Source of the DNA: Fulvivirga marina
Lineage (GTDB): Bacteria > Bacteroidota > Bacteroidia > Cytophagales > Cyclobacteriaceae
Assembly (NCBI RefSeq): GCF_016775155.1
Contig: NZ_JAEUGD010000043.1
Span: 124,001-188,000, forward strand
Direction of reading: 5' to 3'
DNA: 64,000 nt
Positions 1 to 64,000 of this stretch are shown here, in pieces (position 1 is the stretch's first letter; each line of letters begins with the position of its first letter). The translations under genes and the position numbers were made by a program. Under the pieces are notes generated by a model that ran no database searches, was not told where the DNA came from, and worked only from the letters and a program-made list of their open reading frames with translations.

Positions 1-1500
1 CGCAAAACCACCACCCTGCTGGCCAATGGTGTATCAGGTTATAGTACCATTTCTTACCCTTTTGAATATACCGGAGAGCCTGTATATGATGAAATGGTTT
101 CGCGTAACATGCTGGCCTACCCCGTAGAAGCACTCACGTATAGAAAAGAAGGAGCTACAGAACTTCTGACCGGAGGAGCCATTTCTGACTACGGCTTTTT
201 TGCCGATAATGACCCGGCTAACGATCAACCGGACATGGTCAATGAAAATATCCTTGTCAAAGCAACCTATCACTGGGAAAATCAGCCTGATGGGGCTACT
301 CCGGAATCTGAGATACCCACAATAAGTAACAAAAATTATAAGTTGGGAGCAGCGTTTGAGTACGATGTTCATGGCAACCTGATACAAACATCGGGTAAAC
401 ATAAGGTAGCAGCGACCGTTTGGGACTATAAAAACGAGCTGCCTATAGCCAGCGTTGAAAATGCCTATGCTTCTGATGTGTACTTCAACGGGTTTGAAGA
501 GGATGGGACAAAAGCACAAGCAAAAACAGGTCAGAAAAGCCATTCCGGAGGGCAATTTACCATACCATTCACTCCTGACCCTAATAAAGATTACATACTC
601 ACCTACTGGTATTATAGCAGCGGGCAATGGTACTACAGAGAAAAACCTTTTGCTGCTACTATCAATGAAGGCGAAGCCCTGGACGAAGTACGTGTTTACC
701 CCGAAGGAGCGAGAGTAACCACCACGGCCTACGACTGGAAAGGCAATGTTATCTCAGCAACAGATACTAACGACCAGTCTGTTTACTATGATTATAACAA
801 AATGAATCAGGTCACCAATGTAAGGAACAATGACCGGGACATTATTCAAACCACTCAACATAACTACGCTTACTTTGCTACACCGTGCGAAGGGAGTGAG
901 ATAGCTCCTATTCAGGCTAGTTTTAGCGGAGGCGATAATATGACCGTTGGAGTTGGTGCTTATTTTACCCTTAGCGTAGATGCTTCAGGGGGATGCGGGA
1001 AGTATTACTTCAACTGGTATACGGTGGATACCAACAATAATCAAAACTATTTGGGAACCACAGTTTCTGGCATTGGTTCCAGTACTTCTGTTCAGTTGAA
1101 GGCGCTCTGCAAAGATTTCTTTACGGTTAAGTGCGAGGTTATCGATGAAACCGGTACCGGGCTGGTATCAATCAAAAAGTATATAAAAGTGGATGTTGAA
1201 AATGCTGAAATGACCCTGTCTCTTAGCGGAGGGCCTTTGTATCCCTATAACTATTGTACGGTAAACTCAGACCAGATAGCGGTGACCCCTAGTATTACCG
1301 GAGGGTGTGGTACATATACCTATTCATGGAGCTACAGCTACTATAACGAAAATACTTCAGGTACCATCACCAGTACGGATGAAGTTTTTGTGGAGAAGTT
1401 TCTCGGAGCAGGATCGCTGACCTGTACGGTTACGGATATTTCAGGGCTCAGTGCTACTGTAACGCAAACCATAAGTCAAGATAAAGACTGCCTGAACTAA
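1..1500 (+). CDS. RHS-associated YD-repeat/PKD-like protein, 3' part only
   Basis: The reading frame is open from the first base of the window, so the N-terminus lies outside; the ATG at 94 is internal. What is visible has tyrosine/aspartate-rich YD-type stretches (for example YDWKGNVISATDT and YDYNKMNQVTNV) in the first ~265 residues. Two repeated Ig/PKD-like modules follow, each with a GGCGxYxxxW signature (about residues 300-400 and 400-498 of the visible part). It ends 30 bp before the large RHS gene on the same strand. Bacteroidota RHS loci of the DUF6443 type commonly carry a large exported partner just upstream, so this is probably the partner subunit of the same toxin shell. No catalytic motif is seen. 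Function is inferred from context only. Confidence 0.7.
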   Translation, partial: RKTTTLLANGVSGYSTISYPFEYTGEPVYDEMVSRNMLAYPVEALTYRKEGATELLTGGAISDYGFFADNDPANDQPDMVNENILVKATYHWENQPDGATPESEIPTISNKNYKLGAAFEYDVHGNLIQTSGKHKVAATVWDYKNELPIASVENAYASDVYFNGFEEDGTKAQAKTGQKSHSGGQFTIPFTPDPNKDYILTYWYYSSGQWYYREKPFAATINEGEALDEVRVYPEGARVTTTAYDWKGNVISATDTNDQSVYYDYNKMNQVTNVRNNDRDIIQTTQHNYAYFATPCEGSEIAPIQASFSGGDNMTVGVGAYFTLSVDASGGCGKYYFNWYTVDTNNNQNYLGTTVSGIGSSTSVQLKALCKDFFTVKCEVIDETGTGLVSIKKYIKVDVENAEMTLSLSGGPLYPYNYCTVNSDQIAVTPSITGGCGTYTYSWSYSYYNENTSGTITSTDEVFVEKFLGAGSLTCTVTDISGLSATVTQTISQDKDCLN

Positions 1501-1530
1501 AATGCTTCCACTGCTTAAAGAGAATATCCA

Positions 1531-4500
1531 ATGATGAATATAAATAAACTACTTCAATATACTTTTGTTTTGATTTTACTCGCGGCTTTTGGCTTCTCCC
1601 ATGGGGCTAAAGCGGAGAAGAATGAGACTGGCGGAAGCATTGCCTTGGCATCAATGGCATTGGCTGACCCTGTACCTGTCAACAAGCAGCAGTACGGAAA
1701 AGGATACGCCAAATTTGAGGCTACTGGCTCAAGCGGTACCTACTACTGGTACAACAATGCCTCTGATGCAACACCTATAAACGCTACTCCAAAGTCGTCT
1801 ATCGTTGTACTGATCAGCAGCACAACGGTAATGTATGCACAGGGATATATCGCTGAAGAAGGCTACAGTGCCAAGGTGCCCGTTACGATTACCGTTCAAA
1901 AGTTTCCAATAATTACAGTTATCGGGCAGGCGGGTATTAATTTTCAGCAAGAGTGGGTAGAGCTCAGTACTACAGAGGCTCATGACCAATACCAGTGGTA
2001 CCTTAACGGTAGCGCTATTTCCGGGGCCACTCAGCGAAACTACAAAGCCTTGGGCGCAGGCTTTTATACGGTAGGGACAAAGAAAAGTGGCTTTACCAAA
2101 GAGTTGAAATCAGACCCGTTCAGGGTAGCTCATATGCTCGAAGATGAAAACAGGACATACTCCATTTCTACCCGTGTGTTGGTGCCAGGAGCAAAAACTA
2201 AAGGCGATGTCATAGGCCTTCCGGCAGAAGATAAGTTGCAGTCTATCAGCTATTACGATGAGTATGGTCGTGTGGAGCAGCAAATGGCTATAGGTGCCAG
2301 CCCTTCCGGAAAAGACATGGTGAAGGTGCATGAGTACGATGCCTTAGGGAGAGAGTCTAAAAGTTATCTGTCTTTTACCAATAATGATGGCTCAGGTTTG
2401 TATATGGAAGACTGGCAGACCAGGCTGAATGCTTTTTATCAACAGGCGAATGATGGCATAGCCAACACCCTGAAACCCTTTGCCGAAGTTGAGCGGGAAA
2501 ACTCCCCGATGGGCCGGGTTAAAAAATCCGGAGCACAGGGAGAAGCCTGGCAGCTTGAAGGTACGCATACTACCTCCTATGACCAGCAACTCAATGATGG
2601 CTCAGAAAATGTGAGGGTATGGAAAATAGATGACATCACCGGCCTACCAGTATCTACAGCGGCCTATGCCGCAGGTCAGCTTACAGTACAACGTATTACC
2701 GATGAACATGGTGTTACTACCCAAAGCTACACAGCACCAGAGGGCTATACCGTACTTCAGGAAGCGGCTCTTCAGGCGCAGACTTACGCGGTTTATGATG
2801 AGCGTGGCAGAATGCGATTTGTACTTCAGCCTGAACTCGTTAAAGGCCTGGTAACTTCTGGGAGCTATCAACCAACGGCACAGCAAATCGATAAGATGGC
2901 TTTTCAGTACCAGTATGATGGTCAGGGACGGCTGGTAGGTAGCAAAACCCCGGGAGCGGACTGGATCTATATGGTATATGATGAGCTGAACAGGCCTGTG
3001 TTGAGTCAGGATGGTAACCAAAGACTCGATAACCAGTGGCTTTTTGTAAAGTACGATATTTTTGACAGACCGGTATATTCAGGGGTTTATAACAGCACCT
3101 TAACCAGAGATCAGTTACAGGATGATATAGATAACTTTTACGAGCAAACACCACAGTTATTTGAAGAAGAGGGTTCTGCAATTTATGGCTATACTAACAA
3201 TACCTATCCCTTTGTAGAAAATACACAACAATGCCTGAGTGTAGTTTATTATGATGAGTACAGCTTTCAGCATGCTGCTCTGCCTGAGTATGCCTATGTG
3301 CCCGATGAAGAAAATCCATCATATTTTAATCGGGTGAAAGGACTGGTCACCGGAACCAAAACCCGGATATTGGGAACAGAGATATGGATCAATAATATTC
3401 ACTATTACGATGATGAATATCAGAACATACAATCGGTAAGCAATAACCATAAAGAAGGTATTGAAAGATTGAGCAGTCAATTTGATTTTACCGGGAAGGT
3501 AAACCATACGAAAGTCAGTCATATGATCCCGGTTCCGGTTATTTGGAAGAACATGGTCAATGTAGAGCAAACCGGTTCGGTATTTACTTCAACGGCCAGC
3601 GTAAACTGGGGAGGAGGAATGGCCTCCGCAAATCAATTGAGAGCTGAACAAGACGGATGGGTTGAAACAACAGTAATATCCTTCGGAAACAAATTTCTTG
3701 GTTTTTCCGAATGGGATAATGGTGTATCCTTTAATGAAATTGACTTTGCCATTTATATGAATGGCACGGCACTTAAAGCCTATCGCCAAGGTACTTATCT
3801 GGCTACAGTCGGCACAGTTGAGCTTGGAGATAAACTCAGACTGGAAAGAGCCCAGGGAGCAGTGATGATATACCATAACGATATATTGGTGTACACCTTT
3901 GCAGATTCCAGCACAGAAGCGATGGTTGTAGATGCGTCTTTACAGCAGGCCGTTGCTACTTTAGGGTATATCAGGTGTTCATTTGGTATTCCAACCCCTG
4001 CAGAGCCTCCTTATGAAGTACTCTGGGCCAGCCGACATGGAAATACTTTTAAAAGTGACACGCTTACCAAACAGCATACCAGCAATTCCTGGGATATCGG
4101 CGGCTCATACTCATTCAACCGTTTGGACGGTAAAGCTGACGGGTGGGTAACTTTCCCCGCAGGTCAAACCAATATTTCAAAGGTTCTTGGCCTGGCGCAC
4201 GAAGATCAGGGCAGCCATTACAATGATATTGATTATGCCCTATACCTGAAATCAGATGGCACCATCAGCATCCTGGAAAAGGGAAGTGATCAAGGAAGCT
4301 TTGGGTCATATCAAAGTAGTGATGTATTTAAAATAGAGCGGGTGGATGGAGAGATTAGGTATCTTAAAAATGGCCAGGTACTGTATACCTCGGCTACCAG
4401 GTTTTACGAATCTCTGATGGTTGACGTCAGCATTTATAGTCAGGGAGGCTTCTTTGCTGGTGTACAAACGTCATTTCCTTATCTCCAGCCAAAATCCTCA

Positions 4501-7500
4501 GCTATAGACCTGTCTCAGAGGTATGAATATGATCGAGTCGGAAGATTGTTGAAAACATGGCATGAGGTAACTGAGCAGATCCAATGGCAAAAAAGTGACC
4601 ATATCGAAGAGTCAGGAGATGCAATAGTAAAGACTGATGGGGCCAACTATTCCTGGGATGCTGGGGCAGAATCTGTTAAAGTACTGCCAGCAGGCCGTGT
4701 CGCTTATGTTGAAATGACCGTGGAAAGGGCGGACAGAGCGCTATTCTTTGGATTATCAGCCACTAGTGCGAATAGTCACTGGAATACCATTGAAAACGCT
4801 TTTTATCTTACCAATGGTGGAGAAGTACAGGTAAGGCGGGCTGGTAGCAGCGCCAATATGCTTGGTAGCAGTCGGACTTATGTGGCTGGTGATAAATTCA
4901 GAATAGAAAGAGACGGACTCAACCTCCGTTTTTACCACAACAATGAGCTTATCTATACCAGGATAGGCATTGATGATGTTGATCTCAGGGTGGATATCTC
5001 CCTATACCAGCTCGGTAGCAGGGTCTCCAAACCCACCATAGGCTATGGTGAAGTGCTCCTGGCAGCGTATCATTACAATGAGCTGGGCGAATTGGTAGAA
5101 AAGAACCTTCACAAAGGGGAGCAAGACCAGTACTTTGCTCAATATGTCGATTATAGCTACAACATCAGAGGGTGGCTCAAGTCAATCAACAATGCCAGGC
5201 TGGAAGATAATGCAGACAACAACCCTAATGACCCCAGTCCACTCCTTAGTGAGAAAGATTACTGGGGCATGGAGCTGAGCTATGAAGATAATGCCGGAAC
5301 GGGTAATGGCAACTATTTTAATGGTAATGTCAGTGCCATGAAGACCAGCTACAATATGGGGATGGGTGATGTGAAAGAGCAAGCGTATAACTTCACATAC
5401 GATGATCAAAATCGCCTGACAGGAGCTACTTACAAGGCAGAGACTGCGGGAACATGGACCGCCATGCCGGGGTACTACGATGTAGAAAATATCCACTATG
5501 ACCTGAATGGAAACATTCTGGGTTTGAAGAGATATGGTGGCAGTACACAGAGAACAAAGATTGATGACCTGGATTATGACTACAATGATGTAACAGTAGG
5601 AATTAGCAACAGGCTCCTCTCCATCACGGATAACAGTATGGCAGAACCTGCGGTGGATGGCTTCAAGGACAGGTCAGGTGACGATTACACCTATGATGCC
5701 AACGGCAACATCACCAGTGACAACAACAAAGAGATCGCCCTTGTCAGCTATAACCTGATGAATATGCCGGAGCAGATCGTGAAATTGGATGGCTCCAAAG
5801 TCACTTTTGTTTACGATGCTGCTGGTACCAAACTGTACAAACAGGTATATGACCCTTCAGGTAATTTGGTGAAGAGAACCGATTACATAGGTGCCTTTAC
5901 TTATGATAATGATACCCTGCAATACATCCATCACCAGCAGGGCCGTATATTGCCCAATAAGTTGGATGGAAGCTGGGAGTACCAATATTACCTGTCGGAT
6001 CATCTGGGAAATGTACGTACGGTATTTACCACAGAGGAAAAAGTACACAACTTCAAAGCGACCATGGAGACTGAGGAGGCTCATAATGAAGGGGAGATAT
6101 TCACCAACATGGATAACTCTCGTGCTGTAGACCCTGATGCCGTTTCAGGAGATGAAGTTTCTAGGCTGAACAGTGTACAGATGACCGGGCCAGCGCTTAG
6201 TCTGCCCGTGTACCCCGGTGATAGGATAGATATGAAGGTACAAGGCTATCATAGAGGAGGCAGCGGCAATGCCAGCCCTGTAGATCTTAATAGCTTTATT
6301 ACGGCCTTGGCAGCAGCCTTTGGAGGTGTGAATGGAGGAAACACAACTGAGCAAACCATCTATAGCTTTACAGAGCAGGCTATTGACCCCGTGCTTGGAG
6401 GGATAGGACTACAGGGAACACAAAATGATCTGCAACCCGCAGCATACCTCAACTATATTTTATTTACCAAAGACTTTACAGTTCATCAGCATGGGCATAC
6501 ACAAATACCTGCTACTGCCAATACAGTTCATGAGTTAAGAATAGATAATATCACTTCCGATATCGAAGGATTTATCTATATTTACCTGACAAATGAAAGC
6601 AATACACTAAACGAAGTGTATTTTGATGATTTTGAGGTAATGTTAACGGAAGGGAAGGTAGTACAGAGCAATAACTACTACCCGTTCGGGCTACAGCAAA
6701 ATACCAGCTGGACGCGTATGGACCAGACTCCAAACGCCCACAAGTTCAATGCAGCCACCGAGTACAACGACTTTACGGACACTTACGACACGCCGTTCAG
6801 GCAGTATGATCCGGCAACAGGGCGCTTCAATGGTGTGGACGCGCTGGCCCACATGACCCCGACACTTACACCGTACAGGTTCGGGTTTAATAATCCTGTT
6901 TCTTTTAATGATCCGACAGGGCTGACCGAAAGGCCGGTTATTTTGGATGGGGATCGCGATGGTGGTGGTAGCAGTATTCTTAGTGGGGCGGATAACTTTG
7001 GGTCGATGGCTTTCCTTACAGGAAGGATGGGTATTGGGTCAGGAAAATACCATATGAGCAGTGGATATAGGGGATCTGGGGGTTCTAGTGTAGGAGATAT
7101 ATCAGGTAGGTTGATGAATTCTTCTTATGGAGGAACTTGGACTCCTTCTGGTGGTTATAGTTACTTTAAAAGTGATCAGGAGGCTATGGCTGCGGGTTAT
7201 GGATATCACCTTAGACATGGAACATCTTCAGTTGTAGCTCATTCCGGTGTATCCCGTAAAGGAAGAACTCTTACACAATATCTGATCGATGATCAATATG
7301 TGGATATTGACGATGAGGGACAAATGTTTGTTCCATATACTGATATACCTATTAGTGTAACAGAACTTGTTGCAGGAACTTATACTTCTTTAGATTTTGC
7401 TCAAGGAGGTAGAACGTTACATGCTGCGTTGACAGATGACTTTTTGACTTCTGCACAATTGGCGATTGCTGCATTGAAGCCCTCTTTTGAAGCTGCGGCA

Positions 7501-7902
7501 TATGATGCATTTAAAAACGGTGGAAAAGGGAGTGTTCCGTTTCATCTTAAAAAGAATATTTTTTCCTCTTATAAGTCTGTTAATAACAATGCTGTCCGCT
7601 TAGGAAAAGTAAGCAGTTCATTTGCTAGGAATGGAGCTGCAATAATGAAGGTTGCTGCCCCTGCGTTAACAGTAACAGCTGTTTTTACAAATGGGTATTC
7701 AATAGTATCTGATGGGCAATTAACTTGGGGCGATGCTTTTGTGAGGATTAATACTGCTTTACAAATAGCTTTTCCTGTTTATGGAGTTATTTATGGAGTC
7801 GTAGATGTGGGTACTTCATATGTGACTGGTACTAGTCTTACAGACTATACAAAAAATGCAATAGATTCAAATGTTAGTGGAAGTATAAATTTAGGGTTCT
7901 GA
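1531..7902 (+). CDS. DUF6443-type RHS repeat protein with variable C-terminal tip (probable polymorphic toxin)
   Basis: A 2123-residue protein. It begins with a Sec signal peptide (hydrophobic core, cleavage probably near AKA-EK, residue ~30). An Ig-like stretch follows, then a DUF6443-type segment (~200-305, with YYDEYGRVEQQ) and YD repeats through to ~1700. Three related lectin-like modules interrupt the shell at about 684-825, 836-990 and 1036-1170. The RHS core ends with FNNPVSFNDPTGL near residue 1798. The remaining ~325 residues are a tip unlike the core: glycine/serine-rich at first, ending in hydrophobic segments that suggest a membrane-active toxin. Base composition drops in the tip. 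The stop overlaps the next gene as TGATG. RHS cores of this type encapsulate and release a toxic tip; the activity of this tip is not recognised. A second ATG at 1534 is an equally possible start. Confidence 0.85.
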   Translation: MMNINKLLQYTFVLILLAAFGFSHGAKAEKNETGGSIALASMALADPVPVNKQQYGKGYAKFEATGSSGTYYWYNNASDATPINATPKSSIVVLISSTTVMYAQGYIAEEGYSAKVPVTITVQKFPIITVIGQAGINFQQEWVELSTTEAHDQYQWYLNGSAISGATQRNYKALGAGFYTVGTKKSGFTKELKSDPFRVAHMLEDENRTYSISTRVLVPGAKTKGDVIGLPAEDKLQSISYYDEYGRVEQQMAIGASPSGKDMVKVHEYDALGRESKSYLSFTNNDGSGLYMEDWQTRLNAFYQQANDGIANTLKPFAEVERENSPMGRVKKSGAQGEAWQLEGTHTTSYDQQLNDGSENVRVWKIDDITGLPVSTAAYAAGQLTVQRITDEHGVTTQSYTAPEGYTVLQEAALQAQTYAVYDERGRMRFVLQPELVKGLVTSGSYQPTAQQIDKMAFQYQYDGQGRLVGSKTPGADWIYMVYDELNRPVLSQDGNQRLDNQWLFVKYDIFDRPVYSGVYNSTLTRDQLQDDIDNFYEQTPQLFEEEGSAIYGYTNNTYPFVENTQQCLSVVYYDEYSFQHAALPEYAYVPDEENPSYFNRVKGLVTGTKTRILGTEIWINNIHYYDDEYQNIQSVSNNHKEGIERLSSQFDFTGKVNHTKVSHMIPVPVIWKNMVNVEQTGSVFTSTASVNWGGGMASANQLRAEQDGWVETTVISFGNKFLGFSEWDNGVSFNEIDFAIYMNGTALKAYRQGTYLATVGTVELGDKLRLERAQGAVMIYHNDILVYTFADSSTEAMVVDASLQQAVATLGYIRCSFGIPTPAEPPYEVLWASRHGNTFKSDTLTKQHTSNSWDIGGSYSFNRLDGKADGWVTFPAGQTNISKVLGLAHEDQGSHYNDIDYALYLKSDGTISILEKGSDQGSFGSYQSSDVFKIERVDGEIRYLKNGQVLYTSATRFYESLMVDVSIYSQGGFFAGVQTSFPYLQPKSSAIDLSQRYEYDRVGRLLKTWHEVTEQIQWQKSDHIEESGDAIVKTDGANYSWDAGAESVKVLPAGRVAYVEMTVERADRALFFGLSATSANSHWNTIENAFYLTNGGEVQVRRAGSSANMLGSSRTYVAGDKFRIERDGLNLRFYHNNELIYTRIGIDDVDLRVDISLYQLGSRVSKPTIGYGEVLLAAYHYNELGELVEKNLHKGEQDQYFAQYVDYSYNIRGWLKSINNARLEDNADNNPNDPSPLLSEKDYWGMELSYEDNAGTGNGNYFNGNVSAMKTSYNMGMGDVKEQAYNFTYDDQNRLTGATYKAETAGTWTAMPGYYDVENIHYDLNGNILGLKRYGGSTQRTKIDDLDYDYNDVTVGISNRLLSITDNSMAEPAVDGFKDRSGDDYTYDANGNITSDNNKEIALVSYNLMNMPEQIVKLDGSKVTFVYDAAGTKLYKQVYDPSGNLVKRTDYIGAFTYDNDTLQYIHHQQGRILPNKLDGSWEYQYYLSDHLGNVRTVFTTEEKVHNFKATMETEEAHNEGEIFTNMDNSRAVDPDAVSGDEVSRLNSVQMTGPALSLPVYPGDRIDMKVQGYHRGGSGNASPVDLNSFITALAAAFGGVNGGNTTEQTIYSFTEQAIDPVLGGIGLQGTQNDLQPAAYLNYILFTKDFTVHQHGHTQIPATANTVHELRIDNITSDIEGFIYIYLTNESNTLNEVYFDDFEVMLTEGKVVQSNNYYPFGLQQNTSWTRMDQTPNAHKFNAATEYNDFTDTYDTPFRQYDPATGRFNGVDALAHMTPTLTPYRFGFNNPVSFNDPTGLTERPVILDGDRDGGGSSILSGADNFGSMAFLTGRMGIGSGKYHMSSGYRGSGGSSVGDISGRLMNSSYGGTWTPSGGYSYFKSDQEAMAAGYGYHLRHGTSSVVAHSGVSRKGRTLTQYLIDDQYVDIDDEGQMFVPYTDIPISVTELVAGTYTSLDFAQGGRTLHAALTDDFLTSAQLAIAALKPSFEAAAYDAFKNGGKGSVPFHLKKNIFSSYKSVNNNAVRLGKVSSSFARNGAAIMKVAAPALTVTAVFTNGYSIVSDGQLTWGDAFVRINTALQIAFPVYGVIYGVVDVGTSYVTGTSLTDYTKNAIDSNVSGSINLGF

Positions 7903-8288
7903 TGATTATTTTTAATTACTTATTTGTGAAAATATTAGGGCTTAGAATATACAACTCATCTTATTGGGCTCGTATGGGAGTAGTTGTATTTGAAGGCTTC
8001 CTAATACTTCCAATTTATATAATAGCATCCAAATATATTTTAGGTTGTGATGCCTTTATAAGTGAGGATAATAACTTGAAAATAGGATTTGCAATATTTG
8101 GGTTGACTTTATTAGGATTCAATTATTACTATTATTCAGTGGATCGTATAAATAAGCTCAGACATAGATTTAAAGAAAGGAGAGTTTGGGGGGTGATTAA
8201 ATTGTTGTTGATGTTTATATTTTTCTTTTTTTGGGTACTTAAAGCAGGAAACATTATAAGACTATTCTTTGATATTCCTCAATGTTAA
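7902..8288 (+). CDS. Small multi-pass membrane protein, probable immunity protein of the RHS tip
   Basis: A 128-residue protein with about four hydrophobic segments, separated by a short charged loop (RINKLRHRFKERR). No family is recognised. Its ATG shares one base with the stop of the RHS gene (TGATG), so the two are translationally coupled, and it has the same AT-rich composition as the RHS tip. Position directly after a variable toxin tip, small size and membrane location fit an immunity protein that protects the producer's own membrane. That role is inference; nothing in the sequence proves binding. An intrinsic terminator follows at 8406. Confidence 0.6.
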   Translation: MIIFNYLFVKILGLRIYNSSYWARMGVVVFEGFLILPIYIIASKYILGCDAFISEDNNLKIGFAIFGLTLLGFNYYYYSVDRINKLRHRFKERRVWGVIKLLLMFIFFFFWVLKAGNIIRLFFDIPQC

Positions 8289-8295
8289 TCCTGCC

Positions 8296-8413
8296 TTCCC
8301 TATCTGGTCTAAGGTTTAGCGTAGCGATCCTTAGACCAATAATGGATTAGGGCGTCCGCCCGGTGTAGTTTTATTGCAGAGGATTGAATATTAGAGAGAT
8401 ATAGGAGCCTGGG
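8296..8413. repeat. Direct repeat copy 1 (~110 bp) with internal hairpin
   Basis: It matches 8797-8904 closely, with a few substitutions and one ~7-base length difference. It contains a perfect 9-bp inverted repeat, GGTCTAAGG with CCTTAGACC, around a 14-base loop, followed by a shared block with GGCGTCCGCCCGGTGT. It ends inside the left arm of a terminator stem. It lies directly after the immunity gene. Confidence 0.85.
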
Positions 8414-8433
8414 TAAATAGCCCGGGCTTTTTT
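8406..8433 (+). terminator. Intrinsic terminator of the RHS-immunity operon
   Basis: Stem AGCCTGGG / CCCGGGCT (one G-U pair), 7-base loop, then six T. It is located after the immunity gene. Repeat copy 2 keeps only the left arm of this stem. Confidence 0.75.
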
Positions 8434-8503
8434 CATATCGGAATGGGCACAGGAGATAAGGGAGAGAAATACAAGAGCCTTGCAGAGATGCAGGTTTTTT
8501 TGG

Positions 8504-8779
8504 TTATAAGGAAGCCACATTTTTCTGAAAGAACTCTTTAAACTTCTTTTTGGTGAGCATGGTATCAATGATCTTCAGAATAACATTTTTATCGTCCTCG
8601 TCCAGCTGGTTGATCATATTAAGCTGTTCAAATCCCGGTTTGTTTTCAAGAGTAACCTCCTGGGGGATCTCCCCTTCAAAGTTCAAAACCTGATCGACAG
8701 TCATACCAAAGAGCTTTGCAAGCTGCTGAAGTTCTTTAACAGAAGGTTCCCTGATCCCGTTTTCCAACTTGTTGAGTTA
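8504..8779 (-). pseudogene. XRE-family regulator remnant lacking the N-terminal half of its HTH
   Basis: The frame reads LNKLENGIREPSVKELQQLAKLFGM and continues for 87 residues. This is the second half of a HTH_3 (XRE/Cro) domain: the recognition helix normally precedes the xLENGxRxPS segment. Here an in-frame stop (TAA on the minus strand at 8777-8779) cuts the frame three codons before that segment. The first helices are therefore missing, and the only available start is a TTG at 8767 inside the domain. The C-terminal tail is the acidic/lysine-rich linker typical of small regulators. It lies between the two direct repeats, so it was probably truncated by rearrangement. A functional DNA-binding product is unlikely. 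Confidence 0.7.
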
Positions 8780-8796
8780 GAAGGGCCAATATTGAG

Positions 8797-8904
8797 TTCC
8801 TCTGTCTGGTCTAAGGTTTAGCGTAGCGATCCATAGACCTAGGGCGTCCGCCCGGTGTGGTTTTATAGCAGAGGATTGAATATTAGAGAGATAGAAGCCT
8901 GGGG
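8797..8904. repeat. Direct repeat copy 2 (~110 bp)
   Basis: Second copy of the element at 8296-8413. The inverted repeat has one mismatch (GGTCTAAGG / CCATAGACC), and the block just after it is ~7 bases shorter. Similarity stops in the left arm of what is the terminator stem in copy 1. The two copies bracket the beheaded XRE gene. Confidence 0.85.
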
Positions 8905-8940
8905 GTGAATCTCTCTTGGTGCGCATGTGGGGCATGATGG

Positions 8941-9196
8941 TTCCGTGGGATCGTCTTGGGTGATTTTGTTCTGAGTAACCCGGAGACTCCTTTTACGCTA
9001 GATAAAATAGAAGGTGATGGACATGGTTGGAATAGGCGCGGGAATCCTTGACTTTAGTCATGGTGGAGATCAAATTACAAATACTCCTTTCAATTACGGA
9101 AGTCTTTATATTGAAGGTTTTTCTGGTTATTCTTCCGAGGTATCAGGTGCCACTTATAGCTGGATGAAAACATGGACGTTTGGAGGTAATCTTTAA
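8941..9196 (+). pseudogene. Frameshifted protein remnant, possible displaced RHS tip end
   Basis: Two overlapping plus-strand frames each look protein-like but neither has a sensible start. One runs from 8941 to a stop at 9047 and reads GIVLGDFVLSNPETPFTLDK. The other, starting at a GTG at 9014 just after a stop, runs to 9196 (60 residues, with GIGAGILDFSHGGDQ). A one-base shift between them near 9030 would join them. Position after repeat copy 2 and before another small membrane-protein gene suggests the 3' end of a replaced toxin tip. No family is recognised and the call is tentative. Confidence 0.35.
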
Positions 9197-9201
9197 AAAT
9201 T

Positions 9202-9615
9202 ATGAAAAAAAGTTGGATAATAGTATTAGGAGTGATTTTTGTGCTCTTGGTTGTTTTTCATTTCATGTTTTCTAGAAAAATATTGACAAGGGCTCCGTTT
9301 TCTTTAAGAACTCCAAATGAACTCCGGTGTTGGGAGCAAAAGCAGGCTAGAGGTACGTTGTTTAATGGGGTAATAGTTTCCAAATACAGAGATGAGAGAA
9401 ATCATAATCATAAAACCATTGAAGTTAATGACCCGCAAGGCATAATTAAAAGCACTATTTTTGTAGCGGAGAAAACAAGAGCATATGAGGATATACATGA
9501 AGGGGATTCTCTTTTCAAACCAGTAGGAGAACTTGAAATGACAATAGTTCGAAATGGAAATAGCCAAGTAAAAGTGTTGGAATACGGTTGTAAGGAAGAT
9601 GCGGTCGGTGATTGA
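9202..9615 (+). CDS. Membrane-anchored small protein, possible orphan immunity protein
   Basis: 137 residues with one N-terminal hydrophobic segment (about 5-25) and a hydrophilic, probably periplasmic, beta-rich remainder. No family is recognised. It follows the tip remnant by only a few bases, which mirrors the toxin-tip/immunity pairing at 7902. A retained immunity gene after loss of its toxin is common in RHS loci, where it protects against siblings still carrying the old tip. That interpretation is inference from layout; the gene itself is intact. Confidence 0.5.
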   Translation: MKKSWIIVLGVIFVLLVVFHFMFSRKILTRAPFSLRTPNELRCWEQKQARGTLFNGVIVSKYRDERNHNHKTIEVNDPQGIIKSTIFVAEKTRAYEDIHEGDSLFKPVGELEMTIVRNGNSQVKVLEYGCKEDAVGD

Positions 9616-9672
9616 ATAATAGCTGCTATGAGATGACTAGTTTGGGGGTTGTTCAGAGACGTGAACAAACAA

Positions 9673-9709
9673 AAAGACCTCCAAGGTTTCGAAAACCTTG
9701 GAGGTCTTT
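9673..9709. terminator. Bidirectional intrinsic terminator, 17-bp perfect stem
   Basis: AAAGACCTCCAAGGTTT, loop CGA, then the exact reverse complement, so it ends in T on the plus strand and also on the minus strand. It separates the plus-strand accessory genes from minus-strand rng. Confidence 0.85.
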
Positions 9710-9715
9710 AATGCT

Positions 9716-11275
9716 TTATAGCTCTCCAACATCAATCTCCTCTCCAAACTTGTTGAGGAACTTGTATTCCGTAATGGCCAGTGAAGAGTCCTGTACCATT
9801 TTAACCCATTTGAAATATTTCATAAACCACTTCAGCCTTCTCGACATGGTGCCTTTAGTGAAGTAGGCGTATATGAAAGGGTGTACCACTACAGTTATAT
9901 CCTTATCATTCTGCTTCGTCATCAGGTAATCTACCGACCTTTCTATAAGGTCTGAAACCAGGATAGAAGCGCTGATTTTGCCAGTTCCCTGGCAGGTAGG
10001 ACAAACTTCCTTAGTGGTAATGTTCATCTCAGGCCTTACCCTTTGGCGGGTAATCTGCATCAGGCCGAATTTAGATAAGGGCAGTACAGTGAATTTAGAT
10101 CTGTCTGCTGCCATTTCTTCTTTGATGACCTTGTAGATCATCTTCTTATTTTCGGCCTTCTTCATGTCAATGAAGTCGACTACAATTATTCCGCCCATAT
10201 CACGCAACCTAAGCTGGCGTGCTATTTCTTTGGCAGCCTCAATGTTAACCGACAGAGCGGTGGCTTCCTGGTCTTCTTCACGGTTAGACTTGTTGCCACT
10301 GTTTACATCGATTACGTGAAGGGCTTCTGTATGCTCTATAATCAGATAACCCCCACCTTTAAGGCTTACGGACTGCCCGAAGGCTGATTTAATTTGCTTT
10401 TCAATGCCAAAATTTTCAAAGATCTTGGCTTTTCCGTTGTAAAGCTTAACGATCTTTTCCTTATCCGGGGCGATGGTCTTAATATAAGTCCTTACTTCAT
10501 CATATATATCTTTATCATCGATATGGATGTTGTCAAATGACTCATTAAGAACATCTCTTAGAATAGATGAGGCTTTGCTCATCTCTCCGATTACTTTTTC
10601 CCTTGGTTTGGCTGTTTTAAGTGTTTTTACACCCTGATGCCATATGTCGAGAAGATGACGAAGGTCTGAATCCAGTTCCCGTACATCTTTACCCTGAGCT
10701 ACTGTTCTTATAATTACGCCGAAATTCTCAGGTTTAATTGATGACACCAGTCTTACGAGTCTCTTTCGCTCGTCGCTGCTGCTTATCTTCTTAGAGACAT
10801 TTACTGTGTTCGAAAAAGGAACAAGCACTAAATATCTGCCTGCCAGAGACAACTCGCAGGATAATCGTGGCCCTTTTGTTGATATAGGCTCTTTTACAAC
10901 CTGTACTAGTATTTGTTGATTCCTGGAAAGTACGTTGGTTATCTTTCCATGTTTATCTATGTCTGGCTTTAAGCCAAATTTTTCCAGTTTACTGGAGGTA
11001 TTTTTTTTTGAAAGCGCACGCTTCGTAAAATCCTGAAGCGAACTGAACTTAGGTCCTAAATCGAGATAATGCAGAAAGGCATCTTTCTCATAACCTATAT
11101 CAATAAACGCTGCGTTGAGACCCTGAACCACTTTTCGGACAGTGCCCAGGTATATATCTCCAACTGTAAACTGGTTACCATCTTCGTCATGATGGAACTC
11201 AACAAGACTTTTATCCTTTAATAGGGCTATACGACATCCGTTCTGAGTTGAATTAATTATTAATTCGTTACTCAA
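9716..11275 (-). CDS. rng: Ribonuclease G (RNase E/G family)
   Basis: 519 residues, the usual size for RNase G without the long RNase E C-terminus. It is a single-strand-specific endoribonuclease for rRNA maturation and mRNA turnover. An N-terminal S1 RNA-binding domain starts at ~35 (VGDIYLGTVRKVVQGLNAAF). The catalytic region carries both metal-binding aspartates: HVIDVNSGN at ~317 and VVDFIDM at ~363. The zinc-link motif CPTCQGTG lies near 422. The tiny gene at 11364-11453 lies just upstream on the same strand. Product and family are clear. Confidence 0.95.
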   Translation of the reverse strand: MSNELIINSTQNGCRIALLKDKSLVEFHHDEDGNQFTVGDIYLGTVRKVVQGLNAAFIDIGYEKDAFLHYLDLGPKFSSLQDFTKRALSKKNTSSKLEKFGLKPDIDKHGKITNVLSRNQQILVQVVKEPISTKGPRLSCELSLAGRYLVLVPFSNTVNVSKKISSSDERKRLVRLVSSIKPENFGVIIRTVAQGKDVRELDSDLRHLLDIWHQGVKTLKTAKPREKVIGEMSKASSILRDVLNESFDNIHIDDKDIYDEVRTYIKTIAPDKEKIVKLYNGKAKIFENFGIEKQIKSAFGQSVSLKGGGYLIIEHTEALHVIDVNSGNKSNREEDQEATALSVNIEAAKEIARQLRLRDMGGIIVVDFIDMKKAENKKMIYKVIKEEMAADRSKFTVLPLSKFGLMQITRQRVRPEMNITTKEVCPTCQGTGKISASILVSDLIERSVDYLMTKQNDKDITVVVHPFIYAYFTKGTMSRRLKWFMKYFKWVKMVQDSSLAITEYKFLNKFGEEIDVGEL

Positions 11276-11363
11276 AATGTATGTAATTTGAGATTAAAAT
11301 TTAGTTTAAAAAAGATGTTGTATAGACGCATAGTCCCGGGGAAACCGGGACCATGATCAAGAA

Positions 11364-11453
11364 TTACTTCTTCTTATGTCTGTTTTTTCTCAATCTTTTC
11401 TTTCTCTTGTGAGTAGCGATCTTATGTCTTTTTCTTTTTTTACCGCAAGGCAT
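11364..11453 (-). CDS. AURKAIP1/COX24-type small basic ribosomal-associated protein
   Basis: A 29-residue protein, beginning MPCGKKRKRHK and ending RLRKNRHKKK, about two-thirds Lys/Arg/His. This is the compact form of the AURKAIP1/COX24 (DUF1713) family seen in Bacteroidota. Its eukaryotic relative is the mitochondrial small-subunit protein mS38. It probably binds rRNA as a small ribosomal protein. It is too short for most ORF cut-offs. ATG start (minus strand, 11453) and stop at 11364 are both clear. It sits ~90 bp upstream of rng on the same strand, which suggests a shared RNA/ribosome-linked transcription unit. Confidence 0.85.
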   Translation of the reverse strand: MPCGKKRKRHKIATHKRKKRLRKNRHKKK

Positions 11454-11505
11454 ACTTTTAAATTTTTTGCTCCCGACTCGTCGGGATAGTTAAACAATTT
11501 TTTAT

Positions 11506-12339
11506 TTATTCAATTTCTTCCAGATAAGAATCCACGGTAGCTTGTACTTGTGGATCGTCATCCAGCTCTTTTACTTTTATAAATTGCTCTTTGGCTTTGT
11601 CTTTTTGGCCGGTCTCCATATAGCTAACACCTAAAAAGAAACGGGCCTGAGTATTTTCCGGGTATAACTCCACTAATTTACTGTAGCGTTCTATGGCTTT
11701 GTCATACTGGTTAGATTGCATGGACAAAGCGCCCATATTGAATAGGGCCTTTTCATTTTCTGGATCCTGCTTTAAAATATCTCTCAACATCATAATACCC
11801 TGCATAGGGTTTGATGTAGACAGGTAAGTCATAGCCAGGTTATTTTTGATGTCCAGCCTGTTTGGCGACTCCTTCAATACTTTTTCATAATACTCCCTTG
11901 CCTTTTTTCCCATTTCAGCTCTTTTGCCGGCATCCATTGCAAAGCTAAATGCTTCATAATAGGTGTCTCCGGCACGCTGCAAGTTTTCCACATTAGGAAT
12001 ATTTTGAGCAATGATTTCAACGAACTTAGCTGCGCTATCATATTTACTTACACTTAGATACAGCTTTGCTAAAGAGTCCGCAAAGATAATACTTTTTTCA
12101 ATATTTTTACTAGCGGTAAGTTTTTCCTTTAAAATTTTGATGTTTTCTTGGGAATTTTCCGATAGCTCCAGATCATGTGTATTGGTCGGCAAAGGAGTGT
12201 CTGGAGGTTTAGTTTCAGCCGGTTCCTGAGTAGATGAAAGCCCGTCAGAATCGTTGTCAACAACGACTTTAGGGAGACTAAAAATAAGCAGCACCAGCAG
12301 TGCTGCACTTGCTATTAATATTATCCTTGTCTTTAGCAT
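11506..12339 (-). CDS. Membrane-anchored TPR protein
   Basis: 277 residues. One N-terminal transmembrane segment (about 5-23) is followed by a low-complexity proline/threonine linker (to ~60) and about four or five tetratricopeptide repeats from ~90 to 265 (for example ALFNMGALSMQSNQYDKAIERYSKLVELYP). TPR domains are protein-interaction scaffolds, so the protein probably assembles partners at the membrane. The partner is not identifiable here. It lies between the small ribosomal-type gene and the HU gene, all on the minus strand. Similar TPR proteins are frequent next to HU genes in Cytophagales; a specific role cannot be given. Confidence 0.8.
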   Translation of the reverse strand: MLKTRIILIASAALLVLLIFSLPKVVVDNDSDGLSSTQEPAETKPPDTPLPTNTHDLELSENSQENIKILKEKLTASKNIEKSIIFADSLAKLYLSVSKYDSAAKFVEIIAQNIPNVENLQRAGDTYYEAFSFAMDAGKRAEMGKKAREYYEKVLKESPNRLDIKNNLAMTYLSTSNPMQGIMMLRDILKQDPENEKALFNMGALSMQSNQYDKAIERYSKLVELYPENTQARFFLGVSYMETGQKDKAKEQFIKVKELDDDPQVQATVDSYLEEIE

Positions 12340-12404
12340 AAATTTCGATTAGAAATGCATGCAAAGTTCAAGGATAATATTAAGATTTAAAAGTAAAGGT
12401 AATA

Positions 12405-12707
12405 TTAACTATTGGCGTCCTTTACTTTATCGCTGGTCTTAATTTTCTCAATAAATACTTTTGAAGGCTTGAAGCTTGGTATATAGTGCTCATCGATTAC
12501 AATTGCCGTATTCTTAGAGATATTTCTGGCAATTTTTTTCTTGCGCTTTTTGTTTACAAAACTTCCAAAACCCCTGACGTAAATATTATTACCTTCTGCC
12601 ATTGAGTTTTTAACAATATTGAAAAATGCCTCAACAGAAACAGTTACGTCTGATTTGTCGATTCCGGTCTTCTCGGATATTTCGGATATTACTTCTGCTT
12701 TAGTCAC
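12405..12707 (-). CDS. HU/IHF-family DNA-binding protein
   Basis: 100 residues, slightly longer than classical HU (90) because of a ~10-residue polar tail. It starts with the HU helical dimerisation region (MTKAEVISEISEKTGIDKSD). The beta-arm region includes RGFGSFVNKKRKKKIARN and ends with FKPSKVF, the standard HU/IHF C-terminal strand. It bends and compacts DNA in the nucleoid. The HU-type proline at the arm tip is not obvious (KNTAIVIDEHYIPSF), so the DNA-intercalating arm diverges from the E. coli form. A consensus Bacteroidota promoter precedes it at 12761-12791. Confidence 0.92.
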   Translation of the reverse strand: MTKAEVISEISEKTGIDKSDVTVSVEAFFNIVKNSMAEGNNIYVRGFGSFVNKKRKKKIARNISKNTAIVIDEHYIPSFKPSKVFIEKIKTSDKVKDANS

Positions 12708-12760
12708 GAATAGTAGTCTTTTGATTAACGATATTTAATTACTAGGTGTATATTGGTCAG

Positions 12761-12791
12761 CAAATTTAGGCTCCATGGGGTAATATATAAA
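12761..12791 (-). promoter_or_regulatory. Bacteroidota-type promoter for the HU gene
   Basis: On the minus strand, TTTA, 19 bases, then TAAATTTG, a full match to the -7 TAnnTTTG and 3 of 4 to the -33 TTTG. It lies ~54 bases upstream of the HU start. Confidence 0.6.
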
Positions 12792-12854
12792 AATTAAATA
12801 CGCCAAAAATCTAACACCCTATTTTGTTCATTTTTCGACTAAAAAACAACTTAA

Positions 12855-13925
12855 TTGAACAACAAAAAATTCGCTAAAAAGTTAATTATGTGGTATAGTG
12901 TGCATAAACGGGAATTACCTTGGCGCAATACTGCTGATCCGTACAAAATATGGCTCTCAGAGATCATTTTGCAACAAACCCGTGTTGCTCAGGGCTTACC
13001 TTATTACAACAAATTTGTAAAACATTTTGAAAAAATTGGAGATCTCGCAGCTGCCAGCGAGCAGGAAATCCTACGTTTGTGGCAGGGGCTAGGATATTAC
13101 TCAAGGGCCAGAAACTTACATAAGTGCGCAAAAATAGTTGCGGAAAATTTGCAGGGAAACTTCCCTTTTGGGTACAAAAACTTGTTAAAACTTCCTGGAG
13201 TTGGCAAATATACAGCCGCTGCCATTGCTTCTTTTGCCTATAAGGAACCTGTAGCCGTAATTGATGGCAACGTATATAGGGTATTATCAAGAATATTTGG
13301 AATAGATGATGACATTTCAAGTGGAATCGGTCAGCGCAAGTTTGAAAAGGTAGCCAATGAGCTTATATCTGAAGAACAACCTGATGTATATAATCAGGCT
13401 ATAATGGAATTTGGGGCTACTCACTGCACTCCAAAATCACCGGCTTGTGGTGACTGTATATTTAATATGGAATGCTATGCTCGTATACATGGTCAGCAGA
13501 AGGAACTTCCTGTAAAATTGGGGAAGGTAAAGGTCAAAAGTCGTTATTTACATTATCTGGTTTTTAAAAATGGTGAAGATATGGCCATGAAGCAGCGTAA
13601 AGGCAATGATATATGGAAAGGCCTGTTTGATTACATGCTTTTTGAAGAGAGTGGGTTTAGGGACTTTGACTGGCTTGCTGGTAATAATGAATTTCTTGAC
13701 GAGCTGACACCTTATATTAAGGAGGTTAATATTAGCAAGGATTATAAACATGTGCTCACCCACCGGAAACTTTATGCTCGTTTTTTTGCTATTGATCTGG
13801 ATCAAAAAGAGGAAGTATTATCAATGATAAAACGTCAGGGACTGCGTTTTTTTTCACATGATGATATTCACGAATTACCTAAACCTGTTTTGGTTTCGCG
13901 CTATTTGAATGATACTATTTTTTAG
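12855..13925 (+). CDS. mutY: A/G-specific adenine glycosylase MutY
   Basis: 356 residues. Removes adenine mispaired with 8-oxoguanine or guanine (base-excision repair). The start is TTG: an in-frame stop lies immediately upstream, and the next ATG (codon 12) would delete helix 1 of the fold. Visible motifs are LPWR, WLSEIILQQT, the HhH region LLKLPGVGKYTAAAIASFA with the following VIDGNVYRVLSR (catalytic Asp), and the [4Fe-4S] cysteines C-x6-C-x2-C-x5-C at CTPKSPACGDCIFNMEC. The C-terminal third is a degenerate NUDIX-like domain that recognises 8-oxoG. It precedes ssb, gldE and gldD, an order found in many Bacteroidota. Confidence 0.95.
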   Translation: MNNKKFAKKLIMWYSVHKRELPWRNTADPYKIWLSEIILQQTRVAQGLPYYNKFVKHFEKIGDLAAASEQEILRLWQGLGYYSRARNLHKCAKIVAENLQGNFPFGYKNLLKLPGVGKYTAAAIASFAYKEPVAVIDGNVYRVLSRIFGIDDDISSGIGQRKFEKVANELISEEQPDVYNQAIMEFGATHCTPKSPACGDCIFNMECYARIHGQQKELPVKLGKVKVKSRYLHYLVFKNGEDMAMKQRKGNDIWKGLFDYMLFEESGFRDFDWLAGNNEFLDELTPYIKEVNISKDYKHVLTHRKLYARFFAIDLDQKEEVLSMIKRQGLRFFSHDDIHELPKPVLVSRYLNDTIF

Positions 13926-13945
13926 TTAGATTTATAAAACATTAG

Positions 13946-13953
13946 TAGCTTTG
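13946..13953 (+). promoter_or_regulatory. -7 box (TAGCTTTG) of ssb
   Basis: Exact TAnnTTTG match ~20 bases upstream of the ssb ATG, in the 48-bp gap after mutY. The -33 element is weak (TTAG at 13926). Confidence 0.5.
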
Positions 13954-13973
13954 CAAAAAAGATAAACTATAAT

Positions 13974-14417
13974 ATGTCAGGAGTTAATAAAGTAATAATT
14001 GTTGGAAGGTTGGGAAAAGACCCTGAAGTAAGGCATTTGGAGAGTGGAGCTTCTGTAGCCAATTTCCCCGTGGCTACTTCGGAAGTATATAAAGATAGGA
14101 ATACAGGAGAAAGAAGAGAGCAAACCGAGTGGCACAATGTGGTACTTTGGAGAGGCCTGGCAGATATTTCTGAAAAATATCTTAATAAAGGAGATATGGT
14201 ATACATCGAAGGTAAACTCCGTACCAGGTCTTGGGAAAAAGACGGTGTAACCAGATATACAACAGAGATTGTTGGAGATAACATGACTATGTTAACTCCT
14301 AAAGGTATGTCTGAAGGTGGCGGTAGCCCTGCTCCTTCAAGACCTCAGGAGACGGCTTCTTCACAGGCATCGGCTGATATAGCCATGGATGATGAATCTG
14401 ACGATCTTCCATTCTGA
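13974..14417 (+). CDS. ssb: Single-stranded DNA-binding protein
   Basis: 147 residues. The N-terminal OB fold (about 1-105) begins [20 protein letters not shown] and contains the SSB core [20 protein letters not shown] disordered Ser/Pro/Gln linker follows. The C-terminus is the acidic tip DDESDDLPF, which docks replication and repair partners such as RecG and PriA. It binds ssDNA as a tetramer during replication, recombination and repair. It has its own probable promoter and is followed 22 bp later by gldE, as in many Bacteroidota genomes. Confidence 0.97.
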
Positions 14418-14439
14418 TTTTTAGAATAAATCCTAAGTA

Positions 14440-15792
14440 TTGGAAACAATAGACGAACCTCCAAGTCAGTATTTACTAGCGACCATTTTCAGTGAGGATT
14501 CACTGTTTTATTTAATTAGCGGCATAACACTTCTGCTGCTGCTGGTTATGTCTGCATTAATAAGCGGGTCAGAAGTAGCCTTCTTCTCGCTTACTTCAAA
14601 AGATATTGCCGAATGCAAAGAAAGCGAGGAGATGCCCGATAAGCGGATAGTTTCACTTATCAGACACCCCAAGCAGCTTTTGGCTACTATACTTATCATG
14701 AATAACTTTATTAATGTTGGTATAGTTACTTTGTCAACATTTGTAATGTGGGAGATTCTGGATGCTAAAACTACTGAAGGTAAACCTGTAATTATTCTCA
14801 CCACCATCACTACACTGGGTATTGTGTTTTTTGGTGAGATTTTGCCAAAAGTTTATGCTACACCTAATAATCTCAGGTTTGCCAGGTTAACTTCAACCAT
14901 GCTCAAATTATTGAGCACCGTTTTCAAACCTTTATCATTTTTACTAGTAAGCAGTAGTAGCGTTATTGAGCGTCGGTTTATCAAAAAAGGATATGATATC
15001 TCTGTTGAAGAGTTGCATCATGCCCTTGAGATAACCACTACCAGTGAAGAAACCACAGACGAGGAGAAAGATATTCTTAAAGGGATTGTAAACTTTGGAA
15101 CCCTCACGGTAAAGCAGGTTATGAAGTCACGAATGGACATTACAGCATTTGATGTTGAAATGGATTTTCATGACCTGATGGATAAGATCAATAAGTCAGG
15201 CTTTTCTCGTATTCCTGTTTACTCGGACACTATAGATAATATAGAAGGGATATTGTATATAAAAGACCTGTTGCCCTATGTAGATCAGGATGAGTCTTTT
15301 GACTGGCTCAGGCTATTGAGACAAGGCTTTTTTGTGCCCGAAAACAAAAAAATTGACGCCCTGCTCAAGGACTTTCAGGAGAAGCGTGTTCATATGGCCA
15401 TTGTTGTAGATGAGTACGGAGGAACCTCAGGGCTGATCACACTTGAAGATGTCATAGAGGAGATAGTGGGTGAAATAAATGATGAGTTTGACGATGAGGA
15501 TATTGCATATAGCAAACTTGATAAGTATACTTACCTTTTTGAGGGAAGAACAACGCTCAATGATTTCTGTAAGATACTGGAAATTAACCCTAATACTTTT
15601 GAAAAGATAAAAGGTGAGAGCGAGTCGCTAGGAGGTTTGTTGCTGGAGATTAATACCAAACTTCCCTCGGCGGGTGAGAAAGTTTATTTTGAGAAGTATG
15701 TTTTCACGGTAGTGGCAGTGGATAACAAGCGAATTAAAAAGGTGCGGGTCTTTATAAAGGAAAATGATGAAGATAAAGGAGATTATAACTAA
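14440..15792 (+). CDS. gldE: Gliding-motility-associated membrane protein GldE (CNNM/CBS/CorC_HlyC)
   Basis: 450 residues from a TTG start 22 bp after ssb. An N-terminal CNNM/DUF21 transmembrane domain spans about 20-190 (ALISGSEVAFFSL and LPKVYATPN are typical). A CBS pair follows at about 210-335 (VMKSRMDITAFD; VVDEYGGTSGLITLEDVIEE), and a CorC_HlyC domain closes the protein. Family members resemble metal-ion exporters. In Flavobacterium, GldE was linked to gliding through its partner GldD and multicopy suppression. The 3' end overlaps gldD by 29 bp, so the two are co-translated. Confidence 0.93.
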   Translation: METIDEPPSQYLLATIFSEDSLFYLISGITLLLLLVMSALISGSEVAFFSLTSKDIAECKESEEMPDKRIVSLIRHPKQLLATILIMNNFINVGIVTLSTFVMWEILDAKTTEGKPVIILTTITTLGIVFFGEILPKVYATPNNLRFARLTSTMLKLLSTVFKPLSFLLVSSSSVIERRFIKKGYDISVEELHHALEITTTSEETTDEEKDILKGIVNFGTLTVKQVMKSRMDITAFDVEMDFHDLMDKINKSGFSRIPVYSDTIDNIEGILYIKDLLPYVDQDESFDWLRLLRQGFFVPENKKIDALLKDFQEKRVHMAIVVDEYGGTSGLITLEDVIEEIVGEINDEFDDEDIAYSKLDKYTYLFEGRTTLNDFCKILEINPNTFEKIKGESESLGGLLLEINTKLPSAGEKVYFEKYVFTVVAVDNKRIKKVRVFIKENDEDKGDYN

Positions 15793-16378
15793 ACTATGGT
15801 TGGCTTTTTTCATAGTTTTAGTATTGTGGGGTTGTGAGTCTGATTACGCACCCAAGCCGAAAGGGTACAATCGCTTTATACTTCCTGAGCATGCATACCA
15901 ACCATTGCCCGATACTCTCCCCTATTATTTTGAGTATTCAAAGCACGCACGTTTACTAAAGGATTCATCATGGATATCAGATAAGTATTGGGTCGAGATC
16001 TACTATCCGCAGTTTAAGGCCGATATCCATATAACCTATAAAACGGTCAATAATTTGGATTCGCTTAAGGAGTATTTTGACGATGCTTATTTCCTGACAG
16101 CAAAACACCAGATTAAAGCCTCTGCTATTGATGAAGCGATTTCAAAGACACCATCGGGAAAAACGGTTGTTTATGCAGAGTTGGAAGGTGAGGTACCCAG
16201 CCAGTTTCAATTTATTTCCACAGACTCAACAGAAAACTTCCTGAGAGGTGCGCTTTATTTTAATACACAAGTACAAAATGATTCACTGCAGCCTGCTATA
16301 GAGTACGTAAAAGTGGATATAGTACATATGATGAATACCCTGAAGTGGAACAGCCTCAAGGAGAGTAGCAGAAATTAA
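15764..16378 (+). CDS. gldD: Gliding motility lipoprotein GldD
   Basis: 204 residues. An N-terminal hydrophobic segment ends in a lipobox (VLVLWGC, Cys ~24), so the protein is a lipoprotein, probably facing the periplasm or outer membrane. GldD-family features are the PKPKGYNRFILPEHAY segment after the lipobox and the IEYPQ-like segment, here VEIYYPQFKADIHITYK. GldD is needed for gliding and type IX secretion in Flavobacterium; its biochemical role is unknown. The start lies inside gldE (29-bp overlap). A start one codon later (second Met) is equally possible. Confidence 0.93.
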   Translation: MMKIKEIITKLWLAFFIVLVLWGCESDYAPKPKGYNRFILPEHAYQPLPDTLPYYFEYSKHARLLKDSSWISDKYWVEIYYPQFKADIHITYKTVNNLDSLKEYFDDAYFLTAKHQIKASAIDEAISKTPSGKTVVYAELEGEVPSQFQFISTDSTENFLRGALYFNTQVQNDSLQPAIEYVKVDIVHMMNTLKWNSLKESSRN

Positions 16379-16411
16379 CCGTAAAAGAAATTTTTTGGCT
16401 AGTTTGCAGGC

Positions 16412-18505
16412 ATGCAAGGATTCTTTGATACAAAGATAGAATTCCTAAAAGGAGTTGGCCCTCAGAAAGCGGCCTTACTTAATAAAGAACTCAATATATT
16501 CACATATGGAGACCTGCTTCAGCACTATCCGTTCAGGTATGAAGACCGTACTAAATTTCATACTGTCAGAGAGCTGAACGGCACCATGCCATATGTGCAG
16601 ATCAAGGGAAGGATTCGCAATATAGAAACAGCAGGCCCGCCCCGTAAGCGAAGGCTTAAAGCATATTTAAGAGACGAAACTGGTGAGATTGAACTGGTTT
16701 GGTTTAAGGGGGTGCAATGGGTGCTTCAAAAGCTGCAACCAGGGGTGGAGTATATGGTTTTTGGAAAACCTACTGCATTTGGCAGTAAATTGAATATAGC
16801 CCACCCGGAAATCGAGCTGCTTACACATCAAAATGAAGACGTAAGCTATCTGCATCCTATATACCATACTACAGAGAGGCTCAAAAAAAAATACCTGGAT
16901 AGCAAGGCTATTTCGAAGTTACAACGGACATTACTTCAGCTTGCAGAGCATAGGATAAGGGAGACCCTGCCTCAAAAACTGATAGCAGACTACCGCTTGC
17001 TTTCAAAAAAAGAAGCCTTATTTGGTGTTCATTTTCCTCAAAATACGGAGTTGTTGCAAAAAGCCAGTTTCAGGTTAAAATTTGAAGAGTTATTTTATGT
17101 GCAGCTACGGCTGTTAAAGCTAAAGCTAGCCAGAGTAGATAAATTTAAAGGACAGATTTTTCAGGACACGGAACTTCTTACCAGGTTTTATAATGAGCAT
17201 TTACCGTTTGACCTTACTGATGCTCAGAAACGTGTAATAAAGGAAATATATCATGATATGAAATCCGGTAAGCAGATGAATCGCCTGCTTCAGGGAGACG
17301 TGGGAAGTGGAAAAACCATAGTGGCTTTTATCTGTATGTTGCTGGCAGTTGGCTCAGGGACTCAGGGGGTGATGATGGCCCCTACCGAAATATTGGCTAC
17401 CCAGCATTACCAAGGGCTGAAGGAATATGCTGATAGTATGGGTATCACCATTGCCCTGCTTACAGGCTCCACCAAGAAAAGTGAGCGTAGGATCATTCAT
17501 GAATACCTGAAATCTGGGGATTTGAACATTATTGTGGGTACCCATGCTTTGCTTGAAGATGTAGTGCAGTTTAAAAAACTGGGATTGGCTGTAGTAGATG
17601 AGCAGCATCGTTTTGGTGTGGCTCAGAGGTCCAAGCTATGGCAAAAGAACAGGGATGTTTATCCCCATGTGTTGGTAATGACGGCTACCCCTATCCCGAG
17701 AACCCTGGCCATGACTTTATATGGCGACTTGGATATTTCAGTTATTGATCAGCTTCCTGCAGGTAGGAAGCCCATTAAAACTGTTCATCGGTATGATTCG
17801 AACCGGCTGAGGGTAAATGGCTTTATCAAAGAGCAAATTGATGAAGGCAGGCAAGTTTATATCGTTTATCCATTGATTGAAGAGTCGGAAAAATTAGATC
17901 TCAAGCATTTGATGGATGGTTATGAAAGTATTTGCAGGTCTTTTCCTGACATTCCTGTAAGCGTTGTGCATGGTAAGATGAAGCCTGATGCCAAAGACTA
18001 TGAAATGCAGCGGTTTGTAAAAGCCGAAACTAAGATCATGGTGGCCACTACAGTGATTGAAGTGGGGGTAAATGTACCTAATGCTTCCGTTATGGTCATA
18101 GAAAATGCAGAGCGATTCGGTCTGGCACAGTTACATCAGCTCCGTGGAAGGGTAGGTAGAGGAGCAGATCAGTCGTATTGCATACTCATCAGCGATTATA
18201 AACTGAGCAAAGAGGGCAGGGTGCGGCTAGAAACTATGGTGAGGACTAACAATGGATTTGAAATAGCCGATACCGATTTGCAATTGCGTGGTCCGGGGGA
18301 TCTCACAGGAACCCAGCAAAGTGGCGTGCTTGATCTGTTGATAGCTGACTTGGGAAAGGACGGCAAAATATTACAGGTGGCCAGAGGCGCCGCTATTGGT
18401 TTGCTCGATGCAGATCCCGACCTGTCGCATCCGGATAACCGAAATATAAGAAGTCAGATCGAGTCTATGCGCAAAACAGCCGTTAACTGGAGTAGGATCA
18501 GTTAA
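16412..18505 (+). CDS. recG: ATP-dependent DNA helicase RecG
   Basis: 697 residues, normal length. RecG drives fork regression and branch migration at stalled replication forks and Holliday junctions. The N-terminal wedge/OB domain covers about 50-155 (EFLKGVGPQKAALLNKEL at the start is typical). SF2 helicase motifs are all present: Walker A GDVGSGKT near 298, MMAPTEILA, DEQHRFG box near 396, TATPIPRTLA, and motif VI QLRGRVGRG near 580. The C-terminus includes the family motif DLQLRGPGDLTGTQQSG. It follows gldD by 33 bp and precedes tpiA. Confidence 0.97.
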   Translation: MQGFFDTKIEFLKGVGPQKAALLNKELNIFTYGDLLQHYPFRYEDRTKFHTVRELNGTMPYVQIKGRIRNIETAGPPRKRRLKAYLRDETGEIELVWFKGVQWVLQKLQPGVEYMVFGKPTAFGSKLNIAHPEIELLTHQNEDVSYLHPIYHTTERLKKKYLDSKAISKLQRTLLQLAEHRIRETLPQKLIADYRLLSKKEALFGVHFPQNTELLQKASFRLKFEELFYVQLRLLKLKLARVDKFKGQIFQDTELLTRFYNEHLPFDLTDAQKRVIKEIYHDMKSGKQMNRLLQGDVGSGKTIVAFICMLLAVGSGTQGVMMAPTEILATQHYQGLKEYADSMGITIALLTGSTKKSERRIIHEYLKSGDLNIIVGTHALLEDVVQFKKLGLAVVDEQHRFGVAQRSKLWQKNRDVYPHVLVMTATPIPRTLAMTLYGDLDISVIDQLPAGRKPIKTVHRYDSNRLRVNGFIKEQIDEGRQVYIVYPLIEESEKLDLKHLMDGYESICRSFPDIPVSVVHGKMKPDAKDYEMQRFVKAETKIMVATTVIEVGVNVPNASVMVIENAERFGLAQLHQLRGRVGRGADQSYCILISDYKLSKEGRVRLETMVRTNNGFEIADTDLQLRGPGDLTGTQQSGVLDLLIADLGKDGKILQVARGAAIGLLDADPDLSHPDNRNIRSQIESMRKTAVNWSRIS

Positions 18506-18521
18506 AAGACATTATAAATAT

Positions 18522-18529
18522 TATCTTTG
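18522..18529 (+). promoter_or_regulatory. -7 box (TATCTTTG) of tpiA
   Basis: Exact TAnnTTTG match 27 bases upstream of the tpiA ATG, in the gap after recG. No good -33 element is visible. Confidence 0.45.
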
Positions 18530-18556
18530 TGTGTCCATTAAAATCGTACACTAACT

Positions 18557-19318
18557 ATGAGAAAAAAAATTGTAGCCGGAAACTGGAAAATGAATAATAC
18601 CCTTGATGAGGGGCTAAAGCTTACTTCTGAGATTGTTAATATGATCTCTGATGAAGTGAGAGGAGATGTTGAAGTCGTTTTGGCACCTCCGTTCATTCAC
18701 TTAACTCAAGTAAATAAACTAATATCTGGTGTTGATAAGATCCATCTCGGCGCACAAAACTGTAATGATAATATACAAGGTGCTTACACTGGAGAGGTTT
18801 CCGCCAACATGCTGGCCTCAGTAGGTGTCGAATATGTTATTATCGGGCACAGCGAAAGAAGGGAATACTTTAAAGAAAGTCACAAGCAATTGGCGAAAAA
18901 GGTTGATTTAGCCCTGGAAAATAATCTTACTCCTATATTTTGCTGTGGAGAGCCTTTAGAGGTTAGGGAAAATGGTCTGTTTGAAGAATACGTGTGCAAT
19001 CAAATCGGGGACAGTTTGTTTCACTTGCATGATGACAAGTTCTCTAAAATAGTGATCGCTTATGAGCCTATCTGGGCTATAGGCACTGGTAAAACGGCGT
19101 CATCTGACCAGGCGCAGGAAATGCATGCTACAATCAGAGAATTTATTGCAGAGCGATACGGCGGACAAGTTTCTGAAAATATGTCTATACTATATGGTGG
19201 AAGTTGCAAGCCTGATAATGCAAAGGAGCTTTTTGCCTGTAAAGATGTTGACGGAGGGCTAATTGGAGGCGCCTCTCTAAAATCAAGAGATTTCACTGAT
19301 ATTGTAAAGTCATTTTAA
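18557..19318 (+). CDS. tpiA: Triosephosphate isomerase
   Basis: 253 residues, the standard TIM-barrel length. It interconverts dihydroxyacetone phosphate and glyceraldehyde 3-phosphate in glycolysis and gluconeogenesis, in the cytoplasm. All catalytic elements are visible: Lys in GNWKMN (~12), His in GHSERR (~97), the catalytic Glu and flexible loop in YEPIWAIGTGKTA (~170), and the phosphate-binding YGGSCKPDN and GGLIGGASL. The stop and the prmA start share a base (TAATG), so prmA is translationally coupled. Confidence 0.98.
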   Translation: MRKKIVAGNWKMNNTLDEGLKLTSEIVNMISDEVRGDVEVVLAPPFIHLTQVNKLISGVDKIHLGAQNCNDNIQGAYTGEVSANMLASVGVEYVIIGHSERREYFKESHKQLAKKVDLALENNLTPIFCCGEPLEVRENGLFEEYVCNQIGDSLFHLHDDKFSKIVIAYEPIWAIGTGKTASSDQAQEMHATIREFIAERYGGQVSENMSILYGGSCKPDNAKELFACKDVDGGLIGGASLKSRDFTDIVKSF

Positions 19319-20169
19319 TGGGTGCAGAGAAACTTCCGGCAGAGTTTATAGGGGTTAAATTTTCATGTGATGAAGATTTTGCTGAAATCATAATAGCTGA
19401 GCTCAGTGAGCTTGGCTACAACTCCATGATGGAAACAGAAGAGGGTGTTGAAGGGTATATTGAAATTGAGAAGTTCTCTGAGCAGGATGTTAAAGACCTG
19501 GCAGCGAAGTATGCAGAGCTTACATCAATATCATATTCCATAGAGGAAGTAGAGAGAAAGAACTGGAATGAAGACTGGGAGAAAAATTATGATCCGATAA
19601 TAGTAGAAGACAAATGCCTGGTTAGGGCTACTTTTCATAAAATTGATAAGAAATACCCTTACGAGATCATTATTACACCCAAAATGTCATTTGGTACAGG
19701 GCATCATGCTACTACTTATCTGATGTTAAAAAACCAGATGGAGCTAGACCACAAAGGCAAGCGAGTACTTGATGCCGGTTGTGGCACAGCTATACTTGCC
19801 ATTATGGCATCAAAACTAGGAGCAAAAGAAGTGGTGGCTTATGATATCGACTCATGGAGTATAGAAAATGCCCCTGAAAATGTGGCATTGAACCAATGTG
19901 ATAACGTTAGTGTTTTTGGTGGGACAATCGAATCTCTACAACTTGAAGGTAAGTTTGATATCATTTTGGCCAATATTAATAAGAATGTGCTTCTTGATGA
20001 GATAAAACACTACCAGACTTATTTACCTGAAGGGGGTATCCTGATACTGAGCGGGTTCTATGATTCCGATGATCAGGATTTGGAGAATGAAGCTTCTAAA
20101 TATGGATTTCGTTTGCTCGGTAACTCAAGTAGAAACTATTGGTCGTCGTTGGTTTTTGAGAAAAGGTAG
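19318..20169 (+). CDS. prmA: Ribosomal protein L11 methyltransferase
   Basis: 283 residues. A class I SAM methyltransferase that trimethylates ribosomal protein L11 at several amino groups. The N-terminal L11-recognition domain (about 1-60) is followed by the linker with NWNEDWEKNYDPI. The SAM domain carries the family signature MSFGTGHHATT (~123), motif I VLDAGCGTAILAIMA (~148) and the substrate loop DIILANINKNVL (~210). The ATG overlaps the tpiA stop (TAATG). About 100 bp separate it from the very large downstream gene. Confidence 0.95.
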   Translation: MGAEKLPAEFIGVKFSCDEDFAEIIIAELSELGYNSMMETEEGVEGYIEIEKFSEQDVKDLAAKYAELTSISYSIEEVERKNWNEDWEKNYDPIIVEDKCLVRATFHKIDKKYPYEIIITPKMSFGTGHHATTYLMLKNQMELDHKGKRVLDAGCGTAILAIMASKLGAKEVVAYDIDSWSIENAPENVALNQCDNVSVFGGTIESLQLEGKFDIILANINKNVLLDEIKHYQTYLPEGGILILSGFYDSDDQDLENEASKYGFRLLGNSSRNYWSSLVFEKR

Positions 20170-20275
20170 GAGAAAAAGTACCTGCCATTTAATTTTTTCG
20201 TTGACGGTTGCGTTTACAAGTAATCATCATCAATTGGTTTATTCACAATAATTTAGGAATTTCAGAGGACTGATC

Positions 20276-23200
20276 ATGTGGCAAACTTTTAGATATTTAT
20301 TTTTTCTGCTCTGCATGTTGGGCTTTAATGCTTTTTCTCAAAGCAATTCCGGACCGGCTGTTCCAAAAGATACAGTAAGGGTGATGCTTAATGATGGGCG
20401 GGCTCATCAGGTTTTGGGTATCAGTGATGAATTTCAAATGGCCTGGGTGAAGCTGCCTAAAGACCAGCAAGACAAGATAATAGCGCAGGTTTCCGTGCTG
20501 ATGAACAGTAAAAACGGTAATAAAAAAACTTACTCTGCATATTTTTCTGCCATTGCGCATGCTGTAAATACAGAGGGGGCTGATGCTCAGAAAATGATTA
20601 ATTTCCTTAATGTTACTGAAAAGGTGATTGATAACCATACTTTGGAGGAGTTGCTTCAATACTTGCAGGTAACTAAGTCTTTTTTTGAACACAATGCGCT
20701 CTATCATGCCAAATCGAACAGGCTATATGTCAGCAATGATGAATATTACTTTGAATATGTTGATGATCCGGCCTCTATAGAGGTGGAGGAAGAGCCTGTT
20801 GAAGAAGATCCGTATTTTGATGAAACTGCCGATGATGAGTATTTTGATGAGTGGAATGAAGAGCCTGCCGATGATGATTGGGATACGGAGTGGGAAGATG
20901 ACAATTGGGAGGATGAAACTTACTCAGAAGGTGATGTTACCGAAGATCAGCAAATGGTGGAGGCCATTAGAGGTGGGCCTGTCCTGCCTGTAGTTAGCGG
21001 ACCGGTAATCCAATTTGATAACGCCACTTTGAATTTTTCAACACCGTATGACTCCGTTTTTCTGGAAAATACCAAGGGTTCCTTTCTGATATTAAAAAAA
21101 CAATTTGTCGGTGATGGTGGTAAGTTTGACTGGTCTATGACAGGGCTCGGTGCCGATTCTGTTTTTTGCAAATTTAGTACCTATAGTTTTGATGTAAATA
21201 AGCCCAGTCTACAGGCAGAAGCAGTGAAGCTTACTTATAAAGGTAAGTTGGATGAACCTCTGGAAGGAGTCTTTAAATATAAAAGCGTAAGACATGATAC
21301 TACTACCGATGCCGAATACCCCAGGTTCATGTCTTACTATAGTAATATTCGCGTTAAAAATATTGGCAAAGACCTGATCTACCATGGTGGGTTTTCTTTA
21401 AAAGGCAGCAAAATATACAGCTCCTCAGTACTAGGGGATTTTTCTAGAATTGAAGTTCATGATAAGGCTTCTAAAAAATTTAGAGCAAAGGCCAAAATAT
21501 TTGAATTCTCAGACTCGACGGTCACTGCAAGTAGAGCTTCCATAGTGATCTACCAGGGTAGCGATTCCATATACCATCCCGCAGTAAGGTTTAAATATGA
21601 TTTTGAGAATAAGTATCTGGTACTACAAAAAGACAAAGGTGGATTTCGTAATACACCTTACACAGCAACTTATTTTAACATAGATTTTACAGCAGATATC
21701 ATCAGGTGGCATCTCGATTCTGCATCTCTTGATGCGTCTATTCTTGAAGGTAGACAGATTGTTCCTGCCCATTTTGAATCATCAGATCATTTCAATGTTG
21801 AGGATTATCGTGGATTGGGAGACCAAATATACCCATTTAATCCATTGGCTTTAGTTGTAGCCTATTCTAGAAAGAAGCATGAGGAAAAGTTCTATGTAGA
21901 TCAGCTGGCTCGTCACTATAAAAAAGATGTGCGGGTAATTAAAGGGGCCATGCTGTTCCTTGCACAAAAAGGCTTGATTGGATATGATTCTAATAAGGGA
22001 CTGATTACAGTTAAAGATAAGGGTAAGCATTTATTTGATTCGAAGTTTGGCAAAAAGGATTTTGATAATATCATCATTAGCTCTGTGATACACCATAAGG
22101 CAAACTCGACACTAAATTTTGAAGAGAGAACATTTAAGGTTCGTGGTGTAGACGGGTTTAAGATTAGTGATTCGCTGAATGTAATTATTAAACCTGATAG
22201 TAGTGAAATCGTGCTCATGAGGGATAGGGATTTTAAGTTTAACGGTAAAGTTACTGCAGGTAACTTTGAATATATTGGGCGTGATTTTACTTTTAAATAC
22301 GATAGCTTTCTTATTTATCTGAATGAAATTGATTCCATTCAGTTTTATGTTAAAGACGAGAATAGTCGGGGAAGGTCAGGTCGGCGCAAGGTAGACAATG
22401 CGCTCGTATCAGTGGATTCTGAGATTACCGGTGATGTTACTAATAACCTTCAGGCGTCGTCAGGAACACTATTTGTTAATAAGCCAGGTAATAAATCAGG
22501 AAAGGTTAACCTGCCTAATTATCCTAAATTTGATTCTGGTAAAGGTGCTGTAGTATATTTTGATAGGAAGGAGGTGCTCTCAGGAGTGTACGACAGGTCA
22601 ATGTATTTTCTCGTTCCTCCCTTTGGGATTGATAGTTTAAGTGGTTCCGACCCTGCTTCTATTGGCTTCCAGGGGTCATTTGTGTCTAGTGGTATGTTCC
22701 CGACATTTGAGGAAAAACTGGAGATACAGCCCGATTATTCATTAGGGTTTACGCATGAAGTACCCACTGATGGGTATACCTTGTATGAGGGAGAAGGAAA
22801 ATTCTACAACCAGTTAACCCTGAACAAAAAAGGCCTTAGGGGTCATGGTCGAATTGACTTCCTTACCACAACCATGGTTTCGGAGGACTTTATATTTTAT
22901 CCGGATTCGGTTGTTGCTCAGGGAGACTATGTGGAGATCAGTGAAGAAGAATATAATGGAGTTCTATTTCCTCAGGCTTCGGTAAAGAACTATGAAATGA
23001 AGTGGTTGCCCAAGAAAGACAGTATGTATATAAGCAACGTCGAGGACCCTATTCAGTTTTACAATGAGACGGCTTCCCTGGATGGTACGGCCATTGTTTC
23101 TAATAAGGGAGTTTATGGTTCCGGCACCCTTCTTACCAGAGGTTCTGAATCCAAGTCGGATAGAATTACTTTTAAGCATAATCGCTTTTCGGCGAGACAT

Positions 23201-25117
23201 GCTGATTTTGAGTTGAAGTCAGATAACCCTGATAAGCCTGCACTTTCCGGTGATGACGTCTATTTACGCTTCAATCTGGATGAAAATTATGCTGACATCA
23301 GCCCTGAAGTGGAAGGTCAGGCAGCTTTTGAATTCCCTTATGCCCAGTTTAAAACATCAATTACTCAGGCCAGGTGGGATTTGAATGAAGAGAAGATCAC
23401 TATGAGGAAACCTGAGGACGTACCTCTGGAGAGTTCTTACTTCTATACTACAAGAGAGGATCTTGATTCACTCAGGTTCAATGCCACGGAAGCGGTCTAT
23501 GATATTAATACGCTGGAGCTTAAAGTTAGCGGTATACCTTATATAGTTGTGGCCGATGCGAAAATCACCCCTGAAAATAATGAGGTACTCATTTTGGAAA
23601 ATTCCAAAATTGGCAGACTTACGAACACGACCATTATTCTGGACACACTTCATGAGTACCATAGGCTTACAGAAGGGGTTATTGATATTAAATCCAGAAA
23701 TGAGTTTACAGGTTATGCGACATATCAATTTGTAAATGCACTTAATGATACTGTTCCAATAAAGATGGAAAATTTTCATCTTGAGGAAATACAGGTGGCA
23801 AGCTCAAGGAAAAAGGAGGTATTCAAGCAACATACAGTTGCTAATGGTTCTGTAAGTGAGTTGCAAAATATTCTGATCTCACCGGGAATGTTCTATAAAG
23901 GCGATATGACCCTTTATGCCCACAAGCCAGCCATGCAGCTTGATGGTTACGTCAAATTGGATCTGCACGAGCCAGGTTATAATACATGGATAGAACACTC
24001 CAGTACAGGAGACCAGCGAGACGTAATGATAAACTTTGATAACTCTGTTACAGAAGAGGGCAGAAGGTTAGAAGCAGGTTTGTTCTTCTCTTTGGGAGAC
24101 AATAGCCTTTATAGTACATTTATTAGTGAAAGATACTCCCCCGATGATGAGGAGTTTTTTGTGCCCTCAGGGATTTTGCACTTTGATAAGAATAGTAACG
24201 AATATGCCATTGAGGATACCTTAAAAATGGCAGGCAAAAAGCTTTCTGGTAAAGTTTATCGTTATAATCAGGATACAAGAGACATTCGATTTGAAGGACC
24301 GGTTAATTTTATGAGACCTTCAAAAGATGTCTCAATAAATGCCGCAGTGTTAGGTGATGGCAATATTGATCGTGATGAATATAAGCTAAACAGTATGCTT
24401 GCTGTTGACTTTTCTACTTTACCAGCTCAGGCTTTTAGCATTATGGCCATGGATATAGTAGACGTTATTAACAACCTTGGGGCGCCTGAAGGTCTTGGGG
24501 ATCAAACGCAGCTATTGTATAAACTGGCTGAAATTATAGGTGAGAGGCCAGCAAGAGAGTATGAGAAGCTGTCACTAGAGGAGTACGTATCCATGGGAGG
24601 GTTTGCCAAAGAGACAGCCGTATCATTAGTATTTACAAATGTTGACCTGAAGTGGTCTCCTGATTATAAGGCCTTTTACAGTGAAGGTAAATTGGGGATG
24701 TCCAATATTCAGAGGACGGATGTCAATGGAGCCTTTGACGGATTCATGGAAATAAAGAAAAATGAAGATGGAGGAACCGTATTTAATATTTTCATTAAAG
24801 CCTCCCCTGCGTCATGGTTCTATTTCAGCCTGGAAGACGACAGACTTTTGACTTATTCATCCAACGAAAATTATAATGCTATAATCAGCAAAAAGAGCAA
24901 TGGCTCAAAAGCTAAAATTGGAGATCTCATTTTCTCTCCTGCGGATAAGGCGGAAACTTTGAACTTTATCAACAGGTTCAGGTTAGAATACTATGGGATA
25001 GATGAATTTTATGATCTTGACTCTGAGGTTGAGGAGGTTGTGGATGAAACCCCCGATGATGGTTTTGGTGGTACAGAAGAAGACGACGGCTTCGAAGACG
25101 ATGACGATGGGTTCTGA
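20276..25117 (+). CDS. Very large exported protein of unknown function (1613 aa)
   Basis: No family is recognised. Residues 1-22 form a Sec signal peptide (hydrophobic core, NAFSQS). About 60-140 is helical and polar. About 163-225 is extremely acidic (runs of Asp/Glu with Trp and Tyr). From ~240 to ~1500 there are dense, alternating beta strands with repeating patterns such as FxxKGKVxxGxFxYxG and GSGxLxxRG, suggesting a long beta-structure of the kind used in envelope bridge or OstA/AsmA-like proteins. Near 540-590 a short helical insert resembles a winged helix. The C-terminus is again acidic, ending DDDDGF. No lipobox, transmembrane segment or T9SS sorting domain is evident. It sits between prmA and plsY and ends at an intrinsic terminator. 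Confidence 0.85.
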   Translation: MWQTFRYLFFLLCMLGFNAFSQSNSGPAVPKDTVRVMLNDGRAHQVLGISDEFQMAWVKLPKDQQDKIIAQVSVLMNSKNGNKKTYSAYFSAIAHAVNTEGADAQKMINFLNVTEKVIDNHTLEELLQYLQVTKSFFEHNALYHAKSNRLYVSNDEYYFEYVDDPASIEVEEEPVEEDPYFDETADDEYFDEWNEEPADDDWDTEWEDDNWEDETYSEGDVTEDQQMVEAIRGGPVLPVVSGPVIQFDNATLNFSTPYDSVFLENTKGSFLILKKQFVGDGGKFDWSMTGLGADSVFCKFSTYSFDVNKPSLQAEAVKLTYKGKLDEPLEGVFKYKSVRHDTTTDAEYPRFMSYYSNIRVKNIGKDLIYHGGFSLKGSKIYSSSVLGDFSRIEVHDKASKKFRAKAKIFEFSDSTVTASRASIVIYQGSDSIYHPAVRFKYDFENKYLVLQKDKGGFRNTPYTATYFNIDFTADIIRWHLDSASLDASILEGRQIVPAHFESSDHFNVEDYRGLGDQIYPFNPLALVVAYSRKKHEEKFYVDQLARHYKKDVRVIKGAMLFLAQKGLIGYDSNKGLITVKDKGKHLFDSKFGKKDFDNIIISSVIHHKANSTLNFEERTFKVRGVDGFKISDSLNVIIKPDSSEIVLMRDRDFKFNGKVTAGNFEYIGRDFTFKYDSFLIYLNEIDSIQFYVKDENSRGRSGRRKVDNALVSVDSEITGDVTNNLQASSGTLFVNKPGNKSGKVNLPNYPKFDSGKGAVVYFDRKEVLSGVYDRSMYFLVPPFGIDSLSGSDPASIGFQGSFVSSGMFPTFEEKLEIQPDYSLGFTHEVPTDGYTLYEGEGKFYNQLTLNKKGLRGHGRIDFLTTTMVSEDFIFYPDSVVAQGDYVEISEEEYNGVLFPQASVKNYEMKWLPKKDSMYISNVEDPIQFYNETASLDGTAIVSNKGVYGSGTLLTRGSESKSDRITFKHNRFSARHADFELKSDNPDKPALSGDDVYLRFNLDENYADISPEVEGQAAFEFPYAQFKTSITQARWDLNEEKITMRKPEDVPLESSYFYTTREDLDSLRFNATEAVYDINTLELKVSGIPYIVVADAKITPENNEVLILENSKIGRLTNTTIILDTLHEYHRLTEGVIDIKSRNEFTGYATYQFVNALNDTVPIKMENFHLEEIQVASSRKKEVFKQHTVANGSVSELQNILISPGMFYKGDMTLYAHKPAMQLDGYVKLDLHEPGYNTWIEHSSTGDQRDVMINFDNSVTEEGRRLEAGLFFSLGDNSLYSTFISERYSPDDEEFFVPSGILHFDKNSNEYAIEDTLKMAGKKLSGKVYRYNQDTRDIRFEGPVNFMRPSKDVSINAAVLGDGNIDRDEYKLNSMLAVDFSTLPAQAFSIMAMDIVDVINNLGAPEGLGDQTQLLYKLAEIIGERPAREYEKLSLEEYVSMGGFAKETAVSLVFTNVDLKWSPDYKAFYSEGKLGMSNIQRTDVNGAFDGFMEIKKNEDGGTVFNIFIKASPASWFYFSLEDDRLLTYSSNENYNAIISKKSNGSKAKIGDLIFSPADKAETLNFINRFRLEYYGIDEFYDLDSEVEEVVDETPDDGFGGTEEDDGFEDDDDGF

Positions 25118-25168
25118 TTATACCGCTTACCTCAAAAAAAATCTGTATATTTGAAACTAACAGTGTAG

Positions 25169-25200
25169 GGAAGAAGTTATGGACTTACTTCCTTTTTTTT
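25169..25200 (+). terminator. Intrinsic terminator between the large exported-protein gene and plsY
   Basis: Stem GGAAG-AAGT / ACTT-a-CTTCC with a 5-base loop and one bulged A, then eight T. It ends only 16 bases before the plsY ATG. A -7-like TATATTTG lies upstream of it at 25146-25153, so plsY may be transcribed through it. Confidence 0.75.
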
Positions 25201-25215
25201 ACTTAAATAAAAAAT

Positions 25216-25863
25216 ATGGAAATAGCTGCAATAGCAATAGCATTAATTTTAGCATATCTGCTTGGTTCTATACCCACTGCCGTTTGGTTTGGAAAATCTG
25301 TACATGGAATTGATGTAAGAGAACATGGTAGCGGAAACCCTGGTGCCACAAATACTTTTAGAGTATTAGGTAAGAGAGCTGGTACAATAGTTATGCTTGG
25401 TGATATTATTAAAGGTATGGTAGCTACTTCCCTGGCACGGGTATTATTTAATTTGGATTTCATTGAGGAACAGAACCTGGTTACCTTTAAGCTTATATTA
25501 GGTGTAGTGGCCGTTATAGGTCATGTTTTCTCCGTCTTTATTAACTTTAAGGGAGGCAAAGGTGTCGCAACTTTGTTAGGAATGATGATTGCTATTCATT
25601 ATGAAGTTGCATTGCTTTGTATTGTTGTTTTCCTTATCACCCTGTTGATATCCAAATATGTATCATTGTCCTCCATAATAGGAGCATTATCTTTTCCTGC
25701 TCTGCTTTTGCTGGTGCCTAGGTTCAAGACCAATGAGCCATTGTTGGTTATATTTGGCTTTTTTCTGTTTGTAGTTATTGTATGGACACATAACAAAAAT
25801 ATACGGCGTATTGTCGAGGGTGAGGAGAATAAGACCTACCTGATAAGGTTTAAAAAAGATTAA
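25216..25863 (+). CDS. plsY: Acyl-phosphate:glycerol-3-phosphate acyltransferase PlsY
   Basis: 215 residues, normal size. An integral membrane enzyme that transfers an acyl group from acyl-phosphate to glycerol 3-phosphate, the first step of phospholipid synthesis. About five transmembrane segments. The three conserved cytoplasmic motifs are visible: GSGNPGATNTFRVLG (~38), FKGGKGVATLLG (~115) and the C-terminal WTHNKNIRRI (~193). The start is ATG only 16 bases after a terminator, so the leader is very short or attenuated. The acyl-phosphate supplier PlsX is not in this window. Confidence 0.96.
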   Translation: MEIAAIAIALILAYLLGSIPTAVWFGKSVHGIDVREHGSGNPGATNTFRVLGKRAGTIVMLGDIIKGMVATSLARVLFNLDFIEEQNLVTFKLILGVVAVIGHVFSVFINFKGGKGVATLLGMMIAIHYEVALLCIVVFLITLLISKYVSLSSIIGALSFPALLLLVPRFKTNEPLLVIFGFFLFVVIVWTHNKNIRRIVEGEENKTYLIRFKKD

Positions 25864-25873
25864 AATATAGTTG

Positions 25874-25900
25874 AAAGGGCAAGTTTAGTTGCCCTTTTTT
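25874..25900 (+). terminator. Intrinsic terminator of plsY
   Basis: Stem AAAGGGCAA / TTGCCCTTT, 6-base loop, followed by a T run; 10 bases after the plsY stop. Confidence 0.85.
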
Positions 25901-26045
25901 ATTGCCCTTCCCCTTTGTAAATCGCCTTTCATCCACCCTATAGATACAGTTAAATAATTAGGGAATCTTCTTCTATAGTTGACCGTTTAAAGATTGATCG
26001 TCAGAACCTACTTAATCAATCTTTTACATCTTAATAAACTTAACC

Positions 26046-27179
26046 ATGAGATCTAAAGCTTTACAATTTTTCATGATACTGTTGAGTGTCTGCTTATTTT
26101 ATCAGTCCTCAATGGGGCAGGGAGTTAAACTTCCGCAAGTTAGTCCGACTGCCGAGATAAAGCAGCAAGTAGGTATTTCAACTATTACTATCAATTACTC
26201 CAGACCAAATGTAGTAAGTCCTCAGGGGCAGGATCGTACAGGAGAGATATGGGGAACACTGGTGCCCTACGGGTTTAATAATCTGGGGTTTGGTACTTCC
26301 AAGGCTGCTCCATGGCGTGCCGGTGCTAATGAGAATACTACTATCGAGTTTAGCCATGATGTTAAAATAGAAGGGGAAGAGCTTAAGGCAGGGAAGTACG
26401 GACTACATATGGCTATAGCAGAAAATGGAGCGGTAACTGTTATTTTTTCTAAAAACTCTAATGTGTGGGGTAGCTTTTTTTACAATGAAAGTGAGGATGC
26501 CCTGAGAGTTAATGTGCAATGGAAAGATCATGAAAGTACACCATTGCTTACCTATAATTTTGTGGGTGTTACAGATAAACATGCGGTGATAGTACTGGAT
26601 TGGGAGAAGAAAAGAATACCATTTAAGGCTGAATTTGATACGCCTGAGTTGGTATATCAAAATTTAAAAAACGAACTGCATTCAAGTCCTGGCTTCACGC
26701 TTAATAACTGGACAGCGGCTACAGGCTATTTGGTTCAAAACAAAATACACCTTGATGAAGCACTGAGTTGGGCAAACAGTGCTATAGACGGTCAGTTTTT
26801 TAGTGAGAAGAACTTTAGAACGCTGCAAATGAAATCCATGGTACTGGCTGCGATGGGAAAAACGGAAGAAGCAGCAAAGGTTATGAATGAAGCCCTGGAA
26901 GATCCAAATGCTGCAGTTGAGGATTATTATACATATGGTCGTCAATTAATTGGGAAAGACAAGGATAACGAAGCACTTAAAGTTTTTAAAATGGCCAGTA
27001 AGAAGTGGAAAGATCACTGGTTGGCACCTCATGGACTGGCACGTGGCTATTCTGCTTTGGGAGACTATGAGAAGGCTCTGAGATTTGAAAAAGAGGCTCT
27101 TGCCAAAGCCCCGGAGAATAGCAAGGTTTTCCTTAAAGGGTATATTAAAACGTTGGAGCAGAAAAAAGATTTTAATTAA
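26046..27179 (+). CDS. DUF2911 domain protein with C-terminal TPR region
   Basis: 377 residues. Signal peptide at 1-25 (LSVCLFYQSSMGQ). The DUF2911 domain covers about 30-175 (SRPNVVSPQGQDRTGEIWGT, PWRAGANENTTIEF and KAGKYGLHM are diagnostic). A TPR-like helical region from ~240 to 365 follows (EKALRFEKEALAKAPENSK). DUF2911 is a Bacteroidota-rich secreted domain without known biochemistry. The gene is monocistronic: terminators or hairpins lie on both sides. It is predicted periplasmic, but no more precise role can be given. Confidence 0.9.
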   Translation: MRSKALQFFMILLSVCLFYQSSMGQGVKLPQVSPTAEIKQQVGISTITINYSRPNVVSPQGQDRTGEIWGTLVPYGFNNLGFGTSKAAPWRAGANENTTIEFSHDVKIEGEELKAGKYGLHMAIAENGAVTVIFSKNSNVWGSFFYNESEDALRVNVQWKDHESTPLLTYNFVGVTDKHAVIVLDWEKKRIPFKAEFDTPELVYQNLKNELHSSPGFTLNNWTAATGYLVQNKIHLDEALSWANSAIDGQFFSEKNFRTLQMKSMVLAAMGKTEEAAKVMNEALEDPNAAVEDYYTYGRQLIGKDKDNEALKVFKMASKKWKDHWLAPHGLARGYSALGDYEKALRFEKEALAKAPENSKVFLKGYIKTLEQKKDFN

Positions 27180-27193
27180 ACCACTCACAGGTT

Positions 27194-27242
27194 ACTGCGG
27201 AATATTTCTTCCTTGTTTTACAATGGGAGAATGTTCCGCAGT
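27194..27242 (+). other. Long imperfect stem-loop after the DUF2911 gene
   Basis: Outer stem ACTGCGGAA / TTCCGCAGT is perfect (9 bp), continued by an imperfect inner stem around a ~12-base loop. There is no T run behind it, so it is not a classical terminator; it may protect the mRNA 3' end. Confidence 0.5.
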
Positions 27243-27347
27243 TCATTGATAACCCAATACTGTGCACACTCCTCTTGTAAATACTCCATAAGCATTGTAA
27301 CTTTCATTTTATTTTGATCTTTTGAGGTTCAAATAAACCAGTTGTTA

Positions 27348-27539
27348 ATGGAGTTGCTTACCAATCTTTTCTTTGTTTTATCTGTTGTTAGCCTTGTTTT
27401 TTTAATAACGGGGCTTTATAGGCCCTGGGTAATGCTTTGGTGGGAAGACACGCAGAACAGAAAAAAGGTAATTAAACTTTATGGTACAGCAGGCCTTTTG
27501 TTTTTTGCCTTATACAGGTTATTGGAATATTTTGGTTAG
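27348..27539 (+). CDS. Small two-helix membrane protein
   Basis: 63 residues from the ATG at 27348; a TTG two codons upstream is possible but less likely. Two hydrophobic helices (about 5-25 and 45-60) flank a charged stretch WWEDTQNRKKVIKLYG that probably faces the cytoplasm. No named family; similar small membrane proteins occur widely in Cytophagales. Its 3' end overlaps the convergent methyltransferase gene by 4 bp. Function unknown. Confidence 0.65.
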   Translation: MELLTNLFFVLSVVSLVFLITGLYRPWVMLWWEDTQNRKKVIKLYGTAGLLFFALYRLLEYFG

Positions 27540-28717
27540 GCCCTTTCCGTAACCGCGATCTTTTTGTTTTCATCTTTATCGGTAAAAGCGAAGAGATAGA
27601 TATTACCACCATCTTTTAATCCAAGTTTCTTTTTGATAGTGCTGACTTCATCCGGAAAATTTCTAGTTGTAATATTGGCCTTTTTATCCGGTAAATAAGC
27701 AGCAATGGCTTTTTTGTTATATGGTACTACATCTATAATGCGAAACCGTCGGCCTGGGAAATCTGACTTTTCTTCCTGGCTGGTGTATAGGTGCGTATGA
27801 GCGTGTAACTTTTTTACGTTATAGCTGTGCGCAACACTTTTAAAAGCTCCTGCTTTGAGTATGGAGCTATTGGGCTCATAGAGAAATTTTTCGGGCATTG
27901 CATATTCAGTGGCCACATTCCCTTCAGCTGATTTGTGGAAGCTGAAACTTTGCCTGTCTCCATGCTTTCTGATATTGACGGTGCTGATTAAAGGATCTTT
28001 TCGGGGAGATTGGCGGAGCAGGTAAAGGACCTCTTTACATTCATTTTCAATTGAGATAATGTGGATCTCATGTACGTACTCAAGACCTTTTATGGATATA
28101 TCAATGTCGAGCATTGGGGAAGCTTTAACCAAAACGATTTCCGTTTTGTTTAGTAAGTCTGGCAAAATTTTGATTATGTCAGGCTCACAGTCTTCGAATC
28201 TGAAAACCCTTTGAGCATTTTCATCTCTTCTGGCCGGGTCTAGGTAAATAACATCAACTTTGGAAGCGTGTTTAAGAAAACCTTCCGCTTTCTCATTTTT
28301 ACAAATAATGTTTGTTGCTCCCAAGGATTGGAGGTTGCCTGAGGTAGTTTCCGCAAGCTCTTCATTTTGCTCAATGTAGGTGACCTGCTCAAAATTTTTA
28401 CTTAAATAATACGTATCAATACCGGCACCTCCGGTCAGGTCTATAAGCGATTTACCTCTTACTAATTCAGCTTTGTATTTAGCAGTAATTTCTGACGAAC
28501 ATTGCTCCATGGAAATGGGTGGTGGGTAAATCAGACCTTCTGTATCATACCATTCAGGTAACTTTACCTTTGCTTTTTGACGAGCAGTGATTTGAGCAGC
28601 AATTGATTTAATAGATACACCATGAACTTCCTTGTACTTAAGAATAAGCGCTATGGGATCATCTTTCTCGTGATCTTTGATGAACTGCTGTACATTTGGT
28701 TTGAGCAAATCCTTCAT
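27536..28717 (-). CDS. Class I SAM methyltransferase with THUMP-like C-terminus
   Basis: 393 residues. The N-terminal helical region (about 1-85) is followed by a Rossmann methyltransferase: motif I LIDLTGGAGIDTYYLS near 93-108, the acidic-loop strand VTYIEQNEEL, and motif IV DVIYLDPARRDENAQ near 155-168. DP-A-RR in motif IV is shared with a group of RNA methyltransferases whose C-terminus resembles a THUMP RNA-binding domain, here about 310-390. The substrate is probably RNA but cannot be named. It lies downstream of asd, behind a strong terminator, so it has its own promoter. Confidence 0.85.
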   Translation of the reverse strand: MKDLLKPNVQQFIKDHEKDDPIALILKYKEVHGVSIKSIAAQITARQKAKVKLPEWYDTEGLIYPPPISMEQCSSEITAKYKAELVRGKSLIDLTGGAGIDTYYLSKNFEQVTYIEQNEELAETTSGNLQSLGATNIICKNEKAEGFLKHASKVDVIYLDPARRDENAQRVFRFEDCEPDIIKILPDLLNKTEIVLVKASPMLDIDISIKGLEYVHEIHIISIENECKEVLYLLRQSPRKDPLISTVNIRKHGDRQSFSFHKSAEGNVATEYAMPEKFLYEPNSSILKAGAFKSVAHSYNVKKLHAHTHLYTSQEEKSDFPGRRFRIIDVVPYNKKAIAAYLPDKKANITTRNFPDEVSTIKKKLGLKDGGNIYLFAFTDKDENKKIAVTERA

Positions 28718-28737
28718 TCAATGGCTTGATATAGATA

Positions 28738-28772
28738 TAAAAAATGCCATTCCTGGCTACAAGAATGGCATT
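28738..28772 (-). terminator. Intrinsic terminator of asd
   Basis: Stem AATGCCATTC / GAATGGCATT (10 bp), followed on the minus strand by six T. It lies ~20 bases after the asd stop. Confidence 0.85.
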
Positions 28773-28792
28773 GGCTTATTTTATATTAATAA

Positions 28793-29785
28793 TTAATACA
28801 CAAGATTATTTGCAGCTAGAAATTCTGCTATCTGAACAGCATTAGTTGCGGCACCTTTTCTCAGGTTGTCAGCTACAACCCACATGTTTAAGGTGTTCGG
28901 TTGAGAATCATCTCTTCTAAGCCTTCCAACAAATACTTCATCCTTACGGTGTGCATTAAGAGGCATAGGGTAAACAGCATTTTTCACATCGTCTTCAAGT
29001 ACTACTCCAGGCGCATGGTTCAAAAGTTCTTTTACTTCTTCCAGGTCAAAGTCCTTGTGAAATTCAACATTTATGGATTCAGAGTGACCTCCCATTACGG
29101 GCAATCGTACTGCAGTTGCAGTAATGGCAATGCTATCATCACCTAAAATTTTTCGGGTTTCATTTACCATTTTCATTTCCTCTTTGGTGTAGCCATTATC
29201 CAGGAATACATCAATATGAGGCAATACATTCATATCAATTTTGTGAGGATATACTTTTTCACCGTCAACACCATTTCGCTCATTCATAAGTTGATCAACT
29301 GCAGCTTTACCTGTACCGGTTACTGATTGATAGGTTGAGATAACCAACCTTTTTATACCATATTTTTTATGTAATGGAGCTAAAGCCATTACCATCTGTA
29401 TGGTTGAACAGTTAGGGTTGGCAATAATCCTGTCATCAATCCTTAGTTCTTCTGCATTAATTTCAGGAACTATCAGCTTGTGATCAGGGCTCATTCTCCA
29501 TGCGGATGAGTTATCTACTACAATACATCCCACTTCCGCAAATTTCGGCGCCCACTCCAGTGAAGTGCTTCCTCCTGCGGAAAAAATAGCAATATCTGGT
29601 TTACTAGCGATGGCTTCTTCCATGCCAATAATCTTGTAGGGTTTACCCTTGAAGGTTTGAGTCTTTCCAACCGATTTGGCAGAGGCTACCAAAAACAATT
29701 GATCAAATTCAAAATTTCTTTCTTCAATTACCTGCAGAACTTCCTGTCCTACTAGGCCCGTTGCTCCTACAATGGCTAGTTTCAT
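28793..29785 (-). CDS. asd: Aspartate-semialdehyde dehydrogenase
   Basis: 330 residues. Reduces aspartyl phosphate to aspartate semialdehyde with NADPH, feeding lysine/diaminopimelate, threonine and methionine synthesis. Visible elements are the dinucleotide-binding GATGLVGQEV at the N-terminus, the catalytic Cys in NPNCSTIQM (~130), the substrate segment GTGKAAVDQL, and the catalytic His in GGHSESI (~242). It is a stand-alone gene with its own terminator; no aspartokinase or DAP gene is adjacent. Confidence 0.97.
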   Translation of the reverse strand: MKLAIVGATGLVGQEVLQVIEERNFEFDQLFLVASAKSVGKTQTFKGKPYKIIGMEEAIASKPDIAIFSAGGSTSLEWAPKFAEVGCIVVDNSSAWRMSPDHKLIVPEINAEELRIDDRIIANPNCSTIQMVMALAPLHKKYGIKRLVISTYQSVTGTGKAAVDQLMNERNGVDGEKVYPHKIDMNVLPHIDVFLDNGYTKEEMKMVNETRKILGDDSIAITATAVRLPVMGGHSESINVEFHKDFDLEEVKELLNHAPGVVLEDDVKNAVYPMPLNAHRKDEVFVGRLRRDDSQPNTLNMWVVADNLRKGAATNAVQIAEFLAANNLVY

Positions 29786-29889
29786 TTTAATAATAATTTT
29801 AATTGGTTGAAACTGAAATAATTCTGTATCCCGAAAGATATTAGAGCCATATCCGTTTCATGTTGACATAAATATGTACTCAAAAATAC

Positions 29890-29897
29890 TATTTTTG
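29890..29897 (+). promoter_or_regulatory. -7 box (TATTTTTG) of the lamin-tail protein gene
   Basis: Exact TAnnTTTG match 36 bases upstream of the TTG start. A TTG triplet lies ~24 bases further upstream, a longer spacing than usual. Confidence 0.4.
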
Positions 29898-29932
29898 TTT
29901 TTTACCCCTATTGTTAATATGAATTAATTGTC

Positions 29933-32560
29933 TTGTTAGGTCATTATAAGCTCTTTTTAGCATTCCTGTTCCTCTTTTTGGTTAAGTTTCCCTGTCAATC
30001 ACAATTTACGGATGATTTTTCTGACGGGGATCTTTCTATCAGCCCTGCATGGAGCAGTTCAAACCAATCAGGTGCAGGATTTGATTTTTATACTGCTGGC
30101 GGTGAGTTGCAAAGTAACGGTCCAGAGGCTTCAGCTACCCTGTGGATCAGCACAAATGGTGTGCCCGATGTAACTCAGCAAGAAGTGGCATGGGAGTTTA
30201 AAGCAAGATATGAAGCTTCTCCTAGTAGTTCTAACAATGTGGAGATTTACCTTTTGAGTAATAGCAGCGATTTAACAAATGCTGAGGAGGGTTACTTTAT
30301 CCGTCTTGGAGAGTCTGGAAGTGGAGATGGCATTGATTTATTTAAAACTGGCTCGACCACTCCTTTAATTTCTGACCCAAACCCTTCTGTAGCTACAGGT
30401 TTTAATGTGAATATACGTATAACTAGAAAAGCCTCTGGCCAATGGGTACTAGAGGCAGACACATCAGGAGGTGAATCTTACAAAGCTATTGGAACCGCTG
30501 TTGATGAGGAGTTTATTAATGGGGCCTATTTTGGTTTTAAAGTTGAGCATTCAAGCACTAAAAATCAGGCTTTTTATTTTGATGATGTAGCTGTTACGTC
30601 AAAGGACACAAAAGCTCCGGGCTTAGTATCAACCGAAGTTGTTTCCAGTACCCGGATCGACCTTTTCTTTTCAGAAAATATAGATACGCAAACAGGTGAA
30701 GATGCAAGTAATTATTTTGCTGATAGTGGTATAGGCTACCCGGCATCAGCCAGGGTTGATCATGTAAATCCTAGTATTGTTCATTTAGACTTTGTAAGCA
30801 GCTTCCCTGTCGGAAGTCCCGTGAAAATTAGCATTACAGGTATTCAGGATCTTTTTGGCAATATGGTTTCATCGATACTTTCTGAGTTCCTCTACTTTGT
30901 GGAAGAAGTGGCGGAGGTCAAGGATGTTATTATTACTGAAATATTGGCAGACCCAAGTCCTCCTAATGACCTGCCAGATAAGGAGTTTGTTGAAATTTAT
31001 AATAATAGTGATAAGATTTTTGGCCTCAGCGGTTGGCATTTTTCTGATTTAAAAGAACGGGGGGCATTGAGTAACCACTATCTATTTCCTGGAAAATATT
31101 TAATTCTTTGTCCGAAAGAGGCTGTTGAAGAGTTTGGGCAATATGGAGCAGCAATGGGGTTGGATCCCTGGCCTACGCTTAACAACGGAGAAGACTTCAT
31201 AGTCATAAAGGATAACGATGATCACACCATAGATTCAGTGCATTATTCAAAAAGTTGGTATAAAAGTTCTTCGAAGTCAGACGGTGGCTGGACACTTGAG
31301 CTTATTGACCCTGATAATCTATGCAGTAATGGCAATAACTGGACGGCATCAGAGCATCTTTCAGGGGGGACTCCCGGCATTACAAACTCTGTTCTGAGTC
31401 AAAACCCTGATCTTACGTCTCCCGAGTTGATTGAAGTACTGGGTCTCAGGCCGGACTCGGTGGTAGCTAGGTTTAATGAAGTGCTTGATACTGAAATTAC
31501 TCCTGATAATTTTGTGATTACTCCCTATATTGATATATCAAATGTAGTACTGGGCGATAGCTTTACAGAAGTAGACTTGAAGCTTTCAGGGCAGCTTCAT
31601 GGCAATACGGCATATACCCTGGGAGTAAAAGGGATCAAAGACTGTAGTGGCAACTTTGTAAGTTCTGAGGAAGCGCTGGAGTTTTATTTGACCGAGCCGG
31701 CAGATAGCTTGGATATAATTATAAATGAGGTGTTGTTTAACCCTTATTCAGGCGGCGTTGATTTTGTAGAACTTTATAACAACTCATCTAAACATATCAA
31801 TCTCAAAGGGAGGTTAATGGCTAATGGGGTGAAACAGGATGGTCAATACTTTCTAAAAGAAATTTTCCCTGCTGCAGTCAGAGATGTGGTGCTGGAACCT
31901 CATAGCTATATAGTAGTTACCGAAGATGCCATTAGGGTGAAAGAACAGTATCCTATGTCGGAAGACAGAAACCTCAATGAGGTTAAAAAACTTCCTGCTT
32001 ACAATGATAATGGTGGTGTTGTCATACTCATCAATCAGGATTCTGCTGTGCTGGACCTACTGGAGTATTCAGAGGAGTGGCAATTTGAGTTGCTGACAGA
32101 TAAAGAAGGGGTTTCTTTGGAAAGAGTATCTTTTACGGCGCCTACCAATGATGGTAATAACTGGAAGTCTGCAGCTTCAACTGTTGGTTTTGCTACCCCG
32201 GGATATGTTAATTCTCAAGTAAAAACAGGTGTACAGGTTGTTAATGGAAATATCGTTGCCGATCCGAAAGTTATAATTCCTGATGGATCTGGTCAGAATG
32301 ATTTTACAACTATAACTTATGCATTCGACCAACCGGGATATGTTGCTAATTCGCGAATAGTAGATGCATTTGGGAGAACAATTAAAACCTTGGGAGAGAA
32401 TGATTATTTGGCTACGGAAGGGTTTTATACCTGGGATGCAACAGATGATTCAGGAGCAAAAGTAAGAACAGGCTATTACCTGGTTTACCTTGAGGTTTTC
32501 AACCTGAACGGAGATCTGTTACAGTTTAAGGAAAAGGTAGTTGTAGGAACAAAGTTTTAG
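29933..32560 (+). CDS. Secreted lamin-tail-domain protein
   Basis: 875 residues from a TTG start (the nearby upstream ATG is followed at once by a stop). Signal peptide at 1-23 (CQSQ). Domains in order: LamG-like beta sandwich (~25-220), Ig-like/Big_5-type domain (~226-320), lamin-tail domain 1 (~330-480; VIITEILADPSPPNDLPDKE), a second Ig-like domain (~495-585), lamin-tail domain 2 (~593-765; IIINEVLFNPYSGGVDFVEL), and a C-terminal FlgD-like beta domain (~785-870) ending in YYLVYLEVFN. Lamin-tail domains are common in large surface or secreted Bacteroidota proteins. No typical T9SS CTD is obvious, though the last domain could serve. Probably cell-surface; ligand unknown. Confidence 0.88.
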   Translation: MLGHYKLFLAFLFLFLVKFPCQSQFTDDFSDGDLSISPAWSSSNQSGAGFDFYTAGGELQSNGPEASATLWISTNGVPDVTQQEVAWEFKARYEASPSSSNNVEIYLLSNSSDLTNAEEGYFIRLGESGSGDGIDLFKTGSTTPLISDPNPSVATGFNVNIRITRKASGQWVLEADTSGGESYKAIGTAVDEEFINGAYFGFKVEHSSTKNQAFYFDDVAVTSKDTKAPGLVSTEVVSSTRIDLFFSENIDTQTGEDASNYFADSGIGYPASARVDHVNPSIVHLDFVSSFPVGSPVKISITGIQDLFGNMVSSILSEFLYFVEEVAEVKDVIITEILADPSPPNDLPDKEFVEIYNNSDKIFGLSGWHFSDLKERGALSNHYLFPGKYLILCPKEAVEEFGQYGAAMGLDPWPTLNNGEDFIVIKDNDDHTIDSVHYSKSWYKSSSKSDGGWTLELIDPDNLCSNGNNWTASEHLSGGTPGITNSVLSQNPDLTSPELIEVLGLRPDSVVARFNEVLDTEITPDNFVITPYIDISNVVLGDSFTEVDLKLSGQLHGNTAYTLGVKGIKDCSGNFVSSEEALEFYLTEPADSLDIIINEVLFNPYSGGVDFVELYNNSSKHINLKGRLMANGVKQDGQYFLKEIFPAAVRDVVLEPHSYIVVTEDAIRVKEQYPMSEDRNLNEVKKLPAYNDNGGVVILINQDSAVLDLLEYSEEWQFELLTDKEGVSLERVSFTAPTNDGNNWKSAASTVGFATPGYVNSQVKTGVQVVNGNIVADPKVIIPDGSGQNDFTTITYAFDQPGYVANSRIVDAFGRTIKTLGENDYLATEGFYTWDATDDSGAKVRTGYYLVYLEVFNLNGDLLQFKEKVVVGTKF

Positions 32561-32726
32561 TGGGTGATGCACAAAGGATTGGAAATAAGCTTCTTTGAAA
32601 TTTAACTAATTTTAAGATTACATTTAAATTTTCCTTTAAATTTTAAATTCAATTCTTAAATACAAACTTTAGTTAAAAAAAAATGCTTTATTTATAATAC
32701 CTATAAACCTAAAACGTGCTATAGTT

Positions 32727-32888
32727 ATGAATTGTGTTATTGACAAGTCAATCCTGTTTCATTTGAGGCAAGGGAAAAAGGCTGAAGTAATCCGAAGGTA
32801 TATCAAAATGAAATACCGTGTTAATATGGATATTTCTGCTTTAAAGGAGCGAGTTAAAAATCTCAACTCTCAATTAGAGTTGACTTAG
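32727..32888 (+). CDS. Possible small basic protein (53 aa)
   Basis: An ATG-started frame in the ~330-bp gap between the lamin-tail gene and the isoaspartyl peptidase gene. The product is basic and ends in a short amphipathic helix (ALKERVKNLNSQLEL). No family is recognised. AT-rich, promoter-like DNA (a TATAAT-like stretch near 32690) lies just upstream, which lends some support. It could equally be a chance ORF. Confidence 0.3.
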   Translation: MNCVIDKSILFHLRQGKKAEVIRRYIKMKYRVNMDISALKERVKNLNSQLELT

Positions 32889-32891
32889 AAC

Positions 32892-33941
32892 TTATTCCTT
32901 GTATATCTTAACTACGGGGTTATTCTCTTCACGGATATAACCCCTGTACATTCCTGATGTATTAAATGGCATAGCTATATTTCCCTGCCTGTCTAAAGCT
33001 ATAACTCCACCTGATCCCCCTTTTTGAACAAGATGATTCATCACCACTTCATTAGCGGCGTCTTGAATGCTCAGACCTTTATACTTCATTAAGGCAGCTA
33101 TATCATATGCTACTACGTTTCGGATAAAAAATTCACCATGTCCGGTTGCCGATACCCCGCAGGTGGCGTTGTCAGCGTAAGTTCCTGCGCCAATTACAGG
33201 CGAATCACCAATGCGGCCATATCGCTTGTTTGTCATGCCTCCTGTTGAAGTTCCTGCGGCTATATTGCCGTAAGAGTCTAGTGCTACACAACCCACAGTG
33301 CCAAATTTGTAATCGGGATATTTTTTGAGGAAGGCCGTGATATTTTCTTCTGCTTTTATCTGTTGCAGTTGCCTATAGCGATTTTCATCGTAGAAATATG
33401 AGGGGTCGACTATTTCCAGGCCTTGTTCTTTGGCAAATTGTTCAGCTCCTTTGCCTGCCATCATTACATGAGGTGATTTTTCCATAACAGCTCTTGCTGC
33501 CATAATAGGGCTTTTTACATTGGTTACCCCGGCTACAGCTCCAGCTTCACTAGTTTTGCCGTTCATGATAGAGGCATCCATCTCATTTTTGCCTTCATTG
33601 GTAAATACGGCTCCCCTACCTGCGTTGAACAATGGAGATTCTTCCAGTATTTGTATAGTGGTTGTAACGGCATCGAGGCTCGTGCCTCCGTTTTCAAGCA
33701 CAGCATATCCACTGTTGAGAGCCTCCTCAAGTTTGGCAGTATATGCAGCTTCTTTTTCAGCACTCATGTTTTCTTTCTTTATGGTTCCTGCTCCTCCATG
33801 AATGACTAGTGTAATGGGGCCTGGCTGTTCTGTTTTTCCTATTTCTACTTCCTTGCCGATGACCTTTTCTTCCTTTTTGGGGGATTGACAAGCAATCGTG
33901 AAAAGTAAAAAAATGAAGATATAAGATTTAACAACTTTCAT
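32892..33941 (-). CDS. Isoaspartyl peptidase / L-asparaginase (Ntn hydrolase), lipoprotein
   Basis: 349 residues. The N-terminus is a lipoprotein signal (FLLFTIACQS, Cys ~19), so the enzyme is exported to the periplasm. The plant-type asparaginase/isoaspartyl peptidase fold follows: the VIHGGAGT start of the alpha subunit, GGTSLDAVTTTIQILE, and the auto-cleavage site GTVGCVALD with the nucleophilic Thr near residue 213. GGMTNKRYGRIGDSPVIGAGTYAD and TGHGEFFIRNVVAYD complete the active site. It hydrolyses isoaspartyl dipeptides and asparagine after self-processing into alpha and beta chains. Divergent from the DksA-like gene. Confidence 0.94.
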   Translation of the reverse strand: MKVVKSYIFIFLLFTIACQSPKKEEKVIGKEVEIGKTEQPGPITLVIHGGAGTIKKENMSAEKEAAYTAKLEEALNSGYAVLENGGTSLDAVTTTIQILEESPLFNAGRGAVFTNEGKNEMDASIMNGKTSEAGAVAGVTNVKSPIMAARAVMEKSPHVMMAGKGAEQFAKEQGLEIVDPSYFYDENRYRQLQQIKAEENITAFLKKYPDYKFGTVGCVALDSYGNIAAGTSTGGMTNKRYGRIGDSPVIGAGTYADNATCGVSATGHGEFFIRNVVAYDIAALMKYKGLSIQDAANEVVMNHLVQKGGSGGVIALDRQGNIAMPFNTSGMYRGYIREENNPVVKIYKE

Positions 33942-33984
33942 AAACTGAATAAATTTTTGTTGGTTTTATGGCACTATTTTAAAC

Positions 33985-33992
33985 TAAATTTG
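33985..33992 (+). promoter_or_regulatory. -7 box (TAAATTTG) before the DksA-like gene
   Basis: Exact TAnnTTTG match ~110 bases upstream of the ATG, with a TTG triplet about 22 bases further upstream. It implies a ~100-base leader. Confidence 0.4.
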
Positions 33993-34101
33993 TTTAGACC
34001 TGAAACAATTTATTCAATATAATCTTTTTTGTTTTGGGTTCCATAAACTATTTTTAGGCGGTTTTATTGGAACCGATGTATTTAACTTAAATTTTAGCAT
34101 A

Positions 34102-34488
34102 ATGAGTAACGAAGAAAAGACCAGGTATTCAGAGGCAGAGTTAAATGAGTTTGAAGAACTCATTATCGAAAAATTAGAGAAGGCCAAAAATGAGCTTAAA
34201 ATATTAAAAGAAACCCTTAACAAAAGCAATGATGAGGGGACAGACTCTACTTCCGGGAATACAAAAGTGTTGGAGGATGGTGCTGATACAGCCGAGAAGG
34301 AAAACCTGAGTCAGTTGGCGGCGCGTCAACAGAAGTTTATTAACAACCTGGAAAGTGCCTTAGTAAGAATTAAAAATGGTACTTACGGTATCTGTTCTGT
34401 AACCGGCAAACTCATTTCTAAGGATCGTTTACGTGCAGTACCTCATACTACTCAATCTATTGAAGCTAAACTGAGTCAGCAGAGCTAA
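34102..34488 (+). CDS. TraR/DksA-family protein without zinc-finger cysteines
   Basis: 128 residues. An N-terminal coiled-coil (~10-45 and 75-100) leads to the DksA-like globular end, NGTYGICSVTGKLISKDRLRAVPHTTQSIEAKL. The TraR/DksA family binds the RNA polymerase secondary channel and alters rRNA and amino-acid promoters together with ppGpp. Of the four zinc-ligand cysteines of classical DksA only one remains (GIC), so zinc binding is not expected. This degenerate finger is common in Bacteroidota versions. It is followed four bases later by scpB, a likely operon. Confidence 0.88.
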   Translation: MSNEEKTRYSEAELNEFEELIIEKLEKAKNELKILKETLNKSNDEGTDSTSGNTKVLEDGADTAEKENLSQLAARQQKFINNLESALVRIKNGTYGICSVTGKLISKDRLRAVPHTTQSIEAKLSQQS

Positions 34489-34491
34489 TCC

Positions 34492-35058
34492 GTGGATTTT
34501 CTTCAGAATCATATAGAGGCATTAATATTCTGTTCGCCCAACCCCATAAAGGTAAAAGAACTTAAGGCTTGTCTCTCAGAGATGTTTGAGGCAGATGTGC
34601 CAGAGAAGGATATAGAAGAGGCTTTAAAAAGGCTGGAAGCAAAATTTGAGTCAGAAGAATTCTCTTTTGGGTTGAGTTCTTCCGGAGGGGGTTATCAATT
34701 TTTGACTAAGCCAGCTTACCAGGCCAGTATAGGTATTATGCTTAAACAGCAATCAAAGAGACGATTGTCAACATCTGCTTTGGAAACTCTTTCGATCATA
34801 GCTTATAAGCAGCCTGTAACAAAATCAGATGTTGAAAGCATACGTGGGGTAAACTGTGACTATGCGGTTCAAAAGCTTTTAGAAAAGGGCTTGTTGGAAA
34901 TTAAAGGAAAATCAGAATCAATAGGAAGGCCGTTGCTATATGGTACTAGCGACTTCTTTATGGAGTACTTTGGTATAAATAGCCTCAACGAGTTGCCAAC
35001 ACCAAAGGATTTTACTCCTGCAGATGATAATTCAATTGGAGAGGAGTCAGAAAATTAA
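34492..35058 (+). CDS. scpB: Segregation and condensation protein B
   Basis: 188 residues from a GTG start. A kleisin-associated protein of the SMC-ScpA-ScpB condensin, formed of two winged-helix domains. The family signature is clear: IEALIFCSPNPIKVKEL at the start, RRLSTSALETLSIIAYKQPVTKSDVESIRGV in the second winged helix (~85-120), and LLEKGLLEIKGKSESIGRPLLYGT near 130-155. The partner scpA and smc are not in this window. Four bases after the DksA-like gene; the next gene starts 46 bp later. Confidence 0.95.
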   Translation: MDFLQNHIEALIFCSPNPIKVKELKACLSEMFEADVPEKDIEEALKRLEAKFESEEFSFGLSSSGGGYQFLTKPAYQASIGIMLKQQSKRRLSTSALETLSIIAYKQPVTKSDVESIRGVNCDYAVQKLLEKGLLEIKGKSESIGRPLLYGTSDFFMEYFGINSLNELPTPKDFTPADDNSIGEESEN

Positions 35059-35104
35059 CCTCTACATCAACTATTAAATCCAGTAGTGATACTGCGTTAT
35101 TCTT

Positions 35105-35923
35105 ATGAAAAAATCAGGAAAACCAGATAATAATCGTGGCAGGTCAGGAGGTAAGGCTAAAGCAATGCCGAAATCACGCTCTGCAAAAGCAGAGACTCCG
35201 AAGCAGAATGCAGCCAAAGAGACCCGATTAAATAAATATATTGCCAACGCCGGAGTTTGTTCACGACGCGAAGCAGATAAGCTCATTGTAGCCGGTGAGA
35301 TCAAGGTTAACGGGCAGGTAATCACTGAACTCGGTTACAAAGTTGAACCTACTGACAAAGTTGTTTTTAAAGGTAGAAAGCTAAGTCCGGAGAAGCCTGT
35401 CTATGTACTTCTCAATAAACCCAAAGACTTTATTACCACCACTGACGACCCGGAAAATCGCAGGACTGTAATGGAGCTGGTGAAAAATGCTTGTGAAGAA
35501 AGAATTTACCCTGTAGGTAGACTTGACCGCAATACAACAGGCCTTTTACTTTTTACCAATGATGGTGAATTGGCCCGAAAACTAGCACACCCATCCCACA
35601 ATGTGAAAAAGATCTATAAGGTCGAGCTGGATAAGAGTATAACCAAGGAAGACTTTGCAAAGATTGAGCAAGGACTTGAATTAGAGGATGGACTGGCTAT
35701 GGTGGATGGCTTGGCTATTGTTGATAACAATAAAAAGACGCTCGGGATTGAAATTCATATTGGTAAAAACCGTATTGTAAGACGAATTTTTGAGCACCTT
35801 GGCTATGAGGTAATAAAATTAGATAGAGTAATGTATGGTCCTTTGGATAAACTTAACCTTCCGAGAGGTAAGTGGAGATTCTTGTCCGATAAGGAAATAG
35901 CGAAGCTTAAGAGACTCAATTAG
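35105..35923 (+). CDS. rluB: Ribosomal pseudouridine synthase, RluB/RsuA family
   Basis: 272 residues. The basic, disordered N-terminus (~1-38) is followed by an S4 RNA-binding domain (~40-90; RLNKYIANAGVCSRREADKLI) and the synthase domain. The catalytic Asp lies in VGRLDRNTTGLLLFTNDGEL (~140), and the family motif RIVRRIFEHLGYEVIKLDR is present. It isomerises a specific uridine in 23S (RluB) or another rRNA; RluB is the best guess from the S4 domain and length, but RluE/F-type specificity cannot be excluded. A basic lysine tail at the start is common in Bacteroidota RluB. Confidence 0.9.
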   Translation: MKKSGKPDNNRGRSGGKAKAMPKSRSAKAETPKQNAAKETRLNKYIANAGVCSRREADKLIVAGEIKVNGQVITELGYKVEPTDKVVFKGRKLSPEKPVYVLLNKPKDFITTTDDPENRRTVMELVKNACEERIYPVGRLDRNTTGLLLFTNDGELARKLAHPSHNVKKIYKVELDKSITKEDFAKIEQGLELEDGLAMVDGLAIVDNNKKTLGIEIHIGKNRIVRRIFEHLGYEVIKLDRVMYGPLDKLNLPRGKWRFLSDKEIAKLKRLN

Positions 35924-35969
35924 GTTTTTGTAATGCCTGATTTGTCTATTTGAGTGCTTCACACTCATG

Positions 35970-37358
35970 TCAGGGTTCCAGATCAGGTATTACTACTTTA
36001 AAGGTTGATCCTACTCTGGGAGCTGATTCCAGCGTTATTGTTCCGTTGAGCTTTTTAACAGCTTCTTTTACAATAAACAGCCCCAAACCGGAGCCTTGTG
36101 AGTCGGTAGAAGCTCTGTAAAACATATCGAAAACTTTTGCCTGATCTTTAGGGTCAATACCGCTCCCATTGTCCGCTATAGTTATTCTTGCCATCCCGCC
36201 GGATTTATGAAAGCTTACTCTTATATATGGGTCAGCTTTGGAAAGGTCATGGTATTTGACAGAATTAGAAATGAGGTTGTTTAAAATAGTTACTAGCCTG
36301 TCTTTATCACCATTGAGCAGGTTTTTCTCATTAGGAATATAGTCCAGCCTGATGGCTGAAGCACCTTTGACAAACTTGATGGAACCAATTACATCGTCAA
36401 GTAATACATTAAAATTAAGTTTTGTTATATTCAGTGTCCTCTTGCTATTTTTTGAATAATTAAGAATGTCGTTAATAACCTCATCCAGTTTTTGGATTCG
36501 ACCCTCTATCCTTTCAAATATCTCCAGGGTTTCCTGGTCTTTGCTTTGATGTTTTGCAAGATAAGTCAGGCCAAGTATTGAAGCTATTGGAGACCTTAGG
36601 TCATGAGAAGTGCTGTAAAAAAAACTGTCAAGATCAGCGTTGGCCTTTTTAAGGTCTCTCCGCTCGTTTTCTAATAACCAGATAACCATTCCCATGCCGA
36701 TAAGAGCTTGTAGGAAAAAGTCAAGAAGACCTAAGTGTGTTATGTATGTGAATTCATATTCGATGCCTAAAAGAGGCAGAAGGCCTACGACAAAGTAATT
36801 GATTTGCTCAAGACCGAAAATTATAAATGCAACAGTTAGTAATTTTTTGCCAAGACCTTTAGAGGTGGATTTTGTGGTTATTATCCAGATTCCTGTCGCG
36901 AGAAAACCTATGCCAGTAATAATTGCTCTGATGCCCACTCTTGCAAAAAATCTTTCCTCAGAAGCATTTGCTCCATTCAGGAATACTATACTTGAGAGCA
37001 CTGCTAGAGCAACAGTCAAAAGAAGAAAAAGATAAAGTTGTGATTTTTTAAACTTCTTTTCATTAATCAATTCCCATGTTCCTACAAATAACAATACGGT
37101 CTGGGTGTAAGCAGCACAGATGGATAGTACTGTTAATGAAACCCCAATCGGGTGATGTACTGGGTATACCCACATAAGCTGCAGTATGGCTGCCGCAGTA
37201 AGGAGGTATAGGGCGAAAGCCCACCAGCTGAAAGCCCAGATCTTAAGGTAGTGCTTGCGGTATACATTAAATGTATATAGGAATAAAAGTGCGAGTATGA
37301 TGCACCAAACACCTTGCATCAGATGCTGCGAAAAAAGTCTTATAGAAATCTCAGGCAA
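35970..37358 (-). CDS. Membrane sensor histidine kinase (orphan)
   Basis: 462 residues. About seven or eight transmembrane helices fill residues 10-220, with no large periplasmic domain, resembling the 7TM-type sensor membrane regions. The kinase core follows: HisKA with the phospho-acceptor His in SFFYSTSHDLRSPIASI (~257), HATPase N box NNLISNSVKYHD (~345), G1 box IADNGSGIDPKDQAKVFDMF (~390), and G2 box GSGLGLFIVKEAV (~415). No response regulator is adjacent, so it is an orphan kinase whose partner lies elsewhere. The signal is unknown. The convergent neighbour is rluB. Confidence 0.92.
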   Translation of the reverse strand: MPEISIRLFSQHLMQGVWCIILALLFLYTFNVYRKHYLKIWAFSWWAFALYLLTAAAILQLMWVYPVHHPIGVSLTVLSICAAYTQTVLLFVGTWELINEKKFKKSQLYLFLLLTVALAVLSSIVFLNGANASEERFFARVGIRAIITGIGFLATGIWIITTKSTSKGLGKKLLTVAFIIFGLEQINYFVVGLLPLLGIEYEFTYITHLGLLDFFLQALIGMGMVIWLLENERRDLKKANADLDSFFYSTSHDLRSPIASILGLTYLAKHQSKDQETLEIFERIEGRIQKLDEVINDILNYSKNSKRTLNITKLNFNVLLDDVIGSIKFVKGASAIRLDYIPNEKNLLNGDKDRLVTILNNLISNSVKYHDLSKADPYIRVSFHKSGGMARITIADNGSGIDPKDQAKVFDMFYRASTDSQGSGLGLFIVKEAVKKLNGTITLESAPRVGSTFKVVIPDLEP

Positions 37359-37541
37359 TGGGGAATGATTTTTTTTAAATTTCTTAAAAGGTAGTTACAT
37401 GGGGCTGAGTTATCAAGAACTATTATAAATTAGCGGGAAAAATAGTATGCTTGCATACTATTTTTGGCATAAGTATTAATTTTAAGCCTATAATCTAAAT
37501 TACCAAAAGAAACTCAACTGATGAAAAACGCTAATGATTTA

Positions 37542-37571
37542 AAACAAAAAAGTCCCGAATTTCTTCGGGAC
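37542..37571 (-). terminator. Intrinsic terminator of tRNA-Phe
   Basis: Stem GTCCCGAA / TTCGGGAC with a 4-base loop. On the minus strand it is followed by a T run (A run at 37542-37551). It lies immediately after the tRNA 3' end. Confidence 0.9.
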
Positions 37572-37578
37572 CTTGATG

Positions 37579-37651
37579 TGGTGCTGAGTGGGCTCGAACC
37601 ACCGACTCACGGATTTTCAGTCCGATGCTCTACCAACTGAGCTACAGCACC
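37579..37651 (-). tRNA. tRNA-Phe (anticodon GAA)
   Basis: On the minus strand, GGTGCTG pairs with CAGCACC (acceptor). The D-arm has GCTCAGTTGGTAGAGC, the anticodon loop is CTGAAAA with anticodon GAA, and the T loop is TTCGAGC. 73 nt with discriminator A; CCA is not encoded (next bases are CA). Confidence 0.97.
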
Positions 37652-37666
37652 GTTGTAATGAGGATG

Positions 37667-37697
37667 CAAAACTATATAATTTTGTAATTGATGCAAA
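37667..37697 (-). promoter_or_regulatory. Consensus Bacteroidota promoter of tRNA-Phe
   Basis: On the minus strand, TTTG at 37697-37694, exactly 19 bases, then TAGTTTTG at 37674-37667: a full match to -33 TTTG / -7 TAnnTTTG. The mature tRNA starts 15 bases downstream. Confidence 0.8.
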
Positions 37698-37734
37698 TAA
37701 AAACACTAAATTTATACAGATAAATTTACTTCGA

Positions 37735-39072
37735 ATGGAATACATAGGACAAATAGCATTTGTAATCGTACTTGGAACAGCCATATTTGTGCTGTTTAAA
37801 CGCATTAAACGCATAAAAAGTAATATTAACCTAGGTAAGGATGTAGATATAAAAAATAATACATCCGAGCGGTGGAAGAACACATTTTTAATTGCCTTTG
37901 GTCAAAAGAAAATGTTTAAGAGACCCATTCCAGCTTTTCTTCACCTGTTGATCTATGTAGGCTTTCTGGTCATCAACCTTGAGGTGCTGGAGTTTGTACT
38001 GGATGGGCTTTCTGGTCAACATCGTATTTTTGCTCCGTTTCTGGGAGGCATTTACCCGGTATTGATGAATATTTTTGAATTTCTGGCGGTAGCCGTGCTT
38101 TTCTCATGTACAGCTTTTCTGATTCGCAGGAATATTATTAAAGTCAAGCGATTTCATTCTCGTGAGATGACTTCTTGGCCAAAACTCGATGCAAACCTGA
38201 TATTGGTTATTGAGATTGTACTTATGCTTGCTATTCTTACCATGAACGCAGCGGATCAATTATTGCAACAACTGAACCCTGAGCATTATACCGCAACTGG
38301 TTCATTGTTCTTTAGCTCTTTTCTAATTCCTTTGTTTGAAGGAATGAACACGACAAGCCTTATTTTTATTGAAAGGGCTGCATGGTGGTTTCATATAGTG
38401 GGCATTCTTGCTTTTGCAGTATACGTTACTTACTCTAAGCACTTACATATTTTCATGGCTTTTCCGAACACTTACTATAGCACACTTACACCTAAGGGGC
38501 AAATGAAAAACATGGATGCCGTAACTAACGAAGTAAACATGATGCTGGGGATACAGCCGGAAGGAGGTACACCACCGCCTGCACCGGAGGAAATAGGTAG
38601 GTTTGGTGCTAAAGACATCAATGATCTAACCTGGAAGAACTTGATGGACTCTTACGCCTGCACGGAGTGTGGCCGTTGTACTTCGGAGTGTCCTGCTAAT
38701 CAGACCGGAAAACTGTTGTCGCCGAGAAAAATAATGATGGATACTCGCGACAGAGTGGAAGAAGTGGGTAAAAGCCTTGCCGGGGGAGGTAAAGGTCTTG
38801 AAGATGGAAAGACGCTACTCCATGATTTTATTACCAAAGAAGAGATCAATGCCTGTACAAGTTGCCAAGCGTGTGTTGAGGCTTGTCCGGTGAGTATTGA
38901 CCCGCTGGATATCATATATCAACTTAAAAGATATGTGGCTATGGAAGAGTCGGGCTCCCCTGCGAGCTGGAATAGCATGTTCCAAAACATTGAAACCAAT
39001 TTTGCTCCATGGAAATTTGCCCCTACCGATAGGTTTAAATGGGCCGATAATCTGAAAAAAGAAGAAGCGTAA
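37735..39072 (+). CDS. Membrane Fe-S electron-transfer protein (HdrC/NarI-like)
   Basis: 445 residues from the ATG at 37735; a longer frame starting at 37588 overlaps the tRNA and is rejected. The N-terminal ~260 residues hold about five or six transmembrane helices of the nitrate-reductase-gamma type. The C-terminus carries two [4Fe-4S] motifs: CTECGRCTSECP near 308 and CTSCQACVEACP near 372. Such proteins move electrons between a membrane quinone pool and a soluble Fe-S partner. The partner gene is next, 33 bp downstream. Electron donor not identifiable here; an ETF- or acyl-CoA-linked role is common for this pair. Confidence 0.88.
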   Translation: MEYIGQIAFVIVLGTAIFVLFKRIKRIKSNINLGKDVDIKNNTSERWKNTFLIAFGQKKMFKRPIPAFLHLLIYVGFLVINLEVLEFVLDGLSGQHRIFAPFLGGIYPVLMNIFEFLAVAVLFSCTAFLIRRNIIKVKRFHSREMTSWPKLDANLILVIEIVLMLAILTMNAADQLLQQLNPEHYTATGSLFFSSFLIPLFEGMNTTSLIFIERAAWWFHIVGILAFAVYVTYSKHLHIFMAFPNTYYSTLTPKGQMKNMDAVTNEVNMMLGIQPEGGTPPPAPEEIGRFGAKDINDLTWKNLMDSYACTECGRCTSECPANQTGKLLSPRKIMMDTRDRVEEVGKSLAGGGKGLEDGKTLLHDFITKEEINACTSCQACVEACPVSIDPLDIIYQLKRYVAMEESGSPASWNSMFQNIETNFAPWKFAPTDRFKWADNLKKEEA

Positions 39073-39105
39073 AAGAATTGACTAATAAAAAGATATCTAT
39101 AAGCT

Positions 39106-39906
39106 ATGAGCGATAATACATATAATGTGCCTACCATGGCCGAAATGGCTGCAAAAGGAGAGTCTCCGGAAATATTGTTCTGGGTAGGCTGTGCTGGTTC
39201 TTATGACGACAGGTATAAAAACGTTACCCGCGCTTTTGTTAAAATATTAAATGTAGTTGGGGTTTCATTTGCAGTGCTTGGTCCTGAAGAAACTTGTACG
39301 GGCGATCCGGCAAGAAGAGCTGGCAATGAATTCCTCTTTCAAATGCAGGCCGTTTCAAATATTCAGGTATTGAACGGTTATAAAGTTAAAAAAGTAGTGA
39401 CTGCTTGTCCGCATTGCTTTAATACATTAAAAAATGAGTATCCTGCATTAGGTGGAAATTATGAAGTAATTCATCACTCCACATTTTTACAGCAGTTGAT
39501 CAATCAGGGAAAGGTTTCTTTGAAAGGAGGAGGAGAGTTTAAGGGAAGAAAGATCACCTATCATGATTCATGTTATCTTGGTAGAGCAAACAATATTTAT
39601 GAGGCACCCCGAGAGGTGCTTGAGGCGCTTGATGCTGAGTTAGTAGAAATGAAGCGTTGCAAGACGAAAGGTTTTTGCTGTGGTGCAGGTGGCGGACAGA
39701 TGTTTAAAGATGCAGAACCTGGTAATAAAGAAGTTAACGTTGAAAGAACTGAAGAGGCTTTGAGTACCGGTGCTGATACCATTGCGGTAGGTTGCCCCTT
39801 TTGCATGACTATGATGAGTGATGGTGTAAAAAATAAAGAGAAGGAAGCAGATGTGAAAGTGAAGGACTTGGCCGAACTTATTGCGGAAGGCTTGGGTGAG
39901 AAATAA
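39106..39906 (+). CDS. HdrB-like CCG-domain Fe-S protein
   Basis: 266 residues, soluble. Two cysteine-rich CCG domains (PF02754 type) are visible: CTGDPARR and CPHCFNTLKNEYP (~70-115), then HDSCYLGRANNIYEAPREVL, FCCGAGGGQMF (~190) and CPFCMTMM (~230). Family members (HdrB, GlpC, LutA) bind an unusual [4Fe-4S] cluster and hand electrons to a soluble acceptor. It forms a two-gene unit with the membrane protein upstream, with HdrA absent. A terminator follows. Confidence 0.9.
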   Translation: MSDNTYNVPTMAEMAAKGESPEILFWVGCAGSYDDRYKNVTRAFVKILNVVGVSFAVLGPEETCTGDPARRAGNEFLFQMQAVSNIQVLNGYKVKKVVTACPHCFNTLKNEYPALGGNYEVIHHSTFLQQLINQGKVSLKGGGEFKGRKITYHDSCYLGRANNIYEAPREVLEALDAELVEMKRCKTKGFCCGAGGGQMFKDAEPGNKEVNVERTEEALSTGADTIAVGCPFCMTMMSDGVKNKEKEADVKVKDLAELIAEGLGEK

Positions 39907-39917
39907 AAGCTAATTAA

Positions 39918-39942
39918 AAGCCCGGGTTCAGTATCCGGGCTT
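39918..39942. terminator. Bidirectional terminator between the Fe-S pair and the DM13 cluster
   Basis: Stem AAGCCCGG / CCGGGCTT, 9-base loop, with short A/T-rich sides. It separates the plus-strand Fe-S genes from the minus-strand barrel gene ending at 39979. Confidence 0.6.
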
Positions 39943-39978
39943 AATCTTGAAAAGCTAAACAACAATTATTCTGTTCCT

Positions 39979-40854
39979 CTACTTTTTAAACTCATAAGCC
40001 AGTCCAAGCGAGATGATTCCTGAGCTATAGAGGTTAGCTCTTTCTATAATCAAATCCATATACCTAAAATAGCCAACGTTAAGGCTGATGGCATTGTAAA
40101 CCTCAACTGCAGATTTAATCTCCAGAGCTGTAAACTCCGTACCTTCACCCCTTACAAAATCTACTGCTGCCCCACTTCCTAAAGACTTCTGGAAAGACAA
40201 GCCTCCAATGAGCCAAACTTTTGAGCCTATGATGATGCCAACTTCGGTACCACCCATTGCCTGGTGGGTGAAATCAACGCCTTCATATTGGGTTCTGTAA
40301 TTAAATGTGGAATATACCGATGCATAGGCAGGGATAGGGTAAAATGAATGGGATGCGGCTGCCGTTAACCTAAAATTCCATTCACCATCACCAGCGGGTA
40401 AGTTAATCTGCTCAAAGCTATTTTCTTTATTTTGTGCATAGTTATTGGCCTTAGCTATTGGTATATCTGTAACCAGACTTACTGATATAGGTATCTTGCC
40501 CTGAAATATACCATACTTAAAGCCAATGGGGAGGTCGCCCAAAGCGGTAATTTTTTCAGTGGTTTGAAAGTACTGATGTTTGATCACGGGTCCATAACTA
40601 ATTATTGTAAACCGATCGGTTATCCCATATTCTCCATAAAGCCCGGTAACAGACTGTACAAATTCAGAGGTCTTTAACTGTTCGCCGGAAAGGTTGAAAT
40701 AGTTATCAGACTTGCCATGGTTTGTTTGTACTTTCAAATAGTACTCTCCTTTTTTACGGGTCCAGCCGCTTTGTGCCTGTACCGTTGAGAAACAAAGGAA
40801 TGCTGCCCCCAATGCCAGGGACATGCATTTGCCTTTTATACTTCGACTGTTCAT
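39979..40854 (-). CDS. Outer-membrane beta-barrel protein, cassette 2
   Basis: 291 residues. Signal peptide at 1-27 (CFSTVQAQ). The rest alternates aromatic and glycine residues in about 12 predicted strands, and ends in the aromatic strand LAYEFKK, typical of an outer-membrane barrel. It contains ITDRFTIISYGPVIK and LGDLPIGFKYGIF, which correspond to FTDRLTGILYFPFF and LGDTDLSIKYGLI in the paralog at 41391, so the two barrels are homologous. Resembles phenol-pathway transporter-like (MetA family) barrels. It starts 5 bases after the DM13 gene stop, so it is co-transcribed with it. Confidence 0.85.
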   Translation of the reverse strand: MNSRSIKGKCMSLALGAAFLCFSTVQAQSGWTRKKGEYYLKVQTNHGKSDNYFNLSGEQLKTSEFVQSVTGLYGEYGITDRFTIISYGPVIKHQYFQTTEKITALGDLPIGFKYGIFQGKIPISVSLVTDIPIAKANNYAQNKENSFEQINLPAGDGEWNFRLTAAASHSFYPIPAYASVYSTFNYRTQYEGVDFTHQAMGGTEVGIIIGSKVWLIGGLSFQKSLGSGAAVDFVRGEGTEFTALEIKSAVEVYNAISLNVGYFRYMDLIIERANLYSSGIISLGLAYEFKK

Positions 40855-40859
40855 GGAAG

Positions 40860-41309
40860 TTAATTCAATTCAGCGTACCCGAAAGGGATATTTGCGGAAC
40901 CGCACCATAGGATCACATGAGTGAACTTACTGGCTGCAGCTGGATCTAACATGAAGTAATTTTCACCAGTAGAGCTTACGGGGCCGATGAGCCTAAGATC
41001 AGGGTTGCCACTGCTAGGGTCAGCTTTATATTCGCTGGAAGTGGACAGGTAAACGGTTACCGTTCCGGTAGCAAGATTAGTAGAAAAGTCAGCAGCAAAA
41101 TGCAAAAACTGGATGCCGTTTTCGTCAGTACCTAATTGGGCGGTACCTGTACTTCCCGTGTCATTCTGCTCAACAAAAATACCATTTTTTGCTGTCGTAA
41201 AGCTTCCCTGAGGCATGCTGGTATCAATTAGTATTTCTTCCGTATCGTCATTGCTACAAGCAATGCATAGCGTGATGGGTATGATTAGTATTCCGAGTTT
41301 TTTTAACAT
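40860..41309 (-). CDS. DM13-domain lipoprotein, cassette 2
   Basis: 149 residues. Lipobox in ITLCIACS (Cys ~18). The remainder, ~35-149, is a single DM13 domain: GTAQLGTDENGIQFLHFAAD at its start, TVYLSTSSEY in the middle, and the conserved HVILWCGSANIPFGYAEL near the C-terminus with its Cys. DM13 domains are small beta sandwiches with a conserved Cys, related in context to DOMON and proposed to be redox-linked. It lies directly before an outer-membrane barrel (5-bp gap) and is preceded by an operator-like direct repeat at 41340-41373. Confidence 0.85.
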   Translation of the reverse strand: MLKKLGILIIPITLCIACSNDDTEEILIDTSMPQGSFTTAKNGIFVEQNDTGSTGTAQLGTDENGIQFLHFAADFSTNLATGTVTVYLSTSSEYKADPSSGNPDLRLIGPVSSTGENYFMLDPAAASKFTHVILWCGSANIPFGYAELN

Positions 41310-41339
41310 GGTTTTAAAATTTTCTGTTTAACATATTAT

Positions 41340-41373
41340 CAAAAGTCGGCTTCAAGTATCACGGAATTATCAC
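41340..41373 (-). promoter_or_regulatory. Direct-repeat operator and -7-like box before cassette 2
   Basis: On the minus strand: GTGATA, 5 bases, GTGATA, 9 bases, then GACTTTTG. The repeat period is 11 bp, as for OmpR/PhoB-family response regulators. It lies 31 bases upstream of the DM13 start and is matched by 45152-45185. Confidence 0.7.
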
Positions 41374-41390
41374 GAAAGCATAACGTAAGT

Positions 41391-42251
41391 CTAAAGCTTT
41401 AAAAAGGCGCCAACAGAGTAACTGGGATTGGCAAAAATTAGCTGCCCTGAAAAGGCAGTGCCATATGAGGCTGAAATTCCAAATGCTTTTGTGAAGTTAA
41501 AGGCGATCTCAGGAGAAAACGAAGTGTATTCCGTATTGTTTGCAAAAAGGCTTGTGCCAATAGCAATGAAGTTATCAGCCCCATTATCAAAAGACTTAAC
41601 TCCAAAAAGTCTGGCTATGAGTGTTACCTTGCCTATAGTAATGCCTGCCTCTGCTCCATAACGGAACTCGTCGGAGTAGTCATTGGTGCGGTTGTTAATA
41701 CCTGCCTTTAATGAAAAGAAAGGGTCAAATTCACCCATTTTAAATGCTTTGCTGACATCAATAGATATCATTTGGTTGAATTCACCATCTCCGGTTTGTA
41801 ACGAACCATCTCTCCCACCATTGTCATTTCCGAGGGGTATGCCGAGGGTTAAGGTGGCGCTTACAACGATTGGCTTGTTAGTGATCAATCCATATTTTAT
41901 ACTTAAATCAGTATCACCCAAAGAATTTATGGCATCGCCCTCAGCAATGAGTTGCCCAGTTGTACCCGAAACTAGCTCATTTAATGTAGCCCGGCTAAAA
42001 AAAGGAAAATAGAGTATACCTGTTAGCCGGTCAGTAAAGCCATACTCGGCATAGATACTGGTATTGTATGTTCCTCTGGTGAGGTTTGGGTCAATCATAC
42101 CCGTATTGGTGTAATGTTGGTCTGAAACTACCCACCACTGGCTGAGTTTAAGGAATATATCTCCCCTTGGCTGGGGCCAGCCCCCTCCCGCCGAAGCTTC
42201 CGTGCTGAACAATGCCAGGGCAATAGCAAAAGTAATTTTGAAGATCTTCAT
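41391..42251 (-). CDS. Outer-membrane beta-barrel protein, cassette 1
   Basis: 286 residues. Signal peptide at 1-22 (ALFSTEASAGG). Alternating beta strands with aromatic girdles follow. GFTDRLTGILYFPFFSRATL and LGDTDLSIKYGLITNKPIVVS are shared with the cassette 2 barrel, and the protein ends SYSVGAFLKL. Homologous to the barrel at 39979, so the pair arose by duplication. It probably forms an outer-membrane channel or sensor. It starts 4 bases after the DM13/Big_2 gene stop and is followed by an 81-bp gap that contains an internal promoter. Confidence 0.83.
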   Translation of the reverse strand: MKIFKITFAIALALFSTEASAGGGWPQPRGDIFLKLSQWWVVSDQHYTNTGMIDPNLTRGTYNTSIYAEYGFTDRLTGILYFPFFSRATLNELVSGTTGQLIAEGDAINSLGDTDLSIKYGLITNKPIVVSATLTLGIPLGNDNGGRDGSLQTGDGEFNQMISIDVSKAFKMGEFDPFFSLKAGINNRTNDYSDEFRYGAEAGITIGKVTLIARLFGVKSFDNGADNFIAIGTSLFANNTEYTSFSPEIAFNFTKAFGISASYGTAFSGQLIFANPSYSVGAFLKL

Positions 42252-42255
42252 TTGT

Positions 42256-42912
42256 TTAAGGGTTTAGTTTGCCGTTACCTACAGGTACTACAAAAGGTTT
42301 GCAGTAAAATAATACTATGTTATACTGGAAAAGATCTGAGGTTGTACTTATTTCGTAGGACTGCGCACCACTGAATTTTGCAACTTTTGCCACCTCCAGA
42401 GCTCCATTAATTGTGTTAATATTGTTGGAGAGGTAGACATACAATCCGGGAAGTGCAGAAGTAGTGTTAAAGTTATCGGCAAATTCCAGGATAAGACCGT
42501 TTGCCCCCTTTTTGAGTATTACATCGCCAGAAAGTGGGTAAGAACTTACCGTTGATAATGATGCTGTTCGTTGTTCTACTTCTCCACTGGTTTCGTTGCT
42601 GGCAGTTATTTTCAGAGCGGCGCTAATACCCTCCGCAAGTACATTGAGTGTAACAGTACCGGTTTTAAGAGCTGTGGCCAGGCCTGTATTGTCAATCGAA
42701 ATGATAGACTCATCGGACGAAGTCCATACAAAAACCACTTGCTCTTCCTTGCCGATATTGTTGAAGTACTTTGCCGAAAACTGATGCGTTTCCCCTACTT
42801 TTAATGATGTCAGAGGGCTTTCAATAACTATTTTCTCCTCCATTTCATCATCTATGATATCTGTTCCAATACAGCCAGTAAGGATTAATAGTATTGCAAA
42901 TATTCTTTTCAT
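42256..42912 (-). CDS. Big_2 + DM13 lipoprotein, cassette 1
   Basis: 218 residues. Lipobox near AILLILTGC (Cys ~15). A bacterial Ig-like domain of Big_2 type covers about 28-105 (LTSLKVGETHQFSAKYFNNIGKE and VTLNVLAEGISAALKI). A DM13 domain follows at about 120-218, with YVYLSNNINT and the conserved NIVLFYCKPFVVPVGNGKL near the C-terminus. The Ig domain is absent from the second DM13 protein, so the paralogs differ in spacer length. Its ATG overlaps the histidine-kinase stop by 4 bp, placing it in the regulatory operon. It probably acts at the outer membrane next to its barrel. Confidence 0.83.
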   Translation of the reverse strand: MKRIFAILLILTGCIGTDIIDDEMEEKIVIESPLTSLKVGETHQFSAKYFNNIGKEEQVVFVWTSSDESIISIDNTGLATALKTGTVTLNVLAEGISAALKITASNETSGEVEQRTASLSTVSSYPLSGDVILKKGANGLILEFADNFNTTSALPGLYVYLSNNINTINGALEVAKVAKFSGAQSYEISTTSDLFQYNIVLFYCKPFVVPVGNGKLNP

Positions 42913-44393
42913 GATTGAGCGGTTTGGTATTGTGGCAGTTGAAATGAGAAAGTAGTACCGTAATTGACTTTACTACTCAGATGAATCGTAGCATTATGAA
43001 TTTCCAGAATTTTTTTAACAATGGCTAGTCCTAATCCCGTGTTGTTATTGTCCAGGCTGATACGCTTATCTCCAATATGATAACGGTCAAATATGAACGG
43101 GATCTGATCTTTGGGTATACCGGGACCGGAGTCAGAAACCCTGATTTCAACGTATTGATCACCCTGACCTACCTCTACTTCTATTTTTCCTCTTTCTGGG
43201 GTGAATTTTAGCGCGTTATCTATCAGGTTTTGTAACACCCGTTCTATTAACCCAACATCTGCAAGTACTAATGTATTGCTCTGGTGTTTGGAGGTTACTA
43301 ACTCAATATTCTTCTGTCGGGCCAAAAGCTGGAATTTTTGACTGATATCGTTAATTAGCTCCTGTATAAAGAAAGGCTCTTTTTTAGGACTGACCTGCTT
43401 AGATTCAAGCTTCGAAAGTTCAAATAACTCATTCACCAGCTTTCTTAGCTTTTCGGTGCTTTCGAGTATGATTTTCAGGTACTTTTCACGGTCCTCTTCA
43501 GAAAGTGTTTTCCGTTTGATTATTAAGGTTTCAATGTAGCCATGTATAACCGCCAGAGGAGTGCGCAGATCATGCGAGACATTGCCAACAAGCTCCCTAC
43601 GCAGGTTTTCCATGGATTTCAAATTTTCAATGTTACCTACAATGGTATCAGCCATTTCATTAAATGCCAGGGCCAGATCATGAATACCTCCTTCTGACCT
43701 AACAGGTATCCGGGCACTCATTTCACCATTTTGAAAGCGCTTGACACTTTGTATTATGCGGTTGATGTTACGGGTGATAAGCCAGATGACCAAAAGCCCA
43801 AGGATCAGTGCTACAAACAAAGTAGTAAAGATTGCTCTGCCGCCGAGGCGTAGAATATAACTGTTCCTCATATATGCTGATACGGAGTCATATTCTTCGC
43901 TTGCCAATACTACGTAAACATATCCCAGGATTTGATCATTCTCCTGTATTGGGGCTGCTGAGAAAACCTTGTGAATGCCGGGGTTTCTTGGGTCGTCACC
44001 AACAATGTACTTTTGGTCTTCAGAGCGGATGAATTGACGAACGGGAGTCAGGTCTACAGCATCCATTTTCACTTTTTTGTATGGGGCCACATACGACAAT
44101 ATTTTGCCTTTTGGATCAAGTATATATACTTCTATACTTGGGTTGATGGCCATCATATGATGCATGATGTCATGCGTTGCGCTTTCCGAAAGCTCTCCAT
44201 TGATAAATGGCTTTACTTCAGTGATGATGTGCTCGGCAATACTTGCATTCAGTGCCTGATTTTTTTCCTGGACATACTTTTCAGCCAGCGTGGCGGTAAT
44301 AAAAATATAAGAGAAGCCGACAATTAGCAAAAGTCCGACTAGGGTGAGGGAGATTTTCCAAAAAAAACCCAGGCTGGTATTTTTAATTTTCAT
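42909..44393 (-). CDS. HAMP sensor histidine kinase
   Basis: 494 residues. TM1 at ~12-32, a periplasmic sensor domain (~33-185), TM2 at ~186-208, HAMP (~208-260), HisKA with the phospho-acceptor His in LVGNVSHDLRTPLAVI (~271), and HATPase_c: N box NLIDNALKFTPE, G1 SDSGPGIPKDQIPFIFDRY, G2 NTGLGLAIVKKIL. It phosphorylates the response regulator encoded just upstream, which overlaps its start by 11 bp. It overlaps the following DM13 lipoprotein gene by 4 bp. The signal may come from the envelope, possibly from the DM13/barrel products themselves; that is inference. Confidence 0.94.
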   Translation of the reverse strand: MKIKNTSLGFFWKISLTLVGLLLIVGFSYIFITATLAEKYVQEKNQALNASIAEHIITEVKPFINGELSESATHDIMHHMMAINPSIEVYILDPKGKILSYVAPYKKVKMDAVDLTPVRQFIRSEDQKYIVGDDPRNPGIHKVFSAAPIQENDQILGYVYVVLASEEYDSVSAYMRNSYILRLGGRAIFTTLFVALILGLLVIWLITRNINRIIQSVKRFQNGEMSARIPVRSEGGIHDLALAFNEMADTIVGNIENLKSMENLRRELVGNVSHDLRTPLAVIHGYIETLIIKRKTLSEEDREKYLKIILESTEKLRKLVNELFELSKLESKQVSPKKEPFFIQELINDISQKFQLLARQKNIELVTSKHQSNTLVLADVGLIERVLQNLIDNALKFTPERGKIEVEVGQGDQYVEIRVSDSGPGIPKDQIPFIFDRYHIGDKRISLDNNNTGLGLAIVKKILEIHNATIHLSSKVNYGTTFSFQLPQYQTAQS

Positions 44394-45108
44394 TTTTAAA
44401 CTGGTTTATTTCGGAAATCTCATCATTGAACCTGTAGCCTATTCCCCAGGTAGTAAGAATGTATTCGGGGTTGTTCAGGTTCTTTTCTACTTTGGCTCGA
44501 AGGCGATTGATGTGAGAGTTTACTGTGTGTTCATAGCCTTCAAATTCATACCCCCAAATGATACTTAGAAGGCGGTCACGTGAATAACTTTTGCCAGGGT
44601 TAGAGGCTAACAGGTAGAGCAGGTCAAATTCTTTTGGAGTAAGGTCAATTCTTTCTCCATCCCGTAGCACCTTCCTTTTGGATTGGTCTATCGTCAATGC
44701 TCCATGCTTGATTATTCGGGTGTCTTCTTTGGGCGTGTTAAGCATTTGTACCCTTCTAAAAATGGCCTTTACCCGAGCAATAAATTCCCTCACACTGAAG
44801 GGTTTGGTTAAATAATCATCTGCACCGGTCTCAAGTCCCAGTATTTTATCAATTTCTTCTGATCGTGCAGTCAGCATCAATATGGGCGTATCAATATCAT
44901 TGGCTCGGAGGTCTCGGCAGATCTCTATACCGTCTTTATCTGGTAACATTAAGTCTAATATAATGAGGTCCAGAACTTCGGTTAGAGCCATTTGGTAACC
45001 TGTATTCCCATTTTGTGCCATTTTTAAATGGCAACCTAAATCGCTTAAATGGATTTCAAGTAAATCCTTTATATGAGCATCATCCTCTATAAGCAGTACC
45101 TTTTTCAT
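44383..45108 (-). CDS. OmpR-family response regulator
   Basis: 241 residues. Receiver domain (1-118): acidic pair EDD at 8-10, phospho-acceptor Asp52 in LIILDLMLPDKDG, the Thr in LMLTARSEE, and Lys in DYLTKPFS. Winged-helix effector domain (~130-232) with DLTPKEFDLLYLLASNPG and the recognition helix YEHTVNSHINRLRAKVE. It binds DNA as a dimer at direct repeats of ~11-bp period. Such a repeat with a -7-like box lies 44 bases upstream of its own start (45152-45185), and a second one precedes the second DM13 cassette. Confidence 0.95.
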   Translation of the reverse strand: MKKVLLIEDDAHIKDLLEIHLSDLGCHLKMAQNGNTGYQMALTEVLDLIILDLMLPDKDGIEICRDLRANDIDTPILMLTARSEEIDKILGLETGADDYLTKPFSVREFIARVKAIFRRVQMLNTPKEDTRIIKHGALTIDQSKRKVLRDGERIDLTPKEFDLLYLLASNPGKSYSRDRLLSIIWGYEFEGYEHTVNSHINRLRAKVEKNLNNPEYILTTWGIGYRFNDEISEINQFKNEN

Positions 45109-45151
45109 GTATGATTATTTCCCTAGATCACAAGCCGGACTTATTCCTTAG

Positions 45152-45185
45152 TAAAGGTATATTTCAGTTATCACAAAAGTATCAC
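45152..45185 (-). promoter_or_regulatory. Direct-repeat operator and -7-like box before the response regulator
   Basis: On the minus strand: GTGATA, 5 bases, GTGATA, 9 bases, then TACCTTTA (7 of 8 to TAnnTTTG). It has the same repeat unit, repeat period (11 bp) and distance to the -7 box as the site at 41340-41373. Confidence 0.72.
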
Positions 45186-45353
45186 GGCAGGGTTTAGTAT
45201 AAATTTAGGGGGTTATAGGATGGGAAAAAGTCAGTTATTTGACGTTTTTATATTATCTGGCTTGTAGCAAGTAAATTATAGTAACAATGAAGCTGATATG
45301 GACGTTGAAAATACATTGGAGAACTAATGCCAACTAATTAAAAATATTGATCA

Positions 45354-46304
45354 ATGAAGACACTTCAATTTAGAAATGGAGATAAAATGCCAGCTTTTGG
45401 CCTTGGTACCTGGAAATCACAACCAGGAGAAGTTTATGCTGCAGTAAAAGAGGCTATAAAAACTGGCTATAGACACATTGACTGTGCACCTATTTATGGA
45501 AACGAAAAGGAAGTCGGAGATGCATTGGTAGAATGCTTTGATGAGGGTATCGTTAAGCGTGAAGACTTGTGGATAACTTCGAAGCTATGGAATGATGCTC
45601 ATGGCACTGAAGATGTTGAGCCAGCTTTAAAGAAAACCCTTGCTGATTTGCAGGTTGAATACCTTGATCTTTTTCTTATCCACTGGCCGGTGGCTCTAAA
45701 AAAGGGGGTGTCTATGGCTGAGAAAGCAAGTGATTTCTTTTCACTTAATGAGATTCCACTATCAGTAACCTGGAGAGCTATGGAAGCTGTGCAGGAAAAA
45801 GGTTTGACTACGCATATTGGTGTTTCAAATTTTAGTATTGATAAATTGAAGTCGCTCTCAGTAGAGTGTAAAATCAAGCCTGAAATGAACCAAATTGAGA
45901 TGCATCCATATTTGCAACAGCAAGAGATGGTTGATTTTTGTAAAGAAGAAGGCATACTTCTCACAGCTTACTCTCCTCTTGGTTCTAAAGACCGGCCAGC
46001 TTTGCTTAAAGCTGATGATGAGCCCTTACTTCTTGAAGACCCTACGATTACAAGAATTGCACAAGACAATGGCATAACTCCTGCCCAGGTATTGATTGCC
46101 TGGTCACTAAGCCGAAATATAGCCGTAATCCCTAAGTCGGTAAGCCCAGACCGTATCAGACAGAACTACAAGGCAGCCGCTATTGAACTAGGTCCTCAAG
46201 AAATGGAGGAGATTGCTGAGCTTGATCGTGGGTTGCGTTATGTAACAGGTAATTTTTGGGTGGTTGACGAAGGTCCGTACACCCTGGAGAACCTTTGGGA
46301 TTAA
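45354..46304 (+). CDS. Aldo/keto reductase
   Basis: 316 residues, full length. NADPH-dependent reduction of aldehydes and ketones, TIM-barrel fold. Visible elements: GYRHIDCAPIYGNEKEVG with catalytic Asp and Tyr (~44-50), WITSKLWN with the catalytic Lys, DLFLIHWP with the catalytic His (~105), and the cofactor-binding VIPKSVSPDRIRQN near the C-terminus. Closest in type to eukaryotic-like aldehyde/aldose reductases (AKR1/AKR-like). Divergent from the two-component system, with a 245-bp intergenic region. The natural substrate cannot be read from the sequence. Confidence 0.93.
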   Translation: MKTLQFRNGDKMPAFGLGTWKSQPGEVYAAVKEAIKTGYRHIDCAPIYGNEKEVGDALVECFDEGIVKREDLWITSKLWNDAHGTEDVEPALKKTLADLQVEYLDLFLIHWPVALKKGVSMAEKASDFFSLNEIPLSVTWRAMEAVQEKGLTTHIGVSNFSIDKLKSLSVECKIKPEMNQIEMHPYLQQQEMVDFCKEEGILLTAYSPLGSKDRPALLKADDEPLLLEDPTITRIAQDNGITPAQVLIAWSLSRNIAVIPKSVSPDRIRQNYKAAAIELGPQEMEEIAELDRGLRYVTGNFWVVDEGPYTLENLWD

Positions 46305-46406
46305 GGTCTCTGTTGCTCAAGCCAGGAGTTGAATATGGGTGCTTAAGGATGGTGTAAGCTGATTCCGTTTAGCAGAACTTAATCCGGGCTTTTGCCGTTT
46401 TTTTTC

Positions 46407-46414
46407 TAAATTTG
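46407..46414 (+). promoter_or_regulatory. -7 box (TAAATTTG) of the 161-residue protein gene
   Basis: Exact TAnnTTTG match only 6 bases before the ATG, so the transcript would be nearly leaderless if this is the true promoter. Confidence 0.35.
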
Positions 46415-46419
46415 TTATT

Positions 46420-46905
46420 ATGCTAGTACCATTTGAAAACATGCCCGATGATGCCAGAGTATGGATATACCAGGCGAATCGAAAATTGGCAAATACCGAA
46501 GTAGTCAGTGTTAATGATGCAGGGGTAAATTTTTTTGAGGAATGGGCCGCTCATGGAGCTCCTCTGAAAAGCTCTTTTAAAATATTTCATAACCAATTTT
46601 TAGTGATCAGTGCTGATGAAAATTTTAACAAAGCCAGTGGTTGTTCTATTGACAGCTCAGTAGGCTTTGTGAAGCAAATAGAGCAGCAGTTAGGCATCAA
46701 CTTTTTTGATCGCACTAAAATTGCCTTTATATTTAATGAAGAAGTATATCTTGAATCTCTCAGTAACTTAAAAACCAGTGTGGCGGAAGGAAAGATTGAT
46801 GAAAGTACGCTTACTTTTAATAATCTAGTGTCCAATAAAAGTGAACTGGAAACTTCATGGATAGTTCCGGCCAAGTCTACATGGTTAGGTAGGTACTTCA
46901 GTTAA
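46420..46905 (+). CDS. Conserved Bacteroidota protein of unknown function (161 aa)
   Basis: 161 residues, soluble, no signal peptide. It starts MLVPFENMPDDARVWIYQANRKL and ends SWIVPAKSTWLGRYF. Homologs are often labelled ABC transporter ATPase in databases, but there is no Walker A, Walker B or ABC signature here, so that label is not supported. A conserved family of Bacteroidota; function unknown. It is 88 bp upstream of the PorE-like gene. Confidence 0.75.
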   Translation: MLVPFENMPDDARVWIYQANRKLANTEVVSVNDAGVNFFEEWAAHGAPLKSSFKIFHNQFLVISADENFNKASGCSIDSSVGFVKQIEQQLGINFFDRTKIAFIFNEEVYLESLSNLKTSVAEGKIDESTLTFNNLVSNKSELETSWIVPAKSTWLGRYFS

Positions 46906-46992
46906 ACTGCACGCCAACAACATAATATTTATACTCGTCGTTATACGATTGAGGAGTAATAATTATAAATTTAGGCAAAGGAATATTAAAAT

Positions 46993-48999
46993 ATGAATGC
47001 GACGTTAAAAATTTCGATAGCCTTTCTGGCGCTTATTCTGCTTTCGTGTAGTGCTGAGAAAAAGGCATCAAAAACTTTTGATCGCGGTCAGTTTCAGTCT
47101 ACTATTGAGCTTTATGAAGGGGTACTAAAAAAGGATCCAAATAATGCGGAAGCTAACTTTTATATAGCAGAGTCTTACCGACAATCCAACAGATTGCAAG
47201 AGGCGGTACCTTACTACAAAAAGGCACTAGATAGAGGTATGAAGAATGACTCTATCCGATTGTTCTATGCGTTTGCTCTAAAGTCAAATGGTGATTATGA
47301 TCAAGCGAAAAAGGAGCTTGATCAGCACTTGAAGTTGGTTAAAGATGAGGAATACCAAAAAAGAGGACAGGAGGAATATGATAACCTCAATAATTTGCAG
47401 CAGGTGAGGGCTAAGAAAAATTACTATAGAGTAAAGAACCTTGATGATATCAACACACCTGCAGCTGAGTATGCTCCTGTATATAATGATGGAGAGCTTT
47501 ATTTTACCTCTTCACGAGGTGATAGCAAAATATATAAGGCCACAGGTACTCCGTTCACTAACATATATAAAGTAAAGACCAAAGGAGCGAGGATTGATAC
47601 AGCTACTATAAAAGAACTCGATGAACTTATCAATAACTATAATATCAATGAGGGGGCGGTGACATTTAGCCCTGATGGAAAAACCATGATTTTTGCACGT
47701 GGGAATTCAGGAAAGAAGAAGGGGACAGCTGATGTTAATTTATATATTTCAAGTAATCGTCGTGATGGGTGGACGGAGCCAAGAATGCTGAATATTAATA
47801 ATCCTGGTTACTGGGATTCAACCCCAACCTTTAGCAGAGATGGTAAAACACTCTATTTCGCATCAAACAGACCTGGGGGCTATGGTGGTACGGATATATA
47901 TTCTGCCAAAAGAAATTCAAGAGGACGTTTTTATAAGGTTACAAACCTAGGGTCTGAGATAAATACCACAGGCAATGAAATGTTCCCATACATTTCTGAT
48001 GATGGCTTTATGTACTTTTCCAGTGATGGGCATGCCGGTTTTGGAGGGCTGGATCTGTTGGTGGCTAAGCGTAGAAACGGAAGGATTGAAATTGAAAATC
48101 TTGGTGAGCCAATGAATACTAATGCGGATGACTTTGGCATGTATTTGTTTAAGGCAGATAGAGGTTTTTTTACATCAAACAGAGTTGGAGGAGAAGGAGA
48201 TGATGATATTTATACTTTCGTCAATGAAGACCCTGATCTTAAAATTGTCAATTATTACCTGCAGGGTGTTACTATGACCCGTGACGATAATGATAAGCAT
48301 ATAATTCTGCCTCGGGTAGAAGTAAAACTCCTTGACCATCAAGGAGAAGTGTTGGATGAAACTGTTACAGAAGACGACGGTAAATTTCTGTTTAGGGTTT
48401 ATGAGCATGAGCGCTACAACCTTGTTGGGGAGAAAAAAGGAGGTAAAGATCGATACCTTATAACCCGGGCTCAATTTACTACCGTAGGAAAGAGTGTAGA
48501 CCGTGATACGCTGAAGCAGCTTGTTACGGATGTAAAATACGATACTTTACTTGTTCTGGAGAAAATTGAGAAGAACAAAATTTTCGTGCTTGAGAACATT
48601 TATTATGATCTTGATAAGTCGGACATCAGGGAGGATGCTGCAAGCGAACTGGATAAGCTTGTAACTATTCTGGAAGATAATCCGGAGTTAAAGATAGAAT
48701 TAAGTTCGCATACCGATGACCGGGCTGATGATAGTTATAACATGAAGCTTTCGCAGCGAAGGGCCAAGTCAGCAGTGGATTATATAATTTCCCAGGGTAT
48801 TTCGGCCAATAGATTGACTGCTAAAGGGTATGGTGAGTCTAAGTTGATCATACCTAATGCCAAAACTGAAGAGGAACATCAGGTGAACAGGCGTACAGAG
48901 TTTAAGATACTTGAAGTAGGGGAGAAAAAGCCGTCTACCGATGATAATAATGAGTTCGATGAGGACCGCTTTTTTGATGATGACGATTCAGGCCAGTAA
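46993..48999 (+). CDS. PorE-like TPR/PD40/OmpA envelope lipoprotein
   Basis: 668 residues. Lipobox near LILLSCSA (Cys ~19). TPR repeats at ~25-115. A WD40-like PD40 beta-propeller covers ~150-400 (SPDGKTMIFARG; SRDGKTLYFASNRPGGYGG; FMYFSSDGHAGFGGLDL). A carboxypeptidase regulatory-like domain (~435-500; DETVTEDDGKFLFRVYEHER) and an OmpA peptidoglycan-binding domain (~535-645; LSSHTDDRADDSYNMKLSQR) complete it. This order equals PorE of the type IX secretion system, which links the Por machinery to peptidoglycan. Bacteroidota carry several OmpA/PD40 paralogs, so PorE identity is probable rather than proved. Confidence 0.88.
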   Translation: MNATLKISIAFLALILLSCSAEKKASKTFDRGQFQSTIELYEGVLKKDPNNAEANFYIAESYRQSNRLQEAVPYYKKALDRGMKNDSIRLFYAFALKSNGDYDQAKKELDQHLKLVKDEEYQKRGQEEYDNLNNLQQVRAKKNYYRVKNLDDINTPAAEYAPVYNDGELYFTSSRGDSKIYKATGTPFTNIYKVKTKGARIDTATIKELDELINNYNINEGAVTFSPDGKTMIFARGNSGKKKGTADVNLYISSNRRDGWTEPRMLNINNPGYWDSTPTFSRDGKTLYFASNRPGGYGGTDIYSAKRNSRGRFYKVTNLGSEINTTGNEMFPYISDDGFMYFSSDGHAGFGGLDLLVAKRRNGRIEIENLGEPMNTNADDFGMYLFKADRGFFTSNRVGGEGDDDIYTFVNEDPDLKIVNYYLQGVTMTRDDNDKHIILPRVEVKLLDHQGEVLDETVTEDDGKFLFRVYEHERYNLVGEKKGGKDRYLITRAQFTTVGKSVDRDTLKQLVTDVKYDTLLVLEKIEKNKIFVLENIYYDLDKSDIREDAASELDKLVTILEDNPELKIELSSHTDDRADDSYNMKLSQRRAKSAVDYIISQGISANRLTAKGYGESKLIIPNAKTEEEHQVNRRTEFKILEVGEKKPSTDDNNEFDEDRFFDDDDSGQ

Positions 49000-49021
49000 A
49001 ATAGAAAATCTAGCTTAGAAG

Positions 49022-49067
49022 CTGCTTCAGAAATTAATTATCTCATAATTTCTGAAGCAGTTTTTTT
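49022..49067 (+). terminator. Intrinsic terminator after the PorE-like gene
   Basis: Stem CTGCTTCAGAAATTA / TAATTTCTGAAGCAG (15 bp), 9-base loop, then seven T. Confidence 0.9.
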
Positions 49068-49078
49068 ATTGACCCCTA

Positions 49079-49468
49079 TTAAACTTCAACGGCTTTGTTT
49101 CTGACCGCCAAAGCTTCAAGGCCAAACCAAAGAAGATAAGCTATAATAAAAATCAGGAAGCCGTACATGGATGAGATCATAGAGACTTTTAGTCCACCGG
49201 CAAGCATGGCAGGAGATACTTCTCCCATCTGTTGAATAGCTGAGAAAGCCTGATAAAGTCCTATCAGTTGTCCAAGTATGCCAATAATCAGCCCAAATAA
49301 GCCAGTGCTTTTAATATAACCCAATCTTGATTTCATAATCAGAGGGTCATAGCTTTTGCCTGATAATAAATAGATGGCATTGGCTACCGCCAGAGTGAAA
49401 ATTACCAAAAGGACCAATGTAAGTATGCCCATAAATGCGGGACCACCTTCAAAAAATAGTTTTGTCAT
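49079..49468 (-). CDS. MotA/TolQ/ExbB-type membrane protein (orphan)
   Basis: 129 residues from the ATG at 49468; a longer frame reaching 49504 adds an unlikely polar N-terminus. Three transmembrane helices with the TolQ/ExbB-type LGYIKSTGLFGLIIGILGQLIGLYQAF and ALKVSMISSMYGFLIFIIAYLLWFGL-like segments (here GGLKVSMISSMYGFL). Complete ExbB/TolQ proteins are ~220 residues; this one lacks the long cytoplasmic loop. No ExbD/TolR partner is adjacent, so whether it forms a proton channel is doubtful. Short stand-alone forms are known in Bacteroidota. Divergent from the LytTR gene. Confidence 0.75.
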   Translation of the reverse strand: MTKLFFEGGPAFMGILTLVLLVIFTLAVANAIYLLSGKSYDPLIMKSRLGYIKSTGLFGLIIGILGQLIGLYQAFSAIQQMGEVSPAMLAGGLKVSMISSMYGFLIFIIAYLLWFGLEALAVRNKAVEV

Positions 49469-49608
49469 GATAGTTAAATTTAATTGATTAATTATACAGT
49501 TCAAAGCTAGGTTGGGTAGCTACAGTTGGCAATGTCAAATCCGGCTGTAAACCTGTAATCCGTCGATTAAATTGCTCTGATTATCATTAAAAGGGGATAT
49601 TCGCCACT

Positions 49609-50373
49609 ATGAAAAGTTATGTACACATCATGTTTTGGCTCACAACGCTGATCTTACTATCAGTGGTTTTTGCCCCTTATTATTCTTCATTTGAGGAGAG
49701 TTTTTACTTTGTCTCCATGCTTATGCCAGTAGTTACTGGCACCTGTTATTTTTTTAATTACTACTTGGTACCAAAGTTTCTACTTAAAAGAAAGTATGGA
49801 GTATTTGTGCTCTACTCCATATACATGCTTGTGGCCTCATTGTACCTTGAAATGGTTGTGATCATGCTTGCATTCATTTTTCTTGCGGAGTATTCATATA
49901 ACAATATGAGTCCGGTATCTTCAGATGTTTTTGTACTGGCTATTACACTTTACTTTGTGGTTTTTCTGTTCTCATTCATATTACTGATTCGTCGAACCTT
50001 CAGTAAAGAGAGAGATATTGATAGCCTTAAGGAAGAAAAGCAAAAGTATGAGGTGGGGCAGTTTACAGTACGCTCTGAGCGACAACTGAAATCGCTGGCC
50101 TATGATGAGGTAATCTATATCGAAAGTCTTAGTGATTATGTGAAAATACATCGGCGCACTGGGGCCAGTGTTGTTACCAAAGAGAAAATCAGTAAGCTTG
50201 AAGAACGTCTGCCTGAAATGTTTATCCGTATCCACCGGTCATTTATTGTCAACAAAAATGGAGTGACAGCCTATAGCAAGGAGGAGGTTAGCATCGGAGA
50301 AAATCAATTACCCATTAGCAGAACGTATAAAAATGCTGCCTGGGGTAAGCTGAATGGAGACTTAACCATTTAG
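49609..50373 (+). CDS. Membrane-bound LytTR transcriptional regulator
   Basis: 254 residues. Four transmembrane helices fill residues 5-130. A short coiled linker leads to a LytTR DNA-binding domain (~155-254): LAYDEVIYIESLSDYVKIHRR, KISKLEERLP, and FIRIHRSFIVN are family hallmarks. No receiver domain is present, so it does not act as a normal response regulator; the membrane part probably senses the signal directly. LytTR proteins bind direct repeats as dimers. Its target is unknown; the divergent neighbour is the MotA/TolQ-type gene. Confidence 0.88.
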   Translation: MKSYVHIMFWLTTLILLSVVFAPYYSSFEESFYFVSMLMPVVTGTCYFFNYYLVPKFLLKRKYGVFVLYSIYMLVASLYLEMVVIMLAFIFLAEYSYNNMSPVSSDVFVLAITLYFVVFLFSFILLIRRTFSKERDIDSLKEEKQKYEVGQFTVRSERQLKSLAYDEVIYIESLSDYVKIHRRTGASVVTKEKISKLEERLPEMFIRIHRSFIVNKNGVTAYSKEEVSIGENQLPISRTYKNAAWGKLNGDLTI

Positions 50374-50440
50374 GTGAGTGTGCCCCAGACTGATTTTAAT
50401 TTGATGTGGCTTTAATCCGTCTAACTCTCATCACTTTTCT

Positions 50441-50448
50441 TATTTTTG
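50441..50448 (+). promoter_or_regulatory. -7 box (TATTTTTG) of purM
   Basis: Exact TAnnTTTG match 27 bases upstream of the purM ATG. No clear -33 element. Confidence 0.4.
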
Positions 50449-50475
50449 TAGCTCTTCATTCTTTAAATTACAACT

Positions 50476-51642
50476 ATGAGCGAGCGCTACGCACAACGTG
50501 GAGTATCAGCATCTAAAGAAGATGTTCACAATGCCATCAAGAATATTGATAAAGGGCTTTACCCTCAAGCCTTCTGTAAAATAGTAGAAGACTACATAGC
50601 CAATGATCCTGAGTATTGCAATATCATGCATGCTGATGGTGCCGGAACCAAGTCATCCCTGGCTTATATCTATTGGAAGGAAACAGGAGATATGTCCGTT
50701 TGGAAAGGTATAGCTCAAGATGCCATCATCATGAATATTGATGACCTGATCTGTGTTGGCGCATTGGATAATATATTGTTGTCCTCAACCATTGGACGTA
50801 ATAAAAATCTCATTCCCGGGGAAGTAATAGCGGCCCTTATCAACGGAACTGAGGAAGTGCTGCAGATGCTCAGGGATAATGGTGTCAACATCATTAGCAC
50901 TGGTGGTGAGACCGCTGACCTGGGTGATTTGGTAAGAACAGTAGTTGTTGATAGTACCGTTACTGCCAGAATGAAGAGAAAGGATGTGATCAGTAATGAT
51001 CATATTGAGGCCGGAGATGTAATTGTTGGCCTGGCTTCTTATGGGCAGGCCAGTTATGAAACAGAATATAACGGAGGTATGGGCAGCAATGGCCTTACTT
51101 CAGCCCGTCATGATGTGTTCAATAAGATCTATGCAGAAACATATCCGGAAAGTTTTGACCCGGATGTGCCCATGGATCTTGTATTTTCAGGAGGGTATAA
51201 ACTAACCGATACCGTAGATGATGCCCCTGTAAATGTGGGTAAACTGGTGTTGTCACCAACACGTACCTATGCTCCGGTGATGGCAGAGGTATTTAAAAAC
51301 TATCGTCAGCATATACACGGAATGGTACATTGCAGTGGTGGAGCTCAGACCAAGGTGCTTCATTTTGTTGATAATTTGCACATAATTAAAGATAATCTGT
51401 TTGCAGTGCCGCCTTTGTTCCGCATCATACATGAGGAAAGTGGTACGGATTGGAAAGAAATGTATAAGGTGTTTAATATGGGTCATCGAATGGAAATTTA
51501 CCTGAAGGAGGAGCATGCTGCGGACATTATTTCCATTTCTAAAAGCTTTGGTATTGATGCACAGATCATTGGTCGTGTGGAAGCTTCAGAGAAAAAGCAG
51601 GTGACTATTCAGAGTCCAAAAGGAGAATTCATTTATAATTAA
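50476..51642 (+). CDS. purM: Phosphoribosylformylglycinamidine cyclo-ligase (AIR synthetase)
   Basis: 388 residues, the longer Bacteroidota form. Converts FGAM to AIR with ATP, step five of purine synthesis. It begins ERYAQRGVSASKEDV, the PurM glycine/ATP-binding signature, and has HADGAGTKSSLAY, IDDLICVGALDNILLSSTIGRN, ISTGGETADL and ASYGQASYE (nucleotide and substrate sites). MVHCSGGAQTKVLHF and FNMGHRMEIYL mark the C-terminal PurM half. Stand-alone with respect to the other pur genes; the M1 peptidase gene starts 6 bases after its stop, so the two are co-transcribed. Confidence 0.94.
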   Translation: MSERYAQRGVSASKEDVHNAIKNIDKGLYPQAFCKIVEDYIANDPEYCNIMHADGAGTKSSLAYIYWKETGDMSVWKGIAQDAIIMNIDDLICVGALDNILLSSTIGRNKNLIPGEVIAALINGTEEVLQMLRDNGVNIISTGGETADLGDLVRTVVVDSTVTARMKRKDVISNDHIEAGDVIVGLASYGQASYETEYNGGMGSNGLTSARHDVFNKIYAETYPESFDPDVPMDLVFSGGYKLTDTVDDAPVNVGKLVLSPTRTYAPVMAEVFKNYRQHIHGMVHCSGGAQTKVLHFVDNLHIIKDNLFAVPPLFRIIHEESGTDWKEMYKVFNMGHRMEIYLKEEHAADIISISKSFGIDAQIIGRVEASEKKQVTIQSPKGEFIYN

Positions 51643-51647
51643 AAGAT

Positions 51648-53561
51648 ATGTTAAAGCAGTTATTTTATTCATTGCTGATCCTCATGGTAGGTTTTTCGGC
51701 ATGCCAACCGGAAAAAGAAAAACATGAGGATGAAGAAAAGAGCTCAAAGACCATGAAAATAGACGATCCGCATAGTTATGCACGCCCGAAGGAGTCGGTT
51801 GTAAAACACCTTGACTGGAAAGCAAAAGTTAATTTTGAAGAAAAAAATATAACGGCTAAGGCGACATTGACCATTGAAAATGCTGAAGATGCTGAAAAAC
51901 TTATTCTTGATACCAAAGACCTTAAGATTGATAGCATAACCTTAGGCGATGATGAGCAGAAAGCGACCTATGACGTGGGCCAGAAAACGGATGCTATGGG
52001 TAGCCCTCTGACTATCAAAATTAAGCCTGATACTAAAAAGGTTAATGTTTACTATTCTACCTCGTCGGATGCAGAAGCTTTGCAATGGCTTTCTCCTGTT
52101 CAGACTGCAGGGAAAGATCATCCATTTTTATTTACCCAATCTCAAGCCATATTAGCCAGAAGCTGGGTGCCTATTCAGGACTCACCTGGTATTCGTTTTA
52201 CTTACAGTGCAGAGGTTGAAGTTCCAAAAGGCCTGCTGGCGCTAATGAGTGCTGCAAATCCGCAACAGAAGAACGAAAATGGTATTTATAAGTTTCAAAT
52301 GGACCAGCCGATTCCTGCCTACCTGTTGGCCCTGGCCGTAGGCCATGTTGAGTTTGCGGAAATAGGTCCGAGAACGGCCGTTTATGCTGAACCTTCAGTG
52401 ATTGATGGAGCGAAATATGAATTTGGTGAGTTAGAAGAGATGGTAACGGCTGCCGAGGAATTGTACGGACCATACCAATGGGGACGTTATGATTTACTCG
52501 TGTTACCTCCTAGTTTCCCTTTTGGAGGAATGGAAAACCCGAGGTTGACTTTCGCAACACCTACGATACTTGCAGGAGACAGATCGCTGACGTCGCTGGT
52601 TGCGCATGAACTTGCCCACTCTTGGTCCGGAAATCTTGTGACCAACGCGACCTGGAATGATTTCTGGCTTAACGAGGGTTTTACGGTATACTTTGAACAG
52701 CGCATTATGGAAAGACTGTATGGTCGTGACTATTCAGAAATGCTGGCATCTTTAGCGGCTCAGGACCTGAAAGCTGAAATTGAAGAGATGCGGAATGATA
52801 ACAATGAAATGGATACCCGTCTTAAACTTGAGTTGGAAGGCAGAAACCCGGATGAAGGGGTTACTTCGATCGCTTATGATAAAGGGTATTTGTTTTTAAG
52901 ATACCTGGAAGAGCAGGTCGGAAGAGAAAAGTTTGATACCTTTTTGAAAGATTACTTCAGTAAAAACGCTTTCGAGGTAATGACTACTGAAGAGTTTATA
53001 AAGCAGCTACAAATAAATCTTCTGGATAAGGAAAGAGTAAACATCGGTAAAGTGAAGATAGAGGAGTGGATCTATAAGCCGGGGCTTCCTGAAGATGCTC
53101 CCGTGCCTCAGTCAGACAAGTTTGCCAATGTGGACAAGCAGGTTGAAAAGTTTATTAACGGAACCCCTGCTAGTGAGCTGGATACTACACAGTGGTCGTC
53201 TCATGAGTGGTTACATTTTGTCAGGGTACTACCTGTTGAACTTGATAATAACAGATTGACCGAACTAGACAAAACTTTTGGCTTTACCCAAACGGGCAAT
53301 TCAGAGGTGTTGATGGCATGGTTACTACAGGCTATTAAGCATAATTACGAACCTGCATACTCTAAACTGGAACATTTTCTAGTCAATACAGGGAGAAGGA
53401 AATTCTTAACTCCGCTCTATGGTGAACTGCTCAAGACAGAAGCAGGTAAAGAGCGTGCTATAAACATTTATGAACAAGCCAGACCCAATTATCACTTTGT
53501 AGCGACCAATACTATAGATGAAATGTTAAATTGGGAGGAACAAAGCAAAACTGAAAATTAA
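51648..53561 (+). CDS. M1-family metallopeptidase lipoprotein
   Basis: 637 residues. Lipobox in LMVGFSACQ (Cys ~19). A typical M1 fold follows: N-terminal beta domain (~50-230), the GXMEN exopeptidase motif FGGMENPRL (~290), zinc motif HELAHSW with the downstream Glu in NEGFTVYFE (~320-345), then the C-terminal helical region. The order and the C-terminal LTA4H-like helices match leukotriene-A4-hydrolase-type aminopeptidases. It probably trims peptides in the periplasm or at the outer membrane. The gene follows purM by 6 bases; the link is probably operon coincidence. Confidence 0.95.
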   Translation: MLKQLFYSLLILMVGFSACQPEKEKHEDEEKSSKTMKIDDPHSYARPKESVVKHLDWKAKVNFEEKNITAKATLTIENAEDAEKLILDTKDLKIDSITLGDDEQKATYDVGQKTDAMGSPLTIKIKPDTKKVNVYYSTSSDAEALQWLSPVQTAGKDHPFLFTQSQAILARSWVPIQDSPGIRFTYSAEVEVPKGLLALMSAANPQQKNENGIYKFQMDQPIPAYLLALAVGHVEFAEIGPRTAVYAEPSVIDGAKYEFGELEEMVTAAEELYGPYQWGRYDLLVLPPSFPFGGMENPRLTFATPTILAGDRSLTSLVAHELAHSWSGNLVTNATWNDFWLNEGFTVYFEQRIMERLYGRDYSEMLASLAAQDLKAEIEEMRNDNNEMDTRLKLELEGRNPDEGVTSIAYDKGYLFLRYLEEQVGREKFDTFLKDYFSKNAFEVMTTEEFIKQLQINLLDKERVNIGKVKIEEWIYKPGLPEDAPVPQSDKFANVDKQVEKFINGTPASELDTTQWSSHEWLHFVRVLPVELDNNRLTELDKTFGFTQTGNSEVLMAWLLQAIKHNYEPAYSKLEHFLVNTGRRKFLTPLYGELLKTEAGKERAINIYEQARPNYHFVATNTIDEMLNWEEQSKTEN

Positions 53562-53650
53562 TGGCTAAAGTAACCTAAAAGGTTATCAGGTAAATACCAA
53601 TGGTGGCCTCTTATGAAACTATGAGGCTGCTTTGCAAGCATAATATTATA

Positions 53651-53680
53651 CAGGAGAAATCTTTTAACCGGTTTCTCCTG
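53651..53680 (+). terminator. Probable terminator after purM-M1 peptidase operon
   Basis: Stem CAGGAGAAA / TTTCTCCTG with a 12-base loop, followed by a pyrimidine-rich stretch. A smaller hairpin (GCCTC...GAGGC) precedes it. The T run is weak. Confidence 0.5.
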
Positions 53681-53734
53681 TCTCTTCCCTCCTATTTTAA
53701 AACTACATACAGCCAATTTTAGAAAGTAAATTTT

Positions 53735-53758
53735 ATGGTTCTTCAGTTGCGGAACTAA
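53735..53758. promoter_or_regulatory. Inverted-repeat operator at the GbsR/MarR gene promoter
   Basis: ATGGTTCT, 8 bases, GGAACTAA. Half-site and 8-8-8 spacing match the perfect palindrome at 54270-54293 before the efflux genes. It covers the -33 TTG (53747-53749) of the promoter whose -7 is TAGTTTTG at 53769-53776, so binding would block transcription. Confidence 0.65.
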
Positions 53759-53776
53759 AAAAACTTATTAGTTTTG
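53746..53776 (+). promoter_or_regulatory. Promoter of the GbsR/MarR regulator gene
   Basis: GTTG at 53746-53749, exactly 19 bases, then TAGTTTTG at 53769-53776; the ATG is 21 bases further. The spacing equals that of the tRNA-Phe promoter. Confidence 0.65.
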
Positions 53777-53797
53777 TATAAACTATAAAAAGTACCT

Positions 53798-54256
53798 ATG
53801 CTAAGTGATGAGCAAAAACTGTTGGTAGAGAAGATCGGCTTGATGCTGGAGTCAGAAGGCCTTTCCCCAGCGGTGTCAAGGGTATTGGGGCTTTTATTAG
53901 TAAGTGATAAAGTTGAGTTGACTTTTGATGAGATAAGAGAAACCTTAAACTTGAGCAAAAGTGCAACAAGTAATGCTCTCAACATTGCTATAAAACTGAA
54001 CAGGGCCGAATATATTACTAAACCCGGAGACAGAAAGCGTTATTTTAAATCGAAGATTGAACTTTGGAGAGAACATGTTATGGATGGCTTTTGTAAAAAA
54101 TGCAGCTGGTCCAAAATGTTCGAGGAAGTGCTTAAACACCGCACTAAGGAAACCAAAGACTTTAATAAGGCTATCAAAGACCTTGTCAATTTTTTAGAGT
54201 ACATGGGGAAAGAGTTGCCCAAGCTATATAAAGAATGGGAAAGTAAAACCAAATAA
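53798..54256 (+). CDS. GbsR/MarR-family transcriptional regulator of the RND pump
   Basis: 152 residues. A winged-helix MarR/GbsR domain: GLMLESEGLSPAVSRVLGLLL leading into the HTH LTFDEIRETLNLSKSATSNALNIAIKLNRAEYITKPGDRKRYFK (~48-92), then a helical dimerisation tail. Bacteroidota GbsR-like proteins often sit directly before MFP/RND operons and repress them. Here the same inverted repeat precedes both this gene and the pump operon, so autoregulation plus pump repression is likely. The inducing ligand is unknown. Confidence 0.85.
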   Translation: MLSDEQKLLVEKIGLMLESEGLSPAVSRVLGLLLVSDKVELTFDEIRETLNLSKSATSNALNIAIKLNRAEYITKPGDRKRYFKSKIELWREHVMDGFCKKCSWSKMFEEVLKHRTKETKDFNKAIKDLVNFLEYMGKELPKLYKEWESKTK

Positions 54257-54269
54257 TTTTTTTCTCGTA

Positions 54270-54293
54270 TTAGTTCTTTAAATACAGAACTAA
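54270..54293. promoter_or_regulatory. Perfect inverted-repeat operator before the RND operon
   Basis: TTAGTTCT, 8 bases, AGAACTAA: a perfect 8-8-8 palindrome, 45 bases before the adaptor ATG. It shares its half-site with the one at 53735-53758. Confidence 0.72.
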
Positions 54294-54337
54294 CTAGTAA
54301 TAACAGGAGGTTAAAAATAAAAAAAATCACGCAAGTA

Positions 54338-55507
54338 ATGAAGAGAAAATTTATTTATGGAGCCATTATTTCGTCAGTAGTATTTGCATCATGTGCAAAG
54401 CAGCAACAGCAGGCTCAGGGACCATCCGGACCACCACCGTTTCCTGTAAGTGCTGTTTCGAAGCAAGACGTTACTTCATATACAAATTATGCAGCAAGCA
54501 TTGAAGGGGAGCAAAATGTTGAAATCAGGCCAAAGATTGACGGGTTTATAGAAGAAATTTATGTACAGGAAGGTGATTGGGTCAAGGCAGGGCAACTACT
54601 TTTCAAGATTAATGCAGATCAACTCGAGCAGCAGTCTAATGCTGCCAAAGCAACTATTACAGCAGCTGAGGCAAATGTGGAGGCGGCGCAGCTGGAAGTT
54701 GAAAAGCTTAAGCCGTTGGTTGAAAAGAATATTGTGAGTCAGAAACAATTAGCAACAGCCGAAAGCAATTTATCAGCAGCCAAAGCAGCTTTATATCAGG
54801 CGACTGCCAACTATAATAACAGCAGAGAAAATCTGGGTTATGCGTACCTAAAAAGTCCGGTGTCGGGAGTGTTGGGAAGTATCCCTTATAAAGTAGGAGC
54901 TCTGGTAGGACGTAACGAAGTTCAGCCATTAACCACTGTAGCAGATATCAGTAGCGTAAGGGCTTACTTTTCTCTTAATGAAAAACAGTTGCTTGCCATC
55001 AACAGGCAGTTTAAATCTGATAAGAACAAAAGTCTGATAGATGAGTTGCCGGAAGTTTCGCTTGTGTTGATAGACGGATCAGAATATGAGTATAAAGGCG
55101 AAATTAAAACCATAAATGGGCTGATCAATACACGTACAGGTAGTACTCAATTACAGGCTACTTTTCCCAACCCGGACTTTTTGCTAAGAAGTGGCAGCAG
55201 CGGGGAAATTAGGTTTCCGGTTGTTCATAAAAGTGTTTTCAGGATTCCTCAAAATGCAACTTTCGAACTACAAAATAAGAAGTTAATCTATGTAGTTGGA
55301 GAAGATAATAAGGTTAAACCTACACCAGTGGAAGTTGTGACAAGTGTTGAGAAAGATTTTATAGTTAAGTCTGGTTTAGAGGAAGGGGACAGGATTGTTA
55401 TAGCAGGAGCCAACAAACTTAAAGATGGTATGCAGATAACGCCTCAAGGTGAAAATGTGGCTGGCGCCTCTTCACCTTCAACTGCATCAGTGGCCTCAGG
55501 AAAATAA
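54338..55507 (+). CDS. RND efflux periplasmic adaptor (membrane-fusion) lipoprotein
   Basis: 389 residues. Lipobox in VVFASCAKQ (Cys ~19), then a Gln/Pro-rich linker. The HlyD/AcrA pattern follows: a lipoyl-like half IRPKIDGFIEEIYVQEGDWVKAGQLLFKI (~60-88), an alpha-hairpin (~90-165), the second lipoyl half YLKSPVSGVLGSIPYKVGALV, the beta-barrel domain and the membrane-proximal domain. It bridges the inner-membrane RND pump and the outer-membrane channel. It is the first gene of a three-gene pump operon. Confidence 0.95.
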   Translation: MKRKFIYGAIISSVVFASCAKQQQQAQGPSGPPPFPVSAVSKQDVTSYTNYAASIEGEQNVEIRPKIDGFIEEIYVQEGDWVKAGQLLFKINADQLEQQSNAAKATITAAEANVEAAQLEVEKLKPLVEKNIVSQKQLATAESNLSAAKAALYQATANYNNSRENLGYAYLKSPVSGVLGSIPYKVGALVGRNEVQPLTTVADISSVRAYFSLNEKQLLAINRQFKSDKNKSLIDELPEVSLVLIDGSEYEYKGEIKTINGLINTRTGSTQLQATFPNPDFLLRSGSSGEIRFPVVHKSVFRIPQNATFELQNKKLIYVVGEDNKVKPTPVEVVTSVEKDFIVKSGLEEGDRIVIAGANKLKDGMQITPQGENVAGASSPSTASVASGK

Positions 55508-55545
55508 TAGGCTGCATCTAAAACATAGTTTAATAAAACGATATC

Positions 55546-58500
55546 ATGTTAAAGAAATTTATAGAACGTCCCGTACTTTCTACAGTGATCTCTATTCTTA
55601 TAACTATAATAGGGGTTCTGGGCTTAACGTCATTGCCCATAGAGCAATATCCGGAAATAGCTCCTCCCACGGTTCAGGTGCAGGCGATATATACTGGGGC
55701 TAATGCAGAAACAGTATTAAATAGTGTGGTCATTCCCTTGGAGGAGGAGATCAATGGAGTGGAGGGGATGACCTATATGACTTCAACAGCCAGTAATGAT
55801 GGAGCCGCCAATATCAGTGTTTATTTTGAGCTGGGTACTGACCCTGATATTGCTGCTGTGAACGTTCAAAACAGAGTAGCCAAGGCTAATAGCAAACTAC
55901 CTCAAGCGGTGTTGCAAACGGGTGTTACCACACAAAAGAGCCAAACCAGTGCTTTAATGTTTTTCTCCTTGTTTTCAGGTAATGATAATTACGATGAAAC
56001 TTTCGTGGAAAACTATGCCAGAATAAACCTGGTGCCCCAATTACAAAGGATCAAAGGGGTTGGTCAGGTAACTGTATTCGGATCCAAGGATTACTCCATG
56101 AGAATTTGGATTAAGCCTGAAAAGATGGCAGCCTACAAGCTAATGCCTTCGGATATCCAGAATGCTTTGCGAGAGCAGAATATTGAAGCAGCTCCGGGTA
56201 AGTTTGGAGAGAATGCCGAAGGTATATACGAATACGCCATCAGGTATAAAGGGCGGCTTTCAGAGGCTGTAGATTATGAAAATATCATCATCAAATCAAT
56301 AGGGAATGGTAACTATTTGCGCCTTAAAGATGTAGCAGATGTAGAGCTGGGAGCTTTTAACTATGGAACTAAAAATATAGCCATGGGTAACCAGGGCGTT
56401 GCCGTAGGTATATTCCAAACTTCCGGGTCTAACGCTCAGGAGATCATTAAGCAGATAGAATCTGTGCTCTCGGAAAACAAAGCTACTTTTCCCGAAGGTT
56501 TGGATTATGTAATTCCTTATAACACTAAAGACTTTCTGGATGCTTCCATTGATCATGTTATCCAAACATTAGTGGAAGCTTTCATCCTGGTGTTTATAGT
56601 GGTCTTTATTTTCCTGCAAGACTTCAGGTCAACATTGATCCCTGCCATAGCTGTTCCGGTAGCTATCATAGGTACATTCTTCTTCCTTCAGCTGTTTGGC
56701 TTCTCTATCAACATGCTGACCCTGTTTGCCTTAATACTTGCTATTGGTATTGTGGTGGATGATGCCATTGTGGTGGTAGAGGCAGTACACGCTAAACTTG
56801 ATGAAGGAGCAAAATCTGCCAAAAAAGCAACCCTTTCGGCGATGAGTGAGATTACCGGTGCAGTGATCTCTATTACATTGGTTATGTCGGCCGTATTCAT
56901 ACCGGTTTCGTTTTTAAAAGGTCCTGCAGGTGTATTCTACCAGCAGTTTGCCCTTACTCTGGCTATCGCCATTGTGATCTCGGCGGTTAATGCCCTTACC
57001 TTAAGCCCTGCACTATGTGCATTGCTGTTGAAGCCGCACGACCCGTCAGAAACACATAAGAAGGGAGTTAAAGCAAGGCTGTTTGGTGCTTTCAACTCGG
57101 CTTTTAATGCCGTAACCGACAAGTATATTCATTCCTTAAGATTTCTTGTAAAAAGAAAGGCAGTGGCTATAGTTGGTCTCCTGGTATTTGTGGCTATTTC
57201 CGTTGTGCTTTTCAGGTCTACCCCATCAGGGTTTATTCCTAATGAGGATCGCGGGATAATCTTTGCCGATGTGACAATGCCTGCTGGCACCACACTGGAG
57301 CGGACAGAGGAAGTGGTTAGAGAGTTAGACTCAATTTATGCATCCATGGATATCCTGGATGCCAGGATGAATATTGTGGGATTCAGTTTGCTGAACAGGG
57401 TAAATGGAGGTTCCTACGCATTCTCTGTAGTTAGTCTTAGGGACTGGGATGAAAGAAAAGGCGAGGGGGAATCAGTGCAGGCGGTTGTAGGTCAACTTTT
57501 TGCAAGAACGGCACATTTTAAAGATGCAAGAGTGCTATTCTTTACTCCTCCTAGTGTTCAGGGTTTTGGTAATGCTGACGGTTTTGAAATGAGGTTGCAA
57601 AATAAAGGAACGGCGAGCTGGCATGAATTGGCAGGTACAATGGGGCAGTTCCTGGGGGCTCTGAATGCAAGACCTGAGGTGCAATATGCGCTTTCATCTT
57701 TCAACCCTAACTTCCCGCAGTTTAAAATGGACATCAATGTCGAAAAGACTAAGGAGGCAGGACTGTCAGTGAATGAGATCATCAATACGCTTCAAGGCTA
57801 TTATGGTGGTTTGTACACTACGGATTTCAACAGGTTTGGAAAGCAGTACCGCGTTATGGTGCAGGCTAAACCTGAGGATAGGGCTACAGCAGAGTCTTTG
57901 GATGGCGTATATGTAACTAACACTCAGGGCGAGCTGGTGGCTATAAGTGAGTTTGTGGATATCGAAAGGGTTTATGGGCCCGAGGTTGTAAGCAGGTTTA
58001 ATATGCTTAATGCTGTTACCATCAATGGTAAGTCTAATCCTGGTTATAGTTCAGGAGATGCCGTAAGTGCCATTAGAGAAGTAGCAGCTCAGACTTTACC
58101 TAACGATTACACTTTTGAGTTTTCAGGTATCACGCGTGAAGAAGTTAAAACCGGAGATCAGGCGATACTTATCTTTTTGCTTAGTCTTGTTTTTGTTTAC
58201 TTTCTTCTAAGTGCTCAATATGAGAGTTACATATTACCTCTTTCGGTCATTGCCTCACTTCCTGTAGGTGTGGCCGGTGCTATTGCGTTTGTGAACCTAG
58301 CTGGCCTTGATAACAACATTTATTTTCAGGTAGCTCTTATCATGTTGATTGGTTTGCTGGCAAAGAATGCCATTTTGATCGTAGAGTATGCCATACAGAG
58401 AAGAAGAGCAGGAATGAGTTTGGTTGCTTCCGCTATTGATGGTGCCAAAGCCAGGTTGAGGCCAATCCTAATGACTTCATTTGCCTTTATTCTCGGGCTT

Positions 58501-58737
58501 ATGCCACTGGCACTTTCTTCAGGTGTTGGAGCTGTGGGTAATCGTTCTATCGGTATGGGAGCGGTAGGCGGTATGCTCATAGGTACTATTTTCGGAGTAT
58601 TTGTAATACCTGTATTGTTTATCATTTTCCAGGGGTTACAGGAAAAGGTAAGTGGAAAAGTAATACATGAAGATGATGCCGAAACCTACATGCACAATGG
58701 CTACCAAAAGCAATCACTAGCAGCATTGACTGAATAA
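55546..58737 (+). CDS. RND efflux inner-membrane pump (AcrB/HAE1 type)
   Basis: 1063 residues, full length. Twelve transmembrane helices in the usual 1+5+1+5 pattern with two large periplasmic loops. FIERPVLSTVISILITIIGV at the start is typical. TM4 holds the proton-relay Asp-Asp in IGIVVDDAIVVVEAV (~403-418), and the matching Lys is in LLAKNAILIVEYA (~940). Exports small hydrophobic compounds by proton antiport; substrates cannot be read from sequence. It begins 38 bp after the adaptor and ends 16 bp before the outer-membrane component. Confidence 0.97.
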   Translation: MLKKFIERPVLSTVISILITIIGVLGLTSLPIEQYPEIAPPTVQVQAIYTGANAETVLNSVVIPLEEEINGVEGMTYMTSTASNDGAANISVYFELGTDPDIAAVNVQNRVAKANSKLPQAVLQTGVTTQKSQTSALMFFSLFSGNDNYDETFVENYARINLVPQLQRIKGVGQVTVFGSKDYSMRIWIKPEKMAAYKLMPSDIQNALREQNIEAAPGKFGENAEGIYEYAIRYKGRLSEAVDYENIIIKSIGNGNYLRLKDVADVELGAFNYGTKNIAMGNQGVAVGIFQTSGSNAQEIIKQIESVLSENKATFPEGLDYVIPYNTKDFLDASIDHVIQTLVEAFILVFIVVFIFLQDFRSTLIPAIAVPVAIIGTFFFLQLFGFSINMLTLFALILAIGIVVDDAIVVVEAVHAKLDEGAKSAKKATLSAMSEITGAVISITLVMSAVFIPVSFLKGPAGVFYQQFALTLAIAIVISAVNALTLSPALCALLLKPHDPSETHKKGVKARLFGAFNSAFNAVTDKYIHSLRFLVKRKAVAIVGLLVFVAISVVLFRSTPSGFIPNEDRGIIFADVTMPAGTTLERTEEVVRELDSIYASMDILDARMNIVGFSLLNRVNGGSYAFSVVSLRDWDERKGEGESVQAVVGQLFARTAHFKDARVLFFTPPSVQGFGNADGFEMRLQNKGTASWHELAGTMGQFLGALNARPEVQYALSSFNPNFPQFKMDINVEKTKEAGLSVNEIINTLQGYYGGLYTTDFNRFGKQYRVMVQAKPEDRATAESLDGVYVTNTQGELVAISEFVDIERVYGPEVVSRFNMLNAVTINGKSNPGYSSGDAVSAIREVAAQTLPNDYTFEFSGITREEVKTGDQAILIFLLSLVFVYFLLSAQYESYILPLSVIASLPVGVAGAIAFVNLAGLDNNIYFQVALIMLIGLLAKNAILIVEYAIQRRRAGMSLVASAIDGAKARLRPILMTSFAFILGLMPLALSSGVGAVGNRSIGMGAVGGMLIGTIFGVFVIPVLFIIFQGLQEKVSGKVIHEDDAETYMHNGYQKQSLAALTE

Positions 58738-58753
58738 TCTTTAAAAGGAAAAA

Positions 58754-60163
58754 ATGCAAATAAGAAATATATATACGGGGTTGTCGGGACTGGTATTGGC
58801 AGTTATTTTATCGTCCTGCCTCGCCACCAAAAATTATAATCGTTCTGAAATAGAAATAGAGGGGTTGTATAAGAATTTTACAGCAACAGATTCGACAACC
58901 CTTGCCAATATTCCATGGCAGGACCTGTTTCCAGATGAATACCTCAATAAGCTTATTGGTGATGTCCTTGCCAATAATCAGGATATAGGGATAGCAGCGC
59001 AAAGGATAGTCGCAGCACGGGCTTACTTCAAACAGAAGAAACTTGAATTCCTGCCCTCCGTTGGTGTTGGAGCAAGCGTTACTCATCAGGAATTGGCGGA
59101 GAATAGTCAGTTTGGATCCTTTTTTAATGGGAGTATAGATCAGTATCAACTGGCAGCAGACCTTTCATGGGAAGCTGACATATGGGGTAAGATAAGAAGC
59201 AACAAAAGAGCCTACTATGCGGCTTATATGCAAAGTGAGGCGGCATACCGGGTGGTGCAGACTAAGCTGATTGCTTCTGTAGCCAGTACTTATTATCAGT
59301 TATTGGCCTTGGATGCTCAATTGATAGTAGCGGAAGAAACTGTAGAAAACCGAACCTTAAGTCTTGAAACTATGAAGAGTCTTAAGGAGGCAGGAAAACA
59401 AACAGAGGTTTCGGTTAAGCAGAGTGAGGCTCAGCTATATGGTGCTCAAATTCTTGAAACAGACCTTAAAAAGCAGATCCAAATAGTTGAAAACACACTT
59501 TCTCTGTTGTTGGGAGAAGTTCCGCAGGAGATAGAGCGTGGGGAGCTTGAAGAGCAAGAGCTAGATGTCGATATCAACGTTGGGCTTCCTGCTCAGCTGA
59601 TGCGTAACAGGCCTGATATTATAGAAGCAGAGTATGGTCTTGTGCAGGCGTTTGAATTAACCAATGTTGCTCGTACACAATTCTACCCTTCGCTGACACT
59701 TTCTGCAACCGGTGGTTTTCAAAGTATAGAATTTGATAACTGGTTCGATACGGGTTCTCTGTTTGCAACCATAGTTGGAGGTTTGACACAACCAATTTTT
59801 AATCAGGGGAAGATCAAAGCTCAATATAAAATATCACAGGCAGAACAGGAACAGGCTTTGCTGAACTTTAGAAAGTCGGTTTTAAATGCAGGTCGTGAGG
59901 TAAGTAATGCCATGGTGACTATTACTGCAGAAAGTGAGAAGTATGACTTAAGACTGAAGCAGCGTGATGCATTGAGTGAAGCTGTAACCTATTCAGAGGA
60001 GTTGCTTATCAATGGTTATGCGAGCTACCTTGAGGTATTGACAGCAAAGGATAATGAACTATCTGCAGAATTGAACCTGATAGATACTCAATATAAAAAG
60101 CTTACTGCCATAGTTGACCTTTATCAGGCATTGGGTGGTGGATGGAAGCAGGTTGATTTGTAG
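58754..60163 (+). CDS. Outer-membrane efflux channel (OprM/NodT family), lipoprotein
   Basis: 469 residues. Lipobox in VILSSCLATKNY (Cys ~22). The OEP fold has two repeats: WQDLFPDEYLNKLIGDVLANNQDIGIAAQRIVAARA (~55-90) and the second, LRNRPDIIEAE-type motif LMRNRPDIIEAEYGLVQAF near 285. TolC-like trimer that completes the tripartite pump. Third gene of the operon, followed by an inverted repeat and then a TetR gene. Confidence 0.95.
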   Translation: MQIRNIYTGLSGLVLAVILSSCLATKNYNRSEIEIEGLYKNFTATDSTTLANIPWQDLFPDEYLNKLIGDVLANNQDIGIAAQRIVAARAYFKQKKLEFLPSVGVGASVTHQELAENSQFGSFFNGSIDQYQLAADLSWEADIWGKIRSNKRAYYAAYMQSEAAYRVVQTKLIASVASTYYQLLALDAQLIVAEETVENRTLSLETMKSLKEAGKQTEVSVKQSEAQLYGAQILETDLKKQIQIVENTLSLLLGEVPQEIERGELEEQELDVDINVGLPAQLMRNRPDIIEAEYGLVQAFELTNVARTQFYPSLTLSATGGFQSIEFDNWFDTGSLFATIVGGLTQPIFNQGKIKAQYKISQAEQEQALLNFRKSVLNAGREVSNAMVTITAESEKYDLRLKQRDALSEAVTYSEELLINGYASYLEVLTAKDNELSAELNLIDTQYKKLTAIVDLYQALGGGWKQVDL

Positions 60164-60170
60164 TATGAGT

Positions 60171-60202
60171 AGGCACTGATGGAGTATATCTCCACAGTGC
60201 CT
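60171..60202 (+). terminator. Inverted repeat between the RND operon and the TetR gene
   Basis: AGGCACTG-a-TGGAG, 5-base loop, CTCCA-CAGTGCCT: 13 paired bases with a single bulged A, followed by TTTAATG. Probably a terminator, since it lies 8 bases after the stop; a TetR operator is the alternative. Confidence 0.55.
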
Positions 60203-60222
60203 TTAATGTTAATGGATTAAAA

Positions 60223-60852
60223 ATGAAGGCGGTTATTGAAAAGGTGGCTTTTGAGCTTTTCTTAAAGCATGGCCCCAAGCGTGTGACGATTGATGATATA
60301 GTGGCAGCTACGCCTGTATCAAGAAAGCATTTCTATGATCTTTATCTAAATAAAGAACAGCTGATTCGTGCTATGACGCAACGATTTCTGGATAATGCTA
60401 AACTGGGGATCAGCAGAGCTGCGAGTAAGAAGGACTGTGCTCTGGTATCCCTGGTTAGTGTACAACACCACTTTTTTAAGCATATCAGAAAATTGAGTTC
60501 ATCATTTATTTATGAAGTAAGGAAGTATTTTCCTGAGTCTGTAAGTGATTATGATAACTTTAGAGAGTACTTGGCGGAACGCATGATAACATTTGTTGAT
60601 GAATCAAGACAGCAGGGTTGGGTAGTGGCAGGTGTTAACATTTCGCAATATGTAAAGCTGCAGCTTTATTGTTTGGAGGAGATACTTTTCGGTCGATTAG
60701 ATTTAATCAACCTTGGCAGTAGTGATGAGATATCAGGATTAGGTAGTGCGATAATTTTTAATAACACCCGTGGTATTGTTAGCGGAGAAAAGATAAATGA
60801 ATATGATGAATTAATAAGTGAATTGAAAAAAGAGTATGGAAGCGTTAGTTGA
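60223..60852 (+). CDS. TetR-family transcriptional regulator
   Basis: 209 residues. The N-terminal TetR HTH is clear: VAFELFLKHGPKRVTIDDIVAATPVSRKHFYDLYLNKEQLI (residues ~6-46). The C-terminal helical ligand-binding domain is variable. Position after the RND pump operon suggests a second control layer. Its 3' end overlaps the acyl-carrier-protein gene by 17 bp, so the two are co-translated, which points instead to a link with fatty-acid or lipid metabolism. Both readings are inference. Confidence 0.9.
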   Translation: MKAVIEKVAFELFLKHGPKRVTIDDIVAATPVSRKHFYDLYLNKEQLIRAMTQRFLDNAKLGISRAASKKDCALVSLVSVQHHFFKHIRKLSSSFIYEVRKYFPESVSDYDNFREYLAERMITFVDESRQQGWVVAGVNISQYVKLQLYCLEEILFGRLDLINLGSSDEISGLGSAIIFNNTRGIVSGEKINEYDELISELKKEYGSVS

Positions 60853-61102
60853 ACATAAAGTGAAGTTACTGAGTGAAGTAAGGGATGTTTTAACAAAGGA
60901 CCTGGGGATTTTGGAGTCTGAAATTTCAATGGACTGCGATCTTTTGAAAGATCTGGGGATGGACTCTCTGGATCTGGCCGATCTTGTTTTTAGGTTGGAG
61001 GTGCGATTTACTATCCGAATTAAGGATGAAGATATGGTTGATATTAAAACCGTCGGAGATATCGTGGAATATCTTGAAAATGTTGTTAAACCCGGCTCAT
61101 AA
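60836..61102 (+). CDS. Acyl carrier protein, non-FabF-linked
   Basis: 88 residues. Four-helix ACP fold with the phosphopantetheine site DLLKDLGMDSLDLADLVFRL, Ser44. It carries an acyl chain as a thioester on the 4'-phosphopantetheine arm. It is not in a fab cluster; instead it overlaps the TetR gene by 17 bp. The start lies inside TetR. Its partner enzymes are unknown. It may be a dedicated ACP for an unusual acyl product. The stop codon sits in the loop of the following terminator. Confidence 0.88.
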   Translation: MEALVEHKVKLLSEVRDVLTKDLGILESEISMDCDLLKDLGMDSLDLADLVFRLEVRFTIRIKDEDMVDIKTVGDIVEYLENVVKPGS

Positions 61103-61112
61103 GCGAGCCGGG
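61091..61112. terminator. Bidirectional terminator overlapping the ACP stop
   Basis: Stem CCCGGCTC / GAGCCGGG with a 6-base loop that contains the ACP stop codon; A-rich before and T-rich after on the plus strand. It also lies just beyond the convergent M14 peptidase gene. Confidence 0.75.
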
Positions 61113-61120
61113 CTTTATCT

Positions 61121-63643
61121 TTAGTTGCCTACCATAAATACGGCATTAGCAAACAAAAGCTTGCCATTTTCCCAGAAACCTCTGAAAATCGGGTTATCTA
61201 CCATATAAACAATTTGTCCGTTACCTATGTTTTCGACACCAAACACCAGGCTATTCTGTAATTTCTGAGTTGCCCGGTATCCAGCAAAACCACTGATAGG
61301 TTCGGCCTCTCCTTTGATAACTCCTACATTGCCACCTTCGGTTAAAAAAGCCAGATTCTGATTGCCTGTTTTCAATGTGAAGTAGGCTTTGTCATAACCA
61401 TAGGCTAATGGGTGGGTGTTGTCAAGCTTTATCTTAAAAATAGCACCAAATATAGCATTGCTAAGCTGGTTTCTCTCCTGGTCTGCATAGCTTCTTAACT
61501 GTTCTTCAAGGCTCGGTTTTTTCTCGTCGTCCTTTTTCTCTTTGTCAGAAGCGAATTCTTTAAGACCAAAACCATTTTTGTCTTTAAAGGCATTAAGCGC
61601 ACTTCCAATAGCGATTACTTTGCCTCCACCTCTTATCCAACTGTTAACTTTTGATAATGTACTTTCATTGAACAAACTATAATGCCCATGAGGAACAATG
61701 AGCACGTCATAGTCTGAAAGGTCTATATCATTGAAATAATCTGTGCCAATGTTTGTAACTGGATATTCCAATTGTCTTTCAAAAAAATGCCAGATCTCTC
61801 CAAAATTTAGTGAAGAAGTTTGCTCGCCAGCCAGAACGGCCACTTTTGGAGTATTTATTCGGGCCACATCCCCGGAGCCTAAATCCACACCATTTTGCGC
61901 AAAGCCGGTGGATACTGCAATGACATTTCTATCGTATTTTTTCGCCAGTTTATGAATCATGTCATCAAAGTCACGGCCCATGTTTTCATTGGTTCTTCTG
62001 GTTATGACTATGGAGCCGCGTGAGAAATTTTGATTTTCAATTTGAATAGGTTTGTGTGAGACCCTTGCGTTTATGCCTTCATTAAGGATTGCTGCCAAAA
62101 ATTTGGAATCTTGCAAACTCCTATAGTCAAGTATATAGGCATAGGTGTGGGCAGGGGGTGCACTGCTTTTAGGCTTTTGTGGATCATATTTGTCGGTAAC
62201 GCTAATACGATCAGTAAGAGCATAGGCATCCAGACCGTGTGCATAAGGAAGAGACCAAGCCGTAATGTCGTAGGTAAGTGTGTCTGATAATTTTACTAAC
62301 GGCTCAAACAGAGCGGTTAATAATCTTGACTTTGGCTGGTAAGCGCTGATCACCAAGTCGTTGTTATCAATTTTGACAGAAGCCATTTTATTTCTTCTGT
62401 AGCTAAATCCACTTAACGATTTGCCCGAATTGGCTTTGCCATAAGAGATGTGCTGCTTATCGAGAAACTGAGTTAAAGTTTTGACCTTGTCAGCGTCATT
62501 CCCTGTTTTAATTATGTAGGTTTTGTATTTTGATTCTGGATTTCTGGTGTTCTGATCAAAGTACTTTTCGAACTCTTTTACCACCCTGGAGGCATGAATT
62601 GAGGTGATCTCAACTGTGGAGATACCAGTGGTAAAGTGGTGAACTAACCGGTCTTTTAGCGTTAATGTATCACCATATTCGGTGATGATACCCAAGCCTG
62701 CATAACCATGTCCGGCTTGCTCATACGTCATGCCTATAGCACCATTATAAGTGGGGTAAGTATCCCCATAACTAGGGTAGAGCAAGTCAAAATGTTGCTT
62801 GGTAAAATATAGCCAGTTGTTGGTATCAAAATATTTTGCATGATTCTTTCCAATGATGGTCTGAAACTCCCTTTGCCATGGAGTGATCACTTCATGAAAG
62901 GGCTCAGCCGCCGGAGCAAAGTAATAAGGGTTGTTTATATACTGCTCATGAAAGTCAACATGAATATGTGGCATCCATTGGTGATACTCCTCAGATCTGC
63001 TTGATGATTCTATCTGCGTTTGCCATGCCCAATCTCTGTTTAAGTCAAATAAATAGTGGTTTGGTCTGCCGCCCGGCCATGGTTCGTGGTGCTCTTTGGC
63101 ATCCCCATTAGGGTTAAAGTGTCTATCTCCATATTGAGTATAGAAATTGGCATACCGATCTCTACCATCAGGGTTTACGCACGGGTCTATGATCACTATT
63201 GTATTTTGCAGCCACGCTTTACTGCGCTCTTCTGTAACAAGAGCATGGATAGTTTTCATAGAGGCTTCAATGGAAGAGGCCTCATTACCATGAATATTGT
63301 AGCTCAGCCAGACTATGGCAGTGTGATCATCAGTAGCCGACCCCTCCAGTAGCTTTGCCCGCTTGAGGTTGTTTTGTTTAATTTCATCCAGCCTTGACAT
63401 ATTTTCTTCAGAAGCCACGATAGCGATCATTAGCGGTCGATGTTCATAGGTCTCCCCGTACTGTTGAAGTTTTACTGTTGGAGACGATTCAGCAACGTGC
63501 TTAAAGTATTCGATAACTTTATGGTGGCGAGTGAAGCGTTCGCCCAATTCATAACCTAAGAACTCATCGGGAGATTTTAGGTTTTGAGAGTGTCCTGCTA
63601 TGCAGGTAGCTAGTAAGCCAATTAAAGCCAGTGTTTTTTTCAT
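61121..63643 (-). CDS. M14 zinc carboxypeptidase with C-terminal GATase-like domain
   Basis: 840 residues from the ATG at 63643; the 13 extra codons upstream to 63682 precede a clear signal peptide (MKKTLALIGLLATCIAGHSQ) and are unlikely. The M14 domain (~30-370) holds zinc ligands His and Glu in NIHGNEASSIE, the substrate site DPCVNPDGRDRYANF, the third zinc His in HVDFHEQY, and the catalytic Glu region IITEYGDTLTL. About 600-720 has a class-I GATase-like fold (VAVLAGEQTSSLNF; YDVLIVPHGHY). Secreted or periplasmic peptidase. Convergent with the ACP gene. Confidence 0.93.
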   Translation of the reverse strand: MKKTLALIGLLATCIAGHSQNLKSPDEFLGYELGERFTRHHKVIEYFKHVAESSPTVKLQQYGETYEHRPLMIAIVASEENMSRLDEIKQNNLKRAKLLEGSATDDHTAIVWLSYNIHGNEASSIEASMKTIHALVTEERSKAWLQNTIVIIDPCVNPDGRDRYANFYTQYGDRHFNPNGDAKEHHEPWPGGRPNHYLFDLNRDWAWQTQIESSSRSEEYHQWMPHIHVDFHEQYINNPYYFAPAAEPFHEVITPWQREFQTIIGKNHAKYFDTNNWLYFTKQHFDLLYPSYGDTYPTYNGAIGMTYEQAGHGYAGLGIITEYGDTLTLKDRLVHHFTTGISTVEITSIHASRVVKEFEKYFDQNTRNPESKYKTYIIKTGNDADKVKTLTQFLDKQHISYGKANSGKSLSGFSYRRNKMASVKIDNNDLVISAYQPKSRLLTALFEPLVKLSDTLTYDITAWSLPYAHGLDAYALTDRISVTDKYDPQKPKSSAPPAHTYAYILDYRSLQDSKFLAAILNEGINARVSHKPIQIENQNFSRGSIVITRRTNENMGRDFDDMIHKLAKKYDRNVIAVSTGFAQNGVDLGSGDVARINTPKVAVLAGEQTSSLNFGEIWHFFERQLEYPVTNIGTDYFNDIDLSDYDVLIVPHGHYSLFNESTLSKVNSWIRGGGKVIAIGSALNAFKDKNGFGLKEFASDKEKKDDEKKPSLEEQLRSYADQERNQLSNAIFGAIFKIKLDNTHPLAYGYDKAYFTLKTGNQNLAFLTEGGNVGVIKGEAEPISGFAGYRATQKLQNSLVFGVENIGNGQIVYMVDNPIFRGFWENGKLLFANAVFMVGN

Positions 63644-63835
63644 AGAATAAAGTATTTCATGATTAAAGCTATATAAAGTCACTCAATTAAGCGTACTAAT
63701 TTTGAGTAGAGGTTGTAAGCTCATGTAATTGGGTATAAAGTCAATGTACGGAATAAAAACCTGCGAGACTACAACTTTAAATTCTTAAAACCCCTCAATA
63801 CCAAGGTTTTTGCGGCCAAATGATATTATCCTTCC

Positions 63836-64000
63836 TTAGGGTTTATTCTTGATGAGACTCTTCACCTGGGGTACATGATGATCAAAGTGTGACTGGAAAA
63901 ATTCCATAGTTTGCCTGATGTTGATCATGCCTATCCTTGGGTGTTTAAAGATTTTTTTATTGTGTAGGGCAGGCGCAAGGTTGTCAAGAAATTCATGCAT
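63836..64000 (-). CDS. DinB-like protein, C-terminal fragment
   Basis: The minus-strand frame is open from the window end to a stop at 63836-63838, giving 54 visible residues; the N-terminus is beyond 64000. HPRIGMINIRQTMEFFQSHFDHH matches the last helices of the DinB/DUF664-type four-helix bundle, in which the final His-containing helix supplies a metal ligand. DinB-like proteins are metal-dependent thiol/transferase enzymes of varied substrate. Partial sequence; the family call rests on this end only. Confidence 0.6.
   Translation of the reverse strand: MHEFLDNLAPALHNKKIFKHPRIGMINIRQTMEFFQSHFDHHVPQVKSLIKNKP

Follow-up and report, generated by a model that had tools for sequence, protein, structure and literature searches.

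A tandem operator of PhoB geometry before the second DM13 cassette of Fulvivirga marina: a probable target of the neighbouring OmpR-family response regulator with counterparts across Bacteroidota

In a window of 64,000 nucleotides from the Fulvivirga marina genome (contig NZ_JAEUGD010000043.1, positions 124,001 to 188,000 of the forward strand), the minus-strand site at 41357-41373 and its twin at 45169-45185 are very probably operators with the geometry of PhoB sites, through which the response regulator encoded at 44383-45108 would control the second DM13 cassette and its own operon, respectively. An earlier note on this DNA had proposed an OmpR/PhoB-type operator from the geometry of the site, and that proposal is now supported by the family to which the regulator belongs, the rarity of the site in the genome, its conservation upstream of orthologous regulators, its spacing to a -7-like box, its co-occurrence with the regulator and the co-variation of its sequence with the regulator's recognition helix. 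To our knowledge, few response-regulator sites have been defined in Bacteroidota, and we know of no established role for the bacterial proteins with DM13, spondin or RskA_C domains. Because sequence alone suffices to recognise the operator in many Bacteroidota, the genes under one regulator can be catalogued across many species at once. Proteins with DM13, spondin and RskA_C domains are thereby joined in one predicted regulon, accompanied in some lineages by methionine sulfoxide reductases, and a single reporter would allow the function of these domain proteins to be tested.

The features of the region, in window coordinates, are the following.

41357..41373, minus strand: operator, two tandem 11-bp units GTGATAATTCC-GTGATA(CTTGA); 36.0 bits with a matrix built without the window
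41340..41347, minus strand: -7-like box GACTTTTG, 9 nt past the operator; -7 position kept in the family matrix
41379..41384, minus strand: weak third unit GTTATG, four of six letters, 11 bp upstream of the operator
45169..45185, minus strand: twin operator before the response regulator, GTGATACTTTTGTGATA; 34.9 bits
45152..45159, minus strand: -7-like box TACCTTTA, 9 nt past the twin operator
44383..45108, minus strand: OmpR-family response regulator, the proposed binder; Response_reg and Trans_reg_C, recognition helix YEHTVNSHINRLR
42909..44393, minus strand: sensor histidine kinase with HAMP and a PAS-like periplasmic domain; model pLDDT 82.8
42256..42912, minus strand: first DM13 gene (Big_2 and DM13 by Pfam), adjoining the kinase gene
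41391..42251, minus strand: putative barrel-like gene, paralogous, behind the first DM13 gene
40860..41309, minus strand: second DM13 gene, the first behind the operator; lipoprotein-like start by eye; PF10517, E 2.6e-8
39979..40854, minus strand: second cassette gene, a putative outer-membrane barrel as judged from sequence only

Read on the minus strand, positions 41373-41357 spell GTGATAATTCCGTGATA, followed by 9 bases (41356-41348) and then by the -7-like box (41347-41340), whose first letter in the window is G instead of T. Direct reading confirmed the arrangement described in the earlier note, namely GTGATA-N5-GTGATA, 9 bases and a -7-like box within the 81-bp gap at 41310-41390, next to the start codon (41309) of the second DM13 gene; it also bore out that the same unit, 11-bp period and -7 distance recur upstream of the regulator, at 45185-45169. 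The 5-bp "spacer" between the GTGATA units is itself conserved in relatives (NTTTY), and the unit is therefore better written as an 11-bp repeat, YGTGATANTTT. At the offset of the weak third unit (-11), 29 of 123 target sites in relatives match at least four of the six letters, against a mean of 4.9 and a maximum of 22 for other offsets. Scans for sigma-70 promoters and for terminators returned nothing above shuffled sequences.

A match of this kind had been judged improbable by chance, and the counts agree. The exact form GTGATA-N5-GTGATA occurs at two sites only in the window; at up to two mismatches there are five matches versus a chance mean of 5.3, so that only the exact form is informative there. 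A search of the full 6.78-Mb genome, as the earlier note had suggested, returned four exact matches, both window sites among them, and one match for the reversed control. Many copies in coding sequence would have spoken against an operator; a single one of the four lies in a gene. The two exact matches outside the window were set aside, one lying in coding sequence (C25) and the other 34 bp 3' of an HTH gene (C67). For GTGATANTTYYGTGATA at zero or one mismatch, 41357-41373 (-) and 45169-45185 (-) are the only matches in the genome; at two mismatches there are 23 others, one of them overlapping the 41357 site, the same number as for the reversed control (23).

The regulator's orthologs are clearly set apart, with at least 53% identity, the next sequences among the matches listed reaching at most 46%. 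Within 150 bp upstream of 74 orthologous regulators (a count that leaves out L112, whose contig starts inside the regulator), the best match had zero, one or two mismatches in 20, 17 and 19 cases, respectively, that is, in 56 of 74 orthologs versus 16 of 1480 shuffles. Other spacings of the two units (2-4 and 6-11 bp) reached zero to two mismatches in at most six of the 74. A matrix was built from 53 of the 74 sites, those with at most two mismatches, leaving out the misregistered L069 and L092 as well as the window itself; its consensus is YGTGATANTTTYGTGATAMTTW-N5-TAnnTTTG. When this matrix was scanned over 75 loci, leaving out one locus at a time, 112 matches of at least 11 bits were obtained versus 2.2 expected; 59 of these precede the regulator, and a further site is found in 50 loci. 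In a fresh set of regulators that had not been used for the matrix, 46 of 50 have a site within 300 bp upstream, and each of the four without one there (L200, L208, L210, L212) has a site at another place in its locus, a weak one in L212 (12.4 bits). Among named genomes, a set that partly overlaps the earlier one and leaves out L222 (upstream region shorter than 150 bp), 55 of 79 loci have a site within 300 bp and 19 of the remaining 24 have one elsewhere in the locus. This set includes Flavobacteriaceae, Chitinophagaceae, Saprospiraceae and Melioribacteraceae, along with Melioribacter/Ignavibacteriales MAGs. In most loci from Chitinophagaceae, the site points towards a divergently oriented spondin-type gene and its second unit reads GTTATA or GTTACA. 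Seven of the 125 family loci are without any site of at least 13 bits. The operator system is widespread in Bacteroidota, and the DM13 gene is one among several alternative outputs.

These data bear directly on the possibility that the two window sites lack regulatory meaning, having paired by chance or having arisen when duplication of the DM13-barrel cassette copied a promoter. The DM13-barrel pairs are indeed paralogous (the barrel-like proteins encoded at 39979-40854 and 41391-42251 are 28% identical), which makes a shared promoter ancestry conceivable. However, the twin precedes the regulator and not directly the other DM13 gene, and the site is kept in most of the 125 family loci despite unrelated downstream genes; the leave-one-out scan, the fresh set and the presence and absence of the operator across genomes (see below) likewise disfavour coincidence or copying, to which we attach next to no probability.

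The units are head-to-tail direct repeats with a period of about 11 bp, other spacings not being enriched, and the operator keeps a preferred distance to the predicted promoter core, lying across its -35/-33 position. In 36 of 54 sites, 9 nt separate the second GTGATA from the best -7 box; the other 18 have scattered boxes or no match of four in six. The box corresponds to matrix columns 27-34, and the operator covers the -33 position. TAnnTTTG is given as the sigma-A -7 consensus of Flavobacterium in PMC9723704. We propose that two regulator molecules would bind head to tail on the two 11-bp units (YGTGATANTTT). Between the downstream GTGATA, which covers the -33 position, and the -7 box lie 9 nt, and from this placement the phosphorylated, bound regulator probably recruits RNA polymerase in a PhoB-like manner. 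The twin operator would provide feedback on the regulator-kinase operon, which probably also takes in the first DM13 gene and the barrel-like gene behind it; the copy at 41357 would put the second DM13 cassette under the regulator's signal.

The regulator might instead bind and repress, the operator overlapping the promoter and blocking polymerase until the signal releases it. Such a role would agree with an operator that covers the -33 position, and RprY, an OmpR-type regulator from another Bacteroidota species, is reported as a repressor (PMC3646045). On the other hand, the arrangement, with its paired 11-bp units and a -7 box most often 9 nt away, is like that of PhoB activation sites (PMC3348028, PMC4415409), and by eye there is no separate -33 element to block. 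We consider repression unlikely, a minor possibility that deserves mention, and activation by the bound regulator the probable mode.

The presence of the operator follows that of the regulator. Of 125 family genomes that have the regulator, 44 contain the exact operator (GTGATANTTNYGTGATA), as do five of 265 that lack it (Fisher 2e-19), for totals of 63 sites in regulator-positive and five in regulator-negative genomes. The reversed control gave six matches, none of them in regulator-positive genomes, and three of the five matches in regulator-negative genomes lie inside long reading frames. One of the other two comes from a genome of the window's genus (G262) in which no regulator ortholog was detected: this operator of 34.4 bits (L310:1501-1517, G262:C14) has a small lipoprotein-like gene behind it; here the regulator may be missing from the assembly or may have been lost.

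The sequence of the operator co-varies with that of the regulator in one case. The third residue of the recognition helix YEHTVN is His in 203 of 205 loci, a tally in which some genomes are counted twice. The two exceptions, L114 and L129 (G056 and G117), belong to one genus and have Asn or Gly in its place; the target operators of both read GTAATA in both units. An A at position 3 of both half-sites occurs in two of 264 sites, exactly these two helix-variant loci; among sites with unchanged helices, 23 of the 264 have T at position 3 of one half-site and seven have A there in just the second one. The 300 bp upstream of the L114 and L129 regulator genes contain neither a clear GTGATA nor a clear GTAATA operator. 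The genus appears to be a natural specificity variant, with a GTAATA operator matching the changed helix; as the change is confined to that one genus, the co-variation counts as a single event.

TGTGA is a Crp half-site, and some other regulator, for instance a protein of the Crp/Fnr type, might bind the operator. A gene of the Crp type occupies the third position of many DM13 cassettes (L083; 31 third-position matches), and another stands behind one unlinked exact site (L325). Yet the conserved units are direct repeats with an 11-bp period whereas a Crp site is an inverted repeat, the presence of the operator tracks the OmpR-type regulator, with whose helix its sequence co-varies, and 59 of the 112 matrix matches lie before that regulator. 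Binding by a different regulator is, in our estimation, highly improbable, and the OmpR-family protein very probably binds the site. As a separate observation, the DM13-barrel cassettes (L083, L098, L176 and others) often have a Crp/Fnr-type gene in third place, followed by a second DM13 gene, an order that suggests a regulatory relay.

The regulator encoded at 44383-45108 comprises a receiver (PF00072, E 3.2e-25) and a winged-helix Trans_reg_C domain (PF00486, E 5.9e-27) by Pfam, and its closest counterpart among the named genomes is that of Fulvivirga kasyanovii (91% identical). Behind it follow, in order, the genes for the kinase, the Big_2-DM13 protein, a barrel-like protein, the second DM13 protein and the second barrel-like protein. 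The sensor of the kinase gave PAS/PDC-type structural matches, the best at E 5.3e-3 and none at E 0.001 or better; as all of these are weak, no ligand is claimed. Two of its residues are strongly conserved, His78 being kept in 118 of 123 and Met81 in all 123 family kinases (72 of 79 and 76 of 79, respectively, in the named-genome set). The protein encoded at 40860-41309 is a member of the DM13 family, scoring 34.9 bits against PF10517 (gathering score 25). The protein encoded at 39979-40854 has no Pfam match, and no library model matched either of the barrel-like proteins, which are so named from their sequences. A search of solved structures returned one match for DM13, at E 0.07, and none for the barrel-like protein.

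The genes behind the operator in relatives are diverse. Locus genes were obtained with a simple reading-frame caller, an operon being defined as co-directional neighbours less than 130 bp apart, and proteins of identical sequence entered the tallies of target genes and of methionine sulfoxide reductases (Msr) only once. The 98 first genes behind sites of at least 13 bits, which include one misfiled regulator (L084), were assigned with phmmer to DM13 (36), spondin (26), RskA_C (9), DUF7482 (7), redoxin (3), Met-rich (2; a class assigned by eye for proteins without a Pfam match), MsrB (1), MsrA+B (1) and Crp-like (1), with 12 unassigned. A lipobox-like start, by a loose pattern, is present in 85 of the 98. 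Eleven MsrA/MsrB genes are found among 1901 locus genes, and eight of them lie in operator-led operons, which hold 232 genes (Fisher 5e-6, a value that treats genes sharing an operon as independent). The other three stand 130-150 bp, or one gene further, behind operator-led lipoprotein genes (L130, L262). The Msr genes come from seven loci, L130, L241, L246, L249 and three of Niabella (L262, L270, L273), in several of which the domains were checked with Pfam. Among 40 target proteins scanned with Pfam, no metal efflux family was found. In L134-L138 (genera g71 and g26), an operator of 12-20 bits stands on a redoxin-like gene (AhpC/TSA by Pfam in L134), with the regulator and kinase behind it.

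Eighteen exact sites unlinked to the regulator were examined in regulator-positive genomes; they lie outside reading frames of at least 150 codons, and three of them score below 11 bits with the full matrix (L328, L332, L340). The genes behind such sites include a DUF7482 gene, of a family that is a linked target in other loci, the Crp-like gene of L325 and a polyphosphate kinase gene. The last (L338:3172-5268, G185:C15) starts 154 bp behind an exact operator, on a contig different from that of the regulator. In L329, L332, L333 and L335 (genus g57), operator-like sites stand 188-203 bp before similar genes, which in L329 encodes a RimK-like ATP-grasp protein by Pfam.

The most likely signal is oxidant or metal stress in the envelope, a guess that we make because reductases, Met-rich proteins, redoxins and a sensor with conserved Met and His would fit it. 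The stress-pointing target genes come from relatives, none from the Fulvivirga locus; Msr genes occur in seven loci only, three of them from Niabella, and are absent from the Fulvivirga locus, which makes the stress reading weak for the DM13 version of the system. More broadly, and tentatively, since we would sooner doubt than assert it, the operator might mark a Bacteroidota-wide system for envelope oxidants or metals, sensing through a conserved Met-His-x-Met-Met cluster. Interchangeable DM13, spondin, RskA_C, DUF7482, redoxin, Met-rich-peptide and MsrA/B genes would then be functionally equivalent outputs, as the swapping of unrelated secreted proteins behind one operator would imply.

Systems of this kind are already known; in the covered part of the open-licence PMC literature, no description of this particular regulon was found. 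HprSR (YedVW)-MsrPQ and SigF-MrpX control the repair of methionine sulfoxide, and Met-rich proteins, in the envelope. The present system would act like these two should the stress reading hold, with the differences that its reductases are of the MsrA/MsrB type and occur in some lineages only, and that DM13, spondin, RskA_C or DUF7482 proteins make up most of its output. Identity with HprR was rejected, the NCBIfam HprR equivalog scoring 167.8 versus a cut-off of 353. With CusRS/CopRS the system shares an OmpR-type regulator and a sensor with conserved Met and His, CusS being itself a weak structural match (E 6.1e-3); unlike theirs, the targets scanned here (40 proteins, Pfam) contained no metal efflux family. 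Assignment to the heavy-metal regulators (cztR/silR/copR) was likewise rejected (NCBIfam subfamily score 185 versus 279.2; also 156.1 versus 292.55). RprXY of Bacteroides and Porphyromonas, compared by description, is similar in being OmpR-type, from Bacteroidota and linked to oxidative stress (PMC3646045). The direct targets reported there for RprY are chaperone promoters, and the main text of that paper does not contain the terms "motif", "consensus" or "direct repeat".

The likeness to PhoB lies in the architecture; identity with PhoB itself was rejected, the NCBIfam PhoB equivalog scoring 207.9 versus a cut-off of 296.2 and the Bacteroidetes PhoB model 176.6 versus 270. The PhoB operon of Escherichia coli is autoregulated. 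The PHO box consists of two 11-nt direct repeat units, each with seven well and four less conserved bases (PMC4415409), and its sites overlap the -35 site (PMC3348028). The Fulvivirga system matches PhoB in its OmpR-family regulator, its two 11-nt direct repeats, their overlap with the -35 region and the site before its own operon. It differs in the repeat unit, which is YGTGATANTTT rather than of the CTGTCAT type, in the Bacteroidota -7 box, and in its targets, which are mostly secreted lipoprotein-like genes instead of phosphate genes.
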